In this document: positions 1-64,000 of the stretch, piece after piece
Numbering within the stretch: position 1 is the stretch's first letter
How the letters are laid out: each line of letters begins with the position of its first letter
Assembly: GCA_004524445.1 (NCBI GenBank)
Contig: SDNP01000008.1
Coordinates: 1-64,000 of the forward strand
DNA length: 64,000 nucleotides
Source: Candidatus Thorarchaeota archaeon
GTDB taxonomy: Archaea; Asgardarchaeota; Thorarchaeia; Thorarchaeales; Thorarchaeaceae
Direction of reading: 5' to 3'
Program-made: the position numbers and the translations under genes
Notes under the pieces: generated by a model
What the model was told of the DNA's origin: nothing
Database searches by the model: none
The model's input: the letters and a program-made list of their open reading frames with translations, nothing else

Positions 1-1
1 C

Positions 2-217
2 ATGTGGGTGATGAGCCCAGATATCATAGAAATCATTGACCAGAAAACTGGGGAGCCAATTACAAACACAGACATCAAGAAGGGTGATGAAGTCAGCGTT
101 ATAGGAATGAAAGCATCTCACGAGATATTTCGTCAGCCCGAGGGGCTAGAAGTACTTGGCCCGAAACATTTCGGTTTTGACACCAACTACGTGCCAATTG
201 AAGAATTAATGAAATAG
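2..217 (+). CDS. C-terminal part of a DUF917-family (hydantoinase/thiohydantoinase-like) protein, truncated by the window start
   Basis: Segment PDIIEIIDQKTGEPITNTDIKKGDEVSVIGMKA resembles the DUF917 C-terminus; frame is open to the left edge. Confidence 0.55.
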   Translation: MWVMSPDIIEIIDQKTGEPITNTDIKKGDEVSVIGMKASHEIFRQPEGLEVLGPKHFGFDTNYVPIEELMK

Positions 218-250
218 GGGGAGAATATCCCCCTGGAATTTTTTTTTAAT
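216..250 (+). terminator. Hairpin plus T-tract downstream of the DUF917-like gene
   Basis: AGGGGG-agaatat-CCCCCT stem-loop followed by TTTTTTTTT. Confidence 0.6.
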
Positions 251-261
251 CCCGTTTTTTG

Positions 262-969
262 CTATTTATCAACAACTATCTGCACGGTGTAGTGCTTTCG
301 ATACCAATTTGGCTCATTCTTCACAATTATTCCCTCGTAATCATCATTGTAGAATTTAACCGGATGCTCTTCGGGATCTTCATCTTCCTTTCGAAGGCGA
401 TGTCTTGCATGTACAATAAGTCGCTGTACCCATGATTTGAGTGCCTGCCTTTCTTCTTTGAGAAGATCGGGATGTTCATCCCAGTAATCTTCTATTATCC
501 AAGCCACCTTTCTGTTGTAGTAATGTCCAGCTGTCCACTGGGCAACAAAGAACAGAAATGCAAAGGCCGTAAACGCGATTGTATAAGGTGCAATCGATAC
601 GAGCGAAAATACCCAAGTCGCAACAATCGATGGAACAGCAATTGTCATCAGAATGAGTGCCGTATGCTGAAGAAATTTCCTCCGTTCATAGAATTTGAGA
701 ACACCTGGTACTTTCGGTGACACAGCTGCAAATTTATGCAGCACAGTCCGAATGAAGCGCCACTGGCTCACAAATGAACGAGGCAGCGCCCCTTGACCTA
801 TAGCTTTCTCAATGAAAGTCAAGTCAAAGCAACGATGAATTCTATATCCATCAAAGACAGTGATGAAATCCTTCGTCCACTTTAGGTTGATCCCTTTAGG
901 AGTGAACTGAAACTCGTCCAAGCTCTGTTCCCCGGGTTTTGTTCTAGTACTGCGGCCTTTTTTACTCAT
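262..969 (-). CDS. Uncharacterised membrane protein (two predicted TM segments)
   Basis: Long ORF with hydrophobic segments TALILMTIAVPSIVATWVFSLVSIAPYTIAFTAFAFLFFVAQW. Confidence 0.6.
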   Translation of the reverse strand: MSKKGRSTRTKPGEQSLDEFQFTPKGINLKWTKDFITVFDGYRIHRCFDLTFIEKAIGQGALPRSFVSQWRFIRTVLHKFAAVSPKVPGVLKFYERRKFLQHTALILMTIAVPSIVATWVFSLVSIAPYTIAFTAFAFLFFVAQWTAGHYYNRKVAWIIEDYWDEHPDLLKEERQALKSWVQRLIVHARHRLRKEDEDPEEHPVKFYNDDYEGIIVKNEPNWYRKHYTVQIVVDK

Positions 970-1125
970 TGCCTATCCGCCTTTATGCAAATTCAAGACT
1001 TCAGCCTGAAGCCACAACATAAGCTTTATGCAAGGCATGAATCAAATTATGAGGGCCGTTTTGGAAACAGTCAAAAGGCACTCGCACTCCACCGAGAGTA
1101 ACAACGAACTATGGTGGAACACTGA

Positions 1126-2058
1126 ATGGAAGTTAGTGATGAAAAAGACTGGGAATTCATTTCTGTGCATCCTTATTCCGAACAACAGGCAGAACTTAGA
1201 ATAGACAGTGAGGAAATCGATTTTCTCTTGCCAAGGGAGAAGAGGCTAAAAAAGTACACAGTTGTCTTCACCACTAAATGGGAGGAGATTGTCGCCTATG
1301 AATGTTCACCAATATGTTTTTGTGAAAATCGACAGAGTTGGCCTTTGGACGAGGAACTGCCAGAAGATTACGACGAGATCGGTCCTGCAGGTATATTCTT
1401 CGCTTTCCTTCGTTCTGGTGGCGAAGCATTCTTCCAGGTTTGGGCAATAATACCGAAAGAAGATATTCAGACCGTCAAGGAGCTTGCAGAAAAATATGCT
1501 GGACGTCCCAGTGTAAAAGGTCTTGCCCATCATGGTACGGCTGGCGTTGTGAATTATATGCTCGACCATTGTGAAGTGATGCACCGTGTAAATACAAGGT
1601 GGCATAACTGGATAAAGAAGGGTCCATCCACCAAGCCCAGGGATAATTTGAATGAAAAATCGCCTGAACTCGTATTCGCAAAGGAAGGCATGTCATTCAA
1701 CTTTTATGGTGCCAGTCCAAAACTGGAGCAAATGTCAACCTTCTGGCCCTGGAGCAAGATTCGAGATATCTACGCTATGCAGGACGAGGTTCCCCAAATA
1801 GCATATCTGTGGCATGAAGATAGCTACACATTCTTGCAGCAAGTATGGGATCCCCAAGAACGTGGTAGCATTCTGAAAAAGGCGAAGGAAGCTCATGATG
1901 CATATCTGAATGATGATAGCGTTCCACAATTACGCCTAATCAGGCCGTGGTCATTTCCATCTCGCTTGCATGATACATGGGACGAACTAGAGCCATTTTC
2001 CTCGAAAGCAAGCAGAGATGGATTTCCGCCCATTTACGAGAAAAAGCATGACGAATAG
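1126..2058 (+). CDS. Hypothetical protein, 310 aa
   Basis: Long ORF with ordinary composition; no family recognised. Confidence 0.6.
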   Translation: MEVSDEKDWEFISVHPYSEQQAELRIDSEEIDFLLPREKRLKKYTVVFTTKWEEIVAYECSPICFCENRQSWPLDEELPEDYDEIGPAGIFFAFLRSGGEAFFQVWAIIPKEDIQTVKELAEKYAGRPSVKGLAHHGTAGVVNYMLDHCEVMHRVNTRWHNWIKKGPSTKPRDNLNEKSPELVFAKEGMSFNFYGASPKLEQMSTFWPWSKIRDIYAMQDEVPQIAYLWHEDSYTFLQQVWDPQERGSILKKAKEAHDAYLNDDSVPQLRLIRPWSFPSRLHDTWDELEPFSSKASRDGFPPIYEKKHDE

Positions 2059-2796
2059 GTCCTTTCAAGAACTACAGCAACGAGAAAGATGGTAGTATAG
2101 TTAACATTTCAGTGGAATACAATATTATCACAATGCATTTTTCACTCGCTTCTGAGGAGCGATAGGTAGAAGACTAAATCAAATTACATTTTCTGAGTGG
2201 AAATAATGACCACTAGAGTTGCGGCATTTGATATGTGACAGTACGGCGAGTAATTTAGGTTATATGCAATAATCATGCTTCAGGAAGATAGCCAAGGGAG
2301 TCCGAGAGTTAAGATATGCAAAGAGAAGAAATGAGAATTCAAGATGATGACAAGACCGAGTCTTGATTCATAGAATGAGCACTACCGGGTTATGCTTGTG
2401 GACACAATTCGGATTCCATATATTGATTGTAGAGGTGAAAAGGACGCTGAAGAATTCAACATCAAGTCAGTGTGACGAGAACTCTGGGTTCAAATCGGAT
2501 TGACATGCGGCCTATATGGCTCACAGCTTTTCGTTTGCAGATTCTTTCAAAAATCGGTGTTGGACTTGATTGCTCAAAAATACAGTCTAAGCAAGTTGAA
2601 GCAACAATCGAGTCGCTCGGATTCAAGAAAGGATAATCAGTTCAGGCAAGGCTGGAGATCCAACGAACATGACACCTCCGGTGCGGGAATATAACTGGAA
2701 TCTGGCTTAGAAGCCAGAGCCACGGAAGCAATGGAGCTATTGGTCCGTTATACTTCTCAAGGAACTAACTCACCCTACAGGTGAAGAACGAAAAAT

Positions 2797-2830
2797 AAAG
2801 AGAGGGGGAGAGAGCAAAGGCTCTCTCTGT
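2797..2830 (-). terminator. Hairpin plus T-rich tract downstream of the permease gene
   Basis: Perfect stem GAGAGAGC-aaag-GCTCTCTC, T-rich on the minus strand beyond it. Confidence 0.5.
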
Positions 2831-2837
2831 ACTAATT

Positions 2838-4421
2838 CTACTCGGGGGGTAGCTGACCAAATATCGCGCTCATATCGACGCCTTTGGCCTTGTTCTTCAT
2901 ACCATAATAGGTATACATGAGTTGACCCCAGAAGTACAGACCTACTGTGAAGAGTGTCTCAAATTGGACACCCGCAGTGGGTACGAAACTTACGAGGGCG
3001 TAGAAGAACACGGCACCGCTGACTAATCCAGCAATCGATACTAGCGGTACGCCAGCAATCGTCCAAGCACCCGACCGCTCCCACAATGTTGGTCGATAGA
3101 AGGGCAGAGATATCTCGGCAAGCGAGAATTGCCATCGGATGAAGGTGTATGTGAAGGCAACACCGATAGCCACTGACACGTCGTAAAAGACGGCCATGCC
3201 AATGATGATTATCTGCACAATCAACCAGAAGTAGAGGGAATTGTGTGGTACATGATACTTGGGATGGATCTGAGCCATTGCCTCAGGACACAACCTGTCC
3301 ATTGCCATTGCGTGGAACGGTCGTGTAACCCAGAGTGCATTGCTTGGTCCGTCAAGGGTGTTAGCCAGAATTGGTTGTAGTACCAAAATTGCACCAAGCC
3401 AGGCAAAATTAGGACCGAGGGCAATCGCGGCAAAGTTACCAAAACCAGGGAATATGCCAGCAGTGCTGCTGTTATTCCAGTACAAGAGCTCGCCTAAGCT
3501 AACCTCAACTGCATAAGCTGACAGCATGAAGAGAGCTCCAATACCAATAACACCACCCATGGTGCTAAGGGGAATGTTCCTACTTGGCTGACTGACTTCA
3601 CCCGCGACGGGCATGATCAGGTATGGCCACATAATACCAACAGCGGTCACAAGGGCGCCTGCAACAGCAGCAAGATTGAGTGTGTTATATGCATTGATAT
3701 CTGCTATATATGACCCTGCAACCAGGTCCGCGTATGCGTGTCCAGTGCCTGCAAACAAATTATCCCAGACCGTGGGCGTAATCGGTGTTGCAATTAGAAT
3801 GATATCTGATATCAGCAAAAGCACCATCACGACAATTCCTAGTACTATTGTGAAGTAACCCAGTATCCTGACACTCAAATAGCTGAAAATAAAGCCTACA
3901 AAAGTCAGAATGAGGGCCAAAATCACTAGAACAATTATGTCGTTAGCTATGGCATTACCCAAATCCAGCAAGAGCTGGTTATCTGCAATGATGCCGATGG
4001 CCTGTAAACCGCCGCCGGTTATCTTAGCTGAGAAGAAGCTAGCTGAACCGCGGAATACTGGATTGGCAATCACTGACCGCCAACCCTCCATAACACCAAA
4101 AATCGGGGATAGACCTCGTCCGGTAAAGTGGTAACTAGCACCGCTTCGGGGCATCGCAAGCATGAGCACCATTGTGCCTACACCTTCGAATAGGATTGCG
4201 AATGTACCTATAGCAAAGGTTGGAACAAGAAGTGCACCTGGAAACCAAGTTGATACTTGTGGTGCTACAAAGTGGAAATACGGACCGACTGTTAGCGCTA
4301 TTGGCAAAATCAATGCGAACCAGGGTCCAACTTCCTTGACTAGTCCAGAACTTTCCCGGACAAAGAGGAGTTCTTCGTCTTCCATTTTTCGGGATTCTCC
4401 GTTCTTATTTTTTTCTCTCAC
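2838..4421 (-). CDS. APC-superfamily amino acid permease
   Basis: About 12 hydrophobic segments; GTMVLMLAMPRSGASYHFTGRGLSP resembles APC TM1-TM2 signatures. Confidence 0.8.
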   Translation of the reverse strand: MREKNKNGESRKMEDEELLFVRESSGLVKEVGPWFALILPIALTVGPYFHFVAPQVSTWFPGALLVPTFAIGTFAILFEGVGTMVLMLAMPRSGASYHFTGRGLSPIFGVMEGWRSVIANPVFRGSASFFSAKITGGGLQAIGIIADNQLLLDLGNAIANDIIVLVILALILTFVGFIFSYLSVRILGYFTIVLGIVVMVLLLISDIILIATPITPTVWDNLFAGTGHAYADLVAGSYIADINAYNTLNLAAVAGALVTAVGIMWPYLIMPVAGEVSQPSRNIPLSTMGGVIGIGALFMLSAYAVEVSLGELLYWNNSSTAGIFPGFGNFAAIALGPNFAWLGAILVLQPILANTLDGPSNALWVTRPFHAMAMDRLCPEAMAQIHPKYHVPHNSLYFWLIVQIIIIGMAVFYDVSVAIGVAFTYTFIRWQFSLAEISLPFYRPTLWERSGAWTIAGVPLVSIAGLVSGAVFFYALVSFVPTAGVQFETLFTVGLYFWGQLMYTYYGMKNKAKGVDMSAIFGQLPPE

Positions 4422-4593
4422 GTTTGCGAATCATTCGCTCTCCGTGATACAGTGAACATGGCAATACCAGTATAAAAACTTAAGGAGAGAGTGAAATGAG
4501 GAGGTTTAACATGTTTAAATCGTGTGGTAGGAGACCTGCTGCATCGATGAGGATATTGTCGCCATAGATTACGACATAGACAGAACTATAGTG

Positions 4594-5376
4594 TCAACTA
4601 GAGATGTTGTCGAAGAATTCTCTGTCGATAAGGTAGACATTCACTGGGACTTCTCTGATGCCAGTTCGACTCTCAAACAGAATGCTGAGAATAATGTCCT
4701 TGTCCATGATATGGATTGGAGGCACCGACCGGTTTTCTTGTACTGCTACTCTTCGAGCCTCATCGTTGCAAATGCCGTTGGAAAGGAGCACACCCTGATT
4801 AGCACCATAGGTGGGAAGGTCACCTCTGATTTCCAGAATGGTCTCTTTGCCGATTTCCTCATCCAGGTCGCATTTCTTGGCATAATAAACTACAGGAGCT
4901 TTGCCGCCATCGTCCCACCATGCACTCGTCATGATGACTGTGCTACCGTTCCTTCGCTCATGTACCTCAAGGTATCCGCCATCTGACTTGGGTTCCGTGT
5001 GGGCCCGGATGTTTGTAAGGAGTACTTTTGTGAGATTCTCGAAGGCATCGAGATCTAATTCAGCGATGGCATAGGACAGCTGTTCTCGTGCTCGAAGGTT
5101 GAACTGCTTTGCTCGTTCACGAACCTCGCTTATTTTGTCCTCATCAATGGCACCCTCACAGACCTCGTTGTATCTGTAGAGGCCTGGAGCAACACGTACG
5201 AAATACGGGGGTCGTTCATCCTGCTCAGCCTGTTTCTTTTCTATTGACAGGGATGCTGAAACGGATTCAGGAGTACGGTCTAGTGCATCTGCAATGTTCC
5301 GATAGTGTACCGGCTCTTCCTTTGCATGTTCGGATAGCCATTTTCGTAGAGTAGTTCTTCCGTTGTTCTCTGTCAA
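4594..5376 (-). CDS. Mrr-like restriction endonuclease-fold protein with N-terminal winged helix
   Basis: N-terminal HTH; C-terminal EIRGDLPTYGANQGVLLSNGICNDEARRVA matches the Mrr_cat layout. Confidence 0.65.
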   Translation of the reverse strand: MTENNGRTTLRKWLSEHAKEEPVHYRNIADALDRTPESVSASLSIEKKQAEQDERPPYFVRVAPGLYRYNEVCEGAIDEDKISEVRERAKQFNLRAREQLSYAIAELDLDAFENLTKVLLTNIRAHTEPKSDGGYLEVHERRNGSTVIMTSAWWDDGGKAPVVYYAKKCDLDEEIGKETILEIRGDLPTYGANQGVLLSNGICNDEARRVAVQENRSVPPIHIMDKDIILSILFESRTGIREVPVNVYLIDREFFDNISS

Positions 5377-5576
5377 TTCAGGATGCCACCTGTTGTCTCA
5401 TTGCCCATCTAAGACCTAAGTGTACTCGATTGCACCATTGCAGACTTTAGTTCACGTAAAAAGTTTATCCCAGACGACATGTATTATAAACCAACCATGC
5501 AAATCATTCTAAAACACGTGCCTAATCGTCACTTTAATATTATCTTAAGAGAACTACTCCATGGACGGTATAGCTA

Positions 5577-5867
5577 ATGACACAGGTTTATGTGAAACTC
5601 ATGAATCGTGGCCTCAAGTCAGAGGAGCACGATAAATTCCCCTTTCAAACCACTGAAAACGCCACTGTGGGCACACTAGTGGACGAACTACATGAGGTAT
5701 ATGGTCCCAGATTTGAGGTATTCCTAGACGACCATGAGAATCAAACCCTGAGGCGTGACGCCATCGTAATAGTGAACGGTAAGAACATGGTCGCACATAA
5801 TGGCCTTAACACAAATCTTAGTGACGGGGATCTGATTGTCTTTATGATCGCCGCTGTTGGTGGTTAA
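5577..5867 (+). CDS. MoaD/ThiS-like ubiquitin-fold protein with C-terminal diglycine
   Basis: 96 aa, beta-grasp pattern, ends ...IVFMIAAVGG. Confidence 0.8.
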   Translation: MTQVYVKLMNRGLKSEEHDKFPFQTTENATVGTLVDELHEVYGPRFEVFLDDHENQTLRRDAIVIVNGKNMVAHNGLNTNLSDGDLIVFMIAAVGG

Positions 5868-5928
5868 ATTAGTGAATCATCTAGTTTTGAAGTTGTCCTA
5901 TGAATTCTGATAGGAACTAAGAGCGGAC

Positions 5929-7125
5929 TCAGTCCTCGGGGATGTAATATGGGTCCAGAATCTCCTCATCAACGATTCCCGCTGACACAGCCATGAGCTC
6001 AGCTATGTCAAGCACTCTCATCTCAGCGTCAGCCTCGTAAACGGCATGGGTAAGATTCATTTCGCACGCTGGACAGACCGTCGCAATGATGGTAGCATCT
6101 GTGGTTTTTATATCCTCCAATCGTCTTCTAGCAGCCATCTGTGAATTATCCTCATACATTACCTTTACTCCGCCGCCACCGCCACAACAAAACGCCTGTT
6201 CTCTATTGCGTGGTACCTCGCGGAAATCAACACCGGGGATTGCCTCAATAACCTCACGGGGTGGTTCATAGATATCCCGATATCGTCCAATCTCGCAGGG
6301 ATCGTGATACGTAACAACGACATCAACTGGGTTTTTCAGGTCGATCTTACCTTCTCTCACAATCTCTGCCAGAACCTCACTTGTATGACGAACTTCTATT
6401 GGAAATTCATCCATTCCAAGTAACTCCGGATAAATCTCATCGAAAGCTCGGAAGCAACTCGGACATGGTGTGATGATTTCTTTCACGCCGCGAGCTTGCA
6501 GTTTTTTCAGATAATCCTCGGCCCATTCCTTTGCATGCTCCATTTTACCAGTGATCCAATATGGCGTTCCACAACATCGTTGTTCTTCGCCAAGGAAGTC
6601 GAGCTCATAGCCTGCTTCTTGAAGCACACGCACGAGAATATTGGTCTTTTCCTTGAAACGGTGACTTGCTAAACAGCCCGGATAAAACAAGGTTCCTGAT
6701 CCCTCCTTGAACTCAAGTCCTTCTGTCCATTGAGTGTGTGCAGTTGGTGTATCAGCGAAGATGTTTCCTGACTCTAGGGCGGTATCGGCCATATTCTTTC
6801 CGCCTTCAGGAATAGTCACTCCCTGCTCAACAAAGTCCTTCCTCATGGCTTTAGTAACTGCGATGATGTCTATTTGGGCAGCTTTCTTGCATTCGTACTT
6901 ACATCGACCACACATGAAGCAACCAAATATTCGCTCAGCAAGGTCTTCAGTATATTCTAATTTCCCCTCGAGTATTGCTCTGGCTATTGCCATCCTGCCC
7001 CTAGCTGTAGACGATTCCCACGTTTGTGTGTAAATTTCAGGGCACCTTTCATCAAAATCGTATCCACGACAAAACTCGCATCTACCACAGGCGTAAATCA
7101 TGTCCTTATAGTCGCTGATATTCAT
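5929..7125 (-). CDS. (Fe-S)-binding oxidoreductase with two CCG domains (GlcF/LutA/HdrD-like)
   Basis: N-terminal 4Fe-4S motifs (CGRCEFCRGYDFDERC, CFMCGRCKYECK); CCG motifs EQRCCGTPYW..CPSC and AFCCGGGGG..CPAC. Confidence 0.88.
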   Translation of the reverse strand: MNISDYKDMIYACGRCEFCRGYDFDERCPEIYTQTWESSTARGRMAIARAILEGKLEYTEDLAERIFGCFMCGRCKYECKKAAQIDIIAVTKAMRKDFVEQGVTIPEGGKNMADTALESGNIFADTPTAHTQWTEGLEFKEGSGTLFYPGCLASHRFKEKTNILVRVLQEAGYELDFLGEEQRCCGTPYWITGKMEHAKEWAEDYLKKLQARGVKEIITPCPSCFRAFDEIYPELLGMDEFPIEVRHTSEVLAEIVREGKIDLKNPVDVVVTYHDPCEIGRYRDIYEPPREVIEAIPGVDFREVPRNREQAFCCGGGGGVKVMYEDNSQMAARRRLEDIKTTDATIIATVCPACEMNLTHAVYEADAEMRVLDIAELMAVSAGIVDEEILDPYYIPED

Positions 7126-8549
7126 TGTAACTCCTCCTCTGAAATGAAAATTCCTCGTTGCAGAATGTTATTAGGGTCAAGTGTCTTTTTCAGAGTCTTC
7201 AGGAGGCGGTAATATCCAGTATCTCTCTCTGCCACGAATGGTCTCAAGCCATCTCTTCCACCGATGCCATATGGAACAACAGGCCCCTCGAGAACCATCT
7301 CGTTGATGTCATCAGCCATCTCAACGAGTTCGTCCCATTCCTCTGGCTCTTGATAGTTAGTGACCATAAATGCCAACCAATCTCTTGGTAGAACTTGGCC
7401 TCCAAATCCGGCCTTCGTATAGCCTCTCTTCTCAATAAGCTCTTGCTTCCAGATATTGTAAAGAAAGCCAATGTCATCAATTCTGCAGGACCCGGAACCA
7501 AAGAAATGCCAAACCCCAGCTGCAAAGATGTCTGTGAGTCCTGTGAGAATCCTATCAAAATAGTCATTTGCAGGAGCTGGGTCGCCAATTTCACCACCAA
7601 GATCTTCGATTTTAGCTATGAGTTTCTTCTTTCGCAGATCCATTATCTTCTTTTCATAGGCGAAAATGTCTGCCATCACAACAAATGTTTCAGGGGCTGT
7701 TGGCTCCACCCACAAATAGAAGCCCTGCAAATATTCATCTCCAACAAGCCGATTGACAAAGTGTCCTAATTCAATTACCTCATCAAGTGTTGGCATTACG
7801 GCCATAATCCGCTCCTCATAATCTGAAGACGGTCTGATTCGCAATGTTAGTTCTGTGCAGACTCCGAGGATACCCTCTGCCCCAATAAACATCCCAGCAA
7901 GATCTGGACCTAGACATTGTCTCTTGAACTTCCCAGCGCTTGGCCATGCCGCAGAGCCCGTATGAACTATATCTCCATTGGGAAGGACCATCTCAAGAGT
8001 GACGATATCACGATGTCCGTGGAAACCAAATTTGGCGGTGCCACGCGGCCCACCTCCAGCCTTCATAACAGACCCACCAATGGTCATAGCTGGACCCCCA
8101 GCCTCACTGCAGAGATAAGTCAATCCGATCTCTTGCAGCGCAGCATCCAGTTTTGCCCAAGTACAATTTGGCTGAACGGTGACAGTAAGGTCTCTCTCAT
8201 CAATTTCAATTATCTCGTTCATGAGTGCCAAATCGAGCATGATACCTGGCTCCTGAGCAAGAAATGCATCCCAATGCGACGTTCCACCACCCCTCAGATA
8301 AATTGGAACGTCATGTTCGTTGGCAATCTTGAGGATTTGCTGAATTTCCTCACTGGATTCCGGCATCACTATATGTGTAGCCATCTTCTGCTTTGCGGGG
8401 CTCAAATCACGGCTATATGCTACTATATCGAAATCCTTGTCTGTGACCCGTTTTTCCCCAACAATGTCTTCAAGAAGACCTGTTATTTTTTGGATATCCA
8501 TTATCAACCGCTTCTCCAGATGTATCCGTATTAAGTCCAAGACTGGCAT
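7122..8549 (-). CDS. FAD-binding oxidase, GlcD/D-lactate dehydrogenase-like
   Basis: PCMH-type FAD domain (DVPIYLRGGGTSHWDA, GGSVMKAGGGPRGTAKFG); translationally coupled to the CCG gene. Confidence 0.88.
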   Translation of the reverse strand: MPVLDLIRIHLEKRLIMDIQKITGLLEDIVGEKRVTDKDFDIVAYSRDLSPAKQKMATHIVMPESSEEIQQILKIANEHDVPIYLRGGGTSHWDAFLAQEPGIMLDLALMNEIIEIDERDLTVTVQPNCTWAKLDAALQEIGLTYLCSEAGGPAMTIGGSVMKAGGGPRGTAKFGFHGHRDIVTLEMVLPNGDIVHTGSAAWPSAGKFKRQCLGPDLAGMFIGAEGILGVCTELTLRIRPSSDYEERIMAVMPTLDEVIELGHFVNRLVGDEYLQGFYLWVEPTAPETFVVMADIFAYEKKIMDLRKKKLIAKIEDLGGEIGDPAPANDYFDRILTGLTDIFAAGVWHFFGSGSCRIDDIGFLYNIWKQELIEKRGYTKAGFGGQVLPRDWLAFMVTNYQEPEEWDELVEMADDINEMVLEGPVVPYGIGGRDGLRPFVAERDTGYYRLLKTLKKTLDPNNILQRGIFISEEELQ

Positions 8550-8661
8550 AAATACTAATTAAGCTCTCTGGTTGCTCAAAGTCTTTAAAATAAGCTTAAC
8601 AAGAAGAGTGGAAATTCTCTGTAGTTTTGGGAAAAAAAGGTTGAGAGAGGAATGAACTCCT

Positions 8662-8877
8662 CTACTCCTTTTCATACTTGAAACTCAGCTTTATTCGAAC
8701 CCGGTATTCTATGATCTTATTTCCATCCAGCCTTGCGTCTTGCCGGATGACTTCTGCGATTCTAAGGTCTCTAAGGCTTTCTGAAGCCTTTTGTATTGCA
8801 TTCTGCATCGCATGTTCCCAGCTCTTACCACTGACGCCAACAAGCTCGATAAATTTGTACACACTTTCTTCAGACAA
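8662..8877 (-). CDS. Dodecin-family flavin-binding protein
   Basis: 71 aa; VYKFIELVGVSGKSWEHAMQNAIQKASESLRDLRIAEV...YRVRIKLSFKYE. Confidence 0.9.
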   Translation of the reverse strand: MSEESVYKFIELVGVSGKSWEHAMQNAIQKASESLRDLRIAEVIRQDARLDGNKIIEYRVRIKLSFKYEKE

Positions 8878-9100
8878 TTTGCTTCACCTAACTTTTGAAT
8901 TTACATAGGGAAAAACAAACTGAAAAGGATTGCTGCAAGCATTCAGTAGAGCATATTACATATGACGTTTGTTTAATTTTTGTATTCTTTCAATATGCTT
9001 CGAAAGAAGGCGAGTATTGATAAGTGAGAATCCGAGGTGCAATTGCGACCATTCGCAATATACGAGGAGGAGTTTAAGTACATCATATCAGGTGATTATC

Positions 9101-11953
9101 ATGAAACCTGCCAAACCATTGTGCATGCTCTTTGTGCTATCTTTTCTAATCATGTTAGCTCTAGTGCCACCAACTTCAGTATCTTTCAGTAGTGTTGAAC
9201 GTCCTAAGGATATGAAAGCCATCGCTGGCGAAGGTCATTACTATGACGACTTGTCCAATGGATCGTACCGTGACCCTGAAAACACCAACGCAAGCTGGGG
9301 TGCAGGAGCGATTATGGCCGACACAGATAGAAGCGTCGATCGGCTCGATTCGTTCAACCTACCTGGGTCTGTACGCAGTCTGGCTATTCAAGGAAGAGAA
9401 GCTTTCGTAGCGGCCTATAGAACTGATACCAACTTGGACTCGCTCTTTGTACTGGATATAAGCAATGCAAGTGAAATCTCTGAATTATCAAATAGGGACT
9501 CTAGCAAGCATCTTACAGCTGTTGCAGTATCGGGTGACTTTGGGGTAGTGGGTCGAGCGGTAAATGGTGATTTGTTTTTCTATAACCTCAGCAAACCTAC
9601 CGACATGTTCGATGCCTTCTTAGGTTTTGACGATTATAATTTTACTGTTACCGATTTGGAGATTCAGGGTCGCTTTCTTTATGCCATGCGATTAAATACG
9701 GATGACGGTTTTGGGCTCTCTATCTATGACATCCAAGACCCATCGAATGTGATAGCAATTGACTCTTCTCCTTCATTTAACATCACTCGCGGATACGGAA
9801 TTGACATCCAAGGTGATATCCTCTACGTGGCCAATGGAGAACATGGCATTCTTTCAGTGAATGTTTCAAATCCCTATTCGCCAGAAAGATTGGATACACT
9901 AGATACGATAACAGGGTGGAACTGTACAGATGTTATTGTTGAGGGAAATAGAGTCTATATTGCCACTGAGTATCATGGAATCTATGTGGTTGACGCCTCC
10001 AATGTACGCGATTTGCGGATTCTCGGTCAGTGCGACACATTGGATAAGGCAAACCGATTGGCAATCCACGGCAAATCCCTATTCGTAGCTGATGGTACGC
10101 AGGGAGTAAGAGTCATTGACGTGTCAAATCCAAGAAATCCCACCTGGCTCCATCAAGCAAGTGGTTTCTATGCGTATTGCATCACTATCCATGGAGATAC
10201 TGTCTATGTGGGAACAGATGATGGAGTCCGTGCACTTCGCTACATGCATCAGACAGACTTCTACAAACTGGCTAGCTATAATGAGAGGAAGGCTCTTGAT
10301 ATCCGTGTGCAAGGGGAGATAGCCTATGTGGCTGGTGGTTCTGACGGCCTCTATACTCTGAATGTTAGTGACCCCGCCAATCCAGTGCTTCTTGATAATA
10401 TCACCGTTGGTTTTCCAGAATTCTATAGAAAACTGGATGTTCAAGGTCATTATGCATACGTTGCAGACTATGGACCAGGTGGGGGTTTGAGAATATTCAA
10501 TGTATGCAACCCCTCCAATATCGAGTACATTGGTGTTCGAACTTTCTCACAGACCACAGATGTGGACGTGGAAGGTGATGTTGCGTTCGTGGCTAATGGA
10601 AACAATGGATTTGCAATACTAAATGTGAGCAACCCGTCTCTTTTTGCCCTGAGCGTTTCAGGTCCCTATGTTGACATTAGTATCACAGGTGGTGATGGAA
10701 GCCTAGGCAATATCACTGCACTGTGGAATCAAGGCCCACATTTGTATGTTGCAAACTACCGAGAATTCGGTGGTGGGTGCTTTACCTATGATATTAGCGA
10801 TTTGGCAAATCCAAGAATGATGAGTTCTGCTGCTGTCTACAAATCCTATGAGATTGCTGTCGACGGTGATATCGCATTTGTCAACCATGATTCAGTCTTA
10901 AGGGTATACAATTTGACACCTCCAAATAATACTCAACTCCTTACCTCGTTCGGGTGGATTGACAATATAACCGGAATATGTACTGATGGAAGATATGTCG
11001 TGGTTTCAATGGGGGATGATAATCTCATTCTCCTTGATGCAAGTAATTCAAGTGATCTTGATGTTCTTGATTGGCAAGATGAACCAACTCCCCTTGGGGT
11101 TTTCATTCACGGAGAGAATGTCTATTGCGCAGCTGAAGACCATGTATCCATATACAGTATTTACAAGGGAGCTTGTAGCTCATTCCGAGAAGGTCTGTCA
11201 GTGGCTCAATCAATTCCCTTGGATGATACGGAGAGGGCGATGGTAAGCGCAACACTCCATTCTGACTACTGGCATCAAAGCGAGGTTTCTGTCCAATTCC
11301 AACTTTCACCAGATGGCGGAGAAAACTGGGAAAACGTCATGCCAGGTATGGAGCACGAATTCGAACACATTGGCAGCGATTTATGCTGGAAAATCAATAT
11401 CCATAACGGACTCAGAGACCGCACTGCTTTCATCTATGATTTGGATATTGAATATACGTACAATGAGGCGCCAGAGGCTCCTGTTCTGAACGACCCTGGT
11501 GAAACTGATGGTGACGGCAATTTTACGGTCTCATGGAAAGCAGCAGCCGATTCTACTGGAAGCATATACTCGTATGAATTACAGATAGCCAGTACGATCG
11601 AATTTGATTCAGTTCTGGACAGCTGGGTGACAGACGATGTGAATCAAGAGGTAACGAACCTTGAGGAGGGGGAGTATTATTTCAGAGTTCGAGGAATGGA
11701 TGAATTTGGAATGTTGGGACCATGGAGCAACGTTGAGAATATAACAGTCGAAATCGAAACACCCACCACGACCACCACCACAACTACTACTACCACAACA
11801 AACACGGAAGAAACAACAACCACCACTTCAGATACTGATGATACCAACGGACAGTTTTGGTTTATCTTCTTCTTTGACTCAACACTGCTTCTGATGATAA
11901 TAATCGGTCTAGCTTTTGTTGTAATCGTCATAATTGCCCTGAGGAGAAGGTAA
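9101..11953 (+). CDS. Secreted/surface LVIVD-repeat beta-propeller protein with Thr-rich stalk and C-terminal TM anchor
   Basis: Start chosen at MKPAKPLCMLFVLSF (signal peptide); many repeats of V.VxGxxxYVAxGxxGxxxxNVSxPxxP; TTTTTTTTTTTT linker; terminal hydrophobic helix plus RRR. Confidence 0.85.
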   Translation: MKPAKPLCMLFVLSFLIMLALVPPTSVSFSSVERPKDMKAIAGEGHYYDDLSNGSYRDPENTNASWGAGAIMADTDRSVDRLDSFNLPGSVRSLAIQGREAFVAAYRTDTNLDSLFVLDISNASEISELSNRDSSKHLTAVAVSGDFGVVGRAVNGDLFFYNLSKPTDMFDAFLGFDDYNFTVTDLEIQGRFLYAMRLNTDDGFGLSIYDIQDPSNVIAIDSSPSFNITRGYGIDIQGDILYVANGEHGILSVNVSNPYSPERLDTLDTITGWNCTDVIVEGNRVYIATEYHGIYVVDASNVRDLRILGQCDTLDKANRLAIHGKSLFVADGTQGVRVIDVSNPRNPTWLHQASGFYAYCITIHGDTVYVGTDDGVRALRYMHQTDFYKLASYNERKALDIRVQGEIAYVAGGSDGLYTLNVSDPANPVLLDNITVGFPEFYRKLDVQGHYAYVADYGPGGGLRIFNVCNPSNIEYIGVRTFSQTTDVDVEGDVAFVANGNNGFAILNVSNPSLFALSVSGPYVDISITGGDGSLGNITALWNQGPHLYVANYREFGGGCFTYDISDLANPRMMSSAAVYKSYEIAVDGDIAFVNHDSVLRVYNLTPPNNTQLLTSFGWIDNITGICTDGRYVVVSMGDDNLILLDASNSSDLDVLDWQDEPTPLGVFIHGENVYCAAEDHVSIYSIYKGACSSFREGLSVAQSIPLDDTERAMVSATLHSDYWHQSEVSVQFQLSPDGGENWENVMPGMEHEFEHIGSDLCWKINIHNGLRDRTAFIYDLDIEYTYNEAPEAPVLNDPGETDGDGNFTVSWKAAADSTGSIYSYELQIASTIEFDSVLDSWVTDDVNQEVTNLEEGEYYFRVRGMDEFGMLGPWSNVENITVEIETPTTTTTTTTTTTTNTEETTTTTSDTDDTNGQFWFIFFFDSTLLLMIIIGLAFVVIVIIALRRR
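11757..11830 (+). repeat. Low-complexity ACC/ACA/ACT codon tract encoding the Thr-rich stalk
   Basis: caccacgaccaccaccacaactactactaccacaac... Confidence 0.85.
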
Positions 11954-12070
11954 CATCTTACCCAGACACCTAAGCAAGCAAGATGGCACACTCTCGCCCT
12001 GGTTCAAGAGTTATGTATCTAAGAAGAGATTAAAATAGCCAGAAGATATGCTCCTATTCGTGGACCAATC

Positions 12071-13198
12071 ATGAAACCAAGAGAGCGATTCCATAAGACT
12101 GTGTCCCACGAGGAACCCGATAGAGTACCTCTTGACCTCTGGATTACACCACAAGCCTATGAAAGCCTAAGAGACTATTTGGGGATTGATGCGCCAGAAA
12201 CCCAAGAATGGGGCATAATGAGTGTCTGGCAAATTTCTGAAGAGATGCTACAGAGACTCAATATTGATTTTAGGCGGGTATACATGAAACCCGCCGCAGA
12301 CTTCAAGGCAAAGGAATACCCTGATGGAAGTGTTGAAACCGAGTTCGGTTGTAGAGGGAAGTGGATTGGGAAGTACTGGGAGATAGTGCATTTTCCGTGG
12401 GCGGATTTCACCGAAGTAGAAGAAGTGGAGGAGTACGAATGGCTGGATCCAGAAGATCCTTCGCGACTAGATGGTGTTGTAGAGTGGGCCAGACATCTTC
12501 ATGAAGAAGCGCATTATGCAGTTGTCGGAATGGTTGGGGGCCCTTGGGGAGTATTCGAGGTTTGTGCGCATTACATGAGAGGTTTTGATAAATTCCTCAT
12601 GGACCTCATAGCTCGACCCAAATTAGCTGAAGCCATGATGAATAAATCAATGGAGTTGGCTCTAGACATGAACGCTGTCTTTCTGGATGCAGTGGGAGAT
12701 TACTTGGATATTGTGCAAGTAGGAGATGACTTGGGTCATCAAAACGGATTGATAATGAGTCCCAAGATGTATCGCGATATGGTTAAACCGAAACACAAGA
12801 AAATTTACTCGGATATTCACAGGAGAGCCCCTCATGTCAAGATTCTCTATCACACTTGCGGAGCCATCGAGCCAATGGTAGAGGATTTGATTGACGTAGA
12901 GGTTGACATTCTGAATCCTGTTCAGCCACTGGCAAAAGGGATGGACTCCAACAAATTAAAACAGAAATACGGAGACCGACTGACTTTTCATGGGGGAATC
13001 GATTTGCAACAAGCAATGTCATCTGCTGGTACAATCACCGATCTCAGGGACGAAATTGACACTAGATTGCAGGCATTCGCACCGGGTGGAGGCTACATTT
13101 TAGCCCCAGCCCATAACATACAGCCAGATTCGACTCCTGAGAAGATACTGGAAATGTATGATTATGCAGCTAAGAAAGGGCGGTATCCAATCCGTTAG
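12071..13198 (+). CDS. Uroporphyrinogen decarboxylase (URO-D) family protein, probable methyltransferase-type
   Basis: MKPRERFHKTVSHEEPDRVPLDLW; YHTCGAIEPMVEDLIDVEVDILNPVQ; APAHNIQPDSTPEKILEMY. Confidence 0.85.
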   Translation: MKPRERFHKTVSHEEPDRVPLDLWITPQAYESLRDYLGIDAPETQEWGIMSVWQISEEMLQRLNIDFRRVYMKPAADFKAKEYPDGSVETEFGCRGKWIGKYWEIVHFPWADFTEVEEVEEYEWLDPEDPSRLDGVVEWARHLHEEAHYAVVGMVGGPWGVFEVCAHYMRGFDKFLMDLIARPKLAEAMMNKSMELALDMNAVFLDAVGDYLDIVQVGDDLGHQNGLIMSPKMYRDMVKPKHKKIYSDIHRRAPHVKILYHTCGAIEPMVEDLIDVEVDILNPVQPLAKGMDSNKLKQKYGDRLTFHGGIDLQQAMSSAGTITDLRDEIDTRLQAFAPGGGYILAPAHNIQPDSTPEKILEMYDYAAKKGRYPIR

Positions 13199-13866
13199 GG
13201 GATTGGCTTCTCTTTATGCATTTCATGAGGGTCCTCTCCCTCATCCAACTTATCGGCCCACCATACGTCAGTAGATACTACTTCCTCTGCCGCTGTGAGA
13301 ACATCTTCAATGCGGGACTTTGGAATAACGACAACTCCATCACCATCAGCGAAGATCAAGTCGCCCACCTCAACTCTGAGACCACCACAAGTGATTGGCT
13401 CATCAACGGATTGCATATCTAAGCGACCTCTCATTGTTCCGGGATGACGTCCACGAGCAAACACTGGAAAATTCATTTTGTCAATATCATTAATATCTCT
13501 GGAAGTACCGTCTACAACTGCTCCGGTCAGCCCTTTTGGAATGCCAATTCTCGTTAGAACCTGTCCCCAAACAGAGCAATCGGTTGCGCCACTTGAATTG
13601 ATGCATGCTATATCCCCTTCCTTCGCCTTGGTGGCCAAGCTCATGAATAAGTCCAATTGCCCCTCGTCATACGGACTATTTGGAGGGGTACGCACAAGTT
13701 TTCCAGTTCTTGCAAACCCAGCCATTCGATATTTCTTTGTTAAGGGCTTAATTCCCCGATCCATACAGACTGGGCTTATCCCCACTTCGTCGGCGGCATC
13801 GGATACCGCAGCTACATAAAGCTTCAGAGTTCTCTCTATTGTCTGCAGTTTGTTTGCCATGGTCAA
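13195..13866 (-). CDS. RraA-family (HMG/CHA aldolase-like) protein
   Basis: GDIACINSSGATDCSVWGQVLTRIGIPKGLTGAVVDGTSRDINDI...VEVGDLIFADGDGVVVIPKS. Confidence 0.88.
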   Translation of the reverse strand: MTMANKLQTIERTLKLYVAAVSDAADEVGISPVCMDRGIKPLTKKYRMAGFARTGKLVRTPPNSPYDEGQLDLFMSLATKAKEGDIACINSSGATDCSVWGQVLTRIGIPKGLTGAVVDGTSRDINDIDKMNFPVFARGRHPGTMRGRLDMQSVDEPITCGGLRVEVGDLIFADGDGVVVIPKSRIEDVLTAAEEVVSTDVWWADKLDEGEDPHEMHKEKPIP

Positions 13867-13870
13867 TCAC

Positions 13871-14350
13871 TCATTTTTTCCAAAGATAAATACAATAGTC
13901 ATCGCCACGCATCATGCACTTTGGAATTGACAATCTCAAATCCGAATCAACTGCCCGACCTATTCCATCATCCATAGCACATACCCAATGACAGATGTCT
14001 TCTTGTGCTCCTTCCGCTTTGAATGTATCAATCCAAGGACACGAATGAACCTTGATTTCAGCGGTATCATCACCAGAGTCAATCAATTCTAATTCAAATC
14101 CAAAATATGGGTGAGCCCCCTCAAAAAATTCGAAAATAGATTCTGGATCTCCTTCTCTTAGTGCGCCACTCTCAATTCCAGCTTTACCCAGTTCCAGGCC
14201 ATGCTTGATATTTGCTTGTCTTAGTGCCTCCAATCCCTCTTCCCCGCAATGTTCTCTCATCGCTTCCACATAGACAGCATGCGCGCTGGCTAGTGTTTCC
14301 ATATTCGTTTTCCTGACTTCATCTGCTGTTGGACCAGTCATATTGCTCAC
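13871..14350 (-). CDS. L-2-amino-thiazoline-4-carboxylate hydrolase-like protein
   Basis: Overall layout with VHSCPWIDTF and CHWVCAMDDGIGRAVDSDLRLSIPKCMMRGDDYCIY. Confidence 0.6.
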   Translation of the reverse strand: MSNMTGPTADEVRKTNMETLASAHAVYVEAMREHCGEEGLEALRQANIKHGLELGKAGIESGALREGDPESIFEFFEGAHPYFGFELELIDSGDDTAEIKVHSCPWIDTFKAEGAQEDICHWVCAMDDGIGRAVDSDLRLSIPKCMMRGDDYCIYLWKK

Positions 14351-14465
14351 CTAATCGACCGACACATTTTCTTAAATTAGTTTAGGATGATAACGTGTCA
14401 GAAGTTAAAGTATTCTTTGGTCGTTTGATAGAGTATTTATGTTGGATTAAGTTTTAGGAAAACCA

Positions 14466-15647
14466 GTGGTGCATGCTATGCTAGCGGAAAGAAACCAATT
14501 TGTTCCAGCCAGTGAAATACGAAGAATCTACAACATGATTCTCGGACGAGATGACGTTATTGACCTGACAGTGGGAATCCCAGATTTTGATACACCACAG
14601 CATATCAAACAAGCAGCAAAGCAGGCAATTGATGATGGTTTTACTAAATATACCCACAATGCAGGTTTCATAGATGTACGTCAAGTGTTCGCTGATAAGC
14701 TGAAGCGAGATAATGGTATTGATGCAGATCCTGTTAGCGAGATTATGGCCACCGCCGGCGGCATGGGTGCACTCGTCCTTGCGAACCTTGTTCTTGTTGA
14801 GCCGGGAGATGAAGTAATATATCCAGATCCGGGATTCGTCAGTCATTATGCCCATGTGAAGTTGGCGGAAGGCAAAGCGATTCCACTTCAACTAAAGAAG
14901 GAAAACGGCTTTGGGGTAACTGCTGAGGGGGTTAGCAAGCTGGTCACGGACAAGACCAAGATGTTGGTCTTGAACTCTCCCAACAATCCAACAGGCGGAG
15001 TCATCTCCAATGAAGAACTCAAGAAGATTGCGGAACTCGCAATTGAGAAGGACTTCTATATTCTCTCAGATGAGGCTTATGAAAAATTCCGCTACGATAA
15101 TGAGAAACCACTATTCATCGGTTCCTTGCCGGGAATGAAAGAACGAGTAGTATCTCTCTTCTCTTTGTCTAAGTCATATGCTATGACAGGCTGGCGAATT
15201 GGCATTTGCACGGGACCGTCTGAGGTTATTGGTGCAATGACAAAACTGCAAGAACATGTCATTGCGATGCCAACCTCGATTTCCCAAAAAGCAGCAGCGG
15301 CAGCTGTCGAGGGGTCACAGGATTGTGTCAAGGAAATGCTGGATACCTTCAAAGAAAGACGAGATATTATGGTGAAGGGCCTACAGCAAATTGAGGGGGT
15401 CGACTTACAGCCTCCCGGCGGAGCGTTTTATGTATTTCCAGATGTTTCAGCATTTGGAATGGAGACCTTTGAATTGGTTATGAGAATACTCAATGAAGTT
15501 AATGTTGCAACAGTTCATGGTTCTGCATTCGGACATTTTGGTGAAGGATTCCTGAGACTATGTTATGCAATGTCAACTGAGAGCATTGAAAAGGCACTAC
15601 AAAGGCTTGATACTTTCCTACCGAAGCTCCTAAGAAAATCGAAGTGA
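14466..15647 (+). CDS. PLP-dependent aminotransferase, class I/II
   Basis: NSPNNPTGGV, DEAYEKFRYD, SLSKSYAMTGWRIG. Confidence 0.92.
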   Translation: MVHAMLAERNQFVPASEIRRIYNMILGRDDVIDLTVGIPDFDTPQHIKQAAKQAIDDGFTKYTHNAGFIDVRQVFADKLKRDNGIDADPVSEIMATAGGMGALVLANLVLVEPGDEVIYPDPGFVSHYAHVKLAEGKAIPLQLKKENGFGVTAEGVSKLVTDKTKMLVLNSPNNPTGGVISNEELKKIAELAIEKDFYILSDEAYEKFRYDNEKPLFIGSLPGMKERVVSLFSLSKSYAMTGWRIGICTGPSEVIGAMTKLQEHVIAMPTSISQKAAAAAVEGSQDCVKEMLDTFKERRDIMVKGLQQIEGVDLQPPGGAFYVFPDVSAFGMETFELVMRILNEVNVATVHGSAFGHFGEGFLRLCYAMSTESIEKALQRLDTFLPKLLRKSK

Positions 15648-15689
15648 TGGATGCAAAAAATAATCTACTTAGAGGTGTATTGTAACAAG

Positions 15690-18035
15690 ATGACCTCCAG
15701 AACGCAACGAATCAAGGATAGGATGCTTGCTGCAGAGCCTACTATATCAAGCGAAAGAGCTTCAATTTTCACTAACTACTTGATATCTCATGAATCTAGA
15801 CCAATGAAAATTCGATTGGCCAATGCATTCGCCGAGGTTCTAGATCAGATGACCATTCGAATAGAGCCAGAGGAATTAATTGTTGGAAATATGGGCCCTA
15901 CTCCCCGTTCTTGTCAAATATTCCCAGAGTATAGCTGGGAATGGATAAACGAGGAGCTCGATAGATTCGATGCGCGTAGAACAGAACCATTTCAGATAGC
16001 TGAAGGTGATAAAGAAATTCTCAGAGAGGTCTTCGAATATTGGAATGAAAAAAGTACGGCAGAAATCGCTCGTAACAAAATGCCAATGGATGCTCAGAGG
16101 GCCTCCAAGGCCGGATTATTCACGATTGGTGCACCAGGGACTGGAATCGGGCATGTTATCGTGGATTATCCCACAGTCCTCAGAGAAGGCATCGCGAATA
16201 TTGCATCTGATATAAGAAACAAGCTGAAGGATTCGACCTCTAAAGAGAAGAGAGAATTCTATGAAGCAGTAATAATTGAGTTGGAGGCGGTAATTGCATT
16301 TGCGAACAGGTTTTCCAAGCTTGCTGCCAATCTTGCAGATGAGGAATCCGACCAACAAAGAAAGGCGGAATTGATTGAAATCTCACAAATATGTGCAAAA
16401 GTTCCTGAACATCCTGCAGAATCATTTCACGAGGCACTTCAGTCATTTTGGTTTGTGCATCTGCTTGTGCAGACCGAATCAAACGGTCATTCGATATCCA
16501 CCGGTCGCTTTGATCAGTATATGTTTTCATATTTTCAGCAGGATATGAAGTCAGGTAAGATCACTAGAAACCAAGCACTCGAACTTCTAGAAATGCTATG
16601 GATCAAGTTGACCTCTCTAATCAAGCTAAGAAATGAGTACTACAGTGTGGCTTTCGCAGGTCATCCCATGTTTCAGAATTTGACTATTGGGGGACAAGAT
16701 GCCGAAGGTAATGATGCCTGTAATGACTTGACCAGTCTCGTTTTGGAGGCGACGAAGAATATACGAGTCACGCAACCTACGGTTTCATTCAGATGGCATG
16801 AGGGTACACCTGACAGCTACATGAGGGAGGTTGTCGAGGTTGTTTCTAAGGGCTTGGGGATGCCAGGTATCTTCAATGATGAAATCATAATTCCTCTGAT
16901 GATCGATAAAGGGACAGACCCTTCTGAGGCTTATGATTACTCAATCCTCGGGTGCGTGGAGCCAATAATTGCTGGCAAATCGGATCCTCGACCAAACATT
17001 GGTTATGTCAATTTGCCCAAGATCCTAGAGATAACTCTCAATAATGGAACTGACCCGATGCGTAGCGAGAAAGTGGGACTAGAAACCGGTGACATCACAA
17101 GATTCACTTCCTTTGAGCAGCTGTGGAATGCCTACGAAAAGCAAATCGATTATGCTATTGAACTGCTGACAAAGGCAGACCACGTTGCAGCAGGAATTCT
17201 TTCTAAAAACAAACCTACGCCGTTCATTTCATGCCTATTAGAGGGCTGTCTGGAAACCGGCAAGACAATGCAAGAAGGTGGAGCGGTCTACAATTCTGGT
17301 GGCATCATGGGTGTTGGGGTTGCAATAGTTGCTGATTCACTTGAGATGATTAGAAAGCATGTTTTTGAACAAAATACCATCACGATGGATAATCTGTTGG
17401 AGGCATTACATGCTGACTATGAGGGTTACGAAGAACTGAGAGTCCTTCTTGATAATGACCCATCAAAATATGGGAATGATATTGCAAGAGTAGATTTTCT
17501 TGCTCGAGATACAGGTGTAGCATTCTGTGATGCAATCCAGAGTCGCATGACAACACGTGATGGGCCATATCATGGTGCACTGTTTTCAGTTTCTATGTAT
17601 ATTCCTCAAGGAGAGGTCCTAGGAGCTACTCCGGATGGCAGAAAGGCAGGTATCATGCTTTCTGATGGTGTTTCACCAACTCAGAATCGAGATGTTAATG
17701 GACCCACTGCTGCTATGAAATCAGTTGCTCGATTGGATCATCAACGCTGCTATAATGGAACTCTGTATAATATGAAATTTACTCCAGAGATGTTCAGCAG
17801 CAACAACTCAAGAAGCAAATTCATTGGCCTTGTTGAAGGATATTTCAAAATGAATGGATTACATGTCCAGTTCAATGTTGTAGATAAGGCAACATTAGAG
17901 GATGCGAAGATACACCCTCTACAACACCGTAATCTCATAGTTCGAGTGGCAGGCTATAGCGCATATTTCATTGAACTGGACCCCTTCGTGCAAGATGAGA
18001 TAATCGCTCGAACGGAATTTTCCTCTACACACTAA
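15690..18035 (+). CDS. Glycyl radical enzyme (pyruvate formate-lyase-like, dehydratase/lyase clade)
   Basis: Thiyl-Cys motif SILGCVEP and glycyl motif RVAGYSAYFIELDPFVQDEIIARTEF; start chosen at MTSRTQRIKDRM. Confidence 0.92.
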   Translation: MTSRTQRIKDRMLAAEPTISSERASIFTNYLISHESRPMKIRLANAFAEVLDQMTIRIEPEELIVGNMGPTPRSCQIFPEYSWEWINEELDRFDARRTEPFQIAEGDKEILREVFEYWNEKSTAEIARNKMPMDAQRASKAGLFTIGAPGTGIGHVIVDYPTVLREGIANIASDIRNKLKDSTSKEKREFYEAVIIELEAVIAFANRFSKLAANLADEESDQQRKAELIEISQICAKVPEHPAESFHEALQSFWFVHLLVQTESNGHSISTGRFDQYMFSYFQQDMKSGKITRNQALELLEMLWIKLTSLIKLRNEYYSVAFAGHPMFQNLTIGGQDAEGNDACNDLTSLVLEATKNIRVTQPTVSFRWHEGTPDSYMREVVEVVSKGLGMPGIFNDEIIIPLMIDKGTDPSEAYDYSILGCVEPIIAGKSDPRPNIGYVNLPKILEITLNNGTDPMRSEKVGLETGDITRFTSFEQLWNAYEKQIDYAIELLTKADHVAAGILSKNKPTPFISCLLEGCLETGKTMQEGGAVYNSGGIMGVGVAIVADSLEMIRKHVFEQNTITMDNLLEALHADYEGYEELRVLLDNDPSKYGNDIARVDFLARDTGVAFCDAIQSRMTTRDGPYHGALFSVSMYIPQGEVLGATPDGRKAGIMLSDGVSPTQNRDVNGPTAAMKSVARLDHQRCYNGTLYNMKFTPEMFSSNNSRSKFIGLVEGYFKMNGLHVQFNVVDKATLEDAKIHPLQHRNLIVRVAGYSAYFIELDPFVQDEIIARTEFSSTH

Positions 18036-18124
18036 CCCAACATGGAGCTTACGACAAGTTTAACATTCAGAACTCCAATATTAAATTCAACTTAAATCCA
18101 TGAGAGAAAATGAGAGTGTGAAAT

Positions 18125-19120
18125 ATGAGTTACGACGTTGTTACTTTTGGGGAGGTCATGCTAAGGCTTTCTCCACCCGATTTCAAACGATTTGAACAGA
18201 CACACAGTTATGATGCACATGCAGGTGGAGCTGAGATGAACGTTGCAGTGGCCTGTTCCCGATTAGGATTAAGTTCTGCATACGTCACTAAATTGGGTGA
18301 TAATTCAATTGGGCATTTCATTAGAAATCAGGCACGAATGCATGATGTGGATACTTCTCACATCCTTTGGGACCCGGATAGTCGATGCGGAGTTTATTTC
18401 GTGGAGTTTGGTGCTGCACCTCGAACAAATCGCGTAATCTATGATAGGGCACATTCAGCAATTAGCAAGATCAAACCTGGAGAGGTACATTGGGATGATA
18501 TCCTTGATGGGACAAAACTGTTCCATACAAGCGGAATAACTCCTGCTCTCAGCAAGGGTTGTGCAGATACCACTATGGAGGTATTCAAAGCAGCCAGAAA
18601 ACACGACGTCAAGGTATCTTATGACGTCAATTATAGAGGTAAGCTTTGGACTCCAGAAGAGGCAAGAAAATTCACTGAACCGGCATCAGAATACATTGAC
18701 ATCCTCATTACCACTGAAGAGGATACCAAAGTTGTTTACGGAATCGAAGGTGAAAACTACGAGGAAGTAGCTGCCAAACTGACTGACAAGTTTGGCTTCG
18801 AAGTAGTCCTGATCACCCTTCGCGAGACGCCATCTGTTCTCGAGAATAAGTGGTCCGTCTTTGCTTATGCAGATGGAGCGGTCTATCGGAGTCCGAAATA
18901 TGATATTGAAGTCATAGATCGTCTTGGCGGTGGCGACTCATGCAGTGCCGGTTTTATCTATGGCTATTTGGAGCTTGGAGACCTGCAGCAAGCAGTTAAC
19001 TTTGGCTCAGCCTTCTCAGCATTCAAACAGACAATACCCGGAGACCTTGCATTCGTAAACAAAGAAGAAATCAAGAAACTAGTTGAAGGCTATGAGAGAG
19101 GGCTCAGAATTCAGAGGTAG
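18125..19120 (+). CDS. PfkB-family sugar kinase, probable 2-keto-3-deoxygluconate kinase
   Basis: GEVMLRLSPPDFKRFEQ...GGAEMNVAVACSRLG; DRLGGGDSCSAGFIYGYL. Confidence 0.85.
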   Translation: MSYDVVTFGEVMLRLSPPDFKRFEQTHSYDAHAGGAEMNVAVACSRLGLSSAYVTKLGDNSIGHFIRNQARMHDVDTSHILWDPDSRCGVYFVEFGAAPRTNRVIYDRAHSAISKIKPGEVHWDDILDGTKLFHTSGITPALSKGCADTTMEVFKAARKHDVKVSYDVNYRGKLWTPEEARKFTEPASEYIDILITTEEDTKVVYGIEGENYEEVAAKLTDKFGFEVVLITLRETPSVLENKWSVFAYADGAVYRSPKYDIEVIDRLGGGDSCSAGFIYGYLELGDLQQAVNFGSAFSAFKQTIPGDLAFVNKEEIKKLVEGYERGLRIQR

Positions 19121-19131
19121 GTGCAGAAGAG

Positions 19132-19782
19132 ATGTGGAATAAACAGGAAGCAATGAATCTGATAGAAGAAACCGCTCTCATTCCTATTATTAGAGTGGAC
19201 TCGAGTGAAACTGCCTTACAAGTTGCAGATGCTTTTCTAGAAGGCGGCGTGTCAATAATCGAAGTAACTTTCAGTGTCCCTGGTGCGGTTGATGTTGTCA
19301 GTGAGCTGTCTGAAAAACTGGGTGATAAAGTACTGATTGGTACAGGAACAGTATTGGATGGTGCAACTGCCCGTCAAGCCATTCTAGCTGGAAGCGAGTT
19401 CATTGTCAGTCCAATTTACTCACGTGATTTGATAGAAACTGCTCGAAGATACTCAAAACCCGTCTTTCCCGGAGCGGTGACTCCAACAGAGATTCTTGAA
19501 GCCTATACTATGGGAGCAGATGCGGTCAAGGTATTCCCATGCGGTAATCTGGGAGGCGCTTCCTATATCAAAGCTGTCAAGGCACCTCTTCCTCAAGTAC
19601 CTGTAATCCCGACTGGAGGAGTTAACATTGACACGGCAGGACCATTATTAGATGCGGGGTCGTTTGCATTAGGTGTTGGGAGTGCAATTACAGATAAGAA
19701 AGCTATTGCAGCCGGCAACTTTGGCAAGATAACTGAAAATGTGAAGGCATTCCTGTCTGTCATTGCTGAACACAAGAAGTAA
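19132..19782 (+). CDS. KDPG/KHG aldolase
   Basis: ALIPIIRVDSSETALQVADAFLEGGVSIIEVTF; IGTGTVLDGATARQAILAGSEFIVSP; VKVFPCGNLGGASYIKAVKAPLPQVPVIPTGGV. Confidence 0.92.
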   Translation: MWNKQEAMNLIEETALIPIIRVDSSETALQVADAFLEGGVSIIEVTFSVPGAVDVVSELSEKLGDKVLIGTGTVLDGATARQAILAGSEFIVSPIYSRDLIETARRYSKPVFPGAVTPTEILEAYTMGADAVKVFPCGNLGGASYIKAVKAPLPQVPVIPTGGVNIDTAGPLLDAGSFALGVGSAITDKKAIAAGNFGKITENVKAFLSVIAEHKK

Positions 19783-19804
19783 TCCCGTAACTGCGAACGG
19801 GTAG

Positions 19805-19827
19805 TGCAGGAGTAGAACGCTCCTGCA
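19805..19827. terminator. Hairpin between convergent genes
   Basis: TGCAGGAG-tagaacg-CTCCTGCA followed by ttatttt. Confidence 0.5.
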
Positions 19828-21456
19828 TTATTTTCCTTCTTTGGCGTCGAGCTCGACTAGTTCGGGTATCAAGCGTGTGCATATCGCGAATAGAGAATTG
19901 AAATCCTCAGCACTCGCTAATTCGATATAATTGGCCGTTTCCGCTATATTTTCTATTCGTTTTCTTTCTTCTGAAGATACCAGGATTCGTTTTGCACCTG
20001 CCCCAGCTGCATTTCCTACTGGTATTACTCTATTGGCGCTTACTGGCGGTAATAGACCAATGCTGAGGGCACTCTCAGGTCGCATGTAATTTCCAAATGC
20101 GCCTGCTAGAAACACGGCATCAATATTAGATGATTTTAGCCCAGCTTTCGAAAGGAGTATTTCTGTTCCTGCTCGGATTGCAGCTTTTGCCAGTTGGACC
20201 TGTCGTACATCGTTCTGAGTCAAAATAATCTCCCTCCGGGCGTTTCTTTCGCCTAGATCGGCCACTCGATATACGCGTCCATGCTTGGGATGTTCTTCTA
20301 CTCGTGGCCCTTCATGAATACGCCCTGTATCATCAATCTGACCTATACTCCGCAATTCAGCAACAATATCTAGGACTCCAGAACCACATATCCCCTCAGG
20401 GGATACATTGCCGATTACGCCAAGATCAGGAGTGCTTTGTGCATCCCTAATATTTGCATATTCTATAGCTCCTTTCTGTGCTCGCATTCCATCCTTGATC
20501 CTTGCACCTTCAAATGCAGGCCCGGCTGCCGCCGAACAGCAGAATATCTCACCATGCTTTGAAAGAATCATCTCGCCATTTGTGCCAACATCTATACCCA
20601 AGGAAACACCCGAATAGTCCTCCATTCGTCGGGATAACATGAACGCAAGCGCATCACCTCCAACAAAGCCTGCTACAACAGGAGAGAAATATATAGATAC
20701 ATTAAGAAATCGAGTCAATCCGATTTCAGTGCCCCTGACTAACGTTGATTCCTTCTTATGGGGAGTGTAAGGCGCCATGGCAAGCGGTTGGACTTCATAG
20801 CCAAGTGCAAAATGTTGCATTGCCGTATTTCCAACGACAGATCCAGCCGTGATATTTCGGGGGTCAATGCCCTTCTCATCAAGAAAGGAATCAATAAGTT
20901 CTTCCACTTTACTCCAAATCTGTTCTTGCAATTCAGTTGAGCCTTCTGGATTCTCGATGGCATAGCTTAGGCGACTCATTACATCCTCGCCATGGACGAT
21001 TTGTGGGTTAATTGCACTCTTTTGACCAAGCTGTATGCCTGTGCCCATATTCATGAAGTAGCATACTATAGTTGTAGTACCGATGTCTATAGCCACACCT
21101 ACGTCATTTGTATCACCCAAATCAGCAACCAAACGTTCAGACATAAGAGAATCCGTGAGAATTTGTGCACCCATGTCTTGACTAGGAATTCCTACTCGTT
21201 TGGCATTTCCAACCTGATGCTGACATGCTAGTCGCGTTCCATCCCTAATTTCAGATATACTAAGCTGCTCCAAATCAGCAGTGCTCGGGTCGGGTATGGG
21301 CTTCACTACAACTTTACATTTGCCACAGGTTCCACGTCCTCCGCAGTCCGAGGGCACATAGTGACCAGCTTCTCGAATTGCATCCAATATGGTTTGACTG
21401 GTATCGACAACTATTCTTATACCCGAAGGCTCTAGGATTAGTTCCGTGTCAACCAA
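19828..21456 (-). CDS. Corrinoid activation (RACE/RamA-like) protein: 2Fe-2S plus ASKHA ATPase domain
   Basis: CGGRGTCGKCKVVV 2Fe-2S motif; VGVAIDIGTTTIVCYF; GICGSGVLDIVAEL; AGAFGNYMRPESALSIGLLP. Confidence 0.9.
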   Translation of the reverse strand: MVDTELILEPSGIRIVVDTSQTILDAIREAGHYVPSDCGGRGTCGKCKVVVKPIPDPSTADLEQLSISEIRDGTRLACQHQVGNAKRVGIPSQDMGAQILTDSLMSERLVADLGDTNDVGVAIDIGTTTIVCYFMNMGTGIQLGQKSAINPQIVHGEDVMSRLSYAIENPEGSTELQEQIWSKVEELIDSFLDEKGIDPRNITAGSVVGNTAMQHFALGYEVQPLAMAPYTPHKKESTLVRGTEIGLTRFLNVSIYFSPVVAGFVGGDALAFMLSRRMEDYSGVSLGIDVGTNGEMILSKHGEIFCCSAAAGPAFEGARIKDGMRAQKGAIEYANIRDAQSTPDLGVIGNVSPEGICGSGVLDIVAELRSIGQIDDTGRIHEGPRVEEHPKHGRVYRVADLGERNARREIILTQNDVRQVQLAKAAIRAGTEILLSKAGLKSSNIDAVFLAGAFGNYMRPESALSIGLLPPVSANRVIPVGNAAGAGAKRILVSSEERKRIENIAETANYIELASAEDFNSLFAICTRLIPELVELDAKEGK

Positions 21457-21505
21457 TGATATCTCTCTCCCAATATCCAGACAGTCTTAACACTGATTGC
21501 TCCAT

Positions 21506-22516
21506 CTAGATAAATACTGTTTCAACAAGGGAAGCCAAGTTTTCCGTAGGTGTTTCTATGGGACAATCACATCCGCTGCTCAGGATATATCCGCCGCCCT
21601 TTGCAGCGTTTCTTACGCAGTTCAATGCTGCTTCTCTAACCTGGTCAGCATCACCCTTCAGAAGGAGTGTTGTATCTACATTACCAATAAGAGCAGAGTT
21701 GTTTTCTGCAATTTTCTTGGCAGCCTCCAAGTCCACTGCAGAATCTATGCTCAGAGCGTCGGCATTTGTATCCGTCATTGCTTGAATTATTCTATTAGTA
21801 TCTCCACAAATATGCAGTGTCGCGTATGCACCTTCAGAATGGATAATGTCATTCATGTTTTTTAGATGTGGGGCTGAAAACCTCTTGAAATATCTAGGAG
21901 ATATTATGCTATTGCTTGCACTAGGTTCCAACACTGCTATATTATGTGAGCCTGTAGCAAGTAGCTCTCTCAGGTAGGGCTCCAATATTTTTACACAGCT
22001 TTCAACCGCGTTATCTACCCCATCTGGGTTTTCGAATGTTTCCGTCAAGAGCTTCTCTACACCCAACAAATGCCCAGCTAGAGTGAATGGTCCAATAATG
22101 TAACTACTCACAAGGTGTGTACTGCCAATGTCAGAATAGAGCTTCTTGCTGCTTTCAACAAACACTCCTAATCTTGTATTGGAGATCGGGGGCAGTTCTA
22201 AACTATTCAGATCATCTGTTGAATCATAAGGATGTTTCTTTACATATGGAAATGTTTGATTCTCAAATATGACCTCGGCCCCAAGTACTTCAGCCTCGAC
22301 AGTCAAATCCATGACATTGAAAACCCCATCATATCCATGTTTCTCTCGAGCCTTGAGCAAGGCTTGGCTTTGTTTTGAAGGGTCATGCAACATTTCAGAG
22401 AGTGATACGTTTCCTATCTTTGAAGCAAATAGACCAACCAGAGGTAGGACTGGAAGTCTCTCCGGTTCCTCAAATGCAAGGGCTTTACGAATTAATTCCA
22501 GTGATGTAGATGTCAT
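21506..22516 (-). CDS. MtaA/MtbA-like methylcobamide methyltransferase (URO-D fold)
   Basis: FTLAGHLLGVEKLL; YATLHICGDTNRII; GNVDTTLLLKG; YILSSGCDCPIETPTENL. Confidence 0.88.
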   Translation of the reverse strand: MTSTSLELIRKALAFEEPERLPVLPLVGLFASKIGNVSLSEMLHDPSKQSQALLKAREKHGYDGVFNVMDLTVEAEVLGAEVIFENQTFPYVKKHPYDSTDDLNSLELPPISNTRLGVFVESSKKLYSDIGSTHLVSSYIIGPFTLAGHLLGVEKLLTETFENPDGVDNAVESCVKILEPYLRELLATGSHNIAVLEPSASNSIISPRYFKRFSAPHLKNMNDIIHSEGAYATLHICGDTNRIIQAMTDTNADALSIDSAVDLEAAKKIAENNSALIGNVDTTLLLKGDADQVREAALNCVRNAAKGGGYILSSGCDCPIETPTENLASLVETVFI

Positions 22517-22623
22517 TGCGTTATCCTTACCAAACCGAGCACTTTATTATTGGTTTAATTTGGCTTTAATACCGGCAGCAAGTGGACACCTGATAAAGGT
22601 GCGCATTAAGAGGAACATGGACA

Positions 22624-23259
22624 ATGGCAGCTGAAGCGGACATGCATGGACTAATCGAGGCAATTGTAGAGGGAAACAGGGAGGCAACTACTATAGAGGC
22701 TGAAAAGGCATTAGAATCGGGAATTCCCCCCTTTAGCATTGTGATTGATGGCTGTAGCAAGGCCATGTCAGAGGTTGGTGACCTATATCAAAATGGTGAA
22801 TATTTCATTCCTGAGATGCTGATGTCAGCAAAGGCATTTGAGGCTGCAATGGCCGTTATTAAACCTAAATTAAAGGATGCGGATATTGATGCGAAGGGCA
22901 CTATTGTTATCGGAACATGCAAGGGGGATATTCATTCTCTCGGAAAGAATCTGGTAGCATCTATGCTTGATGCCGCAGGGTTCAATGTTATAGATCTGGG
23001 AGAAGACGTACCACTGGAGAATTTCGGTGACACAGCTCTGAAGCAAGAAGCAGACATAGTTGCAGTTTCTGCTCTCATGACTACCTCTATGGATTCCATG
23101 AAGAAGGTAATCGAAGATATCCATGAAAGAAAAATCCCTGTGAAGACTCTGGTCGGCGGTGGCCCAATCACTCCAGAGTTTGCTGATTCCATAAGAGCAG
23201 ATGGATACGCAAAAGATGCCCAAGATGCCGTACGAATCGCGGCTATCCTGGCAAAATAA
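22624..23259 (+). CDS. Corrinoid (B12-binding) methyltransferase protein, MtbC/MtaC-like
   Basis: GDIHSLGKNLVASMLDAAGFNVIDLGEDVP matches the DxHxxG cobalamin motif. Confidence 0.93.
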   Translation: MAAEADMHGLIEAIVEGNREATTIEAEKALESGIPPFSIVIDGCSKAMSEVGDLYQNGEYFIPEMLMSAKAFEAAMAVIKPKLKDADIDAKGTIVIGTCKGDIHSLGKNLVASMLDAAGFNVIDLGEDVPLENFGDTALKQEADIVAVSALMTTSMDSMKKVIEDIHERKIPVKTLVGGGPITPEFADSIRADGYAKDAQDAVRIAAILAK

Positions 23260-23302
23260 GTACTAACAGTAGAATTAGTTATTGAAGACATATTCTATAG
23301 CA

Positions 23303-23722
23303 TTAGCTCTCTAACAAACGCTGAATTACCATGTCGTACTCTGCATACCTTCTGAGGCCGGGGATGTTTCCCGCTGGTTTTCCATTTTTGAATATCACTA
23401 CCATTGGAACCGACTGAACACCAAATTGGGCGGTTGTACGCGGGTTTCGGTCTATATCGATCTTAGCGAAGAATACATCCCTCTTGTAGTCTTGTGCCAA
23501 CTGCTGTAATATAGGAGCAAGTGCTTTGCATGGATTACACCATGTTCCAAAGAAGTCAACCATCGCGGTTTTTGTTTTTTGGACAGTTTCCCAAAAATTT
23601 GAATCGGTCAGCAAGTTCACGCTACCATTAGCTAGTGGCTCCCTGACTACTGGTTCTTTAGCCATCTGTCTGAGACGTTCAATTTTACGACGTCTAATCT
23701 CCGCCAAATCATCATCACTCAA
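23303..23722 (-). CDS. Thioredoxin
   Basis: AMVDFFGTWCNPCKALAPILQQLA; GVQSVPMVVIFKNGK. Confidence 0.92.
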   Translation of the reverse strand: MSDDDLAEIRRRKIERLRQMAKEPVVREPLANGSVNLLTDSNFWETVQKTKTAMVDFFGTWCNPCKALAPILQQLAQDYKRDVFFAKIDIDRNPRTTAQFGVQSVPMVVIFKNGKPAGNIPGLRRYAEYDMVIQRLLES

Positions 23723-23837
23723 ATTTGAAAACCTCTTTCGCTTGTGCGCTTCTTATGAACAACCGTATATCAACTCTTCGATTAGTGAAAAACTATTGGC
23801 ACGATGTTCAAATGAATCGGTTTAATACACCCTCCAT

Positions 23838-24788
23838 ATGTGCCCCACACGACATTGGAGTCTGAACATCATGGGCAATAGGAATCTGAAATATTACGGT
23901 GGCCTCATGATAGCCATGGTTGCATGGGGAGGCTCATGGGTTTCGGCCAAAGTTGTTGTAGATATCGCACCTCCAATGACCATTGGATTTTTTAGGTTTC
24001 TCATTGCCGCCTTTCTATTCGTCGTCACGTTAAAGATATCTCAGGGATCCGTTCAAAATCTGTTGAACAGACAAAATATCAAGGCATTCCTGCTACTAGG
24101 AACCACAGGCATTTTCGGTTATGGAGTCTTGTTTCTGACAGGGATGAGGTTCACAACAGCGGCTCAAGGGTCCATAATAGCGGGTTTCAATCCAGTCACC
24201 ACAAGCATTTTTGCGGCTATAATTCATAAAGAAAAGCTTGTTAGAAAATGGCAATACGTCGGTTTCGCTCTCAGTTTTGCAGGAGTAATTTTTGTCGTTG
24301 GAGTGCAATCCTTGCTGGATTTTCGTCTTGACTACCTTATTGGCAATTTGATTATTCTTGGAGGCATGATACTATGGGGTCTGTATTCCTCAATCGGAAA
24401 AGAAACGATGAAGAAAATCTCACCCTTAGAGGCCAATGCAGGTGGCACTATTGTTGGTGCCCTATTGTTCGGAACAGCCATGATATTTGAAAAACCATGG
24501 AATCTATCATCATTTACAAATGTCCTATTCTGGAGCAATGTAGCATATCTTGGTGTAGCAGTCACCTTCGTTGGATTCCTGCTGTACTTCATATCTGTCA
24601 AGGAAATTGGAGCAACGCAATCAGGGGGCTTCATTAATTTCGTTCCAGTATTTGGCACTCTATTTTCGCTGCTTCTGCTTCAAGAACCGTTCTATTGGAC
24701 CTTTTTGGTCGGACTATTGTTGGTGATTTCAGGAGTTGGCATTATCAACTTCTCACCTCCCAAATCCTCAAAACAAAGAAATCCGTAA
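23838..24788 (+). CDS. EamA/DMT-superfamily transporter
   Basis: Ten hydrophobic segments in two EamA-like repeats. Confidence 0.87.
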   Translation: MCPTRHWSLNIMGNRNLKYYGGLMIAMVAWGGSWVSAKVVVDIAPPMTIGFFRFLIAAFLFVVTLKISQGSVQNLLNRQNIKAFLLLGTTGIFGYGVLFLTGMRFTTAAQGSIIAGFNPVTTSIFAAIIHKEKLVRKWQYVGFALSFAGVIFVVGVQSLLDFRLDYLIGNLIILGGMILWGLYSSIGKETMKKISPLEANAGGTIVGALLFGTAMIFEKPWNLSSFTNVLFWSNVAYLGVAVTFVGFLLYFISVKEIGATQSGGFINFVPVFGTLFSLLLLQEPFYWTFLVGLLLVISGVGIINFSPPKSSKQRNP

Positions 24789-24843
24789 AAAGTAAAAAGG
24801 TGGAATTCAAGCATGAGGATAGAAATAGTTCAGTCTATTCTAA

Positions 24844-26280
24844 ATGGTGAAGAGATTGTCCGAAGAGAACACTGTAATCGACACAATATTAGATAGACCT
24901 AGAGCGTTGCGTTTTATCGGTCTCACACAAATGTTGTTCGGGCTGTTTGGGCTTCTAGGGTCTATTGGGTTGATTGTTGCAGCATGGCAAGAACAGCCCC
25001 AGCTTGCAGATATGGGCTATGTATATGCAATTCTACTCTTTCTCGGTGTAGCAGTACCCTGTCTAGTTATCGGAAATTACGTTGATGATCTCAGAAGAAG
25101 TGCGGTCATTGCTCAAATTTTCTATAGTCTAGCTTCGGGACTAATTGCAGGCTGGTTTCTCTGGGAATTTGGTTTGGCTTACCAGTGGACATTTCCTTGG
25201 TTTGACTTTTCATTTGATGTTTACATTGGAAACCTAGCTGCAGGAATACTAGCCATTGAATCGATTTTTGCTCTATATTTGATAGCTAGGTGGAAAACAG
25301 TTGCACCACCTAGTGATATGAGAATCGAACGAGATAAGACAAAGGCAGAACTCATTGAACGCGGTACGATTCCGTCACCAATGGAAACAAGACTTGTGGG
25401 CCCAGATGGCAAAACTCTCCTCTCGGAAGAAGATGGTAGGCATATTTTGAATGTTCGAAGAGTTGAAACTGAAGAAGGCATGGCCATCCTCTGCTCAAAC
25501 TGTGGTGGAGCAACACCGATTGAGGAAATTCAACAGGATAATACTGTAAAGTGCAATTATTGTGGAGTTCAGCTTGGAGTTGCAAGTGTCTTTGTGCCTT
25601 GCGAAAATCATCCCAACTTGCTCGCCGCAACAAAGTGTGCTGTCTGTGGCGACTACTATTGTCGAGAATGCCTGACCGCACAAGAACCGCCTGTTGACGA
25701 GAAATGGGAGGGTTCTATGGTATTCCTCTGTAAGAAATGCTTTGAAGGACGCTATCGCCCAGCCGTCACAACAACCTCTTTGGTTATCCCCATTGACCAG
25801 CTCTTCGGTCAAGCAAGTGGTCGCTTTTCCAAAATAGGTAGGATGTATGCCAGTTTCTTGAAAAAATATGCATCAGCAATGAAATGGGTGCTATATTGGG
25901 GTCTCCGCTTTGCCGCACAATTGGGAAAGTCAGGTGGTAAGCGGGGGGGAGGAAAAAGCGACGACGCGGCAGCTTTCTTGTTGGTGCTCATCATTATCGT
26001 AGTCGCAGTACCGGTTGTGGTTGCTTTGCTGATGCTCCTCGGAGGAATTATCATTATACCTCTCCTCTTTTATGCTGGATTAATTGGGATTACGATTGAA
26101 GCAGTCAAAATAATCAGGCACACCGATTTCATTTCACTGAATAAGGCAAGAGAAGAAGGCATCCGCCTTGGTAAACCTGCTGAGAAGAAGGAATCTGTTC
26201 TTAGAAACGATTCTAGGAGCTGGGTTAACAGAAGCCGCGAGAAAGAAAATGCTCCTGCGGAGGGCTTTTTCAGGACGTGA
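24844..26280 (+). CDS. Membrane protein with zinc-ribbon and B-box-like zinc finger
   Basis: CSNCGGA...CNYCG; CENHPNLLAATKCAVCGDYYCRECL; several TM segments. Confidence 0.75.
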   Translation: MVKRLSEENTVIDTILDRPRALRFIGLTQMLFGLFGLLGSIGLIVAAWQEQPQLADMGYVYAILLFLGVAVPCLVIGNYVDDLRRSAVIAQIFYSLASGLIAGWFLWEFGLAYQWTFPWFDFSFDVYIGNLAAGILAIESIFALYLIARWKTVAPPSDMRIERDKTKAELIERGTIPSPMETRLVGPDGKTLLSEEDGRHILNVRRVETEEGMAILCSNCGGATPIEEIQQDNTVKCNYCGVQLGVASVFVPCENHPNLLAATKCAVCGDYYCRECLTAQEPPVDEKWEGSMVFLCKKCFEGRYRPAVTTTSLVIPIDQLFGQASGRFSKIGRMYASFLKKYASAMKWVLYWGLRFAAQLGKSGGKRGGGKSDDAAAFLLVLIIIVVAVPVVVALLMLLGGIIIIPLLFYAGLIGITIEAVKIIRHTDFISLNKAREEGIRLGKPAEKKESVLRNDSRSWVNRSREKENAPAEGFFRT

Positions 26281-26284
26281 TATC

Positions 26285-27118
26285 ATGCAGGAATATGTAA
26301 TGTGCCCTGTTTGCGGAGGAAGGGTTGGGTTTTCTAGCAGGGATCAGGTAAGTCGATGCTCATATTGTAATAGTCCCGTTTTGGGGGCAGATCAAGATAG
26401 AAATTGTATTAATCATCCAGATAGATTGGCAAAAGGTGTTTGTCATGTCTGTGGAGATTTGGTCTGTGAAGACTGCCTGCAAAGACGCGTTGCAGATTAT
26501 GGCGGCAAACTCTTCACAATTATCAACTGCTTCAAAGATGAGTGTAGGCGTCAGAGCAGCTGGGCCCAGCCTCTGAATCCGGAGTATCAGCAACTTACCA
26601 ATATGGATTGGGCTGATTCAATCGATAACAAAATCCTGCGGATTACTGGGTTGGGTTCTGTCCTAATGATGGTCTTTGAATTAATATTCATCTTGACCAT
26701 GCTATATATACAATACCTCACTCCTTGGGGTCTCGCGGATCCCCCAAATATACCATATTGGTTCGTGAGGGGAGACCAACTCCTGGTCATGATGATTTTG
26801 GGAAATTTCATTTCGGCCCTACTGCTTCAAACTGCGCTTCAAGTTTATGTACATGAGAAGCAATTGGGTGCAGGGTTTGTGCTTTTTGTTCTCTTAATCT
26901 TAGAGGCGGCATTTCTTGTCTATCGAGGTCTCCATTTCAATTTGCTAAATTATCCAGTGAGAGAATACCCGTTGGCATTACTAGTTGCATTCAGCCTAGG
27001 TGCACTGATGATTCTCATTGGGTCAATCCTATCTATCCAAACCGGATTCAAGAAACGGAGACAAATCAAGCATGCAAGGAAGGAATTAGGATTGACTGCC
27101 GAAGGTGACACATGGTAG
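26285..27118 (+). CDS. Membrane protein with zinc-ribbon and B-box-like zinc finger (paralogue of the upstream gene)
   Basis: CPVCGGR...CSYCN; CINHPDRLAKGVCHVCGDLVCEDCL; TM segments; start chosen at MQEYVMCPVC. Confidence 0.75.
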   Translation: MQEYVMCPVCGGRVGFSSRDQVSRCSYCNSPVLGADQDRNCINHPDRLAKGVCHVCGDLVCEDCLQRRVADYGGKLFTIINCFKDECRRQSSWAQPLNPEYQQLTNMDWADSIDNKILRITGLGSVLMMVFELIFILTMLYIQYLTPWGLADPPNIPYWFVRGDQLLVMMILGNFISALLLQTALQVYVHEKQLGAGFVLFVLLILEAAFLVYRGLHFNLLNYPVREYPLALLVAFSLGALMILIGSILSIQTGFKKRRQIKHARKELGLTAEGDTW

Positions 27119-27135
27119 AAGGCAGACCCCTTGTC

Positions 27136-28887
27136 CTACTGATAGTCGGCAGTGTCAAAAAGGTCTATGATTCGGAATTTCTCAACATCGACTAGTCCCT
27201 TATCAGTGATTTTGAGGTGGGGAATAACAGGCAAGGAAAGAAACGCCATTGCCATGAATGGCTCCTCAAGGCTGCAACCGATATGTGCTGCTTTCTCACG
27301 AAGTTCTATCAGTTTCTTACTGACCTCTTCAACCGGTTTGTCAGACATGAGTCCGGCTATGGGCAATGGTAACGATGAAAGAACTTTGCCATCTGCCACC
27401 ACAGAGAGACCTCCCTGCATTCTCACTATCTGAACAGCTGCCTCAATCATGTCGTGGTCATTGGTGCCGACAACCACAATGTTATGCGAGTCATGGGCAA
27501 TAGAGGATACCATAGCCCCCTCTTTCAACCCGAAGCCCTTGACGAAACCGATACCTCTTGGAATGGTAGCATTATGCCGTTCAATGATGGCAACCTTAGC
27601 AATGTCTTCATCCATATCAGGAATCGCAAAGCCGTCTTGCTCATGAACTTCTTCAACAAGGTGATCTGTTACAATTTGGTCAGGAATGTGACCAATCACA
27701 TTCATTTGTTCCCCTCTGGCCTTAATTTGCAAGTCTTCAGGTTCCAACCAATGTATATTTACAGATCTTCTTAATTGAGGTTGCTGCTCGACACCGAACT
27801 CTTGCACCAGCTCCCCATTCTTAGCCACGAGGGTTCCCTCTTTGAAGACCATTTCAACGCCTATGTTTTCAAGTGAGTCCAAGACTACCACATCTGCATG
27901 GAACCCAGGAGCCACTGCCCCAATATATTGCAGACCATAGTGTCTGGCAGTGGAATATGATGCAACTCTAATGGCTGAAATAGGGTCAACCCCAAGCTCA
28001 ATGGCCGTTCGAACCATACTATCGATATGCCCCTTGGATATCAAATCCAATGTATTTCTATCATCGGTCACAAAACTGCAAAACAAATCAGTGCTCGGCG
28101 TAATTAGGTCGGCTAATGAGGTCAAGTTCTTTGCAGTAGAGCCTTCACGGATATGAATGTGCATGCCTGCTGATAGCTTCTCTTTTGCCTCCTCTAGTGT
28201 GGTCGCTTCATGCTCGGATGTTATTCGTGCTGCTGCATACGCCATGAGGTCATTTCCTGATAGACCTGGCGCGTGACCATCAATTCGCTTGCCCATAGAT
28301 AATGCAATTTTGATTTTGGATAGAATCTCAGGGTCTCTGAAAATCACTCCTCTATAATTCATAGCTTCAGCAAGACCCAGAACATAGTCCTCTGTCATTA
28401 GAGGCTTGATATCGAGAAAATCAAGCGTGACACCATTTGTTTCCAGGTCCGTTGAGGGCACACATGAGGGTAGCATGATGTAGAAGTCAAGTGGGCCGCC
28501 TCTCATTGACTTTGACATATACATTATGCCTTCCATGCCAAGAACGTTTGCAATCTCATGTGGATCTGCAACAACTGCACTTGTGCCATGAGGGACAACC
28601 GCACGGGCATATTGAATAGGCATAACCAACGAAGACTCGACATGAACGTGCCCATCAATAAACGCTGGTGCGATGTACTTGCCTTCTAAATCATAGACTA
28701 TCTTTCCAACGTATTCGCCAACGCCAGCTACAAAACCTTGATGTATGGCGACATCTCCGGACTCTATCTCACCGTTGAATACATTCACTACTGATGCATT
28801 CTTCAGTACCAAATCTGCTCTTGTCCGGCCAGAGGCAACATCAATCATCTGGTCAACGGGATATTCTTTTGCTCGTCCAAGGAACAT
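27136..28887 (-). CDS. ade: Adenine deaminase
   Basis: ADLVLKNASVVNVFNGEIESGDVAI...APAFIDGHVHVESSLVMP; DDRNTLDLISKGHID; C-terminal adenine deaminase domain. Confidence 0.92.
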   Translation of the reverse strand: MFLGRAKEYPVDQMIDVASGRTRADLVLKNASVVNVFNGEIESGDVAIHQGFVAGVGEYVGKIVYDLEGKYIAPAFIDGHVHVESSLVMPIQYARAVVPHGTSAVVADPHEIANVLGMEGIMYMSKSMRGGPLDFYIMLPSCVPSTDLETNGVTLDFLDIKPLMTEDYVLGLAEAMNYRGVIFRDPEILSKIKIALSMGKRIDGHAPGLSGNDLMAYAAARITSEHEATTLEEAKEKLSAGMHIHIREGSTAKNLTSLADLITPSTDLFCSFVTDDRNTLDLISKGHIDSMVRTAIELGVDPISAIRVASYSTARHYGLQYIGAVAPGFHADVVVLDSLENIGVEMVFKEGTLVAKNGELVQEFGVEQQPQLRRSVNIHWLEPEDLQIKARGEQMNVIGHIPDQIVTDHLVEEVHEQDGFAIPDMDEDIAKVAIIERHNATIPRGIGFVKGFGLKEGAMVSSIAHDSHNIVVVGTNDHDMIEAAVQIVRMQGGLSVVADGKVLSSLPLPIAGLMSDKPVEEVSKKLIELREKAAHIGCSLEEPFMAMAFLSLPVIPHLKITDKGLVDVEKFRIIDLFDTADYQ

Positions 28888-29052
28888 GGCGAATCACTTG
28901 CCTCGTTTCCAGTACTCACAGTTTGAAAAGGATTTCCACATGAACATATACGTACAAACAATCATATGCAAGTGTTTTATTAGTCGAACTCTTCGCTTCT
29001 CAATTGGATAAATCTGCGATTTCATGCTAGATTAGAGAGGAGATGACACAAA

Positions 29053-29679
29053 ATGGTTGCTTCACTCAAATTACGAAAAGATGCAAAGAGCATTTCTCTC
29101 TTGGCGATTTTTTGCTCAATGGTTGTTTCATTGGAGGCGTTTCCGATCCTCGGGATTACCGATATCAAGGTACCCGGCTTGAATTTCACGCTTGATTGGA
29201 CTGGTATACCCATCGTTATCGTATTCATGAGTTTTGGTTTTGTATATTCCTTGATAGCAATCGCGATAATGTGGATATCAATTGCATTCCGGAATTTTCC
29301 AGGTGCTGCATTCAAAGGATTTGCAGAAATCTTCAGAATACTAGGTATTGCAGTTGGGTGGGTTCTTCTCAGAAATAGAGATGTTTCCCATGGAAAGAAA
29401 CTGGTGGTTTATGCAGCTATATCCTCTATCTTCTGTGCTGTCGGAATGTATGTGGTGAATATACTCCTGCTCCCCCTTTTCTATGGCATCCCATTAGAAA
29501 TAGCAGTTGCCACATCAGCCCTATACATGCCATGGAATGTTCTTCAGGCAATTGTGAATGTAATTGGGGGCGGAGCCTTCTATAAGATAATACCTGAGGA
29601 TTTGCGTATAGCTGCTGGATTCAAAGACTACGAGAACTTGCACTCATCAGAAATTGATCCATCCAATGCTGATTCATAA
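29053..29679 (+). CDS. ECF transporter S-component-like membrane protein (RibU-like)
   Basis: Five to six TM segments, layout like an ECF substrate-binding subunit. Confidence 0.6.
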   Translation: MVASLKLRKDAKSISLLAIFCSMVVSLEAFPILGITDIKVPGLNFTLDWTGIPIVIVFMSFGFVYSLIAIAIMWISIAFRNFPGAAFKGFAEIFRILGIAVGWVLLRNRDVSHGKKLVVYAAISSIFCAVGMYVVNILLLPLFYGIPLEIAVATSALYMPWNVLQAIVNVIGGGAFYKIIPEDLRIAAGFKDYENLHSSEIDPSNADS

Positions 29680-29735
29680 TTCGCCATCCTATTGGTGTGT
29701 TTTACGCAATGCAACTGGAAAACGACTAAAATTGA

Positions 29736-30323
29736 CTAATTATCCATTAATGATATTTGTTCTTGAATAGTCTCGCTTTCCCAGACCCCTTCGTGGTACA
29801 TCCTGAAGTATCCTGTATCATCTATTATGACGATGGTGGGCGTGAATCGTATACTGAAATATGACGAAAAGACGCCATTAGTATCTAGCCCATGGTACCA
29901 AGCTAGTGAGCGGTCTTCTTTGTAGTCCGCCATTTGATCTGCTGTCGCACTAGTATCCACATTCAGTGAAACCACATGTATATTATCGCCCATGTCCTCC
30001 ATCAGAGTTTCAAATTCATCATTCTGCAGTTCGCATGCTGAGCAACCAAATGCCATGAGGTCGACCAGCAAAAATTTCCCTTCAAGCGATTCAAGTTCCA
30101 GTACTTCCCCGTCTGACATGATCAAGCCCCAGTTTGGCACTTCAAGCTCTTGGTCAATTAAGTCAACGTCAGTCTGGATGTCCGGACTACCACCTGAATT
30201 TCCACCGGTATTCTGGTCACTAGGTGAAAACGAGGCTAGCGAAAATCCAATCAATAGCCCAACAATTACGATTGCCGCGATTACACTTCCAATCATAATT
30301 TTCTCAGCATTCATTATCGCCAC
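29736..30323 (-). CDS. Membrane-anchored TlpA/ResA-like thioredoxin-fold protein
   Basis: N-terminal TM; LLVDLMAFGCSACELQNDEFETLMEDMG; FTPTIVIIDDTG. Confidence 0.8.
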   Translation of the reverse strand: MAIMNAEKIMIGSVIAAIVIVGLLIGFSLASFSPSDQNTGGNSGGSPDIQTDVDLIDQELEVPNWGLIMSDGEVLELESLEGKFLLVDLMAFGCSACELQNDEFETLMEDMGDNIHVVSLNVDTSATADQMADYKEDRSLAWYHGLDTNGVFSSYFSIRFTPTIVIIDDTGYFRMYHEGVWESETIQEQISLMDN

Positions 30324-30390
30324 TCACACCTGTGCAAGGTTTTTGCACAATCGGATATAAAGTAATTGATTTGTCACAGTATTCGTAGCG

Positions 30391-31065
30391 TCATTCGGAT
30401 GTACCAATATTCCCGAAATAGTGCTGATGATATTTTGAATTTGGCATACTAATCGTTTCGTCAGGCAGGGTGGAAATCTCTTTTCCCCACGGAGCCGATA
30501 GAAAAGTGATAGAGTGAGGCCGCGTGTTTCTATCAATATTAACATAGCCGTTCTTCATCAGTCCCTTTACATGCTTCCGAGTCTTACCAATTGATACTCC
30601 TGACTCCTCAGATACTTCTTTGTATGTTGTGTTTCCTAGAGCCCGGATTACTTCCAATATCCTGAACTGGGGCATAGAAAAGATGGCATCTCGTAGAAGA
30701 AGATTCTCTCTGAGAACTGCATTTTCATCCTGATGCATGTAGGTAGACAGTGTTGACCTCAAGCCGTTTATCTCTTCAAGGAGAGACGCCCGTTCTGCCT
30801 CAAATCGGCCAAATGCACCTGATGATGAATGAACGAGTTCGGTGCTGAGGTCATTAGCCAATCCGTCTAGGGCTTCTTTCGCTGCCATATGAGATTCATT
30901 GATAATCCCTGTCATATCCGAAACATCAAACCATTGTCCCTCAATTAGCTGATCCAGTCGGGAGAAGTAGGTATCGAGTCTAGAAACCCAAATGTCACGA
31001 ACTTCTTGAAAAACTCCAGCCATCTTGAGTGTCAACTTTGCCGCTGTTTCATCTGGACTTCCCAT
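30391..31065 (-). CDS. HTH transcriptional regulator
   Basis: Winged-helix region FRILEVIRALGNTTYKEVSEESGVSIGKTRKHVKGLMKNGYVNI; start chosen at MGSPDETAAK. Confidence 0.65.
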   Translation of the reverse strand: MGSPDETAAKLTLKMAGVFQEVRDIWVSRLDTYFSRLDQLIEGQWFDVSDMTGIINESHMAAKEALDGLANDLSTELVHSSSGAFGRFEAERASLLEEINGLRSTLSTYMHQDENAVLRENLLLRDAIFSMPQFRILEVIRALGNTTYKEVSEESGVSIGKTRKHVKGLMKNGYVNIDRNTRPHSITFLSAPWGKEISTLPDETISMPNSKYHQHYFGNIGTSE

Positions 31066-31205
31066 TAAAACCACATGATACCAAACTACACACAAAAGAT
31101 TAGAGCTAGTGTTGCCCGCGTATGACTAACTATCATGGAAAGAAGGTGAAATTTTTTTATCACATATGCCTATGTTTTTGAGTGACAGCATATTCTTGCT
31201 GATTC

Positions 31206-32378
31206 ATGTCCCCGATTCGAGAAGCTCGCAACGAAGACAGAGAAGAAATCTATAAACTCTTCTGGAAATCGTTCAATGTCTTGGGCGAAGTAGAAGAGGT
31301 ACCGTATTGGAATACGCCAGACAAGAAGAACTGGTCGTATGTCGCAGTCGAGGATGAGAAACCTGTAGCAACTGCATCATTCTCACATTTTGATAATTCT
31401 ATTCGAGGTGTTGAACTGCCAATCGCGGGAGTTTGGGGAGTGGCTACTGTGCCGCAATACAGGTATCAGGGGTTAGCACGTAAATTGATGAATGCTGCAT
31501 TTCAGCGAATGAAAAATGAAGAGATTGTATTCTCTATTCTTGACCCATTCTACATTCCATTCTATGAGAAATTTGGATATGCTCAAGCTGAGGTATTTAG
31601 AAGACATCTGATGACTAGGGAATCACTAAGATTGGCACATGCAAACGAGAACATCACATTCCATCAAATCAAAGAAAATGAGGACATCACAGATTTAATG
31701 ACGGTTCAGCAGTCAATGGGCCGGTACGGCTCAAGAATATTTCATCCAAAGCGGTGGCTTCAGACATATACCAAGAAGAACCATCTCTATGCCATTAAGG
31801 ATATGAATGAAACCGTTGCAATGATACGATTTTCATTTAGTAAGTTACAGAACGGCAAGAGGAAACTGACTGCGGATACAATTGGCTACACTCACGAGAA
31901 ATACATCCTTTCATTGATGAATCTAATTTACAAATACGGAACAAATGCTAATCAAATTGAGATTATCAGTGATCCTTCATTCCCAATCAGGAACTTCGTT
32001 GTTGATGATGATGATTTAGGCTCCACCATAGAAGGAAGAATGATGATTCGATTGATTGATTTCGAAAAGTATTGTGGCCGCATTGAAGTGCCCAAAGATG
32101 CTACTGAGAGCGTCGTGATCAAGCTCATAGATGGAAATTGTCCGTGGAACACCGGTGTCCACAAGATAACCCCTTCACGGGGCAAGCTTGAAGTTGAACA
32201 TGTTGATGAAACTCCGGATATAGTTCTTAGCGATTTTGAATTATCGAAGGTAGTTTCAGGATTAAATTCCGTGAGCCAGTTGCATTCTTTGCAGGAGATA
32301 TCTTGTTCTGAAGAAGTAGCTCAAAACCTTGAATCTATATTCCCTCTCGAACCACTGTTTTCCTATCCTCGTTTCTAG
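31206..32378 (+). CDS. GNAT N-acetyltransferase, Eis-like with C-terminal SCP2-like domain
   Basis: VWGVATVPQYRYQGLARKLMNAAFQRMK acetyl-CoA motif; C-terminal domain layout. Confidence 0.85.
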   Translation: MSPIREARNEDREEIYKLFWKSFNVLGEVEEVPYWNTPDKKNWSYVAVEDEKPVATASFSHFDNSIRGVELPIAGVWGVATVPQYRYQGLARKLMNAAFQRMKNEEIVFSILDPFYIPFYEKFGYAQAEVFRRHLMTRESLRLAHANENITFHQIKENEDITDLMTVQQSMGRYGSRIFHPKRWLQTYTKKNHLYAIKDMNETVAMIRFSFSKLQNGKRKLTADTIGYTHEKYILSLMNLIYKYGTNANQIEIISDPSFPIRNFVVDDDDLGSTIEGRMMIRLIDFEKYCGRIEVPKDATESVVIKLIDGNCPWNTGVHKITPSRGKLEVEHVDETPDIVLSDFELSKVVSGLNSVSQLHSLQEISCSEEVAQNLESIFPLEPLFSYPRF

Positions 32379-32920
32379 TATGGAGCAATTCGGGTTTTCT
32401 CAATATGATTCCATGGGACAGGTTGCTCAATGGTCTCCTTGAATCTCAAAACAATCTCTCGAATTCCATAAGGGTTTTCGACAGCATCTAATGAGAGAGC
32501 TGGTTCACTCTCGCCTTCTGCATAGATTTCGATTTTTCCCTGGTCTGCTATTTCATCTTGGGCATCAGTTTGTACTTCGACTGAATCAATATCGTCATAA
32601 AATACTCTGCGAGTTGTCTTGCTTAGATAGCCAGTCCTCATTCTCACGTTCCAGTCTGTCAAAATATATAATGTACTTCTCCTCTTTAGTTCCGTCCAGA
32701 TCATCACTACAGAACCGAACAGAATTGCACCCAGTCCAAAAGTCCAAGCGATGAAGCTATATGCAATAAATCCTGCAGAACTACCAATCATAAAGACTAA
32801 CCCAACAGTGATGAAAATAGCCCCAGATATGTAGTTGAATAGCGAGGAAATCCTTTTCGGGCGAAAAGTAATGATTAGCTTTTCTCTTTGAATAGATTCA
32901 GGCTTTTCTACACCGCTCAT
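32375..32920 (-). CDS. Membrane protein with bacterial-PH-like domain
   Basis: Two TM segments followed by LYILTDWNVRMRTGYLSKTTRRVFYDDIDSVEVQ. Confidence 0.65.
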   Translation of the reverse strand: MSGVEKPESIQREKLIITFRPKRISSLFNYISGAIFITVGLVFMIGSSAGFIAYSFIAWTFGLGAILFGSVVMIWTELKRRSTLYILTDWNVRMRTGYLSKTTRRVFYDDIDSVEVQTDAQDEIADQGKIEIYAEGESEPALSLDAVENPYGIREIVLRFKETIEQPVPWNHIEKTRIAPY

Positions 32921-33003
32921 ATGTCACACATCATTGATTCAAATTATATTCCGTTCAGGACTTAATTGTCTATTTCATAAGCAAAACCATTGTGGCACAT
33001 CAT

Positions 33004-33408
33004 CTATTCTGATGGATAAATCTTCCAGAGAGTATCACATGCGTTCACAACATGCCCGATTAGTATCTTGATTTCTTCAGCAGTTATGTCGGTATCGTTC
33101 GTTTCTGCTAGAACAATAATATCGTCTTCTTCATCAATAGCGAACTTTACGCCATTGGCTTTCCAAGACTCTCTCAGCATATCAACTGCTAATTTTCCTC
33201 TATCATCCTCATCTACCTGATAGAAGTTTGTGAAGGGTGCAACTATATAGACCCATGATTCATCGGCATTCGCAACCACCTTTATTTTCAAGTCTTGAAA
33301 GTGGTCGGTTCGCCACCGCATAGTTAGGACGTTTTCATCATGTGTGTACTTTATGTCGATTTCATCAAGAAGACCGGAAATATGGTCAAGTACGCCCATT
33401 ATCACCAC
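33004..33408 (-). CDS. YbjN-like/hypothetical protein
   Basis: 134 aa, overall alternating pattern only. Confidence 0.5.
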   Translation of the reverse strand: MVIMGVLDHISGLLDEIDIKYTHDENVLTMRWRTDHFQDLKIKVVANADESWVYIVAPFTNFYQVDEDDRGKLAVDMLRESWKANGVKFAIDEEDDIIVLAETNDTDITAEEIKILIGHVVNACDTLWKIYPSE

Positions 33409-33561
33409 TGTATCTAGCCCATTCTACCCGACATATTAAGATGTCTGTTACTCGGGAGGAATGTGAACCCGCTCAGCCTCGTGCCGTTTGCAAACAGTCA
33501 TTCCATTTAGAATTCAAGTATCATAAGCTTCATTACGTGTTCATCATTCGATGCATCAACC

Positions 33562-34371
33562 ATGAAGCTGGCAGTAGTTGGAAAAGGTGGCGTTGGAAAG
33601 ACAACTGTGGCTGGAACACTTGCTAGATTGATAGGTCGCGATGGGAATAGTGTTCTCGCTGTTGATGCAGATCCTAACTATAATCTCTGGTCCGCTATTG
33701 GCATACAACAGAGCCGTGCTTCGAAAATTGTACCACTACTAAATGACGAAAATTTGGTACACGATAGAACTCGTAGTAAGATTGTAAGAGTCCTAGGCGA
33801 CTACTTTGCTTTGAATCCACGGGTAGATGACATTGCTGACAAATTCGCAGTTGACGGACCAGACAATGTCAGACTACTTGTTGCTGGAACTGTTACCATG
33901 GGTGATTCGGGATGCATGTGTCCCTCTGCAGCACTCCTTAAATCCCTAATTCAGCACCTTGCTCTCCAAGAAAATGAAACTCTCATTATGGACATGGATG
34001 CAGGAATTGAGAATATGGGTAGAGGAACCACAAAAGGAATGGATGCGCTGTTGATTGTGGTAGAACCAGGGAAACGATCCCTAGAAACCCTTGGTAGGAT
34101 AAAGAAGCTAGCCGCAGACATTGGGACCGATAGAGTATTTGCCGTTGCCAATAGAGTAGACGGAGAGTCTGATAGAAAAATCATTGAAGAATACGCATCC
34201 GAACATGGAGTCAAGATTCTTGCATATATCCCGGTTGATCGAAAACTCAAGCTTGCCGATCTAAAGGGAATAGCCCCGCTGGATATGATGGAAACCGGCC
34301 CTGCAATTGAGGAACTAAAAGGCCTCAAGAAGAAACTAGACTCCGTACTCAATGATGACAATTTAAACTAG
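33562..34371 (+). CDS. CooC/MinD-type P-loop ATPase
   Basis: MKLAVVGKGGVGKTTVAGTLARL; ADPNYNLWSAIG; MDMDAGIENMGRGTTKGMDALLIVVEP. Confidence 0.9.
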   Translation: MKLAVVGKGGVGKTTVAGTLARLIGRDGNSVLAVDADPNYNLWSAIGIQQSRASKIVPLLNDENLVHDRTRSKIVRVLGDYFALNPRVDDIADKFAVDGPDNVRLLVAGTVTMGDSGCMCPSAALLKSLIQHLALQENETLIMDMDAGIENMGRGTTKGMDALLIVVEPGKRSLETLGRIKKLAADIGTDRVFAVANRVDGESDRKIIEEYASEHGVKILAYIPVDRKLKLADLKGIAPLDMMETGPAIEELKGLKKKLDSVLNDDNLN

Positions 34372-34493
34372 CATCCCTCAGCCAGCGATTCCGGTCCCAA
34401 AACAAGACGACAAGTATCAATCCTCGCGGGATGGCTTCAGTATTGATGGCGGATCCCAATGAATGCCTTATTCATCATGATTGAGGTTAATTA

Positions 34494-34733
34494 CTACTTC
34501 TTGCGTTTCAGGAACCACACTAGCTTATCATCTTCTTCTCGCAATTCAAGGATTTCATTGCCTGTGCGGTCAGCCCAAGCTGGAAAATCTTTCTTTGTTC
34601 CGATATCTGTCGCAATTACCTTGAGAATTTCTCCAACTTCTATTTCCTTCATTTCTTTCTTTGTCTTTAAAACCGGCATAGGGCATCGCAACCCACTGGC
34701 GTCAAACTCCCTAGCAACTTGATGTTCAGTCAT
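34494..34733 (-). CDS. TusA-family sulfurtransferase
   Basis: EFDASGLRCPMPVLKTKKEMKEIEVGEILKVIATD. Confidence 0.93.
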   Translation of the reverse strand: MTEHQVAREFDASGLRCPMPVLKTKKEMKEIEVGEILKVIATDIGTKKDFPAWADRTGNEILELREEDDKLVWFLKRKK

Positions 34734-34895
34734 AGGTTATCAACTAGTACCAAAATGAATCTCGTTTCCATTTTTATGAGTTTTCATTTACCTATTCGTG
34801 CATGATTATGAATTGTTATTACAATATGAAACTCCTGGCATTTGTCTTTGCGACACATTTATCAATGCCATTGTCTATAGTTAACCTAAGTTTCG

Positions 34896-35303
34896 GTGAG
34901 TGATATGGCGGTATACCAGCTACTTCTCTTCGTACTCTTTGCACTGAATATCAGCAGTATGTTTTCAGGATTCTTGCTTGCGAGACGAATGGGTATGTAT
35001 CTTATGACACAGGTAATGATGTTGATGTTAGCAATGTTTGCTGGACTGGTTGGACTGGCATTTGGTATACTTCTGTACCCTGCAGTACCAGTATTGTTTG
35101 ACCTATTACATCTTATAGTATTGATTGACTTTGTGCTAGTTTTCCTGGCAGCTCTGATGGAATTCATCCAGGTCCTGCCAATTCTGATGAAAACTATGCA
35201 AGGGGCTCCAATACACAGTTCACACATCACTAATCTTCTGCTGACAATGTTCTTAGCTCTAGCCATGGTTATCTATTATGTAGATATTGCAACGATAATG
35301 TGA
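34896..35303 (+). CDS. Small multi-TM membrane protein, possibly co-transcribed with the DsrE-like gene
   Basis: Four hydrophobic segments; stop 15 nt before the next start. Confidence 0.65.
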   Translation: MSDMAVYQLLLFVLFALNISSMFSGFLLARRMGMYLMTQVMMLMLAMFAGLVGLAFGILLYPAVPVLFDLLHLIVLIDFVLVFLAALMEFIQVLPILMKTMQGAPIHSSHITNLLLTMFLALAMVIYYVDIATIM

Positions 35304-35317
35304 GGAGATGAAAAATA

Positions 35318-35698
35318 ATGGAAACAAGCAATAACAACTCGAGCATATATATAATCGCACAATGGGGTCCTGAGGCTGCTGAACGCTGTTATGCACCGTT
35401 CGTCACGGGAACAACAGCTCAGGCTCAAGAAGTCGAAGCGAAAATCTTCTTGATGATGGATGCAGTTTGGCTCGTAAAAAAAGGCATTGCTGAGAAAGTC
35501 ACAGCGCCTGGATTTCCACCGTTGCCCGATCTGATAGATACATTTCTTGAGGAAGGAGGCAAAATTGAGGTTTGCTCAAATTCGGCTCAATTCAGGGGAC
35601 TTACATCGGACCAGTTCCGCGATGACAGAATCACCATCGCTGGCGCAGCTACTATGGTCGATGATACTCTGAATTACGATCGTACGATGTACTTCTAG
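35318..35698 (+). CDS. DsrE/DsrF-like protein
   Basis: AEIFLMMDAVWLVKKG-like layout; FLEEGGKIEVCSNSAQFRG; AATMVDDTLNYDRTMYF. Confidence 0.75.
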   Translation: METSNNNSSIYIIAQWGPEAAERCYAPFVTGTTAQAQEVEAKIFLMMDAVWLVKKGIAEKVTAPGFPPLPDLIDTFLEEGGKIEVCSNSAQFRGLTSDQFRDDRITIAGAATMVDDTLNYDRTMYF

Positions 35699-35699
35699 T

Positions 35700-35718
35700 A
35701 AGGAGGGGTTCCCTCCTT
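35700..35718. terminator. Hairpin between convergent genes
   Basis: AAGGAGGG-gtt-CCCTCCTT. Confidence 0.5.
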
Positions 35719-35734
35719 CTTGGAGTTTTGGGAG

Positions 35735-36682
35735 TCAAAGCTTCGACAAAACCTCCCGGCCCATCAGCTCAATTTGTTCTTCCTCTTGTTCGTGCGGAAA
35801 CATGAATATCAATTGATCACACCCAAACTCAATATACTCATGTATAGTCTGAGAAATATGTTCAGGAGTTCCCCAGAAAGCTGATTTTACGCGTTCGCGA
35901 TATTCTTTCTCACTAATCCCTCTCGACTTTGCGTTTTGTCTAATGGTTTCTTCCATCTGCTCGTCAGTTTCAAAAACATGGGTCCAAAGGCCAACAGAAT
36001 ATTTGAATTCATCAGGATTTCTGTCATATTGTCGCAGTTTCTTGTCTAGTCGTTCAAAGATATCCTTGGTATCACCTGGAGTAAATGACCAAGCAATGTT
36101 GATTCCATCGCCAAATTCAGCTGCCACATCAAGCATTTTAGGACCCGCCTTCATCGTACCAACCCAAATCGTCGGATGCGGTTGCTGCACTGGCTTAGGA
36201 TAAGAAACGACCTCTTTAACTTCATAATGGTCTCCATTCATCGAGAATTTTTCTTCGGTCCATATTCCTCTAATGATCTGAATGGCCTCAGCGAGCTGTG
36301 CTATTCTAACTGAATCATCGGGAAAGGGAATCCCATATGCCTGATATTCCAATTGCTTCCAGCCGGCACCGATACCGAATTCAAGTCGTCCATCTGAAAC
36401 ATTGTCTAACGATGCACCCATCTTTGCATGTAACGGGGGATACCGGTAGCTATTACAGAATACAAGACTGCCCATTCTGACTTCTTTATTGAGCTGGCTC
36501 AGTGCGGCCATAATAATCCAAGGATCAAGCAGAACCCGGTCGGCTGTATCCTGATTCAACATGAAATGATCAGAGAACCAAAGAGTAGCTAGCTTGTTCT
36601 CCACTGCTAGGTCAGCAAGTTTCACGATTTCATCGAGTTCGAAGCCAAATTGTGGTTCAATTTGAATGCCAAAGCCAGTCAT
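35735..36682 (-). CDS. LLM-class F420-dependent oxidoreductase
   Basis: FGIQIEPQFGFELDEIVKLADLAVE; SDHFML; GRLEFGIGAGWKQLEYQAYGIPFP; start chosen at MTGFGIQ. Confidence 0.9.
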   Translation of the reverse strand: MTGFGIQIEPQFGFELDEIVKLADLAVENKLATLWFSDHFMLNQDTADRVLLDPWIIMAALSQLNKEVRMGSLVFCNSYRYPPLHAKMGASLDNVSDGRLEFGIGAGWKQLEYQAYGIPFPDDSVRIAQLAEAIQIIRGIWTEEKFSMNGDHYEVKEVVSYPKPVQQPHPTIWVGTMKAGPKMLDVAAEFGDGINIAWSFTPGDTKDIFERLDKKLRQYDRNPDEFKYSVGLWTHVFETDEQMEETIRQNAKSRGISEKEYRERVKSAFWGTPEHISQTIHEYIEFGCDQLIFMFPHEQEEEQIELMGREVLSKL

Positions 36683-36731
36683 TGCAATCAAGGATAATGA
36701 TGTGGTTGAGCATGGATTAACTTTGTCACTA

Positions 36732-38516
36732 TTAGCAATGACTTGCCACCCGTGAGAATCTGGCACATCCTCTTATCATCATCTCTGTTACTGCTTGACG
36801 AATTCTTGTTGCGTCTGTAAGACCAGCAATTTCTCGGTCACATATTCTTGTTACAGGCAACATTGGCAGGGCTTTCCTATCTAAGTGAACAGATGGGTCA
36901 TCGATATTTATGATCTCAATTGCAGAAGAGCTAATATCAAACAACTCTAAGACACCGACCAAAATATCCAAGGATGGACCGCAAAATAAGCAATGGTCGG
37001 ACATATAAAAGGCAATGCAGGAGTCCCGGCCACACTCTAAAGTCTCATCTTCCTTCCACAGGTCCAACTCGATAGCAATACGGGTTCCGAGAGAAGGTTT
37101 GCCTTCTACTCTATCTTCTACCCAAATTTCTCCCCCAATACTGTGAATAATCGTACGAACAAGGGTCAGACCTAATCCTCTTCCGCCGTTCCTACCTCCT
37201 AAAGACTGCGTTCTATTGAATATGATTCGCTTAAGACTATCAGGTATTCCTGGGCCTTGATCTTCAATCTCAATCCTAACTCTGTCTTTGAAAGTCTTCT
37301 CGTTTACTTCTACTCTGATATTCGTCGCAGTACTGGGATCATGAACAATCGCATTCTCAAGTACATTAAAAAAAACATCTTCCAGGTTCTCGTTTGCAAA
37401 GACCTCCACGCCGTCAATACTACCCTCAAGAGTTATTTCTATATCCTTGTGAACTATCTGGTCTTCTATATGTGAAACCACATTACGTATGCATGATGCT
37501 AGATTTACTGCTTCACGTTTGGGAGGGTGATCTCGAAGCTGATTGAGTTTGCGGAGATTGGATATCATTCTCGCTCCCCTCCTTATCTCCCAGTTCGCTT
37601 CTAGAAGCTTCGTCTTTGCGTCTTGGGGCAGTTTCACAGTTTCCAGAACATATCCGATGGAAAACAAAATACTCTGGTTCACATTATTCAAATCATGGGT
37701 CATTACTTCAGTCCACAGCGCTACTTGCTCTTGGGCAATATTCCTGCTTTCCTCTGCCGTTTTTCTGGCCGTAATATCGACAGCCAGAATATCAATGACC
37801 GGCTTCTGTTCTAAATCAAAATATAGGGCGGTCAAGCTAACCCAAACCGACTCATTATCAGAATTTACAAGCTCGACCTCAATATCCTGAATTTTCTTAC
37901 CCTGAAGCAATTCTCGGATGAGTTGAGACGTAATAGAGTTTTCATTGCCACCTGATCGCTTTATCAGAGGATCGAAGTGCCGTTTTAGAAGATCATCTCT
38001 TTTGTAACCCAATAGTTCAACTGCGGAGGCATTTATATCCTGAATGATCCCCCTCTTACTCAATCTAAAGCTCGGGACGAGGGAGTCGTATATTACGGTT
38101 TCATAATCGGACTTGGATTCTTGATAATCTCGCATGCCCCCACGGAGTTTGATTATGAAGCCATTGTTTGCGTTCAATGAAACAACGGAGCACTCTATAT
38201 CATAAGGCGTAGACGTGCCCTTATACCTAATCATCCTAGCGGCGAGGACATTATCTTTTGATCTGGCAAGATTGGAGAGAAAAGATGCGCCACCTTGGTC
38301 ATGTTTGATTTCCAAATCAATAACATCGAGAATTCTTTTTCCTACCAGTTCATCCCTGGGAACTTCAAGAAATCGCTCAGCAGCGTTATTACATGTGTCA
38401 ATGGTATCTCCATTAATTATCAAAAGGGGTTCATTTGAAAGGTTGAGAATTTTTTGTACGAAGGATTCGCTCTCAAGACTCCATTTCATTTCATGACAAC
38501 CCCTAGCTAGGACCAA
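36732..38516 (-). CDS. PAS-domain histidine kinase with C-terminal thioredoxin/glutaredoxin-like CxxC domain
   Basis: H-box MTHDLNNVNQS; N-box FFNVLENAIVHDP; DQGPGIP; GRGLGLTLV; C-terminal FYMSDHCLFCGPSLDILVGVL...LPMLPVTRICDREIAG. Confidence 0.85.
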   Translation of the reverse strand: MVLARGCHEMKWSLESESFVQKILNLSNEPLLIINGDTIDTCNNAAERFLEVPRDELVGKRILDVIDLEIKHDQGGASFLSNLARSKDNVLAARMIRYKGTSTPYDIECSVVSLNANNGFIIKLRGGMRDYQESKSDYETVIYDSLVPSFRLSKRGIIQDINASAVELLGYKRDDLLKRHFDPLIKRSGGNENSITSQLIRELLQGKKIQDIEVELVNSDNESVWVSLTALYFDLEQKPVIDILAVDITARKTAEESRNIAQEQVALWTEVMTHDLNNVNQSILFSIGYVLETVKLPQDAKTKLLEANWEIRRGARMISNLRKLNQLRDHPPKREAVNLASCIRNVVSHIEDQIVHKDIEITLEGSIDGVEVFANENLEDVFFNVLENAIVHDPSTATNIRVEVNEKTFKDRVRIEIEDQGPGIPDSLKRIIFNRTQSLGGRNGGRGLGLTLVRTIIHSIGGEIWVEDRVEGKPSLGTRIAIELDLWKEDETLECGRDSCIAFYMSDHCLFCGPSLDILVGVLELFDISSSAIEIINIDDPSVHLDRKALPMLPVTRICDREIAGLTDATRIRQAVTEMMIRGCARFSRVASHC

Positions 38517-38720
38517 TCTCTACAGATGTAACCTGAAAAGGTGTTCAACGGGATTCCATCTTTGTTTCTAGTCCTATTCTTCCGCAGGTAATCTTTTCTG
38601 CAAAATCTATGGATATGATTTTTGCGTTAGGTCTATTGGTTTTCCTGACGCATGGATATGTTTATCATTACTCAATAAATTGCATATGTGCTCAAGTATA
38701 CAAGTATAAAACCAAAGAGG

Positions 38721-39032
38721 ATGAGCGTTAGGGAACCCATCAATCTAAGCGAATCAGATATCGAGAATCTTACAAAGGCGTTTCAAATCTTGTCAGGCCC
38801 CTCAAGACCTCGTATCATAGAGATTCTAGCTCAAGATGAGAATATCACCGTGAGCGGGATAGCTAAAGGAGTTAACCTCAGTATTAGTAGTGTTAGTCAT
38901 CAATTGAGTAAACTAAAGGAAAGAGGATTTGTGGGAGCCAAGAAAATAGGTCGAAAAGCAATCTATAGAATTGAAGATGAATGTATTCAGGCCATACTGA
39001 GGAGAGCCACCCCACATGTTAGATATCAGTGA
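38721..39032 (+). CDS. ArsR-family transcriptional regulator
   Basis: PINLSESDIENLTKAFQILSGPSRPRIIEILAQDENITVSGIAKGVNLSISSVSHQLSKLKERGFV; near-duplicate of the gene at 47375. Confidence 0.87.
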   Translation: MSVREPINLSESDIENLTKAFQILSGPSRPRIIEILAQDENITVSGIAKGVNLSISSVSHQLSKLKERGFVGAKKIGRKAIYRIEDECIQAILRRATPHVRYQ

Positions 39033-39303
39033 TACTGCGTGTCAGCACTGCGAAGCAGAGAGAGCTCAACAGCAGGAAATAGACTTCAGGGTCAAGTATG
39101 CCTTGGCACTAATTTCGGACATACCACTTATTGGTGGAACATTGATACAAGTATTCACATCAATAGCATATGTTCCTCCAGTCCTATTTCTGATTTCAAT
39201 ATTCTCTGCAGGTAGATGGATAATTCCCAATGACATTAAGAGCATCATCAGGGTTCATTTGGGCATAACTTTCCTCAGGCTTTCGGCCGCGAGCTCCGCT
39301 TGA
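39016..39303 (+). pseudogene. Truncated P1B-type metal ATPase (N-terminal about 85 aa only)
   Basis: Closely similar to the N-terminus of the intact ATPase at 47662; similarity stops after GITFL (about 39277). Confidence 0.85.
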
Positions 39304-39451
39304 TGTAGCTGGGCCACTCACCTAGTACACTATTGTATGTGTCTTGGGCTATTTGATCTTCCACAGACTTCATGTTGGGATCAGCTATGAGATAATCAGA
39401 CAGGAATTGGACACTTTTGCTGGACAAATGAACTAGAAAAAGGAAGGTACT

Positions 39452-39660
39452 ATGTTATTCCAGAAGGCGTACCTCTACGTCTTGCCGAATGATGGTCATA
39501 TCGCATAGAATCTTGCTCTTACATGAGAAAACATGAGTCTTGGGAGTTGTCAGATTGCAGCACTCTATGGTGAGCTGAATCGCATGTTGGAACCGGATGC
39601 CGATTCAGAGAGCGTCATCTACCTCAGCTCGGTGAGCTATGCGAGGAGAAAAAGCGAGAG
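39452..39660 (+). pseudogene. Possible decayed cas2 (frameshifted)
   Basis: Fragments in three frames, YLYVLPNDGHIA / RIESCSYMRKHESWELSD / CQIAALYGELNRMLEPDADSESVIYLSSVSYARRK, fit successive parts of a Cas2 consensus. Confidence 0.4.
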
Positions 39661-39682
39661 TAACTGGTTTCTCAATCAATGG

Positions 39683-42199
39683 TTACTCTTCTTGTTCGCC
39701 CTTCTCGATGATCGGAATAAGCCCCTTCCTCTTTAGAGGTGCTGAGATTCTATTCCTCGCCTTTTCATTCTCTTCCTTGATCATGTCGATACCAATATCC
39801 TTGAGGCTCTGATTCAGCTCTTTCATTGTTCTTGCAAAGATGAGTCCCTCAGCAGCGGAGATCTCCTTCCATAGGAATCTCTCGGTGCTGATTCCTGCTC
39901 CTTCAAGCACCTTATGGTAGCGTTGGAACCTCTCATACGCGATAATATTTCCGCTGATGTAGTGACAGTCTGTGGGTCTGTGGCATGCACCCACCATGAC
40001 TGCTCCGGCGCCAAGTCTGAAGGCCTCCGCGACAAAATCCGTGTCCACCCTGCCGGAGCACATCACTCTGATGATCCGTGAATTGGGGGGATAGGTGAAC
40101 CTGCTTGTTCCTGCAAGATCAGACCCTCCATAACAGCACCAATTGCAGGCAAAGACCAGAATCTTTTCCTCGGCCTTGTCCTCCAGTGCTGCTCTGATCT
40201 GTGAGAAAATCATAGGGTCAGTGTAGTGCATCTGCTCAATAGCATCGTGGGGACAAGACGCAACACACGTGCCGCAACCATGACAATTGGCTACGTTGAC
40301 AACGGCAGCTTTACCGTCTATCGCTGTGATGGCAATGTAGGGGCATTTATCGACACAGATGCCACAGTCTCGCTCAAGATTCTTGCATCTCTCGGGGTTA
40401 ACAACGGCAACGATGGGTTCAATCTCGACAGTGTCTTTGGACAGAATGGTTGCAGCACGCGACGCTGCACCGCTGCCAGCTGATACTGAATAGGGTATAT
40501 CTTTGAGACCCTGGCAGGCACCGGACAGGGTGATTCCATCCACAGGTGTATCGAGGGGCTTGAGCTTCGGATGTGCCTCCATGAAGAATCCGTCAGCGCT
40601 TCTAGTGATATGGAGTTTCGAGCCAAGCTCCCCAGTCCCAAAGCTTGGCTCACCAGCAGTTGCTAGGATTAGCAGGTCGACCTCAACTTGGACCTCGCGT
40701 CCTAGCAGTATATCTTCAGAACGCACAATGAGATTCTTGGTTCTGGGGTCCTCGATGACCTCATATGGTCTGCCCTTTATGAAGGTGAAGCCCGCTTCTC
40801 TTCCTCTTGTGTAAAATTCCTCATATCCCTTCCCAGTAGTCCTTATGTCGATGTACCATATGAATATCTCAGTGTCTGGGTAGTGTTCCTTGATCAAAGT
40901 AGAATTCTTTAAAGTGTACATGCAGCAAAAGTTGGAGCAATACTCGTATTTATTGACATCGCGAGACCCCACACATTGGATGAAGCCCACGCGATGAGGG
41001 TGTTTACCATCAGACCTGCGAATTACTTCGCCTCCTGTGGGTCCTCCCGCACAAACGAGTCGCTCTACTTCAAGGGCGGTTATGACATTCTCGAATTTCC
41101 CGTAACCGTAATACCCTTCTTGCACAGCTTCAGATTCTCCTCCTCTGACAGGTTCGTACATGGAATGATAGCCCGTAGCCACGGTGATAGTTCCCACCTC
41201 AACTTCGATCTCTTCTGCTTCCTGTTCGAAGTCGATGGCTTGCCGTTCGCCGCAGACATCAACACACTTGTAACACTCGATACAATGGTCACGGTTTATT
41301 GTGAACACGAGAGGTACTGCTTGTGCGAAGGGTACAGAGATGGCCTTTCGTGTTCCGAGATTCTGTTCCCACGCGTTGGGGTACTCGATTGGGCAGACCT
41401 CAGCGCACTCGCCACAGCCGGTGCAGTTATCTTGGATGACGTACCGGGGATTCTTTCGAATTCTGACCTTGAAGTTGCCGACGTATCCATCTACATGTAA
41501 AATGTCCGCAAACGAGAGGATTTCGATGTTGGGGTGTCGTCCCACCTCGACCATCTTTGGCCCCTCGATGCAGATTGAACAGTCCAGTGTGGGGAAGGTC
41601 TTGTCGAGCTGAGCCATGTGACCACCAAGGCTCTCGTCATGTTCGACTAGATATGTCTTGTATCCCATATTGGCAAGGTCAAGAGCGGCATGGATTCCGG
41701 AGACTCCTCCTCCGATTACCATGGCTCTATCTGTCACAGGTACTTCGAACTTCTGCAAAGGCACGGTCAGTGCAGCCTTGACAACCGCCATTTTTATGAT
41801 TTCTTTCGCTTTTTGCAGAGAGTCCTCCGTTTCCTCGTGACACCATGAGCAGTGTTCTCTGATATTCGCCATAATAAAATTGAACGGATTCATTCCTGCC
41901 TCCGAAACCGTGACCCTAAAGGTGGGTTCGTGCATCCGAGGCGAACATGCGGCGACCACCACCTTGTTGAGATTGTGTTCCTTAATCCCCTCACGAATCT
42001 CCTTCTGACCAGGATCAGAACATGTGTATCGGTTCTGTTTTGCGTAGACAACCGAGTCCAGCGTTTTCACGTATTCTTCCAATGCGTCAATATCGAGAGT
42101 GCCAGCAATGTTGGAACCGCAATGACAGATGAAGACACCAATTCGGGGCTTTTCGGCTACGAGTGTCACGTGATTCTGTTCGGCCTGCGTGTCAGTCAA
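39683..42199 (-). CDS. HdrA-like heterodisulfide reductase subunit A fused to C-terminal MvhD domain
   Basis: VGVFICHCGSNIAGTLD-type start; GGGVSGIHAALDLANMGYKTYLVE; multiple CxxCxxCxxxC; C-terminal FACNWCCYGGSDLAGTSRFTYP..GACHRPTDCHYISGN. Confidence 0.93.
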   Translation of the reverse strand: MTDTQAEQNHVTLVAEKPRIGVFICHCGSNIAGTLDIDALEEYVKTLDSVVYAKQNRYTCSDPGQKEIREGIKEHNLNKVVVAACSPRMHEPTFRVTVSEAGMNPFNFIMANIREHCSWCHEETEDSLQKAKEIIKMAVVKAALTVPLQKFEVPVTDRAMVIGGGVSGIHAALDLANMGYKTYLVEHDESLGGHMAQLDKTFPTLDCSICIEGPKMVEVGRHPNIEILSFADILHVDGYVGNFKVRIRKNPRYVIQDNCTGCGECAEVCPIEYPNAWEQNLGTRKAISVPFAQAVPLVFTINRDHCIECYKCVDVCGERQAIDFEQEAEEIEVEVGTITVATGYHSMYEPVRGGESEAVQEGYYGYGKFENVITALEVERLVCAGGPTGGEVIRRSDGKHPHRVGFIQCVGSRDVNKYEYCSNFCCMYTLKNSTLIKEHYPDTEIFIWYIDIRTTGKGYEEFYTRGREAGFTFIKGRPYEVIEDPRTKNLIVRSEDILLGREVQVEVDLLILATAGEPSFGTGELGSKLHITRSADGFFMEAHPKLKPLDTPVDGITLSGACQGLKDIPYSVSAGSGAASRAATILSKDTVEIEPIVAVVNPERCKNLERDCGICVDKCPYIAITAIDGKAAVVNVANCHGCGTCVASCPHDAIEQMHYTDPMIFSQIRAALEDKAEEKILVFACNWCCYGGSDLAGTSRFTYPPNSRIIRVMCSGRVDTDFVAEAFRLGAGAVMVGACHRPTDCHYISGNIIAYERFQRYHKVLEGAGISTERFLWKEISAAEGLIFARTMKELNQSLKDIGIDMIKEENEKARNRISAPLKRKGLIPIIEKGEQEE

Positions 42200-42205
42200 T
42201 GTTGA

Positions 42206-43072
42206 TCACTTTTCTCCACCCATGTTTCGTCGTTTCATGGCCTCGGCAACTTTGCTTGTTCTTTTCCTCCGAATTTCACGATCGAAGGCATCAGAGGTTG
42301 CCAGTTTCTCCAACGCTTTGTTCCACGCCCCAGATTTGACAGGGGTATGTCGAACTGATGTCCGTGTAACAATCAACGCCTCCTCCGGCTTTGGGCAGAC
42401 TTGGAGGCATGCCTCGCAGTAAACACAGTGCCTTCCTAGGGGATGAACATTCCCATCCTCGCTTAGTTCCAGAGCCTCTACGGGACAAACATCTAGGCAG
42501 CTCTTGCAGCCTTCAGGACACTTCTCCTGATGGATGATGATGGAGCCCAAGAATACCGGACGAACAAGAATCGCCCCTTCTGTCCTGTCTTCACAATGTC
42601 TGCAACAGGGACATGATTTCTCATCGATGACTAGTTTTCCGTCTTCTACTGAGATTAGATTCAACGGACACAACTCGTCTGCCCTATCCAGATAAGGATT
42701 TATCCTCTCTTCATTGACCTTGATTTCGCGAACATAATGAGGGAAACTCTCCGTTTCCTGGACACACACGACTGGCTCACCATTGACTGTATGTTCGATT
42801 GCCCCGAACGGACACATTGCTTCGCACATGCCGCAGTGGTCGCAGAGATGTTCGTCAATATTAAGAATCGACGCTTGCGCAACCTCTTCCCCGTCTACTA
42901 TTGTCTTTTCTCTGTCGACAAGAGAAATTGCGCCTATATGACAGATTGTTTCACAAACGCCACATCCTCTACACTTTTCTCTGTCCACGATTAGCAGGAA
43001 GCGTTTTGTGTAAAGCCCCCGTTCGATGACCAAAGCATTGTGAGTTTCTGTCTTCTTCAGTCGTAATGGCAA
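42206..43072 (-). CDS. Polyferredoxin (multiple 4Fe-4S clusters)
   Basis: CRGCGVCETICHIGA, CDHCGMCEAMCPFGA, CCRHCED, CKSCLDVCPVEA, CVYCEACLQVCPKPE. Confidence 0.9.
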   Translation of the reverse strand: MPLRLKKTETHNALVIERGLYTKRFLLIVDREKCRGCGVCETICHIGAISLVDREKTIVDGEEVAQASILNIDEHLCDHCGMCEAMCPFGAIEHTVNGEPVVCVQETESFPHYVREIKVNEERINPYLDRADELCPLNLISVEDGKLVIDEKSCPCCRHCEDRTEGAILVRPVFLGSIIIHQEKCPEGCKSCLDVCPVEALELSEDGNVHPLGRHCVYCEACLQVCPKPEEALIVTRTSVRHTPVKSGAWNKALEKLATSDAFDREIRRKRTSKVAEAMKRRNMGGEK

Positions 43073-43395
43073 ATATCTAAACTTCCTCTATCGTCTTGCT
43101 ACATTGTGACTAGGATGCGTCTTGCAATGTCACATATATTAAATCTATTTTTTAGGGAAACAAAAACTTGGTGGGAATCCTATGTTTGGATAGACCACGT
43201 CCATGTTTCTTTATTCAGAATAGAACCTGCCAGCTGCAAGTATTCGTGTCTTGTTCATAGATTCTATCGATCCGACTACTCATCTTCTCTACTGTCCTAA
43301 GTCAATTCGTTTGGTCGTAGGTGGACAAGCCTCAATACTTTTATCACATGTTCATTCGTTCTGACGCGTAAATATGCATTTCGAACTGGCCGAGA

Positions 43396-45312
43396 GTGGA
43401 TAGCGTGAAAGGATACGCGAATAATATCTTGTACATCAACTTGAGCTCTGGAAAAACAAAGACCGAACCACTAGGGAAGGAGATGGCTAGAAATTTCCTT
43501 GGTGGTGCAGGATTCGGTATCAAAATGATTACAGATCATCAGCGACCCACCACAGATGCCTTTGATCCTGAGAATCCTATAGTATACTCGTGTGGTACCT
43601 TTTCTGGTATGATGGTAGCCGGGAGCGGCAGCAAGTGGGGTGTCGCTGCAAAATCGCCTCAATCACAAGGACTTGGCGAGGCATATTCAACCGGATTCTT
43701 TGGCGCTGAACTACGGAGAGCTGGATATGACATCGTCATGGTGACGGGAAAGGCTGAGCGGCCGTCATATATCTACTTAGAGGATGACAGCGTCCAAATC
43801 CTCGACGCCAACCACTTGTGGGGGAAGCATAACTGGGACACTGAGGACACAATCAAATCAGACCTGGGAGATCCTGGGGTGAGAGTAGCATCGATAGGTC
43901 CAGCAGGAGAGAATCTCGTTCGCTTTTCAGCTATTATCAATGATAGGCTCAGAGCAGCCGGGCGCACAGGAATGGGCGCGGTGATGGGATCTAAGAACCT
44001 CAAGGCTGTCGCAGTTAGAGGCTTCAATGATGTAGAAGTTGCTGATGTTGATGGCTTCAAAGAGTTCGCGCTTGAGATCTATGAAAAGTCAAAAGGACCC
44101 GCCACAGAGAAGTACCGACTACTTGGTACCGCGGCCAACGTTCTGACACTAAACAAGCAGGCTGCCATGCCCACGAGAAACTGGCAAGATGCAGTATTTG
44201 AGAACGCAGACAAGATAAGTGGAGAAGCTCTCAATGAAATGCATGTTGAGAAAATACAGGGTTGCGATAGCTGTGGAATGCGCTGCGAGCATGTTGGTGT
44301 GGTAAGAGAAGGCCCATTCAAAGGTGCAATCGGTCGTGTCGAATATGAGCCAAGCTATGCTTTTGGATCGTGTACAGGTGTTGACAGACCCGATGCCATT
44401 ATCCGGGCTGTACAGCTCTCTGACTTATACGGTACAGATGCGCTGTCAACAGGTGTTGTGGTTGCATTTGCTATGGAAGCATACGAGAAGGGAATCATCA
44501 GCAAGAAGGACACAGGTGGTATAGAGCTCGAGTTCGGTAACGCCGAGGGTATGTGTGACATGATAGAAAAGATTGCCCTCAGAGAAGACATAGGGGACCT
44601 CTTGGCTGAAGGTGTGGAACGTGCAGCCGCTAAACTAGGAAAAGGGGCAGAGAAATTCGCTATGCATATTAAAGGTGTGGAAATGACGGGTTATGATGTG
44701 CGGGGCCTCAAGACCTGTGCTCTAGGTTATGCCGTGTCGCGCAGAGGCGCCGACCATCAACGACATGGTGCCTACGGGCCCGATTTGAAAGGGCAGGTCG
44801 ACCGTTTCAAGGCTGAGAAAGGAAGGGGTCAACTTGTCATCGATGGAGAAGACCTCTATAGCGTCATCGATTCGCTCATAATTTGCAAGTTCTCAAGAGG
44901 GATATGGGACTACGACAGTTATGCCAAGATGTACACTCTGGCTACTGGAATTCCAATGACTGCAGAGGAAATGCGACGCTGTGGCGAGAGAATCAGCAAT
45001 TTGGGCAAAATCTACAATCTCCGGGAGGGCATCGGTCGTGAAAGGGACACACTGCCCATCCGATGCATGACTGAACCGATTAAGTCGGGAATTGCAAAGG
45101 GTTCTCTAGTCACTCGGGAGGAACTGGATCTTCTTCTTGATGACTATTATGAAACGCGGGGTTGGTCAGAAGATGGTATCCCATCAGATGCCAAGCTCAA
45201 GGAGTTAGGACTCGAGGATTATGCCGAGCACCTGAGAGGCTTGAAGAGGACAGACACCAAGAGGAAGAGTGGGAAGAAAAAGACCACGAAGAAGATGACG
45301 AAGAAGGATTGA
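43396..45312 (+). CDS. Aldehyde ferredoxin oxidoreductase (tungsten-type)
   Basis: NILYINLSSGKTKTEPLGKEMARNFLGGAGFG; RAAGRTGMGAVMGSKNLKAVAVRG; CDSCGMRCEH; GTG start. Confidence 0.93.
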   Translation: MDSVKGYANNILYINLSSGKTKTEPLGKEMARNFLGGAGFGIKMITDHQRPTTDAFDPENPIVYSCGTFSGMMVAGSGSKWGVAAKSPQSQGLGEAYSTGFFGAELRRAGYDIVMVTGKAERPSYIYLEDDSVQILDANHLWGKHNWDTEDTIKSDLGDPGVRVASIGPAGENLVRFSAIINDRLRAAGRTGMGAVMGSKNLKAVAVRGFNDVEVADVDGFKEFALEIYEKSKGPATEKYRLLGTAANVLTLNKQAAMPTRNWQDAVFENADKISGEALNEMHVEKIQGCDSCGMRCEHVGVVREGPFKGAIGRVEYEPSYAFGSCTGVDRPDAIIRAVQLSDLYGTDALSTGVVVAFAMEAYEKGIISKKDTGGIELEFGNAEGMCDMIEKIALREDIGDLLAEGVERAAAKLGKGAEKFAMHIKGVEMTGYDVRGLKTCALGYAVSRRGADHQRHGAYGPDLKGQVDRFKAEKGRGQLVIDGEDLYSVIDSLIICKFSRGIWDYDSYAKMYTLATGIPMTAEEMRRCGERISNLGKIYNLREGIGRERDTLPIRCMTEPIKSGIAKGSLVTREELDLLLDDYYETRGWSEDGIPSDAKLKELGLEDYAEHLRGLKRTDTKRKSGKKKTTKKMTKKD

Positions 45313-45325
45313 TGGAGACAACAGA

Positions 45326-45817
45326 ATGGCGAAAGGAAACAAGTTTGTGAGTTGTGACCCAGATCTCTGCACTGGTTGTACTGTCTGTGAATATGCATGT
45401 TCCCTTGAGAAGGACAGGGTCTTCAACCCCATCAGGTCTCGGATTAGGGCCGTTCGTGTCTATCCGAGCAGCAATCTCGCAATAGCTTGCATAATGTGCG
45501 AAGACGCCCCCTGTGTCATCGCTTGCCCACGAGATGCTCTGCAACAGAGTGAGAAAGACGGTCATATCATCGTCAATGAAGACAAGTGCAATGGATGTGG
45601 TTGGTGCGTTGAAGCGTGCGATTTTGGAGCAATCACAGTAGGCACTGACAGAATTGCTATCGTCTGCGACCTTTGTGATGGTGAGCCAAAATGTATAGAA
45701 GTCTGTCCAGTAGAAGCTCTCTCATTGCAGAGCCGTGAAACTGCAGCACGGAAGTCTCGAATAACTGCAACAGTCGCCCGAATGTTGGCAGCTGAAGCCT
45801 CAGAGGTCGACAAATAG
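45326..45817 (+). CDS. 4Fe-4S ferredoxin associated with the AOR gene
   Basis: CTGCTVCEYACSLEK, CIMCEDAPCVIACP, CNGCGWCVEACDFGA, CDLCDGEPKCIEVCP. Confidence 0.92.
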   Translation: MAKGNKFVSCDPDLCTGCTVCEYACSLEKDRVFNPIRSRIRAVRVYPSSNLAIACIMCEDAPCVIACPRDALQQSEKDGHIIVNEDKCNGCGWCVEACDFGAITVGTDRIAIVCDLCDGEPKCIEVCPVEALSLQSRETAARKSRITATVARMLAAEASEVDK

Positions 45818-45834
45818 AACAAGTATGACAGAGC

Positions 45835-46356
45835 CTAGGTTTTGTTTCTCTCGTTTCTCATCTTCGCAGTCATGTTCTTGACCAAGCTCTTTACCTTTGC
45901 CTCTTCACCATGGACTATGACTGTGTCAGGGTCTTCCTCTTTGATTGAGAGGCCCAAATCTGAGGCCATTTCCTTTATCTCCCCCTCTCTAATTACCTCA
46001 CCTATCGTAAGGCGGATCCAGTAGTCTGCTCGTGGAACCCCCGGAGAGAACGGTCTTGCCCGTGATATCTGAGGCTCAGACTCTCTGGCCTGTTTGATTC
46101 TGGCTATCCATTTGTCCGCATATTCTGGACCCACCCTGTTTTCAGCAAGATAGACCAGTTGTCCCTCCAGATTGTTCAACTGTTCCTCTACCTTTTGCAT
46201 AGTCTCTTCATAGGTGGGGTCTGCTTTCAGGATGTTGATATTGCCGTGGACAGCCTTTAGTTTCCTCAAAAAGTCTGCAGGTATCTCGACATTTCTTTCC
46301 TTGAGATCGCCAAGCAATTCCTCTAAGACTCTCCAGACTGCGTAGTAATTCCACAT
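45835..46356 (-). CDS. Conserved hypothetical protein, DUF2096-like
   Basis: MWNYYAVWRVLEELLGDLKERNVEIPADFLRKLKAVHGNINILKADPTYEETMQKVEEQLNNLE. Confidence 0.55.
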   Translation of the reverse strand: MWNYYAVWRVLEELLGDLKERNVEIPADFLRKLKAVHGNINILKADPTYEETMQKVEEQLNNLEGQLVYLAENRVGPEYADKWIARIKQARESEPQISRARPFSPGVPRADYWIRLTIGEVIREGEIKEMASDLGLSIKEEDPDTVIVHGEEAKVKSLVKNMTAKMRNERNKT

Positions 46357-46368
46357 AGCCTAAGCCTC

Positions 46369-46485
46369 CTAGACTCCCTCTTCTTCCCTTCGCTCCAAGT
46401 TCGTGAAAACTTCGATAGTAGGGGCTTCGTAATTAAGAAGCCGAACTGGCGTCTTGCACCCAAGATAGAGCAAAATGTCATTCAT
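46369..46485 (-). pseudogene. N-terminal stub of HdrB (heterodisulfide reductase subunit B), 38 aa
   Basis: Hand translation MNDILLYLGCKTPVRLLNYEAPTIEVFTNLERREEEGV*; ATG overlaps the hdrC stop (TAATG); matches the HdrB N-terminal LGCxxPxRxxxYE pattern. Confidence 0.65.
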
Positions 46486-47030
46486 TATTCTTCTGCCTCG
46501 GGGAAGTATTTCTTCTTAATACGTTCTACGAATTTTTTGTTCCAATTCAACTCTGTTTCGAGACCCATATCGTCCCGATCATCTTCAATAAAATCTGAGT
46601 AAGAATCTTCCAAAAGCCATCCATCTTCAAGAACTGTGTCAACAATTTGCCTGTAAGCGTGAGGAATATGCTTTTCTTTTGCAGCTATGCGTCGAACTGC
46701 GTTCAATATATCCGCAGGGCTAACCCCTTGTGGGCACACCTCCGTGCATGAATGACACTTACTACAGACCCATATTTCAGAGCTGGAGATAAGGTCTTCA
46801 ACTAAGCCAAGCTGAACCATGCGTATCATTTTCCGAGGTCCTTGATATTCATCACTATATTGAGCGATAATGCATCCTGCAGTACACGTACCGCACTGGA
46901 AACACCGCCTTAGGCTTTCACCACCCGGTTCTCTCAACACCTTATGTTTGAACTCAGGGTCTACAATAACAGGCCTTCGACGTGATACAGGTTCTTTGCT
47001 TTCTGTTGCTTCTTCAGTCATGTACTCCAC
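46485..47030 (-). CDS. HdrC-like heterodisulfide reductase subunit C
   Basis: RRCFQCGTCTAGCIIAQY; WVCSKCHSCTEVCPQGVSPADILNAVRRIA. Confidence 0.92.
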   Translation of the reverse strand: MEYMTEEATESKEPVSRRRPVIVDPEFKHKVLREPGGESLRRCFQCGTCTAGCIIAQYSDEYQGPRKMIRMVQLGLVEDLISSSEIWVCSKCHSCTEVCPQGVSPADILNAVRRIAAKEKHIPHAYRQIVDTVLEDGWLLEDSYSDFIEDDRDDMGLETELNWNKKFVERIKKKYFPEAEE

Positions 47031-47329
47031 TCACAAATATCTTTGCAGGATGACTTCTGTTTTCAAGCAAGCAGTCGGTATTAACATTTCCCAATCACGA
47101 AATCTTGGAGATGAATTTACTACTGTAACCTGACATGCTCATCTCTATGTGTCTTCACCCTCAAACCAAACCAGTGGGCTTCATAACTTGTCACGTATTA
47201 ATTGATATTCCTTTGTAAAAGTGCAGGAGATTGAGTTCCCAAAAGCCTGCTATCTGCTCGCGTATTGGCTTGATATGGCCCCTTCTTCTCCTACTGCACA
47301 GGAATATTTATCATGGCCAAAATATTTGA

Positions 47330-47355
47330 ATATATGCTCAATCATTCACATATAT
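47330..47355. promoter_or_regulatory. Inverted repeat, candidate ArsR operator
   Basis: ATATATG-N12-CATATAT between the TATA-like TTTATCAT and the arsR start; a partly decayed equivalent precedes the 38721 copy. Confidence 0.45.
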
Positions 47356-47374
47356 CACCAGGGAAGAGGAAAGT

Positions 47375-47678
47375 CATGGAACCCATCAACCTAACTGAAT
47401 CAGATATAGAAGAGCTGTCGAAGGTGTTTCAAACGCTATCAGACCCATCGAGACTGCGCATTATAGAGATTCTGACACAAGATGAAAATATCACCGTAAG
47501 CGAAATAGCTGAAAGAGTGAATCTGAGTGTTAGCAGTGTTAGCCATCAATTGAGCAAACTAAAGGATAGAGGATTTGTGGGAGCCAAGAAGATAGGTCGA
47601 AAAGCAATCTATAGAGTCAAAGATGATTGTATTTATTCCATATTAAGGAGAGCAACTGTGCATGTTAGAGATCAGTGA
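47375..47678 (+). CDS. ArsR-family transcriptional regulator
   Basis: MEPINLTESDIEELSKVFQTLSDPSRLRIIEILTQDENITVSEIAERVNLSVSSVSHQLSKLKDRGFVG. Confidence 0.9.
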
Positions 47679-49584
47679 AACGGCGTGCCAGCATTGCGAA
47701 GCTGAGAGAGCTCAACGTGAAGAAATAGACTTCAGAGTCAAGTATGCCTTGGCACTGATATCGGGCATGTCACTCATTGGTGGTATATTGATAGATGTAT
47801 TCACATCAATAGGATATGTTCCTGTGATCCTATTTCTGATTTCAATACTCTCCGCGGGCAGGTGGATAATTCCAAATGGTATAAGAAGTATCATCAAGGT
47901 CCATCTGGGCATAACTTTCCTCATGACTGTTGCGGCAATCGGGGCAGTTCTAATAGGAGAACCAGCAGAGGGTGCAGCTGTGATGTTTCTGTTTTATCTT
48001 GCTGAAATACTAGAAGAGAAAGCTGGGGATAGAGCTAGAACGGAAATACAAAGTCTAATGGAACTAGAACCCCCTTCAGTTACGGTTATGGAGGATGGTC
48101 AGGAAGTATACAAATCCCCAGATGGTGTGAAAATAGGAGAAAAAATCGTCATTAAACCGGGCGATAGAATTGGAATGGACGGGGTGGTGGTAAAGGGAGA
48201 ATCACATGTAAATCAAGCATCAATCACTGGCGAGTCCAAACCTGTGCGCAAAGTCGTCGGAAATCAAGCATATGCAGGCACCCTAAATCAGGAAGGCTAT
48301 TTGGAGATAAAAGTCACAAAAGAGGCAAAGAATACATTACTGGCAAAAATCGTCGAAACTGTCAAAGGTGCACGAGAGAAAAAGGCGAAAACAGAGAGAT
48401 TTGTTTCAAGATTCTCGCACTATTATACTCCCGTAGTTGTTCTTGGTTCTTTTCTATTGGGGCTCGGAACATTCCTCCTTGGAGCTGGGATAGTAGCGGC
48501 TGTATACAGAGCACTAACACTGCTGGTGATTTCTTGTCCATGTGCATTTGCCCTATCAATTCCCGTTAGCATGGTGTCAACAATAGCGGGATCTGCCCGT
48601 GAAGGAATTCTCGTGAAGGGTGGAGAGTACATAGAGGCAACAAGTAAAGCGAAAACTGTCGTCTTTGACAAAACTGGAACACTAACAGAAGGTAAGCTTC
48701 GAGTCAGCAATATTTGTGTCCATAATCAAAATGATAAGACCGATGTCTTGAGAGTAGCATCGTCACTTGAGCAGTACTCTGAGCATCCAATTGCAAAAGC
48801 AATAATGGAAGAAACAGAGAATAGTCAAGCAAAAGTTCCACCTGCAGACACCTTTTCATCCGTGCCGGGAAAAGGCATAGTTGGAACATACAGTAGCTCA
48901 GATTACGCAGTGGGTAGTCGACAACTCATGGAAGATGAAGGGGTGGTCTTGGTCAATCAAGAAACTCATTCATGTGGACAAGGTACCCTTGTGTATGTAT
49001 CTCAAGATGGGAAGCACATTGGTACATTGGTCCTCAAGGACATCTTGCGACCCAGTGCTAAGGTGGCGATTGACCAGCTGAAAGGAAAGGGGATCAAGAC
49101 AGTAATACTGACCGGAGATAACCAGGAAGTCGCTCAAAGCGTTTCAGCTGAGGTCGGAGCTGATGACTTCAAAGCTAATATGCTACCAAATGAGAAAGTT
49201 GAGGCTGTTAAGGAAATCAGAAGAAATGGTACGGTGATTATGGTCGGTGACGGCGTTAATGACGCGCCAGCTTTAGCCACTGCGGATGTGGGCATAGCGA
49301 TGGGCGCAATATCTAGTGATGTGGCCATAGAAACAGCTGATATTGCTTTGATGGATACTGATCTTACCAAGGTTCCTTTACTCATTGAAAGAGCGAAACG
49401 GACCATGAGTATTGTTCGGAACAATGTTGGTCTATCAATTAGCTTGAAGGCAGTTCTGGGGTCTCTGTCCATATTGGGCTTAATGAGTCTCTGGCTTGCT
49501 ATAGCACTGGGAGACATGGGCCTCACAATGCTAGTTATTGCTAATGCATTCAGGCTCACTATGAAGACGAAAAGCACTGCGTAA
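47662..49584 (+). CDS. P1B-type heavy-metal ATPase, probable Zn/Cd class
   Basis: SCPCAFALSIPV; DKTGTLTEGK; SEHPIAKAI; GDGVNDAPAL; late TM motif GDMGLTMLVIANAFRLT. Confidence 0.92.
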   Translation: MLEISETACQHCEAERAQREEIDFRVKYALALISGMSLIGGILIDVFTSIGYVPVILFLISILSAGRWIIPNGIRSIIKVHLGITFLMTVAAIGAVLIGEPAEGAAVMFLFYLAEILEEKAGDRARTEIQSLMELEPPSVTVMEDGQEVYKSPDGVKIGEKIVIKPGDRIGMDGVVVKGESHVNQASITGESKPVRKVVGNQAYAGTLNQEGYLEIKVTKEAKNTLLAKIVETVKGAREKKAKTERFVSRFSHYYTPVVVLGSFLLGLGTFLLGAGIVAAVYRALTLLVISCPCAFALSIPVSMVSTIAGSAREGILVKGGEYIEATSKAKTVVFDKTGTLTEGKLRVSNICVHNQNDKTDVLRVASSLEQYSEHPIAKAIMEETENSQAKVPPADTFSSVPGKGIVGTYSSSDYAVGSRQLMEDEGVVLVNQETHSCGQGTLVYVSQDGKHIGTLVLKDILRPSAKVAIDQLKGKGIKTVILTGDNQEVAQSVSAEVGADDFKANMLPNEKVEAVKEIRRNGTVIMVGDGVNDAPALATADVGIAMGAISSDVAIETADIALMDTDLTKVPLLIERAKRTMSIVRNNVGLSISLKAVLGSLSILGLMSLWLAIALGDMGLTMLVIANAFRLTMKTKSTA

Positions 49585-49592
49585 TTTTCGAT

Positions 49593-51206
49593 TTACTTGT
49601 ATGAATTCAAAGCATTCATCGATAACCTGAGGAAGCCAAACACGAGAAATATGGTTAGGACTGGAAGAAGGAATAACAACAAAACGCTCTCAGCGTAGTT
49701 AGATGCTACTACAGCAATAAGGACACCCAATCCTAGGTTAATCGCAGGAAAAGAGAAGGCGATAGGTACAGGCGGATTCTGCGGGTTGTTCGTAAAAACG
49801 GGGACGTATGCTCCTGTCATTACTCCAGTGGCTGCGAAAACTGCTATCATCGGTCCCGCGAGTGTAATTATAAATGCCGAACCCGGAGCTCTGAAGAAAT
49901 AGAGCAAGAAACCAAGAATCGGCAATGCCGATAATCCAATTTCGAGAAGACTCAGTGTGTACTTCGCTAGTACGATATCACTTGAACGGAATGGTGAAGC
50001 CTTCAAAAGGTAGATATTCTCCCTTTCATCAACGAATGCCAAGAGGGCCGGTAGTGAAACAAGCTGTGCAACAAGTGCCAGAACAAGGAGGAATGCAGGA
50101 GTCAAAGACTGGCTGAGTTCGGGAGGTAGCTGAAGAGGAGGAAGCCAGGTCGGCTGGAACAAATTAAGATAGATTGCGAAAGCTGAACCAATAATGACGT
50201 AGATGTACTTCCAAAACTGTATTGGGCTCCTCATCTTGCTCCAAAAATCCTTTAGTATTATCCATCCTAGAGGATCCTGAATGCTGGAATCAGAGAAATC
50301 AACATCCCCGCGTATTCTATTTGCAATCTTGCTTTCACTTCGTTGTCTTGTTACGGCACCAGCAAATACATCGTAGAACTGTCTGTCAATTAAGTTGACT
50401 AAGAAGAGAAATGCGATTGAAGCACCAATCAGGATTAACACTAGGAAATTAGAGGGAGAAAGCCCAGGTGCATGAACATAGCTCAGCTGCATCAGAAGTA
50501 AGCCGAATATGTTCGCAGGTATAGAGATCTGAATGAAAACATTGTCTGAAAGGAACGAGCTCGACGGAAGATACGCAACAATGATCAGTGCTGCTAATGT
50601 GAGATGACGTACTCGGGTCTGAAACATGGAATTCAATTTCAGACGGATATATGAAGCAATGCCACCAAGGAAATAGTTGGTTTCTAGGAACAAAATTGTT
50701 CCAATTACAAAAAAAAGGGCAGCATTAACGAGAATGAGGGCTGATTCAACCAGGGGTAGAAAAACAACCAATGCCAATAACACATATCCAATTTTTCGGA
50801 TCACCCGTCGGATATACCTACTGATGAATAGTTGATAAGGATGGATGGGGGCAGGCATCGCGATGCTTTCATCTTCTTTTTCCCATACTGAAGCAGGGCC
50901 AACGCCGACATATCCCGAAACAATCGAAGATACCGTTATGAAGCCAAGAGCCGCAAAGATATCCGAAGGTGAAATCAACTCTTCTATGGCTTCAGCCACC
51001 CCAACAAAAAGAGCGGAGAAACTGATCAGTGTTCCAAGAATACTCGTAATGATGAAACCACCAACAAACGTAATCAAATAGAAACCGAGCATTGACGGAG
51101 AAGTGAGAGTTCTCTTAAACTGATTCCAGAGCATTCTAAACTCGTTCATAATAAGTGTAGGTAGCTGCACTCTGGACATCACCTCCTCAAGTCTGTGGGA
51201 TTCCAC
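49593..51206 (-). CDS. ABC-type transporter permease
   Basis: Large multi-TM protein overlapping the ABC ATPase gene. Confidence 0.75.
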   Translation of the reverse strand: MESHRLEEVMSRVQLPTLIMNEFRMLWNQFKRTLTSPSMLGFYLITFVGGFIITSILGTLISFSALFVGVAEAIEELISPSDIFAALGFITVSSIVSGYVGVGPASVWEKEDESIAMPAPIHPYQLFISRYIRRVIRKIGYVLLALVVFLPLVESALILVNAALFFVIGTILFLETNYFLGGIASYIRLKLNSMFQTRVRHLTLAALIIVAYLPSSSFLSDNVFIQISIPANIFGLLLMQLSYVHAPGLSPSNFLVLILIGASIAFLFLVNLIDRQFYDVFAGAVTRQRSESKIANRIRGDVDFSDSSIQDPLGWIILKDFWSKMRSPIQFWKYIYVIIGSAFAIYLNLFQPTWLPPLQLPPELSQSLTPAFLLVLALVAQLVSLPALLAFVDERENIYLLKASPFRSSDIVLAKYTLSLLEIGLSALPILGFLLYFFRAPGSAFIITLAGPMIAVFAATGVMTGAYVPVFTNNPQNPPVPIAFSFPAINLGLGVLIAVVASNYAESVLLLFLLPVLTIFLVFGFLRLSMNALNSYK

Positions 51207-52131
51207 CTGTTAGCATCAAGAATATTTCCTCTAGAGTAGTTGCCTTATCAAAAAGAGAGCTCAATTTAGACAGGGTGCCCCTTCCAACTACGTTGCCATG
51301 GTTCATAATAATAAATCTATCACAAAGGCTTTCAGCTACCTCCAAAATGTGTGTGGAAACCAGAATTGCTGACCCTTCCTTCTTTAGACGTTTGAGAAGA
51401 GACTTCAGATTCCATGCGCCGCGCGGATCCAAACCGTAGATAGGCTCATCAAATGCCAGGATGTACGGAGGATCTCTGATGAAAATGCCAGCAAGTAATG
51501 CCCGTTGCAGATTGCCTTTCGATAGTGTACCAATGTAGGAATCAACAAACTCGTTCAAGTGGAAGAGATCAATTTGTTCCCGAATCCTAAGAATTGTATT
51601 AACTTTCGAAACGCCATATATGCGTGCCATGAAGGTCAGATACTCCCTCACCTTCAAACTGGGATAGCAGGTTGGGCGCTCAGGAATGTAGCCCAGCACT
51701 CGCTTTCCTGGAATTGGCTTCTTGCACATATCATGCCCATTAACATGAACACTTCCACTGGTAGGACGGATTATTCCGGTCAGCACTCGAAGAGTTGTAG
51801 TTTTTCCTGCGCCATTAGGGCCTACTAACCCTACTATCTCTCCAGGATTAACCTTCAGATTCAAATCACGTACAGCAACTTTCGGTCCAAATCGCTTGGT
51901 CATATTCTCAATTCGAATTGCTGGAGAAGTGAGAGGCTTAAGACCCTTTTTTTCGGTTTTCTCTAGTTCCGAAGCTATCCTATCAACTAGCTCATCCCTG
52001 ATGATGCTTCGTTGTGTCAAAGGAATGTCTAGAGCAACAGCCATGCTTACCAGCTCATTGGATGTCATCCGTTGTAAGATGTTAGTATCTGCGTCCATGT
52101 TAGTCGTTCTCCCTATGAAGTTGCCATTCAA
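51187..52131 (-). CDS. ABC transporter ATP-binding protein
   Basis: GLVGPNGAGKTTTLRVLTGIIRPTSGSV; LSKGNLQRALLAGIFIRDPPYILAFDEPIYGLD. Confidence 0.92.
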   Translation of the reverse strand: MNGNFIGRTTNMDADTNILQRMTSNELVSMAVALDIPLTQRSIIRDELVDRIASELEKTEKKGLKPLTSPAIRIENMTKRFGPKVAVRDLNLKVNPGEIVGLVGPNGAGKTTTLRVLTGIIRPTSGSVHVNGHDMCKKPIPGKRVLGYIPERPTCYPSLKVREYLTFMARIYGVSKVNTILRIREQIDLFHLNEFVDSYIGTLSKGNLQRALLAGIFIRDPPYILAFDEPIYGLDPRGAWNLKSLLKRLKKEGSAILVSTHILEVAESLCDRFIIMNHGNVVGRGTLSKLSSLFDKATTLEEIFLMLTGGIPQT

Positions 52132-52208
52132 AGTTTTGTAGTTGAACCAATATGCACTCTAACGAACATCCATAAAACGTGTCGTTCCTTTCATCCGGAA
52201 TCAATTCC

Positions 52209-53216
52209 TCACTCCCTCCGTGATAGCATCTTTCTAATTTTTGATAGCACTAGATAAGTCACTGGGACCTTTACAAGAGCTTGCTCCTCTGGAGCCGAAC
52301 TGGCAGGCGGCTCTTCAGAAATTTCAGTTGCAGCATGCTTGTTGTAAAAGTATGCAACAATCAGTATGATTGGCGTTGGAAACGAGATGTAAAAACCTAC
52401 CCCAAACAGGAATTCCAGTATCAATGAAAATACTTCGAAAATAAATACAGAACTTGCCAGTAGTGCCGAGAGAACAAGTCTACGCCTGGAAGCATTTCCT
52501 CTCTTGAATTCCTGCAAAGTATAGATGAAATATGTTAGGGGGAATAGCACAAATATCGACAGCCATGCCACGGGGAACATTCCTAGTCTATATTCGAATG
52601 ATATTCCTCCTCCTTGGCTAGAGTATCGCGTTTCAAACCACGCTACAAAACCTATTGCTGCATAAATCATGGCAATAGAAAATGTGTCAGGTCCAACTCC
52701 CATAGAATAGAACATGGTGTAGATTGGAGCAAACACTAGGGAAACAAAGAAAACTATGGGCCAAATGTTTCGTGAATTTTTCTGGGGACTGTGCTTTGAT
52801 CTAAAACGTCTTAGAACAGGTAATAATACCGCAAATATGAGTAGCATCGAACCATAGTTTGTCAAGAATCTAGAGGGGGAATCGGTATACCCACCTGGAT
52901 ACCAACCGTAGACTTGAGTTGGAACGATAATCCATAGAACGATGATGGTCAGGATATATACGTAGACTGCTAATTGGGCCATTTGGTCTTTGCTCTTTTC
53001 ATCATTCATTCTGTACTTGAAATACGCACTGGGTAGCGTGATGAGTGCAAGATTGACCAGCTGAATGGCGAGCTGAGAAACCAAGGAGGGATATCTTCCA
53101 TAAAATAGGCCTTCAATGATAATTGGAGCTGAGGCATGGTATGAAATATTGTATGGAATAAGGAGTAAAATAAGGACTATTCCTATGAAACTCAGCCAAT
53201 ACCTCCTATTGCTCAC
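52209..53216 (-). CDS. Uncharacterised multi-TM membrane protein
   Basis: Multiple hydrophobic segments; no family recognised. Confidence 0.6.
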   Translation of the reverse strand: MSNRRYWLSFIGIVLILLLIPYNISYHASAPIIIEGLFYGRYPSLVSQLAIQLVNLALITLPSAYFKYRMNDEKSKDQMAQLAVYVYILTIIVLWIIVPTQVYGWYPGGYTDSPSRFLTNYGSMLLIFAVLLPVLRRFRSKHSPQKNSRNIWPIVFFVSLVFAPIYTMFYSMGVGPDTFSIAMIYAAIGFVAWFETRYSSQGGGISFEYRLGMFPVAWLSIFVLFPLTYFIYTLQEFKRGNASRRRLVLSALLASSVFIFEVFSLILEFLFGVGFYISFPTPIILIVAYFYNKHAATEISEEPPASSAPEEQALVKVPVTYLVLSKIRKMLSRRE

Positions 53217-53283
53217 CCCATGTCACTCCTGATATTCGATTCTCAAAATACATCGCGAAATAAAAAGGTTGATGGCTAACGCG

Positions 53284-53991
53284 TCATATATATCTCTGGT
53301 ACCTTATTTCAATTGGGACTTCATCTAAGAACTGAAGCTCCCAATCCGCAAGCTTTGTCCTCAATGCAAGTAAGCGGACTCCTTTATCACTTGCGTCATC
53401 AAGAGCGGCTCCAAATTCAGGATCCATCTGCCAATTCGGTGAAAAGACATGAGCATCTGGTCGTTGAATAACGAACACTACTGTAGCTTCATCGATAGCT
53501 TTTTCTTCCAGCAGAAGAGCCAAATGACGGACATGCCTTGCTCCACGGATGGTAGGCGCATCTGGAAACAATGCCCGTCCGTCTTGTACCAATGTACAAG
53601 ACTTCACTTCTATCAGAATGCTTCTTTCACCCTCTAATCTAAAATCGAATCTTCCACTATGATATGATGGTTCACTTTTGACTACCTCATACCCTTCAAA
53701 TTGTGGTAATTCATGATTTGAGAGCATCCGATACATGAATCTGTTTGGTTTGTTTGAATCGATAGAAATCAATACATCATTATGTTTGACTGCAATGAGG
53801 TCATAGTCAGTCTTCCTTTGAGGGCCTGGCTTTTCTTCAATGTACATTTCTTTTCCTTTGACCATTAGCTCTTTCATGCGACCCGGATTTGGAATGAAAA
53901 CATCGTTCTTCTGCCCGCTACAAATGACTGTACCTAGGAATCTATTTTTTCTTTCCAAAAACTGACACTGTTGGATTCTGTTCAGGAACAT
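53284..53991 (-). CDS. sfsA: SfsA-family protein
   Basis: FLGTVICSGQKNDVFIPNPGRMKELM; IEVKSCTLVQDGRALFPDAPTIRGARHVRHL. Confidence 0.93.
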   Translation of the reverse strand: MFLNRIQQCQFLERKNRFLGTVICSGQKNDVFIPNPGRMKELMVKGKEMYIEEKPGPQRKTDYDLIAVKHNDVLISIDSNKPNRFMYRMLSNHELPQFEGYEVVKSEPSYHSGRFDFRLEGERSILIEVKSCTLVQDGRALFPDAPTIRGARHVRHLALLLEEKAIDEATVVFVIQRPDAHVFSPNWQMDPEFGAALDDASDKGVRLLALRTKLADWELQFLDEVPIEIRYQRYI

Positions 53992-54061
53992 TACTTCCGT
54001 TTCGATTTTGGAATTTCAATGATTACCAGTCAATAAGCCTTCTGAAACAGCCCTCTACTCG

Positions 54062-55234
54062 CTAGATGAACTCCGTCAGAACCATTTGTAACTCATTTCT
54101 CGAGAGACTCGAAACCTTCACCCCGATCAGACGTAATTGTCTAGCAAAATCTAATTCTTCTTCCAGCAATGAGATAGCGGTCTTTTCCAACGCTATTCCG
54201 TCATTTGTATCGATAGGCAGGGAGCGGCTTCTTTGAATTGTTTCATAATCGGCATACCGTAGTTTGAGAGTAACAGTTCTGAACCAAAGTTTCTTTTCAT
54301 GTAGTTTTCTCGTGATACGGGCACTGATTGAACGAATCTCAGATTTCAGAAAATCGAGATTTTCAGCATCAACATCTTGCATGAATGTTCTATCTTTACT
54401 GATTGACTTCCTTATTCTTGGACCATTGTCTATCAAGGAGCGTTCATCTATGCCTAAGGCGCGATTAAGTAACCATTCAGAACCTTTACCCATAATCGGA
54501 TATAATTCGGTGATGGTCATTGCCTGCAATTGACGAATCTTTTCAATCCCATGGTCTCCGAGACGCTCTGAAGTTTTAGGCCCTATTCCGGGGATGGCTT
54601 GCAGTGGAAGTGGGGCAAGGAATTTAGCTCGCTCTTCCAAGCCTTGACCAACAACGGTTATGCCCTCAGGTTTCTCAATGTCCGAGGCAATCTTGGCCAG
54701 AGTCATATTCGGTGCCACACCTATTGAACATGGAAGACTTGTTTCTTCCTTCACAGCTTTCTGTATCAACCTAGCCAATTTCGCAGCATCTTCTTGAGTT
54801 CTACAGCTGTCTGTTGTTTCTATGTAGGCTTCGTCAATACTTGCTCTTCGCACACGTTCGCCATCAGCATATTGCCTGAGAACATCCATAAATTCATCAG
54901 AAGCCTCCGTATAACTCGAAAAGTCACCCTGAACAAAAATCGCATCTGGACATAGTTTATAGGCTTTTGAAACGGGCATTCCTGATTTTATGCCAAATCT
55001 TCGAGCTTCATATGATGCTGCTCGTACCACACCTCGGCCTCTGCCTTTCTTTGGATCGTGTCCTACGCAGACAGGTTGACCCACTAACTCAGGGTAATGG
55101 CGATATTGCTCAACCGAAGCGAAGAATGCATCCATATCAATATGCATTATCCACCTTTTCAATCCAGCACCCAAGGATATGTCCCCTAGTAATCCTTTCT
55201 CAGTTTTGTGATTTAATGATTCACTTGAAACCAC
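54062..55234 (-). CDS. dinB: Y-family DNA polymerase IV
   Basis: MHIDMDAFFASVEQYRHYPELVGQPVCVG; VVRAASYEARRFGIKSGMP; ASIDEAYIE; PLQAIPGIGPKTSERLGDHGI. Confidence 0.93.
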   Translation of the reverse strand: MVSSESLNHKTEKGLLGDISLGAGLKRWIMHIDMDAFFASVEQYRHYPELVGQPVCVGHDPKKGRGRGVVRAASYEARRFGIKSGMPVSKAYKLCPDAIFVQGDFSSYTEASDEFMDVLRQYADGERVRRASIDEAYIETTDSCRTQEDAAKLARLIQKAVKEETSLPCSIGVAPNMTLAKIASDIEKPEGITVVGQGLEERAKFLAPLPLQAIPGIGPKTSERLGDHGIEKIRQLQAMTITELYPIMGKGSEWLLNRALGIDERSLIDNGPRIRKSISKDRTFMQDVDAENLDFLKSEIRSISARITRKLHEKKLWFRTVTLKLRYADYETIQRSRSLPIDTNDGIALEKTAISLLEEELDFARQLRLIGVKVSSLSRNELQMVLTEFI

Positions 55235-55274
55235 ATTAGGTGAGTGGAGAGTAGAGCGAATCTATTATGTCGGA

Positions 55275-56252
55275 TTATGAAGATTCGGAGTTAATCATGG
55301 CATAGTAGTTTTCGAAGAATGAGCTGAGATCCACATTTCCACCACTTAGAATCACTCCAATTCTCTGTTTTTGAAACCTTTTTCCTTCACTCAAGAGGGC
55401 AGCTAATGGCACTGCTCCTGACGGCTCAACTACTAGTTTCATTCTCTCCCACAGCAGTCGCATTGCATCTACAATCTCAGTTTCAGTAACAAGTACGATT
55501 TCATCGACATTTTCAGAAATGATATTAAAGGTGAGCTCAGCAAGGCTAGTTCGCAAGCCGTCTGCTATTGTATTGGGTTTGATGCTGGGGTAAATTTTAC
55601 CATCCCTAATTGAACGGTATGCATCATCTGCCTGCTTCGGTTCCGCTCCTATTACTTTCGTGGATTCCGAAAGGCCCTTGACAGCAATACTAGTTCCGCT
55701 GATAAGACCACCTCCCCCTATTGGGCAGAATAATGCATCTAACTCCCCGTACTCTTGCACAAGCTCCAGAGCAGCAGTGCCTGCCCCCGCTATTATTTGC
55801 TCATTATCATAGGGATGTATCAAGAAATACCCATGCTGCTTTACAAGCTCATTTGCAGTATAGACCCTGCTTTCAACAGTAGGCTCGCAGAATACTATTG
55901 AAGCGCCATAGCCTCTGGTGGCATCAACCTTAACCTGTGGAGCATTACTTGGCATCACAATTGTAGCTTTCACGCCGAGCTTCGAGGCTGCCAGCGAAAG
56001 CGCCTGTGCATGATTACCTGAGGAATGCGTTACAACACCCCGTGTCTTTTGTTCTTCGTCTAATTGTGAAACAGCATTCAGGGCTCCTCTGAATTTGAAG
56101 GCGCCAACACGCTGGAAGTTTTCACATTTGAAGAATACTTCAGAGTTAGTCATTTCATTGATAGTATTCGATGTCATGACAGGTGTCTTGATTACATGCT
56201 CCCTAATGCGTGAATGTGCCTCTTGTACATCTTGTAAGGAAATCATCTTCAT
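55275..56252 (-). CDS. Threonine dehydratase/serine racemase-like PLP enzyme
   Basis: FFKCENFQRVGAFKFRGALNA; THSSGNHAQALSLAA; PIGGGGLISG. Confidence 0.9.
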   Translation of the reverse strand: MKMISLQDVQEAHSRIREHVIKTPVMTSNTINEMTNSEVFFKCENFQRVGAFKFRGALNAVSQLDEEQKTRGVVTHSSGNHAQALSLAASKLGVKATIVMPSNAPQVKVDATRGYGASIVFCEPTVESRVYTANELVKQHGYFLIHPYDNEQIIAGAGTAALELVQEYGELDALFCPIGGGGLISGTSIAVKGLSESTKVIGAEPKQADDAYRSIRDGKIYPSIKPNTIADGLRTSLAELTFNIISENVDEIVLVTETEIVDAMRLLWERMKLVVEPSGAVPLAALLSEGKRFQKQRIGVILSGGNVDLSSFFENYYAMINSESS

Positions 56253-56391
56253 CAGCTTTCTAGTCCCTGAATCTGATGCAATCAGTATGATTGCTTGGAA
56301 ACAGCATCAATCACCTCTCATCATAAGACTATCCATCAGAAGATGCCCTCAATGCAGATCTACTTTCTGTTTTGTCACAGACTCAAACGAC

Positions 56392-56904
56392 CTATTCATC
56401 ATCCCATAGGCCTACAGGCCCTGGGGGCGGGCTAAACTTGTAGATCAGAATAGAAGCTATGAATGGTATAGGCACAGGCATTCCAAATGGAAAAATATCT
56501 CCAGCGGCAAGTCTTGATAAGAAAGAAATTGAAGCTGAAAAAGCTATTGGCATTTCACTCAATACCCCCAGCAGTGCTGTTGCCATTTTTGATGCCTTTG
56601 CACGATATAACCTATACATTTGCAGAGCGAGTAGAAACCTGAATGGAGAGAAGAACAGGAGATTAGGAATGATGATTGTCATTGGATAGATTTGAAAAAT
56701 CGATTCCTGTGAGAAGGGGTTCCAAGATGAGAAAATCCAAAACATTGAGTATTCTATGCGGCCTGATATAAATACGAGAGTGACTTGTAAAGGCACCAAC
56801 AAACCAAGAAATGCGATCAGCAGACCTATGCATAATGCATACCGGGAGTCATTTTTCATTCTATTTACCCTCGCTACACATTCTAATGAATTCGTTCCTT
56901 CCAA
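56392..56904 (-). CDS. Hypothetical multi-TM membrane protein
   Basis: Hydrophobic segments, ORF of 170 aa. Confidence 0.5.
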   Translation of the reverse strand: MEGTNSLECVARVNRMKNDSRYALCIGLLIAFLGLLVPLQVTLVFISGRIEYSMFWIFSSWNPFSQESIFQIYPMTIIIPNLLFFSPFRFLLALQMYRLYRAKASKMATALLGVLSEMPIAFSASISFLSRLAAGDIFPFGMPVPIPFIASILIYKFSPPPGPVGLWDDE

Positions 56905-56961
56905 TATCCGACGCTATCGGAAAACCAGTCCTTTCAGTGTTGCACGGTTCTTTATCTGATT

Positions 56962-57474
56962 TTATTTTTCTTGACCATATTTTCCGTAAGACACAATATC
57001 TTCAAGGGGTTTTCGCGTCTTTGTCGGCGTGGTGCGACTATATCCTAGTGAAACGCAGCAGATAACCCGATACTTGTCAGGAATATCCAACAACTGTTTG
57101 AATTTGGGTTCAATCGAGGTGTCTCTAACTCCCATCCAACATGTGCCAAGTCCTTGGGCATAAGCAGCCAATAGCATATTCTGTACTGCATTGTGTGGGT
57201 CTGCGAGATGGTACTTGGGGTGGGATTCAGGGTCACCAAGCACAACAATAACAACCGGTGATTCTGCCATGAATCTGCCATACGTGTGCTGATTAGCCAT
57301 TGTATTCCGAGCACCAGGGTCCCTAACCACAATGAAATGCCAAGGTTGCTTGTTGGATGCTGACGGGGCCCATCTTCCTGCTTCTAAAACCTTCTCTAGC
57401 TTATCATCTTCAACAGGGGCATCCTTGTATTTCCTTATACTTCTTCGCTCTCGAATAGCCTCTAATACATCCAT
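56962..57474 (-). CDS. Nitroreductase-family protein
   Basis: DVLEAIRERRSIRKYKDAPVEDDKLEKVLEAGRWAPSASNKQPWHFIVV; GLGTCWMG. Confidence 0.93.
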   Translation of the reverse strand: MDVLEAIRERRSIRKYKDAPVEDDKLEKVLEAGRWAPSASNKQPWHFIVVRDPGARNTMANQHTYGRFMAESPVVIVVLGDPESHPKYHLADPHNAVQNMLLAAYAQGLGTCWMGVRDTSIEPKFKQLLDIPDKYRVICCVSLGYSRTTPTKTRKPLEDIVSYGKYGQEK

Positions 57475-57535
57475 GGTTGGTCACATTATATGAATAAATT
57501 AGGCGTTTTAAATGACTGGTTAACTACTCGGTTCA

Positions 57536-59053
57536 TTGACTGTACAGAACATAACACTCAAAATCAATACGAGCAAGCGTCGATTTAGCTATGACTCGGA
57601 GAACAATTCCATGTTTGTGAAGACAGATAGAAAGGAACTAACGAGCATCGGTGTAGACATCGGGTCATCTACATCGCATGTTGTCTTCAGTAAGATCATA
57701 TTAGAAAAAGACATTAAAAGCCGCACCGAGAAATTCGAGATTGTAGACAAGGAAGTTATTTTCTCCGGACCAATACATTTGACACCATTCAAAGATGCTC
57801 ACACTATTGACTATGTTGCGCTTCAGAATCTCCTATTGTCTGACTATAAGGCAGCGGGCATGTCTATAGGGGATATCGACACAGGAGCGGTCATTATTAC
57901 GGGAGAGAGTGCCAAGAAGCAAAATGCAGAACAAATTGTGGAGATGCTAGCAGGAGAAGCAGGCAAATTCGTTGCAGCAACTGCGGGTCCGAATTTTGAG
58001 TCAGTGCTGGCAGCTCATGGTTCTGGAGCAATCGCCTTGTCGGAGGAGTCAGGTTTGACTGTGATGAATATAGACATTGGAGGTGGCTCTTCTAACATAG
58101 CTATTTGTAGAAACGGGAAAATAACTGATACTGGTGCCATCAATGTAGGAGGGCGACTTGTAGCTTTTGAAAAGGATGACATCATTACACGATTGGAGGA
58201 AACCGGCAGAAAAATAGGAGAGGTCATAGGTGTTGATTTACAACTAGGCTCCAGACTTGATGACAGCCAAAAACGGCATTTGGCGAAAACTCTCGCTGAG
58301 GCTCTTGTCGATACTCTTACGGGAAAACCCAATAACCCAGTTTCGGAAATGCTATTGATGACAGAACCTCTACCTGAGCACAATCATGTCGATATCATCA
58401 CATTTTCTGGCGGAGTAGCTGAATTCATCTACGGAAGGGAAAAGCAGGAATACAACGATATTGGAAAAGAGCTTGCAGATGCGATCATTGGCCTCATGCA
58501 GGAGAAGGGTCTACAATATCAGGAGCCGGCACAACGCATTCGTGCAACAGTCATTGGAGCTGGTCAATTTAGTCTTAGAGTCAGTGGTTCAACAACTTTC
58601 CTATCCTCAGGCATTGAGTATCCGATTAGAAATCTACCAGCTGTTATTCCCTACGTTGAGAAAGGCACAACACGGAGGAACGAAGTGACTAGAGCACTAC
58701 GGCGCGCTTTTCAGCGCTTTGATTTGGTCGAGGGAGAGGACCCATTCATTTTGACTTTCAGAGATGCAGTTCGTCCATCCTATGATAATCTATGCGAATT
58801 TGCCCATGGCGTTGTGAATGCATTACCGAATACAGTAAGGAAAAATGAACCGATTATGATGTGTTTCGACACGGATGTGGGAAACAGCGTCGGAAATGTC
58901 ATGAAACGTGAAACTGCCATTACCAACGAAATCTTGGCTATTGATGAAATTTCTCTTGAAGAGGGTGATTTTATTGATATCGGAGAACCAATCATTGAAG
59001 GGGTCGTTGTACCGGTTATTGTGAAGACATTGATTTTCGATTCCAAGCAATGA
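57536..59053 (+). CDS. EutA-like ethanolamine ammonia-lyase reactivating factor
   Basis: TSIGVDIGSSTSHVVFSKI; VIITGESAKKQNAEQIVEMLAGEAGKFVAATAGPNFESVLAAHGSGA; TTG start or ATG at about 57611. Confidence 0.85.
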   Translation: MTVQNITLKINTSKRRFSYDSENNSMFVKTDRKELTSIGVDIGSSTSHVVFSKIILEKDIKSRTEKFEIVDKEVIFSGPIHLTPFKDAHTIDYVALQNLLLSDYKAAGMSIGDIDTGAVIITGESAKKQNAEQIVEMLAGEAGKFVAATAGPNFESVLAAHGSGAIALSEESGLTVMNIDIGGGSSNIAICRNGKITDTGAINVGGRLVAFEKDDIITRLEETGRKIGEVIGVDLQLGSRLDDSQKRHLAKTLAEALVDTLTGKPNNPVSEMLLMTEPLPEHNHVDIITFSGGVAEFIYGREKQEYNDIGKELADAIIGLMQEKGLQYQEPAQRIRATVIGAGQFSLRVSGSTTFLSSGIEYPIRNLPAVIPYVEKGTTRRNEVTRALRRAFQRFDLVEGEDPFILTFRDAVRPSYDNLCEFAHGVVNALPNTVRKNEPIMMCFDTDVGNSVGNVMKRETAITNEILAIDEISLEEGDFIDIGEPIIEGVVVPVIVKTLIFDSKQ

Positions 59054-59066
59054 TTTAACTGGATGA

Positions 59067-59975
59067 TTGATTTACGACCAACCAAATGGGTCAAGAGCTG
59101 ATAGTAAGATGGCTGTAATCCGTGACATTAGAAAAGATGACATGCCCGACATCTTGGAGATATCAAAGAATGTTTGGGGGGGACATGATTACCTACCTCG
59201 TCATATCAATGACTGGCTTAAAGATCCCGATTGCCATACCTTCGGTACAGAAGTGGATGGAAAACTCATTGCTATTGCCAATCTTCGGGTCATAGATGGC
59301 GGAAATACAGCTTGGTTTGAGGGATTGCGAGTTCATCCTAATCACCGAGAACAGGGGTACGCAAATAGGCTCACTGATCATCTTGTCGAGGTTTCTCATG
59401 ACATTGGAGTTGAGAGAGTAAGATATACAACAGCCAAGGATAATGTGGAGTCACTAGCACTCGCTAAGAGAATTGGCCTTGAGAAAATACTTGAGATGTA
59501 CGTCTTCTGGAAGGGGGATTTGTTGGAGCTTGATTGGAGCTACTCGGAGAGAGAGGTACTACAAGTAAGCCCTCGTGACGTACAAGAATTACTGGAAGAG
59601 AATGTTTTCGAATTCCTTCATCCTGTGATCATTCATGATTGGAAGGCTTGGGAGTTTACCGACCAATCTTTGCAGGATCTTGGGCAAAAGTGCTGTTACT
59701 ATCTGAGCCGGGAGAAAGATGCTGTGACTGGACTCTCCGTTGGGGGAATCAGGAAGGAGGCAGATAGCGATCAATGGTCATTTACAGTTTATGCTACAAA
59801 TGAGGAGGCGTTTCTTTCGCATCTTTCTTTTCATCTTGATTTGGCCTGCGACCAACAATTTGATGCAGTAATGTGTATTGCTGAAAGTGCTTTTGAAAGC
59901 ACAATTGAGAGTCTTCCTTGGTTTACTGACGATATTCATGGAACTAGGATTATTCTGTTTAACAAAGAGTTATAG
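59067..59975 (+). CDS. GNAT-family acetyltransferase
   Basis: FEGLRVHPNHREQGYANRLTDHLVEVSHDIGVERVRYTTAKDN; likely start MAVIRDIRKDD. Confidence 0.87.
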   Translation: MIYDQPNGSRADSKMAVIRDIRKDDMPDILEISKNVWGGHDYLPRHINDWLKDPDCHTFGTEVDGKLIAIANLRVIDGGNTAWFEGLRVHPNHREQGYANRLTDHLVEVSHDIGVERVRYTTAKDNVESLALAKRIGLEKILEMYVFWKGDLLELDWSYSEREVLQVSPRDVQELLEENVFEFLHPVIIHDWKAWEFTDQSLQDLGQKCCYYLSREKDAVTGLSVGGIRKEADSDQWSFTVYATNEEAFLSHLSFHLDLACDQQFDAVMCIAESAFESTIESLPWFTDDIHGTRIILFNKEL

Positions 59976-60125
59976 CGTAATAGCCAATGACTGAGCGCTA
60001 ACTGGAAATTCAGGGGGTATAACCTGATCTAACTTCAACAGAAAGATCGCAATGATGGCTAGATTACGATTATATTACTGGCATACTTCCGCAGACTTGA
60101 CTCGATTTAGCGGCCTGTTGGACAA

Positions 60126-60581
60126 CTAGAAATTTGTTTCAGTATATCTAGGCTCAAGATCCTCAAACCATTCTGCAACTTTGGCTTCATCTACTCTGTC
60201 AGATGTTGGCATGTAGGGTTTGATATCGACCACAGGGGTTTCATCGAATGCATCAATTTGGTCGATGACAAGATGTTTCTTTTCTTCGTCAACAGACAGC
60301 AGATTTACGATAGACAGGGCAATGGGTGTGGGACGGTGGCTGGATCTTGTGGCAAATACACCTGATTCTTTTGCCTCTGGAATGTGTGGAGGCTTTGCTC
60401 TCAGATGATTTCTTGCTTCTTCATTGTCATTCTCCGTAAGCCACCACAGCACGACAAGATGAGAAAATCTGTCGAGATTTTGGACTCCTGTCCAATATTT
60501 GTCAAAGACTCTGATGGCGGTATAGTCATCTTCACGAACAATTTTCCCTATGGCTGTTGCTTTCATGTCTTCTTTTATCAT
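60126..60581 (-). CDS. TrmO-family tRNA methyltransferase (YaeB/UPF0066)
   Basis: VFATRSSHRPTPIALSIVNLL; VDIKPYMP. Confidence 0.88.
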   Translation of the reverse strand: MIKEDMKATAIGKIVREDDYTAIRVFDKYWTGVQNLDRFSHLVVLWWLTENDNEEARNHLRAKPPHIPEAKESGVFATRSSHRPTPIALSIVNLLSVDEEKKHLVIDQIDAFDETPVVDIKPYMPTSDRVDEAKVAEWFEDLEPRYTETNF

Positions 60582-60645
60582 TCAAATCACTGGTCTGCAA
60601 CAAAATTAGTAAAATCATTCTTAATTGTGCTTTCTGTAGCGGAAT

Positions 60646-62397
60646 TTATTCAGCTGCCATCATCATCAGTCTTACGATTTCCTGACGCATGTCCTGTTCA
60701 GGTACGTATCCCGCCAGTCTACGACTTCCCAATTGTATTGCGGGTAATGCCGGTAGGGCATCTTCTGAAATGCCTGCGTCTGGGTCTTCCACATCCACAA
60801 CTCTGATGGTCGACCTACTGATGCCCATATCATCCAGAACTGATGTTAGAGTGTCCAATACTGGGTCACAGAATACACAATGCTGGGATTTGTAAAATGT
60901 GATAGGCGGGATTTGTAGTTGTTCTTGCCATCGTGGCAGAACGAGAATAAACTTACTACCCTTTGATGAATCTCCTGGTATCCGGTCTTCCACCCAGACC
61001 CTTCCTCCGAGGTCTGAAACATATCTATCAACAACTGTCAAACCCAAACCTTTTCCTGGGGAGCCAGCCTCAGCAATACTTTCTCTCTTGAATACATGTG
61101 GCTTACGGTCATCAGGTATGCCGGGTCCTCGATCTGCGAATTCTAGACGTACTTCACGACCCATATCGACAATACTCGCATTAACATCGACTCGTACTTT
61201 CTTGCTCGGGTCATATATCATGGCATTGTGAAGAATATTGAAGAAAATACTCCAGAGAAACATATCGCCAAGGACTTCCAAAGACTCCTCTCCAATATTT
61301 GTGCTGATATCTAGGTCCTTCCATTCAAAATCGCGGTCGACCTCAGTTGCTGCCCTGTTGAAGTGTGTACTTACTCTTGTCTTAACTCGGTCAGGAGGAC
61401 TTCTTGCAAGTTTAAAGAGAACCTCCATATTGGCAATCATACGCGATGATCTTCGAATATCCCATGCCGTTTCGTTGATGAGTTCGAGTTCTTCTTCAGG
61501 GAGATCCAAAGACACTTTCAGATTTTCAAGTGCAAAGAGAGCGCTTTGATTAATAATATTCAAGTCACTTGTCATAAGCCCAAGATAGAGGTCTGCTCTC
61601 TCTCTTTCTTCTCTGAGTCGATCCTCAGCTAGCTTTCTCCTAGTGATGTCTACTGCCATTAGGCCTATCTCACGAGGCTTTTCAGAGCCCGGGGTAAGTG
61701 AACTAGAGGAGATGGAAGCCCAAATGGGACGCTTATCCGAGCGGACCATCTCCACTTCTAGGGCATTCACCGTCCGCCCTCTGGAAACTTCTGTCAAGAT
61801 GTCTCCAGCTGGGTCATATTCTTCCGTTTTCTCTAGGAAAAGGGTCGAAAAATTAGCCCCAATAAGCCTATCTGCCGTGTAACCAAAGAGTTCTTCTGCT
61901 GCTTTGTTTACCTGCTCGATTATACCTTCACGGTTCAATGTCAGGTAGGCAATGGGCGACAAGTCGTAAAGATTCGCAAATCTGTTTTCTAATTCAAGAA
62001 CAGTTTCCTCAAGAGCAATTTGTCCGGTTACATTATTTACAGAAATCAGAACAGCATCAGCACCATCGAAATTAACAATGCGGGGGTTGATTTCTACATG
62101 TAACAAGTCGCCATGTTTTGTCCTTAACCGGGTATTAAACGCTTCAACATCATCCGCGTCCGCAAGGGCATCTAGTAGGTTCCTATGGTGCTTACGGGAT
62201 AAAGAATCTACAAGATTTTCAAATGGCATGAAAATGAGGTCATCCTTCTGGTATCCTATCATTGCAGAGAAAACAGAATTTGCATCAACTATCTCGTTGT
62301 CTTGCAACACGACAATTCCATCGGTTACAATCTCGAGAATGTTATGTAGCCATTCAGTTTCCTTCTCATCATCTGGCAAAGATAGACCTCTTGTCAC
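60646..62397 (-). CDS. PAS-domain sensor kinase-like protein with C-terminal thioredoxin-like CxxC domain; phospho-acceptor His replaced by Ser
   Basis: PAS repeats; MTSDLNIINQS aligns to MTHDLNNVNQS of the paralogue; N-box FFNILHNAMIYDP; DRGPGIP; GKGLGLTVV; C-terminal FYKSQHCVFCDPVLDTLTSVL...LPALPAIQLGSRRLAGYV. Confidence 0.82.
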   Translation of the reverse strand: MTRGLSLPDDEKETEWLHNILEIVTDGIVVLQDNEIVDANSVFSAMIGYQKDDLIFMPFENLVDSLSRKHHRNLLDALADADDVEAFNTRLRTKHGDLLHVEINPRIVNFDGADAVLISVNNVTGQIALEETVLELENRFANLYDLSPIAYLTLNREGIIEQVNKAAEELFGYTADRLIGANFSTLFLEKTEEYDPAGDILTEVSRGRTVNALEVEMVRSDKRPIWASISSSSLTPGSEKPREIGLMAVDITRRKLAEDRLREERERADLYLGLMTSDLNIINQSALFALENLKVSLDLPEEELELINETAWDIRRSSRMIANMEVLFKLARSPPDRVKTRVSTHFNRAATEVDRDFEWKDLDISTNIGEESLEVLGDMFLWSIFFNILHNAMIYDPSKKVRVDVNASIVDMGREVRLEFADRGPGIPDDRKPHVFKRESIAEAGSPGKGLGLTVVDRYVSDLGGRVWVEDRIPGDSSKGSKFILVLPRWQEQLQIPPITFYKSQHCVFCDPVLDTLTSVLDDMGISRSTIRVVDVEDPDAGISEDALPALPAIQLGSRRLAGYVPEQDMRQEIVRLMMMAAE

Positions 62398-62654
62398 ATT
62401 TCTGGTTAAAAGATGTTGATAAAGAAACCCGTTACGAATACATAGCAGTTTTCAGCTGAAACACTATGGATTTGGAAACAAATTCTTACATATCAATTTA
62501 GATTACTCGCTGGTATTTTTTGTGGAGGTCTCTTGAAAATCACCTTTACTGCTGAGTTGCTAAGGGATATTACAGATTTGGATGAAAAGCATTCGATAAT
62601 TCCATAGGATAGCTATCCGTAATACCCACAAAAAAGGAGAACCAGTGAGAAATA

Positions 62655-62822
62655 ATGAAGCATCTCCTTGGTCTAATATGGTCCTTTGCTGCAACCTCTC
62701 CAATTCTGGTCATAATTCTGGTTCCTGTTTGGCTCATTCAGCCGAAAAAGCTGATATATACAACATTCTTTGTATTGCTTGCAATAATGCCGCTGATTTT
62801 ATGCACCGCGTCTAACAGATGA
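62655..62822 (+). CDS. Small two-TM membrane protein, 55 aa
   Basis: Hand translation MKHLLGLIWSFAATSPILVIILVPVWLIQPKKLIYTTFFVLLAIMPLILCTASNR*; below the ORF-track cutoff. Confidence 0.5.
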   Translation: MKHLLGLIWSFAATSPILVIILVPVWLIQPKKLIYTTFFVLLAIMPLILCTASNR

Positions 62823-62966
62823 ATTGTTCTATTCAAGTAGCACTATCATGGAATTCTAGGATCTACAAATGATACTATTAAGATGGCATAGGTATTTAGA
62901 TGGACGAGATTGTTATATAGGCCACAAGCTGGGTTCAGAATATGCTCTGGAGTCAACCTCAGTAGA

Positions 62967-63206
62967 CTATTCTTCCTTCAGGGAATAAACCAGCTCTTCG
63001 TTTTCATGACCTGTGACTTCAATTTGACCCCACCGCAGCATGCCCATAAGATTCCAGACAATCAAGTCTTTTGGATATTCCGTCCTTGAGGATAGCTGAC
63101 TGACTGTGGCAGCTCCTTCTGTCAACATTTCTTGGATTTTCCGTCTTTGTCTGCGCACTTCGCCGCGTTTCTGGTCGAAGAATTGTCGGAACTTGGTCAT
63201 TTCCAT
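62967..63206 (-). CDS. Small winged-helix-like protein in the hdr locus
   Basis: QRRKIQEMLTEGAATVSQLSSRTEYPKDLIVWNLMGMLRWGQIEV; overlaps the MvhD gene. Confidence 0.6.
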   Translation of the reverse strand: MEMTKFRQFFDQKRGEVRRQRRKIQEMLTEGAATVSQLSSRTEYPKDLIVWNLMGMLRWGQIEVTGHENEELVYSLKEE

Positions 63207-63646
63207 TCTCTCCTAATTGGTCCGAGCTCTCTCACTTGTTCTGTCAATTTATTGACTCCATCTGCAAAGACTTGTGCCTCAGAAGCCGAGGCCCATTGCA
63301 GCCTTACTCTTCGTGGATTCAATCCAGATTGCTCAATGGCCTTTTCCATCAATGCCCATCTGGCTCGAGCCTTTAAGTTTCCGTTTGTGTAATGACAATC
63401 GCCTGGGTGGCAGCCTGAAACCAACACACCATCGGCACCCATTTCTAGGGCAGATAGTATGAACTCAGGTGTGATACGCCCAGTACAATTCACTCGGATG
63501 ATCCGTGCGTTTGGGGCGTATTGTATTCGTGACGTGCCAGCAAGGTCCGCCCCAGCGTAGCTGCACCAATTACAACAGAACGCAACTATCTGTGGCTCCC
63601 ATTCCTTAGAATCCGACTGTGAAGGGGCTGTCTTCGCCTGTGTCAT
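63197..63646 (-). CDS. MvhD-like Fe-S protein
   Basis: IVAFCCNWCSYAGADLAGTSRIQYAPNARIIRVNCTGRI...GCHPGDCHYTNGN; start chosen at MTQAKTA, TAATG overlap with the upstream gene. Confidence 0.9.
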   Translation of the reverse strand: MTQAKTAPSQSDSKEWEPQIVAFCCNWCSYAGADLAGTSRIQYAPNARIIRVNCTGRITPEFILSALEMGADGVLVSGCHPGDCHYTNGNLKARARWALMEKAIEQSGLNPRRVRLQWASASEAQVFADGVNKLTEQVRELGPIRREWK

Positions 63647-64000
63647 TACTTGGCACCTCCCTCTACAAGCTGTTCGGGGCAAAGATATGCTTCCACCATC
63701 GTCAATATCTGTTCATCGGTAGAGTGTCGCATTATTATCGCTCCACTTGGACATGCCGCAGCACAAGTACCACACCCGTGACATTTTGCCTCAGTCACTT
63801 TTGCGACTGCGGGTTCTTTTGTTTGATCAATAGCAATCGCCCCATATGGACAAGCTGAAACACAGGTATGGCATGAGGAACATAGGTCCTCAATGACATG
63901 TGAAACTGTAGATTCGATTTCCACCTCGCCTCGAGCCATAAGGGCAACAGCCTTTGCTGCCGCACCACTTGCATCAACAATAGATTCAGATGCACCTTTT
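63646..64000 (-). CDS. C-terminal part of HdrA, truncated by the window end
   Basis: Frame stays open past the listed ATG to the edge: KGASESIVDASGAAAKAVALMARGEVEIE...CSSCHTCVSACPYGA...CHGCGTCAAACPSGA. Confidence 0.9.
   Translation of the reverse strand, partial: KGASESIVDASGAAAKAVALMARGEVEIESTVSHVIEDLCSSCHTCVSACPYGAIAIDQTKEPAVAKVTEAKCHGCGTCAAACPSGAIIMRHSTDEQILTMVEAYLCPEQLVEGGAK

Follow-up and report, generated by a model that had tools for sequence, protein, structure and literature searches.

The window, that is, the whole 64,000-nucleotide stretch analyzed, lies on one contig of a Candidatus Thorarchaeota genome (2.79 Mb, 64 contigs). An open reading frame with a GTG start on its reverse strand encodes a 583-residue protein, assigned here to group B of a kinase family, and a sibling assigned to group A aligns with it over its whole length (31% identity, E = 6e-83) (Table 1). 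Pfam identified two PAS domains and a HATPase_c domain (E = 9.3e-18) in the group B protein and gave no HisKA match in either paralogue. A full-length AlphaFold model, built from an alignment of 39 family members (mean pLDDT 86.9, pTM 0.56), places the two PAS domains, a long two-helix hairpin, the HATPase domain, and a β-α-β-β-β-α tail in that order, with the DHp helices at residues 252–296 and 301–332. No membrane segment is apparent in the protein.

Table 1. Features of the group B gene and its group A sibling in the window
Feature	Position	Strand	Basis
Group B pseudo-histidine kinase, PAS-PAS-DHp-HATPase-thioredoxin fold, 583 aa	60646..62397	-	ORF, Pfam, AlphaFold
PAS domain 1, residues 10-122	62032..62370	-	Pfam PAS matches, AlphaFold model
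PAS domain 2, residues 147-250	61648..61959	-	Pfam PAS_9 E 7.9e-23, best stretch 150-252
DHp two-helix hairpin, residues 252-334	61396..61644	-	AlphaFold helices and alignment to group A
Ser277 codon AGT, phospho-acceptor position	61567..61569	-	His in 35/35 group A proteins
Ile281 codon, H+4 (phosphatase Asn) position	61555..61557	-	34/35 A and 0/30 B proteins have Asn
HATPase_c (CA) domain, residues 338-490	60928..61386	-	Pfam HATPase_c E 9.3e-18
Predicted thioredoxin-fold tail, residues 499-582	60652..60903	-	Profile, AlphaFold, fold search
CVFC (CxxC) motif, residues 507-510	60868..60879	-	Invariant, 65/65
cis-Pro position P552	60742..60744	-	Invariant, 65/65
Group A sibling, His-bearing kinase, same architecture, six-cysteine tail	36732..38516	-	ORF, alignment, Pfam

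A sequence-only reading of the window had proposed that the protein is a pseudokinase or a regulator of the sibling kinase, with a lost acceptor histidine, a retained ATP site, and a redox tail. The motifs on which it relied are present as described: the H-box MTSDLNIINQS (MTHDLNNVNQS in the sibling), the N-box FFNILHNAMIYDP, G1 (DRGPGIP), G2 (GKGLGLTVV), and the tail HCVFC...ALPALPAIQL, where P552, the second Pro of LPALP, falls on the cis-Pro of thioredoxins in the alignment. The AGT serine codon on the minus strand was also identified correctly, although its position, given as near 61574, was off by a few bases (Table 1).

The 47 genomes searched for homologues belong to the same family of Asgard archaea, and most contain full-length copies; a search at the level of the order gave the identical 47 genomes. 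The alignment of 65 full-length or near-full-length proteins splits into two paralogous groups, A (n = 35, 13 genera) and B (n = 30, 8 genera). The acceptor position is His in every group A protein, including the sibling, and in no group B protein, where it is occupied by Ser (19, with the window protein among them), Gln (7), Asn (2), Arg (1), or Lys (1). The loss of the acceptor His is therefore common to the orthologues, and Ser itself to 19 of the 30. In a full-length maximum-likelihood (ML) tree computed with the acceptor site removed, group B lies beyond a single branch (SH-aLRT 99), and the group B branch has an SH-aLRT of 85 in a kinase-core ML tree rooted by four other kinases of the genome. 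Group A is paraphyletic in the rooted core tree, but the AU test does not reject monophyly of A (p = 0.56). Where H-boxes were read in other kinases of the window genome, all four have His followed by Asp. Together with the trees, this suggests most simply that His was ancestral and was lost once, in group B. A GTDB contig scan with the window protein as query returned solely a remote bacterial kinase, matching outside the tail. One group A gene found in a genome of genus g9 (L039, G028:C187) is near-identical to g13 copies and is probably assembly contamination.

In the HisKA motif H-E/D-x-x-T/N, the acidic residue serves the kinase reaction and Thr or Asn at H+4 the phosphatase reaction (PMC3510030). 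The group A motif is H-D-x-x-N, with Asn at H+4 in 34 of 35 proteins. Group B keeps the acidic H+1 residue throughout (30/30) and nowhere has Asn at H+4 (0/30), where M, S, I, L, V, R, E, or Y is found; the window protein reads SDLNI, with the acidic residue present and both His and Asn gone. At the level of sequence, group B has no His that could carry phosphate and, under the HisKA rule, would lack phosphatase activity. The nucleotide site has fared differently among lineages. The N-box Asn that aligns with that of HK853, which we take to be the Mg-binding Asn of the ATP site, is present in 35/35 group A proteins and 14/30 of group B; it is Tyr, Phe, or His in genus g9, all of whose group B copies lack the Asn, and Ser in L036. 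The G1 and G2 glycines are partly gone in several group B lineages. The ATP motifs are intact in the g13 group and in the window copy (N391, D422, G424, G426, G448, G450, and G452), so the claim of a retained ATP site was accurate for this protein but does not extend to the group. Because 16 of 30 members lack the Mg-binding Asn and several lack G1 or G2 glycines, ATP binding cannot be the feature that selection keeps throughout group B. Phosphate chemistry was lost first and group-wide, and erosion of the nucleotide site has followed.

Other features of group B are strictly kept. R315, R319, and N323 in the second helix, the CxxC motif, P552, and G563 are each found in 30/30 proteins. By Nei-Gojobori counts on closely related pairs in which dS is not saturated, dN/dS over the whole protein is about 0.06–0.15 in group B and about 0.04–0.10 in group A, and domain-level dN in group B is well below dS, including in the DHp, CA (HATPase), and tail regions. 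No other conserved His was found in the group B dimerization helices (the best column has 4/30, and the window copy has none). Residues conserved specifically in group B, including H345, E352, R355, W382, and F385, cluster on the first helix and the N-box helix of the HATPase domain; H345, on the first HATPase helix in the AlphaFold model, is invariant in the group. Such residues are as expected if the HATPase fold now serves as an interaction surface. Since the His loss, the CxxC, and the cis-Pro are common to all 30 orthologues, a strain-specific error or chance does not account for the lost His, and the invariance of CxxC and cis-Pro together with the low dN/dS makes it very probable, from these sequences, that group B is a functional pseudokinase rather than a decaying gene. 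The earlier assignment as a pseudokinase thus gains an ancient, group-wide loss of both acceptor His and phosphatase Asn under purifying selection.

The tail is predicted to adopt a thioredoxin fold by sequence profile, AlphaFold, and fold search, as had been proposed. A profile built from 38 sequences, tails together with related stand-alone proteins, matched archaeal thioredoxins first (1fo5, E = 5.4e-9; 1nho, E = 4.8e-6). These best solved-structure matches share the fold with CxxC and cis-Pro but are stand-alone proteins and lack the four further cysteines found in group A tails. AlphaFold modeled a group A tail with a mean pLDDT of 87, and Foldseek with the tail model placed thioredoxins on top at a probability of 1.00, with TM scores of 0.5–0.7 and E-values above 0.001. 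Pfam gave no match for the window tail alone, and 23 of 38 family members match Glrx-like weakly. Fold, CxxC, and cis-Pro of the proposed redox tail are upheld as predictions, the two motifs being invariant in 65/65 proteins of groups A and B; a CxxC tail is not peculiar to the pseudokinase, as the His-bearing sibling has one too. From the conserved residues and the models, the group B tail is likely to be redox-responsive. Among the matches listed in a phylum-wide tail search (231 genomes), frames of kinase length come from family f1 alone, and no fusion outside the family was seen among them.

Group A tails contain four further cysteines, each in 35/35 proteins, located in a CGxxxC motif before the first strand, at column 557 (the end of the third strand), and at column 582 (near the C terminus). 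All four are present in 7/30 group B proteins (L037 and the six Q-type copies of g13), and 23/30 lack all four; this all-or-none pattern suggests that they form one site, binding a metal or forming disulfides. In the thioredoxin topology, strand 1 begins beside the end of strand 3 and at a distance from the CxxC, and the site in group A would be placed there. The six-cysteine signature also occurs in most of the stand-alone family proteins of 110–150 residues that were read. The domain, CGxxxC...CxxC...IC...C[FY], forms the C-terminal ~100 amino acids of the sibling and recurs at L082:3165-3491 and in L126-L143. The stand-alone thioredoxin-like gene of L082 adjoins a flavodoxin-like gene; another, in L083:1-3446, adjoins a roadblock-like gene, near which a Rab-like GTPase and a WD40 protein are encoded. 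In the window genome itself, genes for a Rab-like GTPase and a WD40 protein cluster with a roadblock-like gene (family names by eye), and a profilin match is found (0/14 control genomes match); together these mark the genome as that of an Asgard archaeon.

Every genus with group B also has group A (8/8), and five genera have A only. The two genes are not in one operon; in eight genomes (from g1, g4, and g9) they share a contig and a strand at a spacing of ~17–24 kb, and elsewhere they are 80–110 kb apart or on different contigs. Six genomes (84–92% complete) have B without a detected A, where about three would be expected from incompleteness. No response regulator was found near A or B in the window genome. 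Some g8 and g9 genomes have a REC-containing gene, and one g4 genome a stand-alone receiver, either near A or in the interval from A to B, so a receiver is no constant partner. In g9, a gene between A and B (L103:13117-14037, L105:12314-12979) encodes a short protein that combines REC with a DHp-like His motif but has no HATPase domain, and adjoins a multi-PAS kinase. The window genome has four receiver domains, three in short stand-alone proteins and one in a protein of 206 residues that has a hydrophobic region at its N terminus; two of the four, half of the genome's total, are tandem stand-alone receivers (G000:C21:18716-19452; L122, L124). With only these four receivers, of these types, no direct transcriptional response regulator for A is evident.

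In the window, the gene directly downstream of B is TrmO-like, as it is in several other genomes. A functional link of B with the upstream hdrA/mvhD-like genes was considered and rejected, as these neighbors are not conserved in the other genomes examined. In many genomes, A adjoins genes for an ArsR-type regulator and a P1B metal ATPase, with a DsrE-like gene near, and these neighbors make metal or sulfur stress a candidate input for A. In the window, the ArsR-type gene beside A is followed by a 95-aa P1B metal ATPase remnant (38688–39303), and a second ArsR gene with a full 640-aa P1B ATPase lies 8 kb off (47313–49584); the two pairs are an apparent duplication, now separated by genes of hdrA-like, ferredoxin, and aldehyde-oxidoreductase-like type. 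Farther along, a EutA-type reactivating factor (57536–59053; Pfam EutA, E = 3.7e-141) is encoded between nitroreductase-like and GNAT-like genes, with no other eut gene recognized beside it.

On balance, sequence, models, and analogy lead us to lean toward the view that group B, one half of a duplicated pair of Asgard kinases, is a soluble sensor pseudokinase that acts by contact, with a redox tail and with A or a shared receiver as its partner. Its two PAS domains would feed the dimerizing hairpin and HATPase fold, and PAS ligands and the thiol/disulfide state of the CxxC would set the conformation of both. B would then bind a partner and tune it, in the way that DivL, RocA, or NifL act; the likeliest candidates are the active sibling A and a response regulator of the single-domain type shared with it. 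ATP could be a further input in the window species, and g9 group B proteins are probably unable to bind it. That B regulates A in particular is plausible given the presence of A in every genus with B and their frequent spacing of 17–24 kb, but we put this only tentatively, since the same-genus resemblance of DHp regions predicted by a heterodimer was not seen: same-genus A-B pairs are no more alike there than cross-genus pairs (permutation p = 0.52). A small same-genus excess in PAS2, the tail, and the whole protein (p about 0.02, uncorrected, nine tests) is not counted as evidence.

Several other roles for B were weighed. The protein could be the trans-kinase half of an A:B heterodimer, its ATP-loaded HATPase domain phosphorylating the His of A so that B needs none of its own. 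The intact ATP motifs of the window copy and the g13 group and the acidic H+1 residue of all group B proteins fit such a role, but it is made unlikely by the missing DHp coevolution and by the 16 of 30 copies, including all from g9, whose genes persist under purifying selection without the N-box Asn. Comparably unlikely is that B works alone as a thiol-disulfide oxidoreductase or a thiol-sensing adaptor for non-signaling partners, with the kinase core as a dimer scaffold. In its favor, few features are kept as strictly as the CxxC and cis-Pro, and the tail has stand-alone thioredoxin-like relatives, one of which is encoded next to a flavodoxin gene; purifying selection on the PAS, DHp, and HATPase domains of B, with conserved HATPase residues of its own, argues that the core does more than hold the tail. 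A and B might also form a redox-coupled pair in which the CxxC of B exchanges disulfides with the A tail, the four extra cysteines of A providing a second site, for a metal or a disulfide, apart from the CxxC. Such an arrangement is rather improbable; if it held, a dead paralogue would be the redox input of a live kinase, a two-component wiring that was not found described.

The remaining alternatives fall on the orthologue data. A phosphatase-only state is a possible fate for kinases that no longer autophosphorylate, and B might drain phosphate from the response regulator of A. HisKA phosphatase activity requires Thr/Asn at H+4 (PMC3510030), and all 30 group B proteins have another residue there, which rules against this role and leaves it very little probability. 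Phosphorylation of Ser277, or of another His in place of the lost one, has still less. Ser is the commonest residue at the site, yet other lineages have Q, N, R, or K there, on which ground Ser277 is rejected as a substitute acceptor, the DHp has no conserved His column, and the invariant H345 sits on the first HATPase helix in the model. As for a decaying duplicate or an assembly error, catalytic residues have been progressively lost in some lineages (as in L036), but full-length frames in 30 orthologues from eight genera, with dN/dS as given above, refute this reading, to which we attach almost no weight.

Pseudo-histidine kinases are already known, including one from an Asgard archaeon, whereas a histidine kinase with a C-terminal thioredoxin fold was not found described in the open-access literature, which omits most subscription journals. 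About 1% of histidine kinases lack the His, and DivL of Caulobacter steers the kinase CckA by contact (PMC5361649). DivL resembles B in joining PAS sensors to a histidine-kinase fold with a replaced acceptor His, and the group A core profile matches its structure (4q20, E = 3.7e-11). To our knowledge, DivL has no thioredoxin tail; it further differs in having Tyr at the acceptor site, in working through DivK, and in being bacterial. The likeness is that of the kinase fold. Azotobacter NifL has a PAS-PAS-kinase-like layout and controls its partner by binding. NifL (9qq6) was the second-best fold match of the full model and matched the core profile with E = 3.2e-13, a likeness of architecture and fold similarity alone. 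It senses redox with FAD and targets NifA, unlike B, and we know of no CxxC tail in it.

NifL is a flavoprotein, and the chloroplast sensor kinase CSK binds ATP and does not autophosphorylate in vitro (PMC5054060). CSK is, like B, a modified, soluble, redox-linked histidine kinase, but it is quinone-linked, and a thioredoxin domain is not described in that source. Pairing with an active kinase, as proposed for B, is documented for two pseudokinases: RocA pulls down with CovS (PMC7028121), and a ChrS pseudokinase variant heterodimerizes with its paralogue HrrS (PMC9491836). Both are bacterial membrane proteins with no redox tail, and the ChrS variant came from laboratory evolution. The Lokiarchaeal protein KKK40347.1 is an Asgard histidine kinase reported without the catalytic His (PMC10343646); at 39 kDa, with no PAS domain or thioredoxin tail listed, it differs from B and was mentioned in passing without orthologue analysis. 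Few histidine-kinase pseudokinases have been studied, and Asgard archaeal signaling has been little studied. Alongside these systems, group B offers a loss that is apparently single and ancient, together with a paralogue intact in each of its genera and a predicted fused thiol-redox domain. Comparison of the two paralogues makes it testable what selection keeps in a pseudo-histidine kinase, and group B set against group A suggests that the dimer hairpin and redox tail stay while phosphate chemistry goes first and the nucleotide site later.
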